This document shows positions 1 through 30,855 of a DNA stretch of 30,855 nucleotides, one piece after another. Numbering within the stretch: the stretch's first letter is position 1; every line of letters begins with the position of its first letter. The notes under the pieces are model-generated. The model searched no databases, was not told the origin of the DNA, and saw only the letters and a program-made list of their open reading frames with translations. The position numbers and the translations under genes are program-made. Source of the DNA: Candidatus Roizmanbacteria bacterium (lineage in GTDB: Bacteria; Patescibacteriota; Microgenomatia; UBA1406; GWC2-37-13); NCBI GenBank assembly GCA_024653985.1, contig JANLIS010000055.1:1-30855 (forward strand), given 5' to 3'.

Positions 1-234
1 ATGAAACCGATGGATCAAGAAACGCCGATCTCAACTGAATTTATAAATGATAAACAAATAGTCTTTGATATCGTCTATGTTCCACATGAAACGAAATTAC
101 TAAAAGAGGCGAAAAAAAGAGGTGCGAAAATTATTCATGGAGTTGAAATGTTATTGCATCAGGGGACGGCCCAGTTTGAAATATATACTGGCCAAAAGGC
201 ACCTGAAGAGGTAATGAGGAGGGCAATAATATGA
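1..234 (+). CDS. aroE: Shikimate dehydrogenase, C-terminal fragment (5' end outside window)
   Basis: This is the last 77 residues of an AroE-type shikimate dehydrogenase, which reduces 3-dehydroshikimate to shikimate with NADPH. The visible part has the family's C-terminal signature: FDIVYVPHETKLLKEAKKRG followed by a G-x-EMLLHQGTAQFEIYTGQKAP block, where the Gln of the 'LxxQG' motif contacts shikimate. The ATG at position 1 aligns with an internal methionine of the family (the 'GMxPxxxETPI' stretch), so it is not the true start; the NADP-binding and N-terminal substrate domains lie upstream of the window. Its TGA stop overlaps the aroD start by 4 nt (ATGA), which marks a translationally coupled aromatic pathway operon. 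Confidence 0.82.
   Translation: MKPMDQETPISTEFINDKQIVFDIVYVPHETKLLKEAKKRGAKIIHGVEMLLHQGTAQFEIYTGQKAPEEVMRRAII
217..223 (+). promoter_or_regulatory. Shine-Dalgarno site of aroD
   Basis: AGGAGGG lies 7 nt before the aroD ATG at 231, inside the end of aroE. It is one of the few strong Shine-Dalgarno sequences in the window and fits an internal operon gene, unlike the promoter-proximal genes that look leaderless. Confidence 0.7.
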
Positions 235-860
235 ATAAAATAAAAATTTGTGTACCGGTTATAGGAAAAACTCTCAACGAGTTTTTGAAAAATCTTGATA
301 AAGTTCAGGAGGCCTCTTCAATGGTTGAGTTACGGGTAGATGGCTTAAATTTAACCCAAAATGATCTGATCTTGATAAGAAAAAGAATTAAAAAAGAAAC
401 CATTCTGACGAGCCGAAACAAAGAAATTATTTTGAGTTCACTGAATTTGGGATTTGATTTTGTAGACGTTGACCTTTTAATGATGAATGATCTGAAATTA
501 TCAAAAAATGATAGATCCAGGATAATCGTATCATTCCATGATCATAAAAAAACACCGGGGATCAACCGTTTGAAATTATTAGTTGATAAAATGAGAAAGT
601 TTGGGTCAGGAGTGATAAAAATCGCCACTGTCATCAACGATGATCAGGACGTAAAAAATTTATTTCAGATATTGCTCAATAAAAAAGAAAACGAAAAAAT
701 GATCATTATTGGAATGGGAAGAAGGGGGCAAATAACCAGGATCTTTGGTCCATTTTTAGGCTCATTTTTAACCTTTGCATCGACTCCTTTTGGAAAGACA
801 GCATCAGGTCAAATAGATATTAATAAAATGAAAAAAATTTATGAAATTCTTAATTTTTAA
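231..860 (+). CDS. aroD: 3-dehydroquinate dehydratase, type I
   Basis: Class I (Schiff-base) dehydroquinase, 209 residues, converting 3-dehydroquinate to 3-dehydroshikimate, the step just before AroE. Visible motifs are ELRVDGL near residue 34, the catalytic His103 in SFHDHKKTP, the Schiff-base Lys130 in VIKIATVI, and the substrate-binding GRRGQITRIFGPFLGS block with Arg170, followed by the ASGQI loop near 191. Length is slightly below the usual 220-250. The start is fixed by the ATGA overlap with aroE and by the AGGAGGG upstream. Together with aroE and aroC it forms an ordinary shikimate-pathway cluster; no insertion element is seen in this gene. Confidence 0.9.
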   Translation: MNKIKICVPVIGKTLNEFLKNLDKVQEASSMVELRVDGLNLTQNDLILIRKRIKKETILTSRNKEIILSSLNLGFDFVDVDLLMMNDLKLSKNDRSRIIVSFHDHKKTPGINRLKLLVDKMRKFGSGVIKIATVINDDQDVKNLFQILLNKKENEKMIIIGMGRRGQITRIFGPFLGSFLTFASTPFGKTASGQIDINKMKKIYEILNF

Positions 861-881
861 TTATTAATTCTTAATTTATTT

Positions 882-1973
882 ATGGCAGGAAATACATTCG
901 GACAACTATTTCAGGTGACGACTTTCGGAGAGTCCCATGGAGGGGCAGTTGGTTGTGTGGTTGATGGTTGTCCGCCAGGAATTGAAATCTCCCAATCAGA
1001 GATACAAAAAGATTTGGATAGGAGAAAACCGGGGCAAAGTAGGATAACAACACCTAGAAAAGAGGAAGACAAGATCGAGATCTTGTCTGGCGTATTTGAA
1101 GGAAAGACGACGGGCGCTCCAATTATGATGATGGCGAAAAATAAAGATGCCCGTCCGTCTGACTATGAAAAATTAAAGGACGTTTTTCGTCCTTCACATG
1201 CAGATTTTACTTATGAAAAAAAGTATGGAACCAGAAATTGGCAGGGATCCGGACGTGCTTCGGCTAGGGAGACATTGGCACGGGTAGCTGCCGGAGCAAT
1301 TGCCAAAAAATTCCTGAAAGAAAAATTAGGAATAGAATTTTTAGCCTATGTTGAGCAGGTGGGAAACATAAAGATTAAAGATGTAGGGGTCGGTCTTGAC
1401 CGACCCGAACTAATTGAGTCGAATATTATTCGTTGCCCTGATGAAAAAGTTGCTGAGAGAATGATTCAATATATCAATATATTGAAACGAGAAGGGGATT
1501 CGATTGGAGGGGTTATTATGGGTTTGATAAAAAACGTCCCGATTGGTTTGGGTGAACCGGTATTTGATAAACTGTCTGCAGATCTGGGCAAAGCAATGCT
1601 TTCAATTCCGGCCGTTAAGGGGTTTGAGATCGGTTCAGGATTTGAAGGGGTTAAGATGAACGGAAGTCAACATAATGACCCATTTACGACCAATAAACGA
1701 GGTAAAATTGGGACAAAAACTAACTTTTCCGGGGGAATTCAGGGAGGAATTTCCAATGGTGAGGATATATTTTTCCGGGTCGCTTTTAAACCGGTTTCAA
1801 CAATTAGAAAAGAGCAGTCGACGGTAAATAAAAATGGTCAAAATATTAAATTAGAAGCAACTGGTCGACATGATCCTTGTGTTTTACCACGGGCAGTTCC
1901 GATTGTTGAGGCAATGGCAGCAATAACTATAATGGATCATTATTTAAGAAATAAAACTTTATGTAAAGCGTGA
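882..1973 (+). CDS. aroC: Chorismate synthase
   Basis: Converts EPSP to chorismate using reduced FMN; 363 residues, the normal length. The family signatures are intact: GESHG at residues 16-20, RPSHAD at 103-108 with the conserved His106, the GSGRASARET block at 122-131, and GRHDPCVLPRAVP near the C terminus. The 21-nt gap after aroD is a run of A/T-rich 'TTAATTATTAATTC'-like sequence, a filler type seen before several genes here (10217-10228, 12890-12993, 17577-17688). No Shine-Dalgarno sequence is visible. It ends the first aro block and is followed by two short palindromic sequences. Confidence 0.95.
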   Translation: MAGNTFGQLFQVTTFGESHGGAVGCVVDGCPPGIEISQSEIQKDLDRRKPGQSRITTPRKEEDKIEILSGVFEGKTTGAPIMMMAKNKDARPSDYEKLKDVFRPSHADFTYEKKYGTRNWQGSGRASARETLARVAAGAIAKKFLKEKLGIEFLAYVEQVGNIKIKDVGVGLDRPELIESNIIRCPDEKVAERMIQYINILKREGDSIGGVIMGLIKNVPIGLGEPVFDKLSADLGKAMLSIPAVKGFEIGSGFEGVKMNGSQHNDPFTTNKRGKIGTKTNFSGGIQGGISNGEDIFFRVAFKPVSTIRKEQSTVNKNGQNIKLEATGRHDPCVLPRAVPIVEAMAAITIMDHYLRNKTLCKA

Positions 1974-1993
1974 CACTGAATTTTATTTCTCCG

Positions 1994-2023
1994 TGGGAAC
2001 CCTCCCCTTTTCGGGGACTCCCA
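1994..2023. repeat. Nested hairpin after aroC
   Basis: TGGGA...TCCCA encloses CCCC-TTTTC-GGGG. It is G/C-rich against an A/T-rich background. The tail that follows on the + strand is A-rich rather than T-rich, so it is not a canonical rho-independent terminator for aroC. It may be one more dispersed palindromic element. Confidence 0.4.
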
Positions 2024-2070
2024 AGTCGAAAAAAATTAAGTGATCCCGCTTTTACTGTTACCTGTCATCT

Positions 2071-2097
2071 GTCATCCTCGCGAAGGCGGGGATCCAG
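2071..2097. repeat. GTCAT-type palindromic element, half copy
   Basis: GTCATCCTCGCGAAGGCGG followed by GGATCCAG: one hairpin plus the central ATCCAG of the compound GTCAT element seen at full length at 3756-3816. The second hairpin and the closing ATGAC are missing. It lies 18 nt before the chorismate mutase start. Confidence 0.75.
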
Positions 2098-2115
2098 ACT
2101 ATTAATTTCAATATT

Positions 2116-2367
2116 ATGAAAAATAAACTTTATAGTTTTCGGAAACAAATTGATGCGTTGGATGAACAGATTGTTAATTTATTGGAAGAAAGAATGAAAG
2201 TGGTAAAGGAAATCGGCGTGCTTAAAAAACAACAAAACATTCCGCCCCTTGATTCAACCCGTTGGCAGGAAATAATTAAAACAAAAAAAGGTTATATAAA
2301 AAAAATCTGGGAAATAATTCACGAAAAGGCATTGAAAGTTGAAAGCAAGGCTAATAAAACACTTTAA
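2116..2367 (+). CDS. Chorismate mutase, AroQ type, monofunctional
   Basis: Small all-helical chorismate mutase (83 residues) making prephenate from chorismate. Compared from memory with the E. coli P-protein mutase domain (Arg11, Arg28, Lys39, Asp48, Arg51), this protein has Arg9, Arg26, Lys37, Asp46 and Arg49, a constant offset of two, so the active-site set is preserved. The C-terminal helix seems short: the Ser84/Gln88 equivalents fall at or beyond the C-terminal end. It stands alone rather than fused to TyrA or PheA and is followed 18 nt later by the TyrA-PheA fusion, so the enzymes from chorismate to phenylpyruvate and hydroxyphenylpyruvate are adjacent. Confidence 0.85.
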   Translation: MKNKLYSFRKQIDALDEQIVNLLEERMKVVKEIGVLKKQQNIPPLDSTRWQEIIKTKKGYIKKIWEIIHEKALKVESKANKTL

Positions 2368-2385
2368 TTAATTAAAGTATATTAT

Positions 2386-3750
2386 ATGAAAAAAATAGCA
2401 ATTATTGGTAATGGACGGTTTGGGCAGGTCCTTTTTAATTTATTAAGACAAGATTTTTTAGTATCTTTTTTTAATACAAAAAACTCAAAAACAGAAAATG
2501 ATCTAAAAAAAATCTATGAAAATGAAGTAATTTTTTTTGCCATGCCAATTTCTGTTTTTGATTCGGTAATTAAATTACACAAAAAACATTTTAAAGATAA
2601 TCATCTTTTAATCGACGTTTTATCAGTAAAAATACACCCGAAAAAGGTATTTGAAGAACATTTACGTGGCTTAAAAACTCAAGCTTTGCTGACCCATCCC
2701 ATGTTCGGGCCCGACAGCAGCAAAAATGGTTTTGATGATCTGCCAATAATTATTGACAAATTTAAAACCAATGATAAAAATTTTTCTTTTTGGAAAGATT
2801 TTTTCATAAAAAAAGGATTAAAAGTAATTGAAATGTCAGCTGAAAAACATGACCAATTAGCGGCAAACTCACAGGGTTTGACCCATTTTATCGGCAGAAT
2901 GTTGGGCGAATTAAAATTCGCCCCTACACCAATCGATTCAATTGGAACAAAAAAACTTCTTGAGGTAATGGAGCAGACATGTAATGATACTTGGCAGTTA
3001 TTTTCTGATCTGCAAAATTTTAATCCGTACACCAAATTAATGAGGATTAAATTAGGGCGGACATATGACCTGTTATACAATCAGCTTTTGCCTAAGAAGA
3101 TCAATAAAAAGAAAATTATTTTTGGGATCCAAGGTGGAAAAGGAAGCTTTAATGAAGAAGCGCTACAATATTGTTTAAAGACCAATTCGTCATTCTGGGG
3201 ACTCAGAGCGAAGCGTGGAGGACTCCAGAATTCCAAAAAAAGATTCTGGACAAGCCAGAATGACATTGTAATTAAATATCTCTACACAACCGAAAAAGTA
3301 CTAAAAAATTTACATGAGGGAAATATTGATTACGGTCTGTTCGCCATTCAGAACGCTGTTGGGGGAGTAGTTGAAGAATCAACTTATGCAATGGCAAGAT
3401 ATAAATTTAAAATAATTAATGAATTTCAAATTGTAATAAGGCATACCCTAATGAAAAGAAAGGATATCGGTTTGAGTTCTATTAAAACTGTTATGGCTCA
3501 CTCGCAAAATTTCCGTCAGTGCAAAAATAGTTTAAAAAACAAATATCCTAATCTGAAGCCAACGATCGGTCGGGGAGATTTGCTTGATACAGCAAGATGC
3601 GCCGAAGCGTTATCAAAAAATAATATTGATAAAAACACAGCCATTTTAGGACCAAAAATATTGGCTGAAATTTATGATCTGGAAATTATTGACGAAAATT
3701 TACAGGACAGTAAAAATAATCTGACCAGTTTTTTTCTTGTCAGCAGATAG
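2386..3750 (+). CDS. Bifunctional prephenate dehydrogenase / prephenate dehydratase fusion (TyrA-PheA)
   Basis: 454 residues. The N-terminal ~235 residues are TyrA-like: a Rossmann start IAIIGNGRFGQVL, a THPMFGPDS motif, and the helical EKHDQLAANSQGLTHFIGR dimer region, including the conserved His of the prephenate site. Residues ~243-454 are a prephenate dehydratase domain: FGIQGGKGSFNEEA, an NIDYGLFAIQNAVGG core, AHSQNFRQCKNSL and a NLQDSKNNLTSFF end. Two usual dehydratase motifs are altered: the 'ENS' is QNA and the 'TRF' is TSF, with the Thr kept. No ACT regulatory domain follows, so feedback control by phenylalanine is not evident. Residues 268-293 are a palindromic-element insertion. 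The roles are inferred from homology and from the chorismate mutase next door. Confidence 0.85.
   Translation: MKKIAIIGNGRFGQVLFNLLRQDFLVSFFNTKNSKTENDLKKIYENEVIFFAMPISVFDSVIKLHKKHFKDNHLLIDVLSVKIHPKKVFEEHLRGLKTQALLTHPMFGPDSSKNGFDDLPIIIDKFKTNDKNFSFWKDFFIKKGLKVIEMSAEKHDQLAANSQGLTHFIGRMLGELKFAPTPIDSIGTKKLLEVMEQTCNDTWQLFSDLQNFNPYTKLMRIKLGRTYDLLYNQLLPKKINKKKIIFGIQGGKGSFNEEALQYCLKTNSSFWGLRAKRGGLQNSKKRFWTSQNDIVIKYLYTTEKVLKNLHEGNIDYGLFAIQNAVGGVVEESTYAMARYKFKIINEFQIVIRHTLMKRKDIGLSSIKTVMAHSQNFRQCKNSLKNKYPNLKPTIGRGDLLDTARCAEALSKNNIDKNTAILGPKILAEIYDLEIIDENLQDSKNNLTSFFLVSR
3189..3264. repeat. GTCAT-type palindromic element inside the tyrA-pheA gene
   Basis: A 76-bp element bounded by GTCATTCTGG and its exact complement CCAGAATGAC, with an inner GACTC...GAGGACTCCAGAATTCC arrangement. 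It is read in frame as residues ~268-293, which are rich in Arg, Lys, Ser, Gly and Trp and have no counterpart in prephenate dehydratases. It falls between the first helix and the next strand of the dehydratase domain. Confidence 0.8.
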
Positions 3751-3755
3751 TTGTT

Positions 3756-3816
3756 TGTCATCCCCTTGAAAAAGGGGATCCAGTGTTTCTGGATTCCCGC
3801 CTTCGCGGGAATGACA
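3756..3816. repeat. GTCAT-type palindromic element, complete 61-bp copy
   Basis: This copy shows the whole design: outer TGTCAT/ATGACA, hairpin 1 ATCCCC...GGGGAT, central ATCCAG-TGTTT-CTGGAT, and hairpin 2 ATTCCCGC-CTTC-GCGGGAAT. The pieces can pair as a closed stem carrying two or three side hairpins. It lies between tyrA-pheA and the tyrS promoter; it could act as a transcript end, but there is no U-tract. Confidence 0.9.
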
Positions 3817-3836
3817 CAATTAGTTTAAAAAATATA

Positions 3837-3842
3837 TATAAT
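3837..3842 (+). promoter_or_regulatory. -10 box of tyrS, leaderless type
   Basis: TATAAT ends 7 nt before the tyrS ATG at 3850. Transcription would start at or just before the A of ATG, and no Shine-Dalgarno sequence is present. No good -35 is visible. Confidence 0.6.
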
Positions 3843-3849
3843 AAATCAT

Positions 3850-4974
3850 ATGACTACTCAAGATAAACTGGACCTGATAAAACAGGTTGGTGAAGAAATT
3901 ATTCAGGAAGAGGAGTTAAAAAAACTTTTGGAAAGTGGAGAAGAGGTGATAGCTTATGACGGTTTTGAGCCGTCAGGACAGATTCATATTGCTCAAGGAA
4001 TTCTTCGTGCCATAAACGTCAATAAAATGATCAAAGCCGGAGTCAAGTTTCGAATGTGGGTGGCCGACTGGCACGCAATGGCCAATAATAAAATGGGGGG
4101 AGATCTGGAAAAAATAAAAATTGTTGGAAAATATTTTATTGAAGTTTGGAGGGCATCAGGAATGGACCTTTCAAAGGTTGAGTTTATGTGGGCATCAGAT
4201 ATGGCCAAAAATTCCGATTATTGGAAGTTGGTTGTACAAGTTGGTAAATCAAATGCCTTAAAGCGCTTCATTAGAACTGCTGAGATGATGGGAAGAGAAG
4301 AATCTTTGGATAAATTGACCGGTGCTCATATCATCTATTCTTGTATGCAGGTAGCCGATATTTTTATGTTGGGAGCGAAAATTACACAACTGGGAATGGA
4401 TCAGAGAAAAGTAAATATGCTAGCCCGTGAAGTTGGTCCGATGTTAGGATACTGGAAACCGGTCGTCGTTTCACACCATATGTTGATGGGTCTTTCCAAG
4501 CCAGCCAACCCTGTACTAACCTCCGAGGTTAGAACTGGCTTGGCAGAGAGCGCTATTCAGCGAACGATTGAGAGAAAGATGAGTAAGTCAATGCCTGATT
4601 CGGCAATTTTTATGACCGATACAACCGAAGACATTAAACGAAAAATCAACAAAGCTTATTGTTTGGAGGGGGATATCAAAGAAAATCCTGTTCTTGAATA
4701 TTACAAATATATCGTCTTTGAGTCACTGGAAAAATTAGGAATAAGTGAAGTAAAAGTTGAAAGACCGGAAAAGTTTGGTGGAAATATTTCTTTCAAAACT
4801 TATGAAGATCTGGAAAAAACTTTCGTCGAAAAAAAAGTCCACCCTATGGATATAAAGGCAGTTTTGATCAAATATTTAGATCAACTGATTGAGCCGGTCC
4901 GACACCATTTTGAAGAAAATTCGGAGGCGAAAAAGCTATTAGAACAGGTAAGGTCTTTTCAGGTAACGAGGTAA
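3850..4974 (+). CDS. tyrS: Tyrosyl-tRNA synthetase, archaeal/eukaryotic-like type
   Basis: Class I synthetase charging tRNA-Tyr; 374 residues. The sequence follows the archaeal/eukaryotic TyrRS pattern rather than bacterial TyrRS: YDGFEPSGQIHIAQG (HIGH-equivalent HIAQ at 46-49), FRMWVADWHAMANNKMGGDL, GMDQRKVNMLARE, and KMSKS at 243-247. There is no bacterial S4-like C-terminal domain. Residues ~218-233, just before KMSKS, come from a 41-bp palindromic repeat also found upstream of leuS. The neighbours are aromatic amino acid genes (TyrA-PheA upstream, a tryptophanase/TPL-family enzyme downstream). The start is supported by the TATAAT box 7 nt upstream. Confidence 0.88.
   Translation: MTTQDKLDLIKQVGEEIIQEEELKKLLESGEEVIAYDGFEPSGQIHIAQGILRAINVNKMIKAGVKFRMWVADWHAMANNKMGGDLEKIKIVGKYFIEVWRASGMDLSKVEFMWASDMAKNSDYWKLVVQVGKSNALKRFIRTAEMMGREESLDKLTGAHIIYSCMQVADIFMLGAKITQLGMDQRKVNMLAREVGPMLGYWKPVVVSHHMLMGLSKPANPVLTSEVRTGLAESAIQRTIERKMSKSMPDSAIFMTDTTEDIKRKINKAYCLEGDIKENPVLEYYKYIVFESLEKLGISEVKVERPEKFGGNISFKTYEDLEKTFVEKKVHPMDIKAVLIKYLDQLIEPVRHHFEENSEAKKLLEQVRSFQVTR
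4504..4544. repeat. 41-bp palindromic repeat (GCCAA...TTGGC), copy in tyrS
   Basis: GCCAA, 7 nt, CTAACCTCCGAGGTTAG, 7 nt, TTGGC. Arm lengths and spacings are identical to the copy at 14750-14790. Here it is coding, in frame, in the loop before the KMSKS motif of TyrRS. Confidence 0.9.
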
Positions 4975-4981
4975 AAATCTC

Positions 4982-5008
4982 TTGAACATTTAAAACAAAT
5001 ATGATAAT
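4982..5008 (+). promoter_or_regulatory. Possible promoter of the tryptophanase-like gene
   Basis: TTGAAC, 15 nt, GATAAT, then 9 nt to the ATG at 5018. The spacer is short, so the -35 assignment is weak; the -10 position fits the leaderless pattern of the window. Confidence 0.35.
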
Positions 5009-5017
5009 TTATCCCTA

Positions 5018-6508
5018 ATGAGTTTATCATCGCTGATAAAATATTTTCCTGACGAAAGAAAATTAACAACCTCACCTCGTCCCTACATTAATCATTCAGT
5101 TGAGTTTAAAAAAAGCTATTCTTCAGTTGAACGGGCTAAAATGCTGGAAAAAGTCGGCTTAAATGTTTTCTTTTTTCCGGCTGAGATGATAACCGGTTGT
5201 GATTTTTTATCCGATTCAGGGACAACCACAATGACCAACAAGCAATGGGCGAATCTCCACTTGGGAGATGAGTCTTATGGCTCAAACCGTGGTTATTTTC
5301 AGTTAATTAAAGTCATTAGAGAAACTTTCGGCGAAGAATTTTTTAACAGTCCGGAACTAGGAAAGCCAAATGCTTTTCTTTTTCATCAGGGCCGACCCTG
5401 CGAGGATGCTTTATTTACTGCGCTTGGCAGACTCGGAGGCGGTCAAATAATTCCCAGTAACGGCCACTTTGATACGACAGCCGCCAACATCGAGATTAAC
5501 AAAATAAAGGCGGTCAATCTTTTTTCTAAAGAATTGACTGACGAAAAAAGTACCTCGTATTTCAAAGGAAACATGGACACGGCAAAACTTAAGAAATTAT
5601 TAGAATCAGATCATCAAAAAATCCCATTGGTCTATATGACAATCACCAACAATACTGGCGGCGGCCAACCAGCCTCTCTATCAAACATCAGAGAAGTCGC
5701 TGGAATTGTCCACAGCTTCCATCTGCCGTTTTTTATTGATGCCTGCCGTTTTGCCGAAAATGCCTGGTTTATAAAAACTTATGAAAAAGAATATAAAAAT
5801 AAATCTATCCCGGAAATTGTCAGAAAAATATTCAGTTATTGTGATGGTATAACTATCAGTTTTAAAAAAGACGGGTTGGTTAATATGGGCGGAGGCCTTT
5901 TTATTAAAAATGATGGTTTTTTTATGAAAAAATATCCCAGATTGCCGGAAGCGATTTTGGACTATCAAATTGTTAAAGAGGGTCACCCAACTTATGGCGG
6001 AATGTCAGGGCGTGATATTATGGCGCTTGTAGAAGGATTGAAAACAATTGTTAACGAAGATTATTTGACCTATCGTATCATTCAAGTTCAACGGTTTGGC
6101 CAGGCAATGTTGGATAATAATATACCGGTGATAAATCCGATTGGGGGTCATGCCGTGTATTTAGATATCAACAAGTTTTTTAAAGGGACAAAGATGAAAC
6201 CAGAGGATTTTGGTGGAATTTCCTTGACAGCTTTGCTTTTGTCCTTATATGGTCATCGGGCTTGTGAGCTTGGATATTTTGCCTTTGGTTCATATGATAA
6301 AAAAACCGGTATTGAAACTCATCCGGACGTTAATTTTGTCCGGTTTGCCGTTCCCCGTCTGCGCTATGAAGATAAAGATTTATTATCAGCGGTTGAAGCG
6401 GTCAAAGCTCTCCATGATAATCGTGATTTAATTCCAAAAGTTAAAGTAATTTATGGGAGAGACCTAACCCTGCGCCATTTTAAATCCTGGTTTGCATTTG
6501 AAAAATAA
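5018..6508 (+). CDS. Tryptophanase / tyrosine phenol-lyase family PLP enzyme (beta-eliminating lyase)
   Basis: 496 residues, fold-type I PLP enzyme of the TnaA/TPL family, which splits tryptophan or tyrosine into indole or phenol plus pyruvate and ammonia. Visible: LSDSGTTTMTNKQWA, GDESYGSNRGYF (Tyr87), the HQGRPCED loop, TITNNTGGGQPASLSN, Asp241 and Arg244 in DACRFAEN, and the PLP lysine in SFKKDGLVNMGG (most likely Lys284). Context motifs (NKSIPEIV..FSYCDG, GMSGRDIMALVEGL, NPIGGHAVYLD) look somewhat more TPL-like. However, the site where TPL has its substrate Arg (MERG) reads CELG here, closer to tryptophanase VEIG. Substrate is therefore undecided. No TnaC-like leader peptide is possible in the 43-nt gap to tyrS. 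Confidence 0.85.
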   Translation: MSLSSLIKYFPDERKLTTSPRPYINHSVEFKKSYSSVERAKMLEKVGLNVFFFPAEMITGCDFLSDSGTTTMTNKQWANLHLGDESYGSNRGYFQLIKVIRETFGEEFFNSPELGKPNAFLFHQGRPCEDALFTALGRLGGGQIIPSNGHFDTTAANIEINKIKAVNLFSKELTDEKSTSYFKGNMDTAKLKKLLESDHQKIPLVYMTITNNTGGGQPASLSNIREVAGIVHSFHLPFFIDACRFAENAWFIKTYEKEYKNKSIPEIVRKIFSYCDGITISFKKDGLVNMGGGLFIKNDGFFMKKYPRLPEAILDYQIVKEGHPTYGGMSGRDIMALVEGLKTIVNEDYLTYRIIQVQRFGQAMLDNNIPVINPIGGHAVYLDINKFFKGTKMKPEDFGGISLTALLLSLYGHRACELGYFAFGSYDKKTGIETHPDVNFVRFAVPRLRYEDKDLLSAVEAVKALHDNRDLIPKVKVIYGRDLTLRHFKSWFAFEK

Positions 6509-6511
6509 AAT

Positions 6512-6763
6512 ATGGAAATGAATAAAAAACTTTTTGTCGGAAATATAAATTTTGACGTCAAAGATATTGAGTTAGAAGAACTATTTAAGACGGTTGGAAA
6601 GGTCTTAACGGCAGAAATTGTCCGGTTTTTTGATAAAAAATCGAAGGGATTTGGATTCGTAGAAATGGAAACGGTTGAAGAAGCAAAGGCGGCAATAGAA
6701 AAACTAAATGAAAGTGAATATAAAGGAAGAAAGATCATTGTAACGGAGGCAAGACCTTCATAA
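6512..6763 (+). CDS. RRM-domain RNA-binding protein
   Basis: 83-residue single RNA recognition motif. RNP2 is LFVGNI (7-12) and RNP1 is KGFGFVEM (45-52), both with the aromatic residues that stack on RNA bases; the protein ends right after the last strand (KIIVTEARPS), with no Gly-rich tail. Such stand-alone RRM proteins occur in cyanobacteria and other bacteria, where roles in cold response or RNA localisation have been proposed. It begins 3 nt after the stop of the preceding lyase gene, so it is probably co-transcribed with it. A second ATG lies two codons in (6518); I keep the first. Confidence 0.88.
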   Translation: MEMNKKLFVGNINFDVKDIELEELFKTVGKVLTAEIVRFFDKKSKGFGFVEMETVEEAKAAIEKLNESEYKGRKIIVTEARPS

Positions 6764-6766
6764 ATC

Positions 6767-6775
6767 TGCTATATT
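6767..6775 (+). promoter_or_regulatory. Extended -10 box of the exchanger gene, leaderless type
   Basis: TGC-TATATT ends 7 nt before the ATG at 6783. Confidence 0.6.
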
Positions 6776-6782
6776 TTAATTA

Positions 6783-7727
6783 ATGATATTATTTAGGGTT
6801 CTGTTATATCTAGCATCATTTTTTGTCATTTGGTATTGCTCGGGGATTATTATTCGATCGGTTGAAAACTTGGCGCAAAGATTAAAGATATCTCCATTTG
6901 CAATGTCATTTTTTGTCTTGGGGATACTTACATCAGTTCCTGAGTTTAGTATAGGAGTAAATTCGATAATAAATGATACTCCCGATATCTTTGTTGGAAA
7001 TTTATTAGGTGCTTCTTTGATTATTTTTATATTTATCATTCCTTTACTTGCTGTTTTTGGAGGAGGAGTAAAATTGGTTCATCAACTAAGCGAAAATAAT
7101 CTGATATTCTCACTTTTGGTTGTAGCTGCTCCGGTTTTTTTGATCGCTGATAATGTCTTGACACGGACTGAGGGGGTTTTTTTGATCCTTATTTATTTTA
7201 TCCTTTTTTACTTTATTGAAAAAAGACATGGGTTGACAACGATAATACAAAAAGAGGAAAAAATGATATTTAGCAAACATTTTTTTGAAGATATTGTCGA
7301 ACTATTACTTGCTTCAACGATAATATTTTTGGCGAGCAGGCACATTGTCACTGAAACAGAATATTTTTCTTCACTGTTTAATGTTTCTCAATTTTTAATT
7401 AGTATCGTGATTTTATCAATCGGCACCAATCTACCTGAAATCTCTCTGACACTTAAGGCGATAGTTAATAAAAAAAGTGAAGTTGCATTAGGGGATTATC
7501 TTGGATCGGCCTCCGCAAATAGCCTTCTTTTTGGGTTATTTACCTTATTTAATGGAAAACGGGTTAATATCAGCGTATATTCTTTCAGAATCTTATTCTT
7601 AACCCTTTTTGGACTAGGTGTTTTCTATATTTTTTCCCGTTCCAAAAATAATATTTCAAAACATGAAGGGAAGATCTTGCTTTTGATTTATATTTTATTT
7701 ATTGTTCTTCAGGTCTTGTTTCCTTAA
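6783..7727 (+). CDS. Na+/Ca2+ exchanger family (CaCA) membrane antiporter
   Basis: 314 residues, highly hydrophobic, about 10 membrane segments. The two inverted alpha-repeats that define the CaCA superfamily are visible: first repeat LGILTSVPEFSIGVNSIIND with GNLLGASL, second repeat SIGTNLPEISLTLKAIVNKK with GDYLGSASANSL. Each carries the ion-binding Glu (SVPE and NLPE). Usual bacterial members (YrbG-like) are 310-370 residues, so it is full length. Ion specificity (Ca2+ against other cations) cannot be read from sequence. It has its own predicted leaderless promoter. Confidence 0.88.
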   Translation: MILFRVLLYLASFFVIWYCSGIIIRSVENLAQRLKISPFAMSFFVLGILTSVPEFSIGVNSIINDTPDIFVGNLLGASLIIFIFIIPLLAVFGGGVKLVHQLSENNLIFSLLVVAAPVFLIADNVLTRTEGVFLILIYFILFYFIEKRHGLTTIIQKEEKMIFSKHFFEDIVELLLASTIIFLASRHIVTETEYFSSLFNVSQFLISIVILSIGTNLPEISLTLKAIVNKKSEVALGDYLGSASANSLLFGLFTLFNGKRVNISVYSFRILFLTLFGLGVFYIFSRSKNNISKHEGKILLLIYILFIVLQVLFP

Positions 7728-7809
7728 TTAAATTAAAGTTAAAGTCTAAAAAAATTAAATCAGCGAATTTAGGAGGAGAAGGATCGTGGTAAATGAAGCA
7801 AGAAGCCAA

Positions 7810-8100
7810 TCAATATGAAGCTTGAACAATCATTTTTATTGCATCCTTAATCTGATTAGGAACTATATAATCTTGAGCTTCATAACTATCTAATATAGTT
7901 TTTAAATTAGTAGGAACAATTAATTGACGTACAGCTTTTCCATTTTTTCCAACGGTTCCTGGCGGAATAACTCTACCTATTTTAATTTTGTCCAATCCAA
8001 CAAGCATAACTTGAGCAGGTTGATTTTTTAGATCTGTTATTCCTCCAAGTCCTGGGACAACCTTAAACTTAACACTTGTTCCTTCGAGAGTAGTTGGCAT
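7810..8100 (-). CDS. Hypothetical small protein, 96 residues
   Basis: I do not recognise a family. The protein has no membrane segment, no cysteine, and a Gly/Pro/Val-rich N-terminal half (VVPGLGGITDL, IGRVIPPGTVGKNGKAVRQL) followed by a more helical C-terminal third. That it is real is supported by an unusually good promoter (TTGACA, 17 nt, TACAAC) ending 7 nt before its ATG. It is a single-gene unit, convergent with the exchanger gene and upstream of nothing on its strand. The 82-nt gap to the exchanger holds nothing else convincing. Confidence 0.65.
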   Translation of the reverse strand: MPTTLEGTSVKFKVVPGLGGITDLKNQPAQVMLVGLDKIKIGRVIPPGTVGKNGKAVRQLIVPTNLKTILDSYEAQDYIVPNQIKDAIKMIVQASY

Positions 8101-8107
8101 GAGTGGA

Positions 8108-8136
8108 GTTGTACTTTACATTTGTCTTCTTGTCAA
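8108..8136 (-). promoter_or_regulatory. Promoter of the 96-residue hypothetical, leaderless
   Basis: On the minus strand: TTGACA (8136-8131), 17-nt spacer, TACAAC (8113-8108), 7 nt, ATG (8100). The predicted start point is at or next to the ATG. Confidence 0.7.
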
Positions 8137-8165
8137 ACGAGCTTAGGCCGTTACAAGGTTGTTAT

Positions 8166-8840
8166 TTAATAATTATGTTCGACTAAGGCAACTCCTTTTT
8201 TTACTGATATCTTTATTTGTGTTTGTTTCATGACGTTGCTGATCCCTCTTGTTGTTCCGAATAAAAATGTATCATCGATTAATCGATAATACAGTCCATT
8301 AGTTGTGATGCCTTCTAATTTCTCACTGACGGGAATAATTGAGATTTCGTCGCCAACTTTGCCATTGATGCTTATCTCTTTATTTAAAATAAATATTTCT
8401 TTTTTTCCTTCAAAAATTTTTATTTTTATCCGCCGGCTGGCGGATTGATTTTGAGTTTGGATTTTCGCAATCAAAAATATATTTGCGATCATGTGGTCGA
8501 TTCGGTCGCCTAAAATACCAAAAATAATTATTTCGGTAAATTTTTTTCCCAAACAATAATTAATTACCAATTCGAAATCGGTCGCATTTTTTTTGGTTGG
8601 ATATTTGATCATCGTAGGGAACAAAGATTTTTGTTCCCTACAAATTTTGGTCAATTTTTTTAATAATAATGAAGAAATGGAATCGAAATCACCAACAATT
8701 ACGTTTGGGATCAACCCTAATTCAAGAATATGTTTGGTGCCTCCATCAACCGCAATCAAATAATCTTTTTTTTTAATAATTTTTTTTGCTTGACTTATGT
8801 CAGACAAGTTTCCATTGACAAAAATAATTGCTCTTTTCAT
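8166..8840 (-). CDS. Thiamine pyrophosphokinase
   Basis: 224 residues; transfers pyrophosphate from ATP to thiamine to make TPP. Motifs: YLIAVDGGTKHILELGLIPN, VGDFDS, the KNATDFELVINY acidic motif, and FGILGDRIDHMIANIFL (the G-R-x-DH-x-x-N motif), then a C-terminal beta domain (SIIPVSEKLEGITTNGLYY). Two segments look like palindromic-element insertions: ~REQKSLFPTM (8614-8641) and ~QSASRR (8428-8445). It is divergent from the TPP-riboswitch operon, so vitamin uptake and activation genes are back to back. The likely -10 (TAAAAT) lies 9 nt before the ATG. Confidence 0.9.
   Translation of the reverse strand: MKRAIIFVNGNLSDISQAKKIIKKKDYLIAVDGGTKHILELGLIPNVIVGDFDSISSLLLKKLTKICREQKSLFPTMIKYPTKKNATDFELVINYCLGKKFTEIIIFGILGDRIDHMIANIFLIAKIQTQNQSASRRIKIKIFEGKKEIFILNKEISINGKVGDEISIIPVSEKLEGITTNGLYYRLIDDTFLFGTTRGISNVMKQTQIKISVKKGVALVEHNY
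8428..8445. repeat. Short palindrome in the thiamine pyrophosphokinase gene
   Basis: ATCCGCC-GGCT-GGCGGAT, 7-bp arms, in frame (residues ~132-138, reading SASRR). It is G/C-rich and related in its TCCGCC/GGCGGA ends to the elements in leuS and in the riboswitch. Confidence 0.6.
8614..8641. repeat. GTAGGGAACAAA inverted repeat in the thiamine pyrophosphokinase gene
   Basis: Perfect 12-bp inverted repeat GTAGGGAACAAA / TTTGTTCCCTAC with a 4-nt loop, translated in frame as part of REQKSLFPTM, between the DFDS and ATDFE motifs where family members vary in length. Confidence 0.7.
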
Positions 8841-8849
8841 ATGTCAGAT

Positions 8850-8855
8850 ATTTTA
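8850..8855 (-). promoter_or_regulatory. -10 box of thiamine pyrophosphokinase gene
   Basis: TAAAAT on the minus strand, 9 nt before the ATG at 8840. No clear -35. Confidence 0.4.
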
Positions 8856-8864
8856 CAACATCCG

Positions 8865-8893
8865 TTGACATAAAATATTTTATTTGTTTTAAT
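8865..8893 (+). promoter_or_regulatory. Promoter of the thiamine transport operon
   Basis: TTGACA (8865-8870), 17-nt spacer, TTTAAT (8888-8893). The predicted start is near 8900, right at the 5' edge of the TPP riboswitch. Confidence 0.65.
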
Positions 8894-8899
8894 TAGCTC

Positions 8900-9060
8900 A
8901 AATTAGGGGAGTCCCGCTGAGCGGGACTGAGAACCTCAAATTAATGGGGGACCCTTGGAATCCGCCTTCGCTTCGCAAAGCTTCGGCGAGATTTCAGCTC
9001 TGACAAAGATTATTTCGTTGGAGCTTCAACCTGTTCGGGTAATGCCGACGTAGGGAAAAC
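8900..9060 (+). promoter_or_regulatory. TPP riboswitch (THI element) with an expanded inner region
   Basis: The conserved blocks are in order: P2 GGGG (8906-8909), P3 hairpin GTCCCGC-TGA-GCGGGAC (8911-8927), CTGAGA (8927-8932), ACCCTT (8951-8956), AACCTG (9028-9033), CGGGTAATGCCGACG (9036-9050) and TAGGGAA (9051-9057). These match the THI-box consensus that binds thiamine pyrophosphate. The normally short joint between ACCCTT and AACCTG is ~71 nt here and contains two hairpins, one of them a palindromic repeat. The closing P1 helix is not obvious. The start codon of the first gene lies 5 nt after the aptamer, with no room for a terminator, so control is probably by hiding the start site. Confidence 0.88.
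8957..8989. repeat. TCCGCC...GGCG palindromic element inside the TPP riboswitch
   Basis: TCCGCCTTCGC (8961-8971) and AGCTTCGGCG (8979-8988) are the same arms as in the leuS element at 15969-15994. A second, unrelated hairpin AGCTCTGAC/GTTGGAGCT follows at 8996-9025. Confidence 0.65.
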
Positions 9061-9062
9061 AT

Positions 9063-9359
9063 ATGCACAACTCAAGTATTTCTTTCCAAGTTCTACCTAA
9101 AACAAAAAATGATAAAAAAACGATAAAAATCGTTGATGAAGTGATCAAGTTGGTTAAAAAATCAGGTGTGAATTATGAAGTGGGACCAATGGAAACCACG
9201 ATGGAAGGAGATCTAGAAACTCTTTTTCAGATCGTCAAGAAGGCCCAATATATTTGCATAAATGCCGGAGTTGAAAGTGTTTTTACCAATGTAAAAATTA
9301 TCTACAGCCCAAAAGGTGTAATGACAATAGAACAGAAAGTGAAAAAGCACCGAAGGTAA
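9063..9359 (+). CDS. MTH1187/YkoF-family thiamine-binding protein
   Basis: 98 residues matching the thiamine-binding MTH1187 (DUF77) family: an N-terminal beta strand SISFQVLPKT, VDEVIKLVKKSGVNYEVGPMETTMEGDLETLF, and a second half ending in FTNVKIIYSPKG. Family members bind thiamine or a pyrimidine precursor and occur beside thiamine/HMP transporters (compare Bacillus YkoF). Position right after a TPP riboswitch and before ThiX/Y/Z-like genes agrees. The start follows the aptamer directly; there is no separate Shine-Dalgarno sequence, so the GGGAA of the aptamer may double as one. Confidence 0.85.
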   Translation: MHNSSISFQVLPKTKNDKKTIKIVDEVIKLVKKSGVNYEVGPMETTMEGDLETLFQIVKKAQYICINAGVESVFTNVKIIYSPKGVMTIEQKVKKHRR

Positions 9360-9363
9360 TTTT

Positions 9364-9446
9364 TCATCCCCGTGAAAACGGGGATCCAGAGGGAATGGAT
9401 TCCCGCCGGAGCCTGTCCTCGACTCTGATCGGGGGCGGGAATGACA
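9364..9446. repeat. GTCAT-type palindromic element, long copy
   Basis: TCATCCCCGTG-AAAA-CGGGGATCCAG followed by a long second hairpin ATTCCCGCC...GGCGGGAATGACA. Read on the minus strand, its long hairpin is nearly identical (~50 bp) to the one inside leuS at 16931-16980, including CCCCCGATC and GTCGAGG. It lies between the thiamine-binding gene and the permease. Confidence 0.85.
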
Positions 9447-9457
9447 CTAAATCTAAT

Positions 9458-10216
9458 ATGAAAAAATATTCTTTACCATTTTTAACCGCCCTTATCATAC
9501 TATTTATCTGGCAAGCTGCTGTGATAGTTTTCAAGATAGAGCAGTGGATATTGCCGGCGCCATCGCAGATATTTATTGCCTTTTGGCAATCACGATCGCT
9601 TATTTTTTACCACCTTGTCCCAACAGTGACTGAGGCGATCGCTGGATTAGTGGGAGCAATTTTTGTTTCTGTTTTTATAGCTGTTCTAATGGAGAGATAC
9701 CAAATAATGAAAAAAATTATTTATCCATTTTTGATTATTTCCCAAACGATACCCTTTATTATTTTAGCTCCCCTTTTAACGCTCTGGTTTGGATTTGGAT
9801 TTTTACCTAAGATAATCATCATTGCTTTGGTTTGTTTTTTTCCTATAACGATCAATCTTTTTGACGGTTTTCAGGGGGTTGATCATTCAATTTTGCGTCT
9901 TTTGAAATCTATGGGTGCAAGTCAAAAACAAATATTTAAATTGGTAAAATTACCGGCCAGTCTTCCGGCTTTTTTTTCCGGACTACGAATTGCAGCGGCC
10001 TATTCTATACTTGGCGCTGTTGTTTCCGAATGGATGGGAGCTAATCAGGGATTGGGAATTTTTCTTATCAGAGCGACCAAGTCATATCTAACTGACCGTG
10101 TCTTTGCGATCATCGGAGTAATTACAATATTAAGTATAGGAGCGGTTTTATTAGTTGAGATCATTGCCAGAATATCAATTCCCTGGCACTACAACAAGTT
10201 AAAAGTTAAGAGTTAA
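9458..10216 (+). CDS. ABC transporter permease, ThiX-like (thiamine/pyrimidine uptake)
   Basis: BPD-type inner membrane permease, 253 residues from the ATG at 9458, about six membrane segments. The cytoplasmic EAA loop is clear: LLKSMGASQKQIFKLVKLPA...SGLRIAAAYSILGAVVSEW. The frame stays open upstream to 9395, but those 21 extra residues are encoded by the palindromic element at 9364-9446 and do not look like a membrane-protein N terminus, so I choose 9458, where the protein begins MKKYSLPFLTALIILF. The family is shared with taurine and nitrate transporters; the thiamine-precursor role is inferred from the riboswitch and the ThiY-like partner. Confidence 0.85.
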   Translation: MKKYSLPFLTALIILFIWQAAVIVFKIEQWILPAPSQIFIAFWQSRSLIFYHLVPTVTEAIAGLVGAIFVSVFIAVLMERYQIMKKIIYPFLIISQTIPFIILAPLLTLWFGFGFLPKIIIIALVCFFPITINLFDGFQGVDHSILRLLKSMGASQKQIFKLVKLPASLPAFFSGLRIAAAYSILGAVVSEWMGANQGLGIFLIRATKSYLTDRVFAIIGVITILSIGAVLLVEIIARISIPWHYNKLKVKS

Positions 10217-10228
10217 CAATTAATAATT

Positions 10229-11218
10229 ATGATAAAAAAAATAATTTTATTGGTTGTTGTATTAGTTTTATTAAATATGATTTTTGGAAAAAAATTGGAA
10301 AAACAAATAAAACCTAATGCTCAAAAACAAAAGGTAATCGTATTATTAGATTGGTTTCCAAATACAAACCATACCGGTATTTATGTAGCTCGTGACAAAG
10401 GGTACTTTTCAACCGAAAATTTGGAAGTAAAAATCTTACAGCCGGGTGAGGGGGAAAATAATCAGATAGTTGCAGCAGGAAAGGCAGACTTTGGAATAAG
10501 TAGTCAGGAGTCTGTTATTCAAGCTAGAGTTGCCGAAATTCCGCTGGTCTCGATTGGAGCAATAATTCAACATAATACCTCCGCCTTCGCTTCTCTTGAA
10601 AAGAGCGGGATAAAAACAGTCAAGGATTTTGAAGGAAAACGCTATGGAGGTTGGGGCTCTCCAATAGAGGAAACGGTCATAAAGGCAGTTATGAACGAGA
10701 GTGGTGGAGACTACAGCAAAGTAAAAAATATCACCATTGGGGAAACTGATTTCTTTAAAACCATAGGAAGGGACAGTGATTTTCAATGGATATTTTATGG
10801 ATGGGATGGAATTGAAGCAACCCGCCGGGGGATAAAATTGAATACGATCATGTTAAAGGATCTAAACCCAATTCTTGATTACTATACCCCGGTAATTGTA
10901 ACCAACGAAAATAACATAAAAAATCATAAAGAACTAGTTGCTAAGTTTATGAAAGCGGTCGCCAAGGGATACGAATTTTCAATAATGAATCCCAAGGAAG
11001 CCTCACAGATTCTTATCAATGCCGCTCCTGAATCAAATAAAGAACTGGTTAAAGAAAGTCAGATTTATCTCAGTCGCGAATACCGTTCTGATGCAAAAAA
11101 ATGGGGGATACAAAAAGAAATTGTTTGGAAACGATACGCACAATGGTTGTATGATCAAAAATTGATAGAAAAAATGATCGATGTCAACGCCGCTTTTACC
11201 AATGAGTTTTTAAAATGA
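10229..11218 (+). CDS. ABC transporter substrate-binding protein, ThiY/NMT1-like
   Basis: 329 residues. An N-terminal hydrophobic segment (residues ~3-19) with no lipobox cysteine suggests a membrane-anchored or secreted binding protein. The NMT1/THI5-like domain starts with VLLDWFPNTNHTGIYVARDKG, followed by GKADFGISSQESVIQAR, a YGGWGSPIEE loop and FMKAVAKGYEFSIMNPKEAS. The family binds pyrimidine precursors of thiamine such as formylaminopyrimidine or HMP. It starts 12 nt after the permease and its TGA overlaps the ATPase start (ATGA). Substrate identity is inferred from riboswitch context. Confidence 0.87.
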   Translation: MIKKIILLVVVLVLLNMIFGKKLEKQIKPNAQKQKVIVLLDWFPNTNHTGIYVARDKGYFSTENLEVKILQPGEGENNQIVAAGKADFGISSQESVIQARVAEIPLVSIGAIIQHNTSAFASLEKSGIKTVKDFEGKRYGGWGSPIEETVIKAVMNESGGDYSKVKNITIGETDFFKTIGRDSDFQWIFYGWDGIEATRRGIKLNTIMLKDLNPILDYYTPVIVTNENNIKNHKELVAKFMKAVAKGYEFSIMNPKEASQILINAAPESNKELVKESQIYLSREYRSDAKKWGIQKEIVWKRYAQWLYDQKLIEKMIDVNAAFTNEFLK

Positions 11219-11955
11219 AAAAGCCACCAAAATTAGGAATAAAAAACTTATCAGTAACGTTTGAAACAGAAATCATTAAAAATATTTCGTTCAAGGTTGA
11301 TGAGGGGGAAATTGTCAGTATCATAGGTCCATCCGGATGTGGAAAAAGTACACTATTTAATGCAATTTCAGGAATCTTAGATCAAGACAAAGGATCAATC
11401 GAGATCGATGGATCAACTGAAGATCAGAGGCAAGGAAGATTCGGCTACATGTTTCAAGAACCGCTTCTTTTTCCCTGGTTAAAAGTATGGGAAAACGTTA
11501 TGTTGGGGTTTGAAATCAAGGGATTGGAAAAAAAACAAGCAAAAACAAAAGCAGTGGATCTTTTAAAAAAATTTGACCTTTTTAGACAGGCAAATTTTTA
11601 TCCTGACGGTCTTTCCGGCGGCATGAAACAAAAAGCAGCCCTTCTTCGAACAATAGCATTTAACTCAGATATACTACTTCTAGACGAGCCTTTTGGGTCA
11701 CTGGATGCAATCACCCGGAGCGCTCTTCATCTATATTTACTTGAAATCTGGAAGAAATTAAAATTGACAATTATTTTTACTACTCACGATATTCGTGAAG
11801 CAATATTTCTTTCCGACAGGGTCTATGTTTTAAGTAAAAAACCGGCCACAGTGATTACTTCTATAAAAATAGATTTATCACGTCCGAGAAAAATAGAGGA
11901 CCAAACTTCTGAAAAATTCGTTGAAATAGAGAGAAAGTTGATGAGTTTGTTGTGA
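11215..11955 (+). CDS. ABC transporter ATP-binding protein, ThiZ-like
   Basis: 246 residues, nitrate/taurine/thiamine-type ABC ATPase. Walker A is GPSGCGKST (38-46), the Q-loop is in FQEPLLFPW, the signature is LSGGMKQKA, Walker B is ILLLDEPFGSLD, and the H-loop is TTHDIREA. It overlaps the binding-protein gene by 4 nt and ends the thiamine operon. A complete transporter (permease, binding protein, ATPase) is therefore encoded under the TPP riboswitch. Confidence 0.92.
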   Translation: MKKPPKLGIKNLSVTFETEIIKNISFKVDEGEIVSIIGPSGCGKSTLFNAISGILDQDKGSIEIDGSTEDQRQGRFGYMFQEPLLFPWLKVWENVMLGFEIKGLEKKQAKTKAVDLLKKFDLFRQANFYPDGLSGGMKQKAALLRTIAFNSDILLLDEPFGSLDAITRSALHLYLLEIWKKLKLTIIFTTHDIREAIFLSDRVYVLSKKPATVITSIKIDLSRPRKIEDQTSEKFVEIERKLMSLL

Positions 11956-11958
11956 TGT

Positions 11959-12034
11959 TGTCATCCCCTTGAAAAAGGGGATCCATGATTTCTGGATTCC
12001 CGCCTCCCCTTACAGGGTAAACGCGGGAATGACA
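11959..12034. repeat. GTCAT-type palindromic element between convergent genes
   Basis: TGTCATCCCC-TTGAAAAA-GGGG, central ATCCATGATTTCTGGAT, then CCCGCC...GCGGGAATGACA, with an extra 'CTCCCCTTACAGGGTAAAC' piece nested in the second hairpin. It fills the whole gap between the ATPase gene and nadE, which converge, so it may end transcripts from both sides. Confidence 0.85.
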
Positions 12035-12035
12035 C

Positions 12036-12857
12036 TCATATATGATAGGGGGTTTTCAATTTAAATTGATTATTCAATGAGCGGGTAATAATTTTTTCTG
12101 CATTTTTAAAACCCTGTTTTATGATTTCTTCTAATGATATTTTTTCATCATAATAAAGATGTAGAACTTGATCGGCCTCAAGATAGGTAAAACCAAACTC
12201 ATCTTCATCGGTTTGTCTGTCCCAAAGGCCAGCGCTTGGAGGCTGATTAATTGTTTCTTTTGGGATCTCTAAATATTTAGCCAGCTGATAAACTTGAGTT
12301 TTATAAAGATGAGAAATTGGTTCAATATCGGAAGCAGAGTCGCCAAAGCGGGTAAAATATCCAAGTAATCTTTCAGATCTATTTTCCGTTCCACAAACTA
12401 AAGCGTTTAATTGTTTGGCTAAGTCAAAAAGAATGATCATTCTGACACGGGCCATTATATTACCAAATCGAATCTTATCAAGTAAAGGCGAAGGTGTTGA
12501 ATTTTTTTTCGACTCTGGACTTCGCGACTGCGAAGAGGTTCCAGCGGAGATAAAAAAATTCGATACCAAGCCTTCAACTTGAAGCTGATCAACAATTTTC
12601 TTGATTGAAACATCAACAACATTAACTTCTTTTAAATCGATCTTGAATTTTTTTCTCGGGTTATAATCCATTTGGACAACATAAATATTTTTTGCGTCTA
12701 AGAATTCTTTTAAGATATAAAAAACGGCTGTTGAGTCAATACCGCCGGACAAACCTAAGACGATTTTATCGATTTTTTGTTCCTTTAAGGTTTTTTTTAG
12801 AAAATTAATTATTTTCTCTTTTTCAAGTTTTGGATCAATTATAAGATGATTATCCAT
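12036..12857 (-). CDS. nadE: NH3-dependent NAD+ synthetase
   Basis: 273 residues; amidates nicotinic acid adenine dinucleotide to NAD. Motifs: the ATP-pyrophosphatase P-loop LGLSGGIDST, GNIMARVRM, GTENRSERLLGYFTRFGDSA, IEPISHLYKTQVY and PSAGLWDRQTDEDEFGF. There is no glutaminase domain, so free ammonia is used. Residues ~99-119 are a palindromic insertion. The frame extends to a TTG at 12872, but that codon overlaps a TATACT -10 box; the ATG at 12857 lies 6 nt after this box and is the better, leaderless start. It is divergent from the NadM-PPAT-DPCK fusion, whose NadM domain makes the dinucleotide substrate. Confidence 0.92.
   Translation of the reverse strand: MDNHLIIDPKLEKEKIINFLKKTLKEQKIDKIVLGLSGGIDSTAVFYILKEFLDAKNIYVVQMDYNPRKKFKIDLKEVNVVDVSIKKIVDQLQVEGLVSNFFISAGTSSQSRSPESKKNSTPSPLLDKIRFGNIMARVRMIILFDLAKQLNALVCGTENRSERLLGYFTRFGDSASDIEPISHLYKTQVYQLAKYLEIPKETINQPPSAGLWDRQTDEDEFGFTYLEADQVLHLYYDEKISLEEIIKQGFKNAEKIITRSLNNQFKLKTPYHI
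12499..12561. repeat. Palindromic insertion inside nadE
   Basis: 63 bp (21 codons): outer GAATTTTTTT / AAAAAAATTC, middle CTCTGGA / TTCCAGCGGAG, core CTTCGC-GACT-GCGAAG. It encodes a Ser/Thr-rich stretch with no counterpart in NadE proteins, placed before the GNIMARVRM motif. Confidence 0.7.
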
Positions 12858-12863
12858 AGCTAT

Positions 12864-12869
12864 AGTATA
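12864..12869 (-). promoter_or_regulatory. -10 box of nadE, leaderless type
   Basis: TATACT on the minus strand, followed by 6 nt and the ATG at 12857. Confidence 0.55.
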
Positions 12870-12906
12870 CAATTAAAGCAAGAAAATTTCTAATTTTTAA
12901 TTGACC

Positions 12907-12994
12907 TAATTAACCTAAATAAACCTCAATTTCCTAATTGGTTATTGGGTATTATTTAGATCAATTAGAATAATTAGATTAATTAGGTTAATTA
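12907..12994. repeat. 9-bp iterons and a 12-bp inverted repeat between nadE and the NadM fusion
   Basis: AATTAGAAT, AATTAGATT and AATTAGGTT follow each other without gaps (12963-12989) and run into the start codon; AATTGACCT and AATTAACCT lie in the opposite sense on the left. TAATTAACCTAA (12907-12918) and TTAGGTTAATTA (12983-12994) are exact complements; the last A is the first base of the ATG. Confidence 0.6.
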
Positions 12995-14481
12995 TGAAAC
13001 ATAAAACCGCTCTGGTCATTGGTCGTTTTCAACCTTTTCACAAAGGCCATCTTTTTTTAATAAAAAAAGCTTTAGAAAAAGCAAATAAGATCATTATTGG
13101 GATAGGTAGTGCCAATATTATTGATGAAAATAATCCGATTGATTTTGAAACAAGAAAAAAGGTTATCAAGGCAGTTTTTTATAAAGAAGGAATAGAAGAT
13201 AAATTGATCAAAATTGTCCCTCTTTCCGACTATTTTGATGATAAAAAATGGTTATTGAACTTAGTAAAACAAGTCGGAAAATTTGATCTGACCTTGGGTC
13301 ACAACGAATGGACAAATAATATCTTAAAGAAAGCGGGTTATAAGGTATTAAAGGTAGATTATTATAAAAGACCATTATATGAGGGATGGAGGATCAGAAA
13401 ACTTATAAAAGAGGGAAAGAAATGGCAAGATAGAGTCCCAAAATACATTGTTTCTTGGCTTTATGATTTTGTTTCAAAAAAAGATAAAGATATAAGGAAA
13501 TTTGATCATGTTGTATTGGGTGGTACTTTTGATCACTTTCATAAAGGTCATGAGGCATTATTGACAAAAGCTTTTGAAATAGGAAGAAAAGTTACCATAG
13601 GAATCGCCACAGAAGAGATCTATAAAAATAAATTTTTGTCAGAGACTATTCAATCATTTGAGTTAAGAAAAAGATCAGTTGAAAAATATGTAAAAAACGG
13701 AAACTATATTCCCTTTTCTGAGTTTACTGGCGGAACCGACAGTATGAGAAATATTAATGCGATAGTTGTTTCAAGGGAAACCTATCCAAATGCCATGAGG
13801 ATAAATGAGTTAAGAGTAAAAAATAAATTACAGCCATTGATGATAGTTATAATTGAAGACATTTTAGCAGAGGACGGAAAACTTATCAGTTCTGAAAGAA
13901 TTAGGTCGGGAGAAATTGACAGGGAAGGAAAAAAATATCAAATATCAAAGATTAAAGATCAAAAAGAAATAGTTATGCCTGAAAGTCTACGTCCAATATT
14001 ACAGAAGCCACTAGGCAAAATTTTTAAGGATATAAAATCCTTACTTCATTATATTAATATAATGAAGTGGACGATGATAATCGCCGTTGGGGACATAATC
14101 GTTGATTCGTTGTTGAAAGAAGGAATTGATCCTAATCTGAAAGTGATAGATTTTAAATCTCGTCGAACTGTCATTCCCGCGAAGGCGGGAATCCATACAA
14201 ATATACCTATTTTTAAGCAAAAAATGACAAATAATCCCGGAACGATCAATCTTAAAACTGCCGATACCATTAAAATAAAGATAAGTGAGGCTTTACACAA
14301 AAAATCAAAATCATGGGTCATTGTGGACGGTGAAGAAGATCTTCTAACTTTACCGGCGATATTATTTGTGCCCTTAAATTCATTGGTGTTGTACGGACAC
14401 TGGCAGTATGGAATTATCGTAGTAACGATTGATGAAAAGATAAAGGAGAAAGTGGGAAAAATTTTAAAGGAGTTCATTTAA
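12994..14481 (+). CDS. Trifunctional fusion: NadM adenylyltransferase - archaeal-type phosphopantetheine adenylyltransferase - GTP-dependent dephospho-CoA kinase
   Basis: 495 residues with three domains. Residues 1-~165 are an archaeal-like NadM: GRFQPFHKGH at 10-19 and a late GWRIRKLIKEG (the ISSTxIR-like helix). Residues ~170-325 are an archaeal-type phosphopantetheine adenylyltransferase: GGTFDHFHKGH at 176-186 and SSERIRSGEID near 299. Residues ~328-495 match the archaeal GTP-dependent dephospho-CoA kinase (DUF359): LRPILQKPLGKIF, AVGDIIVDSLLKEGIDPNLK, VIDFKSRR, VDGEEDLLTLPA and VLYGHWQYGIIVV. The protein should join NMN/NaMN adenylation with the last two steps of CoA synthesis. Residues ~392-411 are a palindromic insertion, and the linker has an 'ISKIKDQK' repeat-like run. 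Divergent nadE supports the NAD role. Confidence 0.88.
   Translation: MKHKTALVIGRFQPFHKGHLFLIKKALEKANKIIIGIGSANIIDENNPIDFETRKKVIKAVFYKEGIEDKLIKIVPLSDYFDDKKWLLNLVKQVGKFDLTLGHNEWTNNILKKAGYKVLKVDYYKRPLYEGWRIRKLIKEGKKWQDRVPKYIVSWLYDFVSKKDKDIRKFDHVVLGGTFDHFHKGHEALLTKAFEIGRKVTIGIATEEIYKNKFLSETIQSFELRKRSVEKYVKNGNYIPFSEFTGGTDSMRNINAIVVSRETYPNAMRINELRVKNKLQPLMIVIIEDILAEDGKLISSERIRSGEIDREGKKYQISKIKDQKEIVMPESLRPILQKPLGKIFKDIKSLLHYINIMKWTMIIAVGDIIVDSLLKEGIDPNLKVIDFKSRRTVIPAKAGIHTNIPIFKQKMTNNPGTINLKTADTIKIKISEALHKKSKSWVIVDGEEDLLTLPAILFVPLNSLVLYGHWQYGIIVVTIDEKIKEKVGKILKEFI
14169..14229. repeat. GTCAT-type palindromic element in the dephospho-CoA kinase domain
   Basis: TGTCATTCCCGCGAAGGCGG with GAATCCA, an eroded second half, and a closing ATGACA: 61 bp, the same length as the intact copy at 3756-3816. 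It is read in frame as a TVIPAKAGIH-type peptide between the IDFKSRR and NNPGTI motifs. Confidence 0.8.
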
Positions 14482-14689
14482 TTTTAAGTACAGCTTTTAG
14501 TAATTGGACATAGTCAAAAACATTATATAAACCTTCTATTCCTTTTTCTTTCTGGATTGTTTGTAATTGTTGAGGAGAAAAATTTAATTGACCTGTTTGT
14601 TTAAGAGAAGTTACAGAGCTATTCAAATTACTACCTTTTGGAATTTCTAAATAAATTTCTCTTCCAGGCTTAATAATCGGTTCGATCAT
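14474..14689 (-). CDS. Hypothetical small protein, 71 residues
   Basis: Not recognised. A soluble-looking, Gln/Lys-rich sequence with a predicted helical middle (SPQQLQTIQKEKGIEGL) and C terminus (VFDYVQLLKAVLKIK). Its 3' end overlaps the 3' end of the NadM-PPAT-DPCK gene by 8 nt (convergent). A purine-rich GAAGAAGAAGAGG stretch ends ~12 nt before the ATG and could serve as a ribosome-binding site. It has no convincing -10 box, so its reality is less certain than that of the 96-residue orphan. Confidence 0.45.
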   Translation of the reverse strand: MIEPIIKPGREIYLEIPKGSNLNSSVTSLKQTGQLNFSPQQLQTIQKEKGIEGLYNVFDYVQLLKAVLKIK

Positions 14690-14749
14690 TTTTTTATGTT
14701 ACCTCTTCTTCTTCTTTTCAAGCGGAGTTTTCATTGCTCAGGCTTTTGT

Positions 14750-14790
14750 GCCAAGCCGATTCTAACCTCCGAGGTTAGTATAAGATTGGC
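14750..14790. repeat. 41-bp palindromic repeat (GCCAA...TTGGC), copy upstream of leuS
   Basis: Same 5-7-17-7-5 design and same core CTAACCTCCGAGGTTAG as the copy inside tyrS. Its right arm TTGGCA (14786-14791) sits 15 nt before the leuS -10 box and could act as an off-spacing -35. Confidence 0.9.
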
Positions 14791-14803
14791 AGAATAATTT
14801 TTA

Positions 14804-14812
14804 TGCTATAAT
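14804..14812 (+). promoter_or_regulatory. Extended -10 box of leuS, leaderless type
   Basis: TGC-TATAAT ends 7 nt before the ATG at 14820. Confidence 0.68.
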
Positions 14813-14819
14813 TTTAGCT

Positions 14820-17576
14820 ATGTCAGACAGATATCAACCGCAAGAATTTGAAAAAAAATGGATTCAAATTTGGGACAAAGAAAAGGTATATAGTATGGGA
14901 CCCGCCTCCGCCAAGGCTTCGGCGGGCAAGGAAAAATCTTACGTATTGGCAATGTTTCCCTATCCGTCCGGAGCAGGGCTTCATGTTGGTCACGTCCGTA
15001 ATTATACTGGTACAGATGTTGTTGCCCGCTACTTTAGGATGAATGGACACTCTGTCTTACATCCAATGGGATGGGATGCTTTCGGATTGCCTGCTGAAAA
15101 TGCCGCTGTCAAAGCTAAAAAAAATCCTATGGACATGGTTCCGGAACATATCGCCACCTTCAAAAAACAGATGAAATCGTTGGGCTTTTCCTATGATTGG
15201 GATAGGGAATTCACAACCACAGATCCAAATTATTATAAATGGACCCAGTGGCTCTTTATTCAATTTTATAAAATGGGTTTGCTTTACAAAAAAAATGCCC
15301 CGATCAATTACTGTCCAAAATGTAAGACTGGACTGGCTGAAGAGGAAGTATTAGTCGATGGAACTCATGAAAGATGTGGAAATAAAATTGAAAAAAGAGA
15401 TCTTCCTCAATGGGTATTCAAAATAACAAAATATGCCGACCGTTTATTATCTGATTTGGAAGGATTGGATTGGCCAAAGGGAATACTTGAGATGCAAAGG
15501 AACTGGATAGGAAAGAAAGAAGGTATAAATATTAATTACAAAATTAAGGGAAGTGATGAAGTTATAACTTGTTTTACAACCCGACCCGATACAAATTTCG
15601 GTGCAACATTTATCGTGATTGCACCAGAACATGAATTTGTTAAAAAAATAAAAAATGAAGATGTCAAAAAATATGTTGAAGAAACAGCTTCTAGATCTGA
15701 GCAGGAAAGACTTAATGAAAACAAAAAGAAAACAGGAGTTTTTACAGGATTTTATGCTGTTAATAATCTTAACGGCAAATTATTACCTATTTGGATTTCT
15801 GATTTTGTGCTTTCCGGTTTTGGCACGGGAGCCGTTGTTGGTGTTCCTGGACATGATCTAAGGGACTTTGAATTTGCTAAAGAGTTTAAGATCGATATCA
15901 TTCGGGTGGTGGTTGGAAAAGATGGTGATAGATCTGAAATTACTAAAAGGGAACAGGTATATGAAGAATCCGCCTTCGCCAAGGCTTCGGCGGACAAGGA
16001 GGGAACAATGATCAATTCTGAATTTTTAGATGGTTTAGATATCCATGTTGCCACAAAAAAGATAATGGATTATTTTGAAGAAAAAGGCTGGGGGAAAAGA
16101 GTAACAACTTATCATCTGCGAGATTGGATCTTTTCCCGTCAACGTTATTGGGGTGAGCCAATACCGATGGTATATTGCGAAACTTGTGCAAAAAATCAAA
16201 AGTCAAAAATCAAAAGTCAAAATTTAAATTCAAAAGTAAAAAGTAACAACAATGAAACAATTGAGCAATTGAACAATCAAATGCCAGGTTGGTTTTCATT
16301 ACCTGAGGATCAATTACCATTGAAACTTCCCTATGTTAAATCATATGAACCAACAGAAACGGGGGAGTCGCCATTATCTGTTATTCCAGAATTTGTAAAT
16401 ACGAAATGTCCTAAGTGTGGAGGAAAAGCAAAAAGAGAAACCGACACGATGCCAAACTGGGCAGGATCATGCTGGTACTTCATTCGCTTCGCTCAATATC
16501 AAAGATCAAAGATCAAAGATCAAAAAGATGAACCGTCAACTGAAAATTGGAAAATGCAAATTGAAAATTCTGGTAATTTATTGCCAGTCGATTGGTATTT
16601 AGGTGGCGCCGAACATGCAGTTTTACACCTTTTATATTCCCGCTTTTGGGTAAAAGCTTTATACGATCTTAAATTACTAGACTTCAAAGAACCATTTTTG
16701 AGATTAAGAAATCAAGGCATGATCTTAGCCGAGGATCATCGAAAAATGAGCAAATCATTTGGCAATGTCATCAATCCTGATGATGTGATAAGCGAATTTG
16801 GAGCAGATGCACTGCGAATTTATGAAATGTTTATGGCTCCATTCAATCAGGAAATTTCCTGGGCAACTAAATCTTTACAAGGGAGTTATCGATTTGTAAA
16901 GCGAGTTTGGGATCTTTATCAGAACTACTCTGTCATTCCCGCCCCCGATCAAAGTCGAGGGCAGGCTCCAGCGGAAATCCAGAAGCATGGATCCCCGATC
17001 AAGGTCGGGGATGACAAGGCAGAAGACAAGCAATTAGTTATCAAATTGCAGAAAACTATCCAAAAAGTCACGTCTGATATCCCAGAAGTGAAATTTAATA
17101 CTTCTATCGCATCCATGATGGAATTTCTTAACAAATGGGAATCAAGTATAAATCAAAAATCAAACATTAAAGATCAAAACGACATATCAAAAATAAAAAA
17201 TAACAATGAAACAATGAAACAATTTAACAATGTTCTGTCAGTCGAACATGCAAAAATGTTTCTTCAGATTCTTGCTCCATTTGCACCATTTATGACGGAA
17301 GAGATTTGGAGAAATGTTTTTGGGGAAAAGGAATCAATTCATCTTTCTGTTTGGCCAACAGTTTCTGGTGAAATTATTGAAGAAGAAATAATATTGCCGG
17401 TGCAAATAAACGGAAAATTACGAGACACCATAAAAGTTCAAAGATCAAATATCAAAGATCAGAAATCAATTGAAAAGTTAGCACTGAACAGTGAAAAAGT
17501 AAAGAAATATATTACCAGTGAACCAATAAAAATAATTTACGTGCCAGGGAAGATTTTGAATTTCATCGTAAGATAA
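14820..17576 (+). CDS. leuS: Leucyl-tRNA synthetase with about seven inserted segments
   Basis: 918 residues, longer than most bacterial LeuRS (about 800-870). The bacterial architecture is intact: HVGH at 55-58, a Zn-binding module (CPKCKTGL...), the CP1 editing domain with TCFTTRPDTNFGATF and GTGAVVGVPGHDLRDFEFA, a second CPKCGGKAKRETDTM segment, KMSKS at 642-646, anticodon domain and C-terminal domain. Extra segments lie at residues ~28-37, 384-392, 459-485, 560-582, 704-732, 777-802 and 872-883. They are encoded by G/C-rich palindromes or by A/T-rich ATCAAAG-like repeats and fall in loops between known motifs. No stop or frameshift is present, so the gene should be functional. Confidence 0.95.
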   Translation: MSDRYQPQEFEKKWIQIWDKEKVYSMGPASAKASAGKEKSYVLAMFPYPSGAGLHVGHVRNYTGTDVVARYFRMNGHSVLHPMGWDAFGLPAENAAVKAKKNPMDMVPEHIATFKKQMKSLGFSYDWDREFTTTDPNYYKWTQWLFIQFYKMGLLYKKNAPINYCPKCKTGLAEEEVLVDGTHERCGNKIEKRDLPQWVFKITKYADRLLSDLEGLDWPKGILEMQRNWIGKKEGININYKIKGSDEVITCFTTRPDTNFGATFIVIAPEHEFVKKIKNEDVKKYVEETASRSEQERLNENKKKTGVFTGFYAVNNLNGKLLPIWISDFVLSGFGTGAVVGVPGHDLRDFEFAKEFKIDIIRVVVGKDGDRSEITKREQVYEESAFAKASADKEGTMINSEFLDGLDIHVATKKIMDYFEEKGWGKRVTTYHLRDWIFSRQRYWGEPIPMVYCETCAKNQKSKIKSQNLNSKVKSNNNETIEQLNNQMPGWFSLPEDQLPLKLPYVKSYEPTETGESPLSVIPEFVNTKCPKCGGKAKRETDTMPNWAGSCWYFIRFAQYQRSKIKDQKDEPSTENWKMQIENSGNLLPVDWYLGGAEHAVLHLLYSRFWVKALYDLKLLDFKEPFLRLRNQGMILAEDHRKMSKSFGNVINPDDVISEFGADALRIYEMFMAPFNQEISWATKSLQGSYRFVKRVWDLYQNYSVIPAPDQSRGQAPAEIQKHGSPIKVGDDKAEDKQLVIKLQKTIQKVTSDIPEVKFNTSIASMMEFLNKWESSINQKSNIKDQNDISKIKNNNETMKQFNNVLSVEHAKMFLQILAPFAPFMTEEIWRNVFGEKESIHLSVWPTVSGEIIEEEIILPVQINGKLRDTIKVQRSNIKDQKSIEKLALNSEKVKKYITSEPIKIIYVPGKILNFIVR
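14901..14926. repeat. 26-bp palindromic element in leuS, first copy
   Basis: CCCGCC...GGCGGG around TCCGCCAAGGCTTC, in frame, encoding ~PASAKASAG before the YVLAMFPYPSG motif. Related to 15969-15994; both are followed by CAAG. Confidence 0.8.
15969..15994. repeat. 26-bp palindromic element in leuS, second copy
   Basis: TCCGCC...GGCGGA around TTCGCCAAGGCTTC, in frame, encoding ~SAFAKASAD in the region between the editing domain and the catalytic core. Confidence 0.8.
16196..16270. repeat. A/T-rich repeat segment in leuS (AATCAAAAGTC-type)
   Basis: Repeats of AATCAAAAGTCAAA-like units followed by AACAATGAAACAATTGAGCA-type sequence, coding in frame for a Lys/Gln/Asn/Ser-rich stretch between YCETCAKN and the PGWFSLPED motif. 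Confidence 0.7.
16498..16525 (+). repeat. 7-bp tandem repeat in leuS
   Basis: Three perfect ATCAAAG units and a fourth ATCAAAA, read as QRSKIKDQK. The unit is not a multiple of three, so gain or loss of one copy would shift the frame. Confidence 0.85.
16931..17016. repeat. GTCAT-type palindromic element in leuS, 86 bp
   Basis: TGTCATTCCCGCCCCCGATC, a GTCGAGGGCAGGCTCCAGCG stretch, central ATCCAGAAGCATGGAT, then CCCCGATC-AAGG-TCGGGGATGACA. In frame (residues ~704-732). It is a near match, reversed, of the intergenic copy at 9364-9446. Confidence 0.88.
17150..17230. repeat. A/T-rich repeat segment in leuS, second block
   Basis: AATCAAAAATCAAACATTAA and AAAGATCAAAACGACATATC followed by AACAATGAAACAATGAAACA; it encodes residues ~777-802, rich in Lys, Asn, Gln and Ile. 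A shorter relative is at 17437-17470. Confidence 0.65.
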
Positions 17577-17688
17577 TTAAGAGTTAAAAGTTAAGAATGA
17601 AGAATTTAATTAAGAATTAAGAATTTTTTAAACTCCTAATTTTTAACTAAACTTTTAATTATTCATTATTAATTTTTAATTATTTGTT
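17577..17688. repeat. A/T-only spacer with imperfect long inverted repeat
   Basis: AAGAGTTAAAAGTTAAGAAT-type sequence on the left is roughly complementary to the ACTTTTAATTATTCATTATT-type sequence on the right. No gene and no clear promoter are visible. The composition resembles 862-881 and 12890-12993. Confidence 0.45.
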
Positions 17689-18279
17689 ATGGATCGTCAG
17701 AAATATCTTGATGCCCTAAAAAAACAATTAGAGCTAAATATTTTTAACCACTCTTTGGCGCTTGAAGCTTGTATGGCTGGGCTATATGATTATTTTTCCC
17801 AGAATAACCAATTGACCAATGAACCAATAACCAAAGATGAATGGAAACTTGCAGGATTACTTCATGATGTAGATTTTTCAGGAGAATTTAAACCAACCCA
17901 CCCGCAAAAAACATTGCAAGCCCTAGCTAAATATGATCTAACGATTTCTGAGATCGTTCACAACATCATCAAATCACATGCTCCTGATTTAACTGGACGT
18001 AAGCCACAAAACAAAGCCGAATGGTCAATATTTTGCGCTGATAGTCTAACAGGTCTGATTATGGCCGTTGCCTTTGTCTATCCGTCAAGAAAATTGGCTG
18101 ATGTTAAATTATCATCAATAATGAAAAGATTATTGAAAGAACCAAAATTTGCAGCTGGTACCCGTCGTGAAGAAATAAAAATGTGCGTAAACCCTGATGG
18201 TTTGAATTTACCTATTGAAAAGTTTGTTGAAATTTGTTTGAATTCAATGAAGGCAGTTGCAGATAAGATAGGAGTTTAA
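17689..18279 (+). CDS. HD-domain phosphohydrolase-like protein
   Basis: 196 residues. The HD metal-binding pattern is visible: a first His in IFNHSLALEACMAG, the HD pair in LAGLLHDVDFSGEF, a third His in IIKSHAPD, and a later Asp in FCADSLTGLIMAVAFVYPSR. HD proteins of this size hydrolyse phosphate esters or nucleotides; the exact substrate cannot be read from sequence. It is followed 2 nt later by a small membrane protein, so the two are probably co-transcribed. Confidence 0.8.
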   Translation: MDRQKYLDALKKQLELNIFNHSLALEACMAGLYDYFSQNNQLTNEPITKDEWKLAGLLHDVDFSGEFKPTHPQKTLQALAKYDLTISEIVHNIIKSHAPDLTGRKPQNKAEWSIFCADSLTGLIMAVAFVYPSRKLADVKLSSIMKRLLKEPKFAAGTRREEIKMCVNPDGLNLPIEKFVEICLNSMKAVADKIGV

Positions 18280-18281
18280 AA

Positions 18282-18635
18282 ATGAAAAAAAATATTTTGT
18301 ACGTTGTTTTTGCTTTAATACTTTTGGACCTTCTTTATATAAAAGCGTATTTTTATGGCTTTATCAATATTGATTATTTATTAATCAGTATGTCAAAAAT
18401 TATGCCTGGGAATATTTCCTACTATTTGTTTTTGCCATTCTATTATTTATTCTTTATGCCAATAGATTGGCTGATGTTTGGTTTATTTAAGCTTGATAAA
18501 ATATATTATAATCTTGTCCTGATATTCTCTTTAGATGTGTTGCTTACGACAATATATTTGATTGTGATATTTTTTATTATTAAAAATATCTATAAAATGA
18601 TGACAATAACTAAAACTAAGAGGTCAAAGAAATAG
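18282..18635 (+). CDS. Small membrane protein, 117 residues
   Basis: No family recognised. Three or four hydrophobic segments (residues ~4-22, ~45-65, ~78-102) and a basic C-terminal tail (KTKRSKK), which is probably cytoplasmic. It is rich in Phe, Tyr and Ile. Start 2 nt after the HD gene stop; it abuts the 3' end of the CDF gene on the other strand with no spacer. Confidence 0.6.
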   Translation: MKKNILYVVFALILLDLLYIKAYFYGFINIDYLLISMSKIMPGNISYYLFLPFYYLFFMPIDWLMFGLFKLDKIYYNLVLIFSLDVLLTTIYLIVIFFIIKNIYKMMTITKTKRSKK

Positions 18636-19538
18636 TTACTCCCTTTCTATAGAAATATCTTCATGAGAGCGTGGATCTTCAATAGGTTCAAGATGAGTTG
18701 AAACGGTTACTTTCTCAATTGAGTCACGAATTTTCTTTTCAATTTTTTCAAGTAGATCATGACCTCTTTGAACAGTCCAACTTCCAGGTACCAAAACATG
18801 AAAATCAACAAATCTTCTTTGGGCTGATTGTCGAGTGCGCAGTCCATGGAACTCTAAACCTTGAAGTCTATATTTATTTAAGACAGATTTAACGATATTT
18901 AATTCCTCATGGGAAATAGAAGTATCTAGCAATCCCATAACAGAGCTCTTCATTAAACCGAATCCGGTAAAAATAATATTAATTGCAACCAGAATAGCAA
19001 TGAGAGGATCTAAAATTTGCCACCCAGTTATAGAAACCAGAAAAACCGCAATAATAACACCGACAGAAGTAATAACATCCGTCATTAAGTGATGTCCATC
19101 AGCTTCAAGAGTAATGGAACGATGTCTTTTTCCAACCTTCAAAAGTTTTAAAGAAACTATGTAATTAATGATAGAAGCGATCACAGAAATTCCTAAACCT
19201 AAAAACGCCTGTTCAATTATTTTTGGATGGATGATCCTATCGACAGCGCTTAAAGTAATGGCAATGGCCGCTATAAAAATAAACAATCCTTCAGTAATAC
19301 TGGCGAAGTATTCAGCCTTGGAATGACCATATCCGTGTTCTTCGTCAGGAGGTTGCTCGGCGATACGTAGCATCATAAGCGCAATTATGGCTGCGGCCAA
19401 GTTCACCAATGATTCAATGGCATCTGAGAGAAGGCCGATTGATCCCGTCAAAAAATAAGCTAATGATTTAAGAGAAATAGTTGCTATAGCGGTAAAAATT
19501 GAAATCCATGCAAATTTTGTTAAAGAAGCACTTTTCAT
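18636..19538 (-). CDS. Cation diffusion facilitator (CDF) family metal transporter
   Basis: 300 residues: six membrane segments followed by a cytoplasmic ferredoxin-like domain (residues ~210-290, with VDFHVLVPGSWTVQRGHDLLE and VTVSTHLEP). In the transport site, TM5 keeps His and Asp (ADGHHLMTDV). TM2 reads SDAIESLVN, so the positions matching Asp45 and Asp49 of E. coli FieF appear to be Glu and Asn. Variants like this occur in other bacterial CDF proteins and suggest a metal other than the FieF Zn/Fe pair, but the metal is unknown. A HGYGHSKAEY loop is also present. An extended -10 lies 6 nt before the ATG. Confidence 0.9.
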   Translation of the reverse strand: MKSASLTKFAWISIFTAIATISLKSLAYFLTGSIGLLSDAIESLVNLAAAIIALMMLRIAEQPPDEEHGYGHSKAEYFASITEGLFIFIAAIAITLSAVDRIIHPKIIEQAFLGLGISVIASIINYIVSLKLLKVGKRHRSITLEADGHHLMTDVITSVGVIIAVFLVSITGWQILDPLIAILVAINIIFTGFGLMKSSVMGLLDTSISHEELNIVKSVLNKYRLQGLEFHGLRTRQSAQRRFVDFHVLVPGSWTVQRGHDLLEKIEKKIRDSIEKVTVSTHLEPIEDPRSHEDISIERE

Positions 19539-19544
19539 TGATTC

Positions 19545-19553
19545 AGTATAGCA
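19545..19553 (-). promoter_or_regulatory. Extended -10 box of the CDF gene, leaderless type
   Basis: TGC-TATACT on the minus strand, then 6 nt to the ATG at 19538. It lies in the 21-nt gap after the HAD gene stop. Confidence 0.62.
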
Positions 19554-19559
19554 AAATAT

Positions 19560-20417
19560 TTACAATCCAAAATATTTAAAAATATCAAGAATTCCGTTTT
19601 TATCTACGGATTTACCAACATAACCGTTTTTATTTTTTGATAAAACTAATTTTTTTAGATCTTCCACAGCGTTTCCCATTGCTCCAGCGTATCCACATAT
19701 TCCTATAAAATCCCAATCTGTCAAACTGTCTCCAACTCCTAAGATTTCCTCAGTTTTAATTTTATATATATCTATTATCTCTAAAACTGACTGTTTTTTT
19801 GAAATCCCCGAAGCCGTAATATTGCCAAAAAAATATCCTTTAATGGCCGGGTGGGTACTCCAGCCAATCATAAGTTTTGAAATATAATCAGAAAATATTT
19901 CATCAACGATCTGTCTTTCCTTTATAGTCTTGGTCACTGGTAAGATTTTAACTATTTCACTTTTTTTTACCTGATCTATCAGAGAATTAACCATAATCGG
20001 TTCAAAGGATAGGGTAAAATTATGCAGATCGGTGATCTCGTTTTTTTGTTCTTTTTGAATGTAATATTTATCCGTTGTATACACTTCCGTATAAATATTA
20101 TTAGATAAGAATTTTTTTGTTAGATCAACTGTGATATCACTTTCAATAATGTGTTTTTTTGTTATTTCTAAACTTGATGGATCAACTAAAATTGCGCCTG
20201 CCAAAGCTGTTTGTATATTATCTAAATGGGCGTCATCAACTATTTTTTTTACCGAATAATATGGTTTGGCACTGCACAAAATTACATAGACACCATTCTC
20301 TCGTATCTGTTTTAGCTTGTTAATAACTTCTGTAGGAGGGTAAGGAGCATTGAAACCGGCCTTATCACCAACAATAACACCATCAACATCCAAAATAATT
20401 GCTTTTATTTTGTTCAT
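19560..20417 (-). CDS. HAD-superfamily hydrolase (Cof/phosphomannomutase-like, type IIB)
   Basis: 285 residues from the ATG at 20417. Motif I DVDGV holds Asp10 and Asp12, motif II is YVILCSAKP, and the end has GVGDSLTDWDFI (motif IV) after a Lys in SGISKKQSV. The large cap between motifs II and III marks a type IIB HAD, a group acting on sugar phosphates and similar small substrates. The frame can be opened upstream to a GTG at 20429, but that would lie inside tRNA-Lys; the ATG 3 nt beyond the tRNA is the natural start. The mRNA therefore probably arises by cutting the tRNA off a joint transcript. Confidence 0.82.
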   Translation of the reverse strand: MNKIKAIILDVDGVIVGDKAGFNAPYPPTEVINKLKQIRENGVYVILCSAKPYYSVKKIVDDAHLDNIQTALAGAILVDPSSLEITKKHIIESDITVDLTKKFLSNNIYTEVYTTDKYYIQKEQKNEITDLHNFTLSFEPIMVNSLIDQVKKSEIVKILPVTKTIKERQIVDEIFSDYISKLMIGWSTHPAIKGYFFGNITASGISKKQSVLEIIDIYKIKTEEILGVGDSLTDWDFIGICGYAGAMGNAVEDLKKLVLSKNKNGYVGKSVDKNGILDIFKYFGL

Positions 20418-20420
20418 CAG

Positions 20421-20493
20421 TGAGCCCACCGAGACTCGAACTCGGAACCAACAGCTTAAAAGGCTGCTGCTCTGCCAGTTGAGCTATAGGCCC
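20421..20493 (-). tRNA. tRNA-Lys (anticodon UUU)
   Basis: Full cloverleaf on the minus strand: acceptor GGGCCTA/TGGGCTC (with two G-U pairs), D arm GCTC-AACTGGCA-GAGC, anticodon arm GCAGC-CTTTTAA-GCTGT with anticodon TTT at 20460-20458, variable TGGTT, T arm CCGAG-TTCGAGT-CTCGG, discriminator A at 20421. CCA is not encoded (the next bases are CTG). Three nt later comes the ATG of the HAD gene. Confidence 0.95.
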
Positions 20494-20533
20494 TGTAAAT
20501 TCTTGTAACAAATTATAACAAGAATTTACAGGG
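20491..20533. repeat. 16-bp inverted repeat around the tRNA-Lys promoter
   Basis: CCCTGTAAATTCTTGT (20491-20506) and ACAAGAATTTACAGGG (20518-20533) are perfect complements with an 11-nt loop. The left arm includes the first three bases of the tRNA; the loop contains the -10 box. Confidence 0.9.
20512..20520 (-). promoter_or_regulatory. Extended -10 box of tRNA-Lys
   Basis: TGT-TATAAT on the minus strand, 18 nt before the first base of the tRNA. Transcription would start near 20505, leaving a ~12-nt 5' leader. Confidence 0.7.
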
Positions 20534-20610
20534 TAAACCCATCAACAATAAATATGACAGTGTTCAATTCTACCAAGTTGGAGTGATTATTTCATCTGCT
20601 TTTATTCGAT

Positions 20611-20772
20611 TTATTTGAAACTAAGGATAAAGTTTCCAAATTTTTGTATAAGGGGATAAAAATAATCTCCAGGGTAAGTATTATAACCAATGTAGATAGC
20701 AATGCCAATCAAAAAGAACAAAGCGCAGATGAACCAAATAGAGTAGTCAATAATTTTCTTGATGAAAAGCAT
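20611..20772 (-). CDS. 53-residue membrane-anchor protein, truncated paralogue of the next gene
   Basis: A short reading frame from ATG 20772 to TAA 20611: it begins MLFIKKIIDYSIWF, has one hydrophobic segment (~residues 10-28), then the motif YNTYPGDYFYPLIQKFGN, and stops. The neighbouring 269-residue protein begins in the same way (SIKKVFDYIVWV, hydrophobic segment, NTTYPGDRLYPFKLKFED), so this is a copy of its N-terminal anchor and PGD motif without the extracellular domain. A possible promoter (TTGACA, 17 nt, GAGAAT) precedes it. It may be a decayed duplicate or a genuine small protein. Confidence 0.65.
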   Translation of the reverse strand: MLFIKKIIDYSIWFICALFFLIGIAIYIGYNTYPGDYFYPLIQKFGNFILSFK

Positions 20773-20777
20773 GCTCT

Positions 20778-20806
20778 ATTCTCTATTATTCGTATTTTTT
20801 TGTCAA
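20778..20806 (-). promoter_or_regulatory. Possible promoter of the 53-residue protein
   Basis: Minus strand: TTGACA (20806-20801), 17 nt, GAGAAT (20783-20778), 5 nt, ATG. The -10 is weak. Confidence 0.4.
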
Positions 20807-20811
20807 ATTTT

Positions 20812-21621
20812 TTAATCGTCTTCTTTCTTATTCCTGATATTTTTTATATCCTCTTTATCGATTCCTTTTTCATTCATTTTTTTTAATATTTCTTGTTTTA
20901 GTTCTCTTTTAGAATCAGGATTACTTTCTGTCGCTAAGTTTTTCATTTCAGAGATCGTTTGTTGGATCGTTGTTTGTGAGTTGTTTATTTGTTGAGAAAC
21001 ATTGGTCGAAGTTAAGACAGGTGCTACCGTTGGTATGGGCTGGACCGCAGTTGGTTGTGAGGTTGGTTGTGTCGCAGTTTGTACAATTATTATTGGGGTT
21101 GCTGTTGGGATTATCGTTGATTCGGGCGCAGGTAATTGAGTTGTCGGTTGTGGGGTCGTCTGTATTCCCGTATTGATTGTCGTAGAATATGTGGTTGATG
21201 AACCTAACAGATCTTTTTCTTTTTCGCTTAAAATAATCGACGCTTCATTGAGCTTTACAATATATTCTTCAGCAGCTTCCTTTCTTTCAACAGGGTCAGA
21301 TATCTGAGAGATCGAAACTGCCGTTAATTCAACTTGAACATCCAATCTACTTAATGTATCTGCACTATTTTTGGATGATAAAATTTTTGCAACCTCTTGT
21401 GACCTTTTAGATACAAGATCAATACTAAAATCAACTTGTTTATTCAGAATTTTACTTGTAGCCAATACAAAATCTTCAAACTTTAATTTAAAAGGGTACA
21501 ATCTATCTCCGGGGTATGTGGTGTTAGTTATATAAATTATTACACCTAATAATAAAAATCCAAAAAAAGCCACCCAAACAATGTAGTCAAAAACTTTTTT
21601 GATCGATGCTGCTATATTCAT
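20812..21621 (-). CDS. Membrane-anchored extracellular protein with PGD/DUF5667-like domain and Pro/Thr-rich tail
   Basis: 269 residues. One N-terminal membrane segment (~residues 13-32), then TTYPGDRLYPFKLKFEDFVLA, the typical start of DUF5667-like extracellular helical domains, and a helical region up to ~residue 140. A long low-complexity linker rich in Thr, Pro and Gln follows (~145-212), then a charged C-terminal tail (SKRELKQEILKKMNEKGIDK). No Cys and no catalytic motif. Probably a surface-exposed structural or sensing protein; such proteins are common downstream of sigma factors in other bacteria, but no sigma factor is here. Its ATG overlaps the stop of the preceding gene by 4 nt. Confidence 0.7.
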   Translation of the reverse strand: MNIAASIKKVFDYIVWVAFFGFLLLGVIIYITNTTYPGDRLYPFKLKFEDFVLATSKILNKQVDFSIDLVSKRSQEVAKILSSKNSADTLSRLDVQVELTAVSISQISDPVERKEAAEEYIVKLNEASIILSEKEKDLLGSSTTYSTTINTGIQTTPQPTTQLPAPESTIIPTATPIIIVQTATQPTSQPTAVQPIPTVAPVLTSTNVSQQINNSQTTIQQTISEMKNLATESNPDSKRELKQEILKKMNEKGIDKEDIKNIRNKKEDD

Positions 21622-21887
21622 TTTTTTTGTACTAAAGCCGCCTCACCTTCAGCTTCCATTTTAGCCAACCTAGTATAATAATCCGGAAGTTCATTAAGAT
21701 GTGCAAGGGCAATTTTACCGGTTATTAAAGGATCACTATTAGTGACATTGGTTATAGGATCAACCAACCCGTGTTCAAGCTCAATATCCATTCCCATCCG
21801 AAACTGTTCAACGTCGAAATTGACCCAATCAATCCCAAGCTGTTCGCCAATTTTTTTTGCCTCCTCGGCGGTAAAAGATTTCTTCAT
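21618..21887 (-). CDS. DUF5661-like protein
   Basis: 89 residues from the ATG at 21887 (the frame extends to 21905, but that would overlap the -10 box). The sequence EEAKKIGEQLGIDWVNFD, EQFRMGMDIELEHGLVD, DPLITGKIALAHLNELPDYY matches what I remember of DUF5661, a conserved soluble family of unknown function frequent in uncultured bacteria. First gene of a short operon with the anchored PGD protein. Confidence 0.75.
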   Translation of the reverse strand: MKKSFTAEEAKKIGEQLGIDWVNFDVEQFRMGMDIELEHGLVDPITNVTNSDPLITGKIALAHLNELPDYYTRLAKMEAEGEAALVQKK

Positions 21888-21893
21888 GAAATC

Positions 21894-21899
21894 AGTATA
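21894..21899 (-). promoter_or_regulatory. -10 box of the DUF5661 gene, leaderless type
   Basis: TATACT on the minus strand, 6 nt before the ATG at 21887. Confidence 0.58.
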
Positions 21900-21939
21900 C
21901 ATCAAAATATTTAATCAGTAGGATTTGAAATTATTTATT

Positions 21940-21948
21940 TGTTAAAAT
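21940..21948 (+). promoter_or_regulatory. Extended -10 box of the EamA gene pair, leaderless type
   Basis: TGT-TAAAAT ends 6 nt before the ATG at 21955. Confidence 0.55.
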
Positions 21949-21954
21949 AGATTC

Positions 21955-22377
21955 ATGAACTGGATGTTTTATGCATTTTTATCAGCTATTTTTGCGGCCG
22001 CAACTTCAATATTGGCCAAAATAGGAATAAAAGATATTAATTCAGATCTCGCAACAGCTATTAGAACGGTAGTTATTTTGTTTTTTGCATGGGGAATCGT
22101 ACTTTATAAAGGTTTAGGTAAGCAAATTCATTCGATATCAAAATTTTCCTTAATATTTTTGATCTTATCAGGGATAGCGACTGGTCTTTCCTGGCTATTT
22201 TACTTTAAAGCTCTACAGATGGGGGATGCTTCAAAAGTCGCGCCAATTGACAAATTAAGCCTCGTTTTTACAATAATTTTGGCAGCGATCATTCTTAAAG
22301 AAAAAGTTAGTCTTCTTATCATTGTTGGAGCCGTTTTAATGTCTGCTGGTGCAATAGTAATTAGTCTCGCTAAATAA
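21955..22377 (+). CDS. Half-size EamA/DMT-family transporter
   Basis: 140 residues with about five membrane segments, equal to one EamA repeat: start MNWMFYAFLSAIFAAATSILAKIGI, middle SGIATGLSWLFYFKALQMGDASKVAPIDKLSLVFT, end LKEKVSLLIIVGAVLMSAGAIVI. One-repeat members must dimerise, as in small multidrug resistance proteins. It is followed 4 nt later by a full-length EamA protein. Substrate unknown. Confidence 0.8.
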   Translation: MNWMFYAFLSAIFAAATSILAKIGIKDINSDLATAIRTVVILFFAWGIVLYKGLGKQIHSISKFSLIFLILSGIATGLSWLFYFKALQMGDASKVAPIDKLSLVFTIILAAIILKEKVSLLIIVGAVLMSAGAIVISLAK

Positions 22378-22381
22378 ATCC

Positions 22382-23230
22382 ATGACATGGTTATATTATT
22401 CACTTGGAGTGGCAATCAGTTTTATGTTTCTAAGTATATTTTCTCGAATACTTACAGTTGAGTCAAAAAATCCTAGGGCTTTTTCAATAGTTTTTAATTT
22501 AATTTGCATTGTCATGTCTTTGATTTTATATGTTGTTTCAGGTGCCTATAAAAACTTTTCACTTCCGACACGGATCGATGCTTGGACCTTTTTACTTATT
22601 GCATCTTTTTTTTACGGTCTGAACGAAAGATTTCGTTTTTTAATTTCAAAATTACTTGAAGCTTCAATCTATTCAATTATTGGTAATATAACCGTGATAA
22701 TTGCCGTTGTTATTTCGTTTTTCCTTTACAAAGAAACATTGACAGCTTCAAAATTAATAGGTTCGACCTTAATATTATTATCTGTATTATTGGTGTCAGA
22801 AATAAAAAAAACTAAAGTCTCTTCAAGAGGATTATTTCTCGGAATCGTCACGAGTATCTATCTTGGAGTGGCTATGAGCCTTGATAAAAAAGGAGCGATA
22901 TTTTTTAATCCGGAGACATATAATGTTTTGCTGTGGGCAGTTCCTTTTATTGTTCTATATTTTCCTGGAATAAAAATAAATGAAATTAAAGCGGAGTTTA
23001 AACAATTTTCATGGAAGATTATTTTACTGGCTTTTTTTAATTTTATTGGTTTTTATTTGGGATTAAAAGCTTTTATACTTGCAGATGCTACAAAAGTTAT
23101 CCCCGTTATTCAGACTACAACTTTGATGACAGTCATGGTCGGAGTATTATTTCTTAACGAAAGAAGTAATCTGATCAAAAAACTTCTTGCTGGGATTATT
23201 GCGGTCATCGGAGTATTTTTGTTGAGATAA
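22382..23230 (+). CDS. EamA/DMT-family transporter, two repeats
   Basis: 282 residues, about ten membrane segments. Both EamA repeats are visible; the second contains FIGFYLGLKAFILADATKVIPVIQTTTLMTVMVGVLFLNE and IIAVIGVFLLR. Such proteins export or import small metabolites, and substrate cannot be told. It forms an operon with the half-size EamA gene. Confidence 0.8.
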   Translation: MTWLYYSLGVAISFMFLSIFSRILTVESKNPRAFSIVFNLICIVMSLILYVVSGAYKNFSLPTRIDAWTFLLIASFFYGLNERFRFLISKLLEASIYSIIGNITVIIAVVISFFLYKETLTASKLIGSTLILLSVLLVSEIKKTKVSSRGLFLGIVTSIYLGVAMSLDKKGAIFFNPETYNVLLWAVPFIVLYFPGIKINEIKAEFKQFSWKIILLAFFNFIGFYLGLKAFILADATKVIPVIQTTTLMTVMVGVLFLNERSNLIKKLLAGIIAVIGVFLLR

Positions 23231-23304
23231 ATTTTAATTTATATACGATGTTTTTAAAGAATTCTTCCAATTGACACAATCTAAATAATATGTCTTGTAG
23301 GTTA

Positions 23305-23342
23305 TCCTTCGACTCGCTCCGCTCGCTCAGGACTCAGGACGA
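23305..23342. repeat. CTCGCTCCGCTCGCTC-type repeat
   Basis: CCTTCGACTCGCTCCGCTCG continuing into CTCAGGACTCAGGACGA: a G/C-rich block within the 284-nt space between the EamA pair and the TrpR-like gene, of the dispersed-repeat kind. The rest of that space is A/T-rich and holds only the promoter and operators noted. Confidence 0.55.
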
Positions 23343-23430
23343 GAATGAAATAATATGATATTGCAGCATATATTGACCAAACAATGGCTTTCTAATGGTC
23401 TAATAACGTTGTTTTGTAGATTATAAGCGG

Positions 23431-23459
23431 TTGACAATTTTTTTTGATCGAGCTATAAG
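23431..23459 (+). promoter_or_regulatory. Near-consensus promoter of the TrpR-like gene
   Basis: TTGACA (23431-23436), 17-nt spacer, TATAAG (23454-23459); 11 of 12 consensus bases. The predicted start is near 23466, giving a ~49-nt leader that contains the operator sites. Confidence 0.8.
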
Positions 23460-23467
23460 AATTTTTA

Positions 23468-23483
23468 AGTTAACAAAGTTACT
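23468..23483. promoter_or_regulatory. Two operator-like half-sites at the TrpR-like promoter
   Basis: AGTTAAC (23468-23474) and AGTTACT (23477-23483), just past the predicted start point and imperfect copies of the perfect site at 23491. Confidence 0.45.
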
Positions 23484-23490
23484 CTGTTAT

Positions 23491-23508
23491 CAGTTAACTA
23501 GTTAACTG
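23491..23508. promoter_or_regulatory. 18-bp perfect palindrome, putative TrpR-like operator
   Basis: CAGTTAACTAGTTAACTG reads the same on both strands. It lies ~25-42 nt after the predicted start, 6 nt before the ATG. It contains AACTAGTTAACT, which also occurs in the E. coli trp operator. Confidence 0.7.
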
Positions 23509-23514
23509 TAGATT

Positions 23515-23958
23515 ATGGTAAATATTTCCAAAAGGCCAGTCGATGAGAAGAAACTGTTTAAGATTTATCAGTTGTTCTTCAAAGTAATTGATCAAGCAGA
23601 TAATAAAGAAGAATTTTTTCAATTAATTCAGGATATTTTTTCCCCAAGCGAACAAATAATGATCGCCAAAAGAATTGGAGTAATATACCTTTTAATAAAA
23701 AACGTTAATAAACTCGCTATTACAAAATATCTAAAAGTATCAATGGCGACGGTCGATAAATATTATTTTTTATATTATAAAAAGAAAACGAATCTGATCC
23801 TGATTATTGAATCATTTTTGGAAGACGAAAAAATTAATCATTTTTTCGAAGACCTGTTTGCCGATATATTTATTCATCCAGGAATTTACATTGGACACCA
23901 TCAACTAAATTGGGAACACAAAAAAAGGCAGAAAGAGCGTCTTATGATTGATGTTTAG
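23515..23958 (+). CDS. TrpR-superfamily (YerC-like) DNA-binding regulator with extended C terminus
   Basis: 147 residues. The TrpR fold is visible at ~residues 25-90: EEFFQLIQDIFSPSEQIMIAKR (the helices before the reader), then LLIKNVNKLAITKYLKVSMATVDKYY as helix-turn-helix, corresponding to the 'SxREIAxxLGVSxATIxR' pattern of YerC/TrpR proteins. A C-terminal ~50 residues (IIESFLEDEKINHFFEDLFADIFIHPGIYIGHHQLNWEH, broken here only for naming) goes beyond the usual ~100-residue size. The ligand is unknown. Perfect AGTTAACTAGTTAACT palindromes flank the gene, suggesting autoregulation; a half-site in the otsA leader suggests the next operon is a target. Confidence 0.78.
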   Translation: MVNISKRPVDEKKLFKIYQLFFKVIDQADNKEEFFQLIQDIFSPSEQIMIAKRIGVIYLLIKNVNKLAITKYLKVSMATVDKYYFLYYKKKTNLILIIESFLEDEKINHFFEDLFADIFIHPGIYIGHHQLNWEHKKRQKERLMIDV

Positions 23959-23972
23959 TTAACTAGTTAACT
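23957..23972. promoter_or_regulatory. Second perfect AGTTAACTAGTTAACT palindrome
   Basis: Identical 16-bp core to 23492-23507. It overlaps the stop codon end of the TrpR-like gene and lies ~95 nt before the otsA -10 box. Confidence 0.65.
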
Positions 23973-24044
23973 GATATGTCAAGTTGTTAGATTAAGAAAT
24001 AAATAACTTATAACGTTAATGGTAATTACAAGAGAGAGTTTTTA

Positions 24045-24072
24045 TTGAAGTAATATCCAAATTTGGTATAAT
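24045..24072 (+). promoter_or_regulatory. Promoter of the sensor-otsA / otsB operon
   Basis: TTGAAG, 16 nt, TATAAT, with an extended TGG just before the -10. The predicted start is near 24079, which leaves a ~62-nt leader, unlike most genes here. Confidence 0.65.
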
Positions 24073-24117
24073 AGCCCATACACATGTTGAATACAAAGTT
24101 TTGTTGACAAAACAATT

Positions 24118-24125
24118 AGTTAACT
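24118..24125. promoter_or_regulatory. AGTTAACT half-site in the otsA leader
   Basis: A single AGTTAACT, the same half-site as in the palindromes around the TrpR-like gene, 15 nt before the otsA ATG. Confidence 0.45.
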
Positions 24126-24140
24126 CTTCATCTCGAATTT

Positions 24141-26357
24141 ATGAAACAAACAATAATAACAATTCTTGCGTTTTTAATTATCGTTACCTTAGTTGTTCTT
24201 TTTTTTACTTTAAATCAATCTAGTCGAGAAGAGCAACGTTTAACAACAGATCTACAATATAGAACAACTTTACTGGCAGATAGTCTTAAAGAAAAAATCA
24301 ACCCTTATGTAATCTATAATAATAAAGAACAAATTCAGGTAATAATAGATCAGTTTACCGAAGATAAAAGAGTCACGACCGTAGTTTTATATGACAACAA
24401 AGACAATATCGTTGCTTCATCTTCAGCAGTAAATTTGGATATTACCAACATAGACACCATAGTTACAAACTCTATGGATGAAGATAAAGTAAGCGCAGAC
24501 TTTATTAAGCTTGATGGTAAAAAATCATATGTTTTTTCGTTGCCCCTTCATAAAGATACTAACATTATAGGATCATTGACGTTAATTCAAAATGCTGGAT
24601 TTATTGATGATAGACTATCAGAGGTTTGGAAAAATAATTTGATTCGTTTAGGAGTTCAAGCGACTATAATATTTTTAGCAATTCTTTTGACGGTTCGTTT
24701 CATTATTTATCTTCCTATTAAAGACCTTGTTGAAACAATCAGACGTTCACGAATGCATGAAGAAAATACTCCTCCAAAAAAAATTCCCGAAAACTTTATT
24801 TTTAGACCACTTATCAAAGAAATTTCACATTTTAGTAAAAATTTATACGAAGCGCGAATGTCAGCAAAAGAAGAAGCAAAATTTAATATTGAGAAAATAG
24901 ATTCTCCTTGGACCGAACAAAGACTTTACGAATACGTGAAAAAAATTTTAAATAATAGAAATGTTTTTGTTATCTCAAATCGAGAACCATATATTCATAC
25001 AAAAAAATCCGGAAAAATCAGTTATTTTATACCAGCTAGTGGAATGGTGACCGCTATTGAGCCGATGATTGAAGCCTGTGGGGGGACTTGGATTGCCACC
25101 GGTAGTGGAGATGCTGATAGATTGGTAGTAGACAAAAATAATAAAATAAAAGTTCCACCAGATGATCCAAAATATGTCTTAAAAAGAGTCTGGTTGACAA
25201 AAGAGGAAGAAAAAAGATACTATTACGGATTTTCAAATGAAGGTTTATGGCCTCTCTGCCATATGGCCCATACGAGACCGATATTTAGGGAAGAAGATTG
25301 GGAAGTGTACAAGTCAGTTAATGGTAAATTTGCTTCAATTGTTTTGAATGAAATAAAGAATATTGAAAAACCGGTGATTATTATCCAGGATTACCATTTT
25401 TCTTTATTGCCAAGAATGATAAAAGATAGTCGTCCTGATGCTCAAATAGGTATTTTTTGGCATATTCCGTGGCCGAATCCGGAAGCTTTTGGAATTTGTC
25501 CATTTAGAAAAGAGATATTAGATGGTATGCTTGGAGCTGATCTCATCGGTTTTCATACACAACTACATTGTAATAACTTTATAGAAACTGCCGGACGAGA
25601 ACTGGAAGCTTTGATTGACCTTGAACAGTTTACCATAACTAAAAATACTCACAAAAGTTATATAAAACCATTTCCAATTAGTATTGCTTTTTCGGATAAT
25701 AAAGATAAAAAAACTAATCCGGAAGAAATATTAAGAAAGCTCGATATTAAAAAAACAAAATATATGGGAATAGGAGTAGACAGACTTGATTATACGAAAG
25801 GCATATTAGAGCGGTTGATAGCGATTGAACAATTATTCAAAAATAATCCAACCTATAAAAATAATTTTACCTTTGTACAAGTTGCTCCACCAAGCCGTAG
25901 TCAAATTACCGTTTACTCTAATCTTGAAAGTCAAGTGGAGGCAGAAGTCAATAGAATCAATAGTCTTTACAAATCAAATGGCTGGAAGCCGATAATATAT
26001 CTAAACAAACATCACAATCACGAAGAAATTAATGAACTATATCGTGTATCCAACGTCTGTTTGGTGACTTCGCTACACGATGGTATGAATTTAGTTTCAA
26101 AAGAGTTCGTCGTAGCCCGAACGGATGAAAAAGGAGTACTTATACTTAGTAAATTTGCAGGAGCTTCAAGGGAGCTAAAAGACGCGATTATAATAAATCC
26201 ATATGATATTAATCAGCTGTCAGAAAGCATTCACAAAGCATTGCAAATGAGCAATCTAGAACAAACAAAAAGAATGAAAAGAATGAGAGATGCACTAAAA
26301 AGAAACGATATCTACCATTGGTCAGCAAGTTTATTAAAAAATCTTATTAATCTTTGA
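24141..26357 (+). CDS. otsA: Membrane sensor - trehalose-6-phosphate synthase (GT20) fusion
   Basis: 738 residues. TM1 (~4-24), an extracytoplasmic domain of ~140 residues resembling a Cache/PAS-type sensor (VVLYDNKDNIVASSSA ... SYVFSLPLHKDTNIIGSLTL), TM2 (~167-191), a HAMP-like or linker helix region (~192-255), then a GT20 synthase from ~273 to the end. GT20 motifs: VISNREPYIH, GGTWIATGSGDAD, YYGFSNEGLWPLCH, IIQDYHFSLLP, FWHIPWPNPEAFGICP, GVDRLDYTKGI, HDGMNLVSKEFV. The expected product is trehalose-6-phosphate from UDP-glucose and glucose-6-phosphate; glucosylglycerol-phosphate synthases are close relatives. otsB follows with a 1-nt overlap. Confidence 0.87.
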   Translation: MKQTIITILAFLIIVTLVVLFFTLNQSSREEQRLTTDLQYRTTLLADSLKEKINPYVIYNNKEQIQVIIDQFTEDKRVTTVVLYDNKDNIVASSSAVNLDITNIDTIVTNSMDEDKVSADFIKLDGKKSYVFSLPLHKDTNIIGSLTLIQNAGFIDDRLSEVWKNNLIRLGVQATIIFLAILLTVRFIIYLPIKDLVETIRRSRMHEENTPPKKIPENFIFRPLIKEISHFSKNLYEARMSAKEEAKFNIEKIDSPWTEQRLYEYVKKILNNRNVFVISNREPYIHTKKSGKISYFIPASGMVTAIEPMIEACGGTWIATGSGDADRLVVDKNNKIKVPPDDPKYVLKRVWLTKEEEKRYYYGFSNEGLWPLCHMAHTRPIFREEDWEVYKSVNGKFASIVLNEIKNIEKPVIIIQDYHFSLLPRMIKDSRPDAQIGIFWHIPWPNPEAFGICPFRKEILDGMLGADLIGFHTQLHCNNFIETAGRELEALIDLEQFTITKNTHKSYIKPFPISIAFSDNKDKKTNPEEILRKLDIKKTKYMGIGVDRLDYTKGILERLIAIEQLFKNNPTYKNNFTFVQVAPPSRSQITVYSNLESQVEAEVNRINSLYKSNGWKPIIYLNKHHNHEEINELYRVSNVCLVTSLHDGMNLVSKEFVVARTDEKGVLILSKFAGASRELKDAIIINPYDINQLSESIHKALQMSNLEQTKRMKRMRDALKRNDIYHWSASLLKNLINL

Positions 26358-27148
26358 TGAAAAACTTTTGGAAAGATATCAATAATATTAAGAAGTTCAT
26401 CAGCGGAAAATCTCTCATCGTTCTTTTTTTGGATTTTGACGGTACAATTTCTCCAATAAAGTCAACTCCAAAGAAGGCAAAAATAGCTCCAAAAACTCAA
26501 GAACTATTAAAAAAATTGAGCGTTTCTCCAAACATCTTAACCGTTATAATTAGCGGAAGAAGCCTTAAGGACTTAAGGCAAAAAATACCTCCAGAAATAG
26601 TTAATTTAGCCGCAAATCATGGACTGGAATGGGTAATAGAGGGTAAGTATAATCATGTTCCTTTGAAGAGTAAATATTTACGATCATTAAGGTTGGCAAA
26701 ACTATCAATAAAAAATTTAGCGGAATCATTCCCGAATATCATTATTGAGGACAAAAAACTAGGTGTAGCAATTCATTATCGTTTACTAGATAATCATCAA
26801 ATAATAATTTTTAAAACCCGATTCAAGAGCATTATTAAAAAATATACAGACGCAAATTTATTAGAGGTAATTAATGGGAAGAAAGTATTTGATATAAGAC
26901 CAGCAGTCAACTGGACAAAAGGTAATTTTGCCAAATCAATAGTAGAAAAAATTGTTTCACAGGGTAGGAATCCGTTAGTTATTTGCATTGGCGACGATAC
27001 AACTGATGAAGATATGTTTAATAAATTTGATTCAGGAATAACAATAAAGGTAGGTAAAAATAATGTTTCAAAAAGCAAATACTATGTACAAAATGTTGAT
27101 GAAGTTGCCAAATTTCTTCAATTACTTATAGAATCTTCTGTGGTATAA
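26357..27148 (+). CDS. otsB: Trehalose-6-phosphate phosphatase
   Basis: 263 residues, HAD type IIB phosphatase releasing trehalose from trehalose-6-phosphate. Motif I FLDFDGTIS holds Asp26 and Asp28; motif II ISGRSL; NHGLEWVIEG; motif IV CIGDDTTDEDMF. Also the VFDIRPAVNWTKGN segment common to OtsB. The frame permits a TTG three bases earlier; I choose the ATG that overlaps the otsA stop (TGATG), which gives translational coupling. With the preceding gene this completes the two-step OtsA/OtsB trehalose pathway. Confidence 0.9.
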   Translation: MKNFWKDINNIKKFISGKSLIVLFLDFDGTISPIKSTPKKAKIAPKTQELLKKLSVSPNILTVIISGRSLKDLRQKIPPEIVNLAANHGLEWVIEGKYNHVPLKSKYLRSLRLAKLSIKNLAESFPNIIIEDKKLGVAIHYRLLDNHQIIIFKTRFKSIIKKYTDANLLEVINGKKVFDIRPAVNWTKGNFAKSIVEKIVSQGRNPLVICIGDDTTDEDMFNKFDSGITIKVGKNNVSKSKYYVQNVDEVAKFLQLLIESSVV

Positions 27149-27149
27149 T
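27141..27149 (+). promoter_or_regulatory. Extended -10 box of the M16 peptidase gene
   Basis: TGG-TATAAT, 9 nt before the ATG at 27159; the box includes the otsB stop codon. Confidence 0.6.
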
Positions 27150-27158
27150 TTTCCCACT

Positions 27159-28493
27159 ATGTATCCACAGACTTTCACTTTAAAAAACGGCCTTCAAGTA
27201 ATATTTGTTGATACTAAAACATTTCCAACTTTGACAACTCTACTTTTGGTAGGTGCAGGAAGTCGCTATGAAAATGAAAACAATAATGGAATTGCCCACT
27301 TTTTAGAGCACATGTTTTATAAAGGGAGCAAGAAATACCCAAACCCGAAGATCATTTCCCAGATCATCGAGGGGATGGGCGGACATTGGAACGCTTTCAC
27401 CTCAAAAGACTACACTGGCTATTATATAAAGGCAGCCACCGATCACTTTCCGGAAATCATCGACATTCTTTCGGATATTCTTTTGAACTCTTTATTTAAT
27501 AAATCTGAGATTGAAAAAGAAAAGGGCGTCATTGTTGAAGAAATAAATATGTATGAGGATACTCCACAACGACGGATAGGGGAAATCTTTGAGGGGCTCA
27601 TCTATAAAGATAGTTCGTTGGGATTTGATATTGCCGGGAGTAAAGAAACAGTCACTTCATTTGATAGAAAAACCTTTTTAAGTTATATGAACAGCCTTTA
27701 TCATCCGAATAATGCGGTATTGGTTGTTGCGGGGGGCCTTTCGGCTCGACAACCAAAATTTTTTGACGGAAAACAACAAACCGCAAAAAATTTGTTGTCT
27801 TCGCCTTTTAATACTTATCTGGAGATAATTGAAGATAAATTTGGTAATTGGAAATCAGGGGAAAAATCAACGTTCGAGAAAATTAATCAGAGCCAAACAA
27901 GGCCTCAAATACTAGTACACCACAAAAAAACAGAGCAAGCCCACTTTTGTCTTGGATTTCCCACGTTCGGAATTAATGATAAACGGCGACGAATTCTTAA
28001 CGTACTCATCACAATTCTGGGTGTGGGAGCTTCTTCGAAATTATTTCAGGAAGTCAGAGAAAAAAAAGGTCTTTGTTACTACATAAGCACAGGAGCAGAG
28101 TATTATTTTGAGACGGGAAGCATAGTTACCCAAGCGGGGATTGCTAAAGATGTCGAAAAGGTGAAGATAGCCGTTGCTGCGACTTTGACAGAACATGAGA
28201 ATATGGTTAAGGGAAATTTTTTTGAAGAAGATATTATCAGAGCTAAAGAAATGCTTAAAGGAAGACTACTTCTTTCAATGGAGGACTCTTTCAACATTGC
28301 TCACTTTTTTGGAAACAAAAAATTGTTGGAAAATAAGTTGGAGACACCTGAGGAAATAATCACAAAAATTATGTCAGTTACAAAATCGGAGATAGTTGAT
28401 CTGGCTAAAGAAATATTTATTCCGAAAAATCTTAACTTTGCTTTGATTGGACCCTTTGAGACGAAGGACTTCGAAAACATCCTCAACATCTAA
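27159..28493 (+). CDS. M16-family zinc peptidase (insulinase/processing-peptidase-like)
   Basis: 444 residues. The inverted zinc motif HFLEH gives His47, Glu50 and His51, followed by the third ligand in VIVEEINMYEDTP (Glu127 or 128). NAFTSKDYTGYY and, in the second half, a LFQEVREKKGLCYYISTGAEY substrate-binding block complete the family pattern of the PqqL/YmxG-like single-chain M16B group. A stretch around residues 195-225 (SARQPKFFDGKQQ...) seems longer than in relatives and may be an eroded insert. No signal peptide, so probably cytoplasmic. Confidence 0.9.
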   Translation: MYPQTFTLKNGLQVIFVDTKTFPTLTTLLLVGAGSRYENENNNGIAHFLEHMFYKGSKKYPNPKIISQIIEGMGGHWNAFTSKDYTGYYIKAATDHFPEIIDILSDILLNSLFNKSEIEKEKGVIVEEINMYEDTPQRRIGEIFEGLIYKDSSLGFDIAGSKETVTSFDRKTFLSYMNSLYHPNNAVLVVAGGLSARQPKFFDGKQQTAKNLLSSPFNTYLEIIEDKFGNWKSGEKSTFEKINQSQTRPQILVHHKKTEQAHFCLGFPTFGINDKRRRILNVLITILGVGASSKLFQEVREKKGLCYYISTGAEYYFETGSIVTQAGIAKDVEKVKIAVAATLTEHENMVKGNFFEEDIIRAKEMLKGRLLLSMEDSFNIAHFFGNKKLLENKLETPEEIITKIMSVTKSEIVDLAKEIFIPKNLNFALIGPFETKDFENILNI

Positions 28494-28498
28494 CGGAA

Positions 28499-28507
28499 TG
28501 GTACAAT
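28499..28507 (+). promoter_or_regulatory. Extended -10 box of the TMTC-like gene, leaderless type
   Basis: TGG-TACAAT ends 7 nt before the GTG at 28515. Confidence 0.58.
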
Positions 28508-28514
28508 AAATATT

Positions 28515-30125
28515 GTGAAGAAAATCCTAATCATTGTCCTTTTGGGTTTGTTGATCTATAGTCGTTCTCTGTTTAACGGATTTGTCTGGGATGATGAAGT
28601 TTTTATACAAAATATTTCTTCTCAAAACGCTCTATCAGGAACGTATTTTCGACCGGCAATTTCAGCTGTTTATTCAACCATTTATAATATTTTTGGGCCG
28701 CAGCCGTTTTTTTTCCATTTTTTTCAGCTAATCTTTCATATTACAACGGCGATATTGATCTATTATTTATTTAAGCGGTTTTTTAAAGAAACAGTCGCAT
28801 TTATTTTGGCGGTTATTTTTCTTGTTCATCCGGCAGCGGTTGAGGCGGTTTCTTTTGCCTCGGCCATGCAAGAAGTTGGATTTACCTTGGTCGGAATAGC
28901 CGGATTTATGTTCTTGCTGTCATCCCCGCGGAGGCGGGGATCCAGTGCTTCTGAATTAATTAAGAGAGGTGATTATAGTCTGGATTCCCTCCTTCGAGGG
29001 AATGACAATTTGGTGAAGATTTTTTTAGCAACCTTTCTCTTATTAATTGCTCTACTTATGAAAGAAACGGCAATAGTTTTTTTTGTTTTGGTTTTTTGTT
29101 ATCTATTTCTTTTTGAAAGAAAAAATCAGATTGTTTTAATCAGTTATTCAATTTTTTCTGTGATTTTACTAATGGCATATTTTTTATTCAGAGTTTCGGG
29201 AGGTAGTCTCTACGTTCAGGGGCAAGGACTTTTTCCGATTATGAGGGTCTCTTTTGCAACTCGTTTAATAAATATTCCGATGATTATTTTGTATTATTTA
29301 GGCAAATTTTTTTATCCAATGAATTTAGGAATTGCTCAGCATTGGGTTGTGAGGTTTATTGATTTTCAAAATTTTTGGCTTCCGTTAGTTTTTGAAATTT
29401 TATTATTTTCCGGTGCAATAATTTATTTTATAAAAACAAAAAATAAGGTTTTCCTTTTCTTCTTTATTTGGTTTTTACTTGGATTACTTCCACATTTGCA
29501 AATTATCCCACTCAATATGACGGTGGCAGAACGATGGTTATATTTTCCGATGATTGGGATACTGGGGATGATTGGAACAATGTTGAGTAAATTACAAATA
29601 ATAAATTACAAATCACAAATAAATTTTAAATCTCAAATAAAATCAAAAACGATTTTTATTTTATTAATTATTATAATCATTGTTTTTTCTCTCCGAAGTT
29701 TTATCCGGACTTTGGATTGGCGGAATGGTCTGAGTTTATTTAGTCGTGATATCAGAAAAAATAGCAGCTTTGATTTACAAAATAACATGGGAGTGGAATT
29801 ATTTAGGGTTGGTCGGTATTTTGAAGCAAAAAAATATTTTGAAATTTCGACACAATTAGCACCGTATTGGTGGGTAAATTGGAATAATTTAGGTGCAATT
29901 TACGAACGTGAAAAAAACTATCAAAAGGCAGCCGAATATTATAAGAAAGCAATTGATAACGGCCAGTATTATCTGGCTTATGAAAATTTAGCTAAAATAT
30001 TAGTTTTACATGAAAATGATCAAAAGAAGACGGATGAGTTTTTACGAAAAAGTTTAAAGTTATTTCCGGAAAACCAAAATTTATTGCTATTAAATACTTA
30101 CTTTCAAGAAAAAAATATAAAATAA
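28515..30125 (+). CDS. TMTC-like multi-spanning membrane protein with C-terminal TPR repeats
   Basis: 536 residues from a GTG start. About ten membrane segments follow an early acidic motif FNGFVWDDEVF typical of GT-C glycosyltransferases, then YFRPAISAVYSTIYNIFG and FLVHPAAVEAV, as in TMTC/DUF1736 proteins that use lipid-linked mannose in eukaryotes. The C terminus (~430-536) has about three TPR units (NNMGVELFRVGRYFEAKKYF; WNNLGAIYEREKNYQKAAEYYKKA). A role in protein O-glycosylation at the cell surface is inferred only from family. Residues ~135-164 are a 90-bp palindromic insertion in a loop between membrane helices, and ~359-378 is a YKSQINFKSQIKSK repeat-like run. Confidence 0.78.
   Translation: MKKILIIVLLGLLIYSRSLFNGFVWDDEVFIQNISSQNALSGTYFRPAISAVYSTIYNIFGPQPFFFHFFQLIFHITTAILIYYLFKRFFKETVAFILAVIFLVHPAAVEAVSFASAMQEVGFTLVGIAGFMFLLSSPRRRGSSASELIKRGDYSLDSLLRGNDNLVKIFLATFLLLIALLMKETAIVFFVLVFCYLFLFERKNQIVLISYSIFSVILLMAYFLFRVSGGSLYVQGQGLFPIMRVSFATRLINIPMIILYYLGKFFYPMNLGIAQHWVVRFIDFQNFWLPLVFEILLFSGAIIYFIKTKNKVFLFFFIWFLLGLLPHLQIIPLNMTVAERWLYFPMIGILGMIGTMLSKLQIINYKSQINFKSQIKSKTIFILLIIIIIVFSLRSFIRTLDWRNGLSLFSRDIRKNSSFDLQNNMGVELFRVGRYFEAKKYFEISTQLAPYWWVNWNNLGAIYEREKNYQKAAEYYKKAIDNGQYYLAYENLAKILVLHENDQKKTDEFLRKSLKLFPENQNLLLLNTYFQEKNIK
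28918..29007. repeat. GTCAT-type palindromic element in the TMTC-like gene, 90 bp
   Basis: TGTCATCCCCGCGGAGGCGG, GGATCCAG, a 40-nt A/T-rich middle, CTGGAT, then TCCCTCCTTCGAGGGAATGACA. Exactly 30 codons, all open; placed between two membrane helices. Confidence 0.88.
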
Positions 30126-30206
30126 GACATATTCGTTTGGCTTTGTTAAGCCTGATTAATATTTAAGCTTATAGGATAAACAAAATAAAAAATAAAATTT
30201 ATAGTT

Positions 30207-30215
30207 TGTTATACT
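30207..30215 (+). promoter_or_regulatory. Extended -10 box of the prepilin peptidase gene, leaderless type
   Basis: TGT-TATACT ends 7 nt before the ATG at 30223. Confidence 0.62.
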
Positions 30216-30222
30216 TAAAACA

Positions 30223-30855
30223 ATGGGACTATTTAGCAATTTAGTAATTTTTATATTTGGGGCTTCTATTGGATCCTTTTTGAATGTATTAATCGATAGA
30301 TTACCTAAAAATGAAAGTATCAACGGTCGATCGCATTGTGATTATTGCGGGAAAAAAATCGCATGGTATGATCTGATCCCTGTTTTTTCATTTTTTATCT
30401 TAAGAGGGAAGACGAGATGTTGTCATAAAAAATTAAGTTTTCAGTATCCAATAGTCGAAACGATAACAGGACTTGCTTTTGTTTGGCTATTTAAGGACAG
30501 TCCTTATATTGACTCGCTGACAAGGACTGTCCTTACCGTATCTATCCTCTCAGCTCTCATCGTAATCTTTATTTCTGACCTTAAATATCATCTTATTTCA
30601 GATTATATTTTATTAGCTTTATTTATATTCTCTCTCATGTTAAAGATTGTCATTCCCGCGCAGGCGGAAATCCAGGCAATCGAGATGAGTATTCTTTCGG
30701 GTTTAGTTGTTGCCTTTCCGATTTGGCTGATCTATTTTATTTCCAAGGAGCGGGCAATGGGACTGGGTGACGTTTATCTGTCGGCAGTTATGGGTTTTTT
30801 GCTCGGATGGAAAGAAGGTTTATTAGCTCTATATATCGCATTTATCACAGGCGCA
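30223..30855 (+). CDS. pilD: Prepilin peptidase / N-methyltransferase (A24), 3' end outside window
   Basis: 211 residues visible and the frame is open to the window end. The start GASIGSFLNVLIDRLP is the family signature. The zinc region has CDYCGKKIAWYDLIPVFSFF, but the second Cys pair reads RCCHKKLSFQYP instead of CRYC. The two catalytic aspartates are in FISDLKYHLISD and GLGDVYLSAVMGF. It processes type IV pilin or pseudopilin leader peptides at the membrane, so a pilus system is expected in this genome. Two palindromic insertions (30492-30535 and 30648-30675) lie in the region between membrane helices. Confidence 0.88.
   Translation, partial: MGLFSNLVIFIFGASIGSFLNVLIDRLPKNESINGRSHCDYCGKKIAWYDLIPVFSFFILRGKTRCCHKKLSFQYPIVETITGLAFVWLFKDSPYIDSLTRTVLTVSILSALIVIFISDLKYHLISDYILLALFIFSLMLKIVIPAQAEIQAIEMSILSGLVVAFPIWLIYFISKERAMGLGDVYLSAVMGFLLGWKEGLLALYIAFITGA
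30492..30535. repeat. AAGGACAGTCCTT inverted pair in pilD
   Basis: AAGGACAGTCCTT (30493-30505) and AAGGACTGTCCTT (30522-30534) are exact complements of each other and each nearly self-palindromic; the 44 bp are in frame. Confidence 0.75.
30648..30675. repeat. GTCAT-type palindromic element in pilD, half copy
   Basis: TGTCATTCCCGCGCAGGCGG then AAATCCAG, encoding IVIPAQAEIQ in frame. Confidence 0.8.

Follow-up and report, generated by a model that had tools for sequence, protein, structure and literature searches.

The window analysed here, that is, the whole stretch of 30,855 nucleotides from a Candidatus Roizmanbacteria genome, contains on its forward strand, at 23515-23958, the gene of a putative DNA-binding protein of TrpR fold with 147 residues. 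This gene is preceded by a promoter assigned by eye (TTTTGTAGATTATAAGCG, 23412-23459, forward strand, with TTGACA at 23431-23436 and, after 17 bp, TATAAG at 23454-23459) and followed by otsA (24141-26357). Its leader holds a presumed operator cluster (23468-23507, with five GTTA words), made up of a weak site (AGTTAACAAAGTTACT, 23468-23483) and the perfect 16-bp palindrome AGTTAACTAGTTAACT (23492-23507). A second exact copy of this palindrome (23957-23972) overlaps the stop codon, and a single octamer, AGTTAACT, lies at 24118-24125, 15 bp before the otsA start.

The initial annotation had described the perfect palindrome at both ends of the gene, and this was borne out: both copies were free of mismatches, whereas base composition led us to expect about 4e-5 exact copies per window. 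No third match was present in the window at up to three mismatches (shuffles expect 0.18 at 3 mismatches). The genome-wide search for the 16-bp palindrome that had also been proposed was carried out on the assembly of this genome (G000; 817 kb, 127 contigs, 86% complete) and gave three exact copies and none with one or two mismatches. Two of them were those at the gene; the third was located on contig C126 (1336-1351), between the next gene and one that we take, from its sequence, to be alaS (proS and hisS, mentioned below, were named in the same way). Loose matches to the motif are by themselves meaningless, since the motif read backwards, used as a control, was found at 11 places in the genome at two mismatches or fewer. 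As to the further half-sites that had been listed, the one at 23468-23483 is weak, 4 of its 16 bases deviating from those of the full site, but the octamer at 24118-24125 has no mismatch. From base composition, 1.1 such octamers would be expected per window, yet only 3 were found in 174 kb of other stretches of the genome, two of them inside the C126 palindrome; because of this rarity, the octamer may be a genuine half-site.

The palindromes start directly after the expected transcription start (about 2-41 bp after it, by eye), and a site just after the transcription start is in a classical position for a repressor. This location in the 5' leader of their own gene is what the autoregulated repressor of the initial annotation requires, though the autoregulation itself we infer. 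The word TTGTAGGTTATAA was found upstream of 40 of the 106 family genes described below (at most two mismatches). Among its occurrences with at most one mismatch, 8/14 in stretches of the own genome and 8/13 in those of G027 were not upstream of a family gene, so that we regard it as an apparent promoter of the genus rather than one private to the family. We also observed TTTTGTAGGTTATAARCGRTTGACA before other genes of the genus in both sets of stretches; it may represent a strong promoter common to these genes, or else contain a site for some further regulator.

The 147-residue protein exceeded the cut-off of the Pfam family Trp_repressor (PF01371, 36 bits versus 27), but failed those of the TrpR equivalog (TIGR01321, 17.8 bits versus 67.25) and of YerC/YecD, HisR (TIGR02531, 18.4 bits versus 42.2). 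The structural model was all-helical, with a TrpR-type helical core (about residues 5-105) followed by two C-terminal helices; together with the Pfam score, it agreed with the earlier assignment to the TrpR superfamily of helix-turn-helix proteins. Arginine R53, which we take to be the counterpart of the Trp-binding Arg54 of TrpR, was invariant in all 104 rows of the alignment. No transposase, nuclease or recombinase domain was detected, as Pfam at E 0.1 gave Trp_repressor alone, and a PHROG search with three family proteins returned no match. A nuclease or transposase in the C-terminal part was tentatively rejected, nothing of the kind being seen in Pfam or PHROGs, with a structural comparison that in practice covered the residues before 105. 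When the covariation of protein columns with half-site bases was analysed, the signal was not clearly centred on the recognition helix: 4 of the 20 top pairs fell in residues 76-84, where 1.2 were expected, with the best pairs elsewhere and kinship as a confounding factor. From one alignment of 78 rows, 6 were dropped.

Relation to otsA

The initial annotation had proposed a trp-operator-type repressor controlling the trehalose operon otsA-otsB in response to a small molecule. The protein is indeed of the TrpR family, and the downstream palindrome and the octamer lie between its gene and otsA. However, the association proved not to be conserved. Among the 72 family genomes, a full-length match to otsA was found in the own genome and in G020 only, and any otsA match at E 1e-30 in 17. 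G020 had no family match at E 1e-8, and no palindrome was visible in the 700 bp before its otsA. In G045, otsA was about 70 kb away from the nearest of three family genes, and L047 and L048, the relatives closest to the window gene, had neighbours other than otsA. As a palindrome behind the gene is, furthermore, a trait of the family whichever gene follows, trehalose control was rejected as a general purpose, and we consider the original reading quite improbable. A local effect on otsA through the half-site at 24118-24125 may exist. Across the family, a downstream neighbour ORF (at least 100 aa, within 400 bp) was present for 86 genes, 46 of these ORFs being co-directional and 40 opposed, and this orientation indicates no common target gene.

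The otsA gene has an N-terminal sensor-like part (sCache_3_2, 24.6 bits, under the cut-off of 28.4), and its orthologue in G020 was matched over the same full length with 76% identity. Elsewhere in the window, a gene of the Tryptophanase / tyrosine phenol-lyase family (5018-6508; NF009709, 475 bits versus 285) is found near aromatic amino-acid genes.

Paired palindromes in the TrpR-like family

Seven Trp_repressor genes (PF01371) were found in the own genome, five of which form one group encoding proteins of 127-147 aa. The four paralogues of the window gene (127-146 aa) are each surrounded by a different pair of palindromes. The pair in the window, real as it is, is thus one instance of something more widespread; the pairs around the paralogues had escaped the initial annotation. 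A profile of the five genes had matches in 30 of the 72 family genomes at E 1e-8, with up to seven per genome, and none in the other 42. Searched against public genome records, it identified 86 loci, of which 80 were retained, and these include Roizmanbacteria, Gottesmanbacteria, Levybacteria, Daviesbacteria and Curtissbacteria. A wider profile was matched at E 1e-15 by 35 genomes in a sample of 286 from the phylum. The resulting comparison set consisted of 106 distinct family genes, whose proteins mostly have 145-150 aa, with two additional helices. One of the paralogues, at C38:5.6 kb (L012:5558-5941, minus strand), has two in-frame TGA codons in its 5' part and may be decaying with its palindromes kept. 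A partial relative, L102, comes from a record labelled Heimdallarchaeota, perhaps through a binning error.

To compare the two sides of each gene, the flank before it was aligned with the flank after it, with a shared-word alignment score of at least 15 as the cut-off; 3 of the 106 loci had insufficient flank and were left out. A word common to both flanks was present at 90 of 103 loci, versus 12 of 308 mismatched flank pairs, and 83 of the 90 shared words were palindromic by the cut-off used. The remaining 13 loci had no shared flank word at this score. With a 26-bp palindrome frame, 94 of 106 genes were paired, the figure for mismatched pairs being 48 of 316; since related genes have palindrome classes in common, this comparison carries less weight. 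Twenty more distant relatives, chosen after the rule had been formed, gave 17 paired genes versus 5 of 380 mismatched pairs, though L357 and L097 are one locus, which leaves 16 of 19 as new; at L347 the shared flank word was non-palindromic. An earlier, less reliable pass on this set had located 10 of the genes, and 8 of these 10 were paired. The two YerC-type genes of the own genome (about 95 aa) scored 8 and 13, under 15. A coupled change was also noted, all three sites of L186 sharing the same single-base difference from most sites of L077 and L083. These findings amount to a family-wide rule: one TrpR-like gene goes with one palindrome class, which is present on both sides. We did not find this pattern of paired palindromes around TrpR-like genes in the open-licence literature searched.

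We considered a role for the palindromes that has no connection with the protein, as transcription terminators or hairpins of another kind in RNA. The downstream copies are located just past the stop codon, and in distant families there is indeed a short spacer between the palindrome arms. Yet the palindromes are often perfect and loop-free, they occur equally before the start, their sequence is tied to the individual gene, and strong ones were absent from the stretches of genomes that lack the gene (see below). Such a role is highly improbable.

Dispersed units and lone palindromes

The 106 family genes fell into 46 context groups, 31 of them single. In a tree of 104 of the proteins (two short ones were left out), in which 49 of 101 inner branches were well supported, the proS slot was occupied by genes from four or five distinct branches, and close sisters were found in differing slots. 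We aligned 13 gene pairs with 600 bp of flank. For the 8 pairs from clearly different slots, the distance between the end of homology and the outer edge of the palindrome behind the gene was 1-15 bp (within 10 bp for 7 of the 8), and the homology took in no other gene. The alignment of the window unit with L047 stopped 1 bp beyond the downstream palindrome. The left end was variable in distance, often near the promoter word TTTTGTAGGTTATAA. In 3 same-slot pairs the alignment extended past the unit on at least one side, and in 2 pairs with unclear slots homology also stopped at the palindrome. The presence of close relatives in different slots, with homology ending near the downstream palindrome, indicates that gene and palindromes moved together.

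Lone palindromes were searched for by scanning stretches of six genomes with a profile of the flanking sites. With unit flanks included, the carriers had 18 sites in 205 kb (G000; contigs from earlier steps plus every fourth up to C81), 38 in 315 kb (G027) and 9 in 54 kb (G015), the contigs of the latter two having been chosen for carrying family genes or for synteny with the window. The non-carriers (no match at E 1e-8), represented by large contigs with a G+C of 0.28-0.42 versus 0.32-0.34 in carriers, had 1 in 180 kb, 3 in 140 kb and 0 in 80 kb. Shuffle controls gave 0-1 sites per run, except for G027 with 4, 0 and 4. At a score of at least 20, 22 lone sites were present in 575 kb of the three carriers versus 0 in 400 kb of G030, G031 and G020; 24 had been listed, and two were excluded as upstream flanks of minus-strand units (L012:15437-15462 and L337:17595-17620). 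In these sampled genomes, strong lone sites were thus confined to carriers, although the 22 are not independent, since those in thiN and in the gene at 12994-14481 are orthologous in two or three genomes. Chance palindromes were excluded by a control with A-C/G-T pairing (1 hit, not deduplicated, versus 151 deduplicated real ones in 1.01 Mb), as well as by the shuffles and the mismatched flank pairs.

Three of the 22 strong sites fall in the window. The first (1463-1488) lies in aroC and is nearest to the class of the relative L057 (24/26), the second (8268-8293) in a thiN-like coding sequence, with the class shown by the C38:5.6 kb paralogue of the own genome, and the third (14043-14068) in the coding sequence 12994-14481, where it is identical to a site flanking L089. 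A weaker one (score 14.7), like the flanks of the relatives L063 and L177, is intergenic (2354-2385). The names aroC and thiN-like were assigned from the sequences themselves, and by comparison with sequences of these families both sites appear to overlie normal codons. For several lone sites, the class had no matching gene found in the same genome. Two other kinds of palindrome were observed. GTAG-type palindromes (GTAGGGAACAAA.., GTAGAGAC..GTCTCTAC) occur inside genes (window 8614-8641; L333, L335, L337 and L334), one of them inside the thiN-like gene of G000, G015 and G027; they resemble the GTAG-tagged REPs in the excerpt of PMC3733652 and are seemingly a separate class from the palindromes of the TrpR units. 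Palindromes around CGATCG, such as TTATCTTATTAACGATCGTTTATAAGATAA, were seen in intergenic DNA of G027 (L319, L322, L325 and L328) and upstream of hisS in G019 (L213), a genome without a family gene at E 1e-8.

At one place in the gene at 12994-14481, the same palindrome is present in G000 and G015, a different one in G027, where it matches that genome's own unit L079, and yet another in G023. Of the 13 genomes compared, these 4 have a palindrome and 9 have none; among the latter, 6 have the same protein length as the 4 with a palindrome and 3 a longer one. The occurrence of three palindromes at one place with unchanged length indicates that a site is able to change in place. As no clean insertion of a lone site was observed in this gene (one coding case in many genomes), the simple transposon picture was not adopted. 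The thiN site was common to three carriers, in a comparison that excludes G033 and G021. The sole gain of a lone site was observed at alaS, where AGTTAACTAGTTAACT sits within 120 bases, versus 6 in G033 and 2 in G027, which alone, of 11 junctions reaching beyond alaS, have the same next gene. This one junction includes another repeat, and no target-site duplication was readable by eye. In G026, a lone palindrome in the proS slot shares a 16-bp core with the sites of its unit L181.

These observations bear on two further explanations. In the first, TrpR-like proteins and palindromes would form a selfish pair of the RAYT/REP type, the protein helping to move palindrome-bounded DNA, with units as full and lone palindromes as reduced forms of one mobile element. 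This would account for the palindrome-flanked gene, the lone copies in the same genomes, the many slots, the right boundary at a palindrome, and the alaS and G026 cases. It accords poorly with the domain results and the all-helical TrpR-type model, the unchanged protein length in 6 of 9 palindrome-free genomes, the thiN site common to three carriers and the non-uniform left end, and we consider it doubtful. In the second, the family would organise the chromosome as MatP, Noc or ParB do, with genome-wide sites and a class for each paralogue. A density in carriers of about 4 strong lone sites for every 100 kb, sites in coding sequence and the three palindromes at one place in 4 of 13 genomes, with no change in length, would fit such a role. 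Yet 42 of 72 family genomes lack a match, others have up to seven paralogues, and site density is higher in non-coding DNA, with 8 in 50 kb compared to 14 in 525 kb of coding DNA (by ORF-based calls), which makes such a role improbable.

Interpretation and comparison with known systems

We regard it as probable that these genes represent a self-regulating, palindrome-specific DNA-binding family of TrpR fold, each member with its own palindrome class, carried in a compact unit that disperses. Each protein would bind palindromes of its own class, as a dimer or as tandem dimers, and, bound before the start and just past the stop, would repress its own promoter. Promoter, palindromes and gene would constitute the unit, now in many intergenic slots of Patescibacteria, besides which similar palindromes exist alone. 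That a protein binds its own class and limits its own expression we infer from the fold, from where the sites lie and from their pairing with the gene. The 20-bp palindromic sites of HisR, of similar layout as far as the excerpt of PMC9413887 describes them, support binding, and CACTTTAATTAATTAAAGTG at L177 matches the layout of the HisR motif cacTTTAnnnnnnTAAAgtg.

It is a tentative possibility that this is a new compact selfish unit, widespread in Patescibacteria, in which a TrpR-fold gene and its palindrome spread both units and lone palindromes without a transposase. Such spread might involve, for instance, directed recombination or replacement between palindromes; the classes would diverge, several unit families would coexist in a genome of less than 1 Mb, and units might even rewrite codons in host genes.

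The pairing of gene and palindromes replaces a single odd operator by a family-wide rule, which holds in distant Patescibacteria too and is open to testing with no more than one protein and a handful of oligonucleotides. With about 90 natural pairs of protein and site, the family could serve to decipher how the TrpR fold recognises DNA, and it is a candidate source of scattered AT-rich palindromes in the genomes of uncultured Patescibacteria. If the protein also drives dispersal, these units would represent mobile DNA in which no transposase can be recognised.

According to the excerpt of PMC3733652, RAYT genes can be flanked by a palindrome family scattered through the genome, mostly downstream of genes and with some copies inside them, and RAYT transposases are hypothesised to promote the dispersal of GTAG REPs. 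The genes described here are likewise flanked by their own palindrome family, with lone palindromes in the same genome (stretches of three carriers). Unlike in RAYT/REP systems, an HUH/Y1 tyrosine transposase domain was not found in the family protein, the listed flanking palindromes are AT-rich and, by eye, free of GTAG or CGTC end tags, and the class differs for each paralogue. Dispersal promoted by the protein, as hypothesised for RAYT, is nonetheless the most interesting possibility. The family also resembles mobile-element repressors with autoregulated operators, in combining a small helix-turn-helix protein with palindromes at the promoter of its gene, but three of its proteins had no PHROG match and, in the 8 different-slot pairs, unit homology covers no other gene.

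A further comparison concerns operators and fold. The likeness to the trp operator noted in the initial annotation was upheld, the window site sharing the 12 bp AACTAGTTAACT with that operator. This overlap agrees with the published motif TGTAcTnGTnnACnAgTACA in the excerpt of PMC9413887, according to which HisR and TrpR sites are 20-bp palindromes of lineage-specific sequence. Like TrpR and HisR (YerC), the family protein has the PF01371 fold. Unlike them, it lies under both NCBIfam cut-offs in the case of the window protein, is mostly longer by its two extra helices (145-150 aa) and shows no consistent association with amino-acid genes; the family has, moreover, several paralogues per small genome, a palindrome on both sides of the gene and dispersed lone sites.
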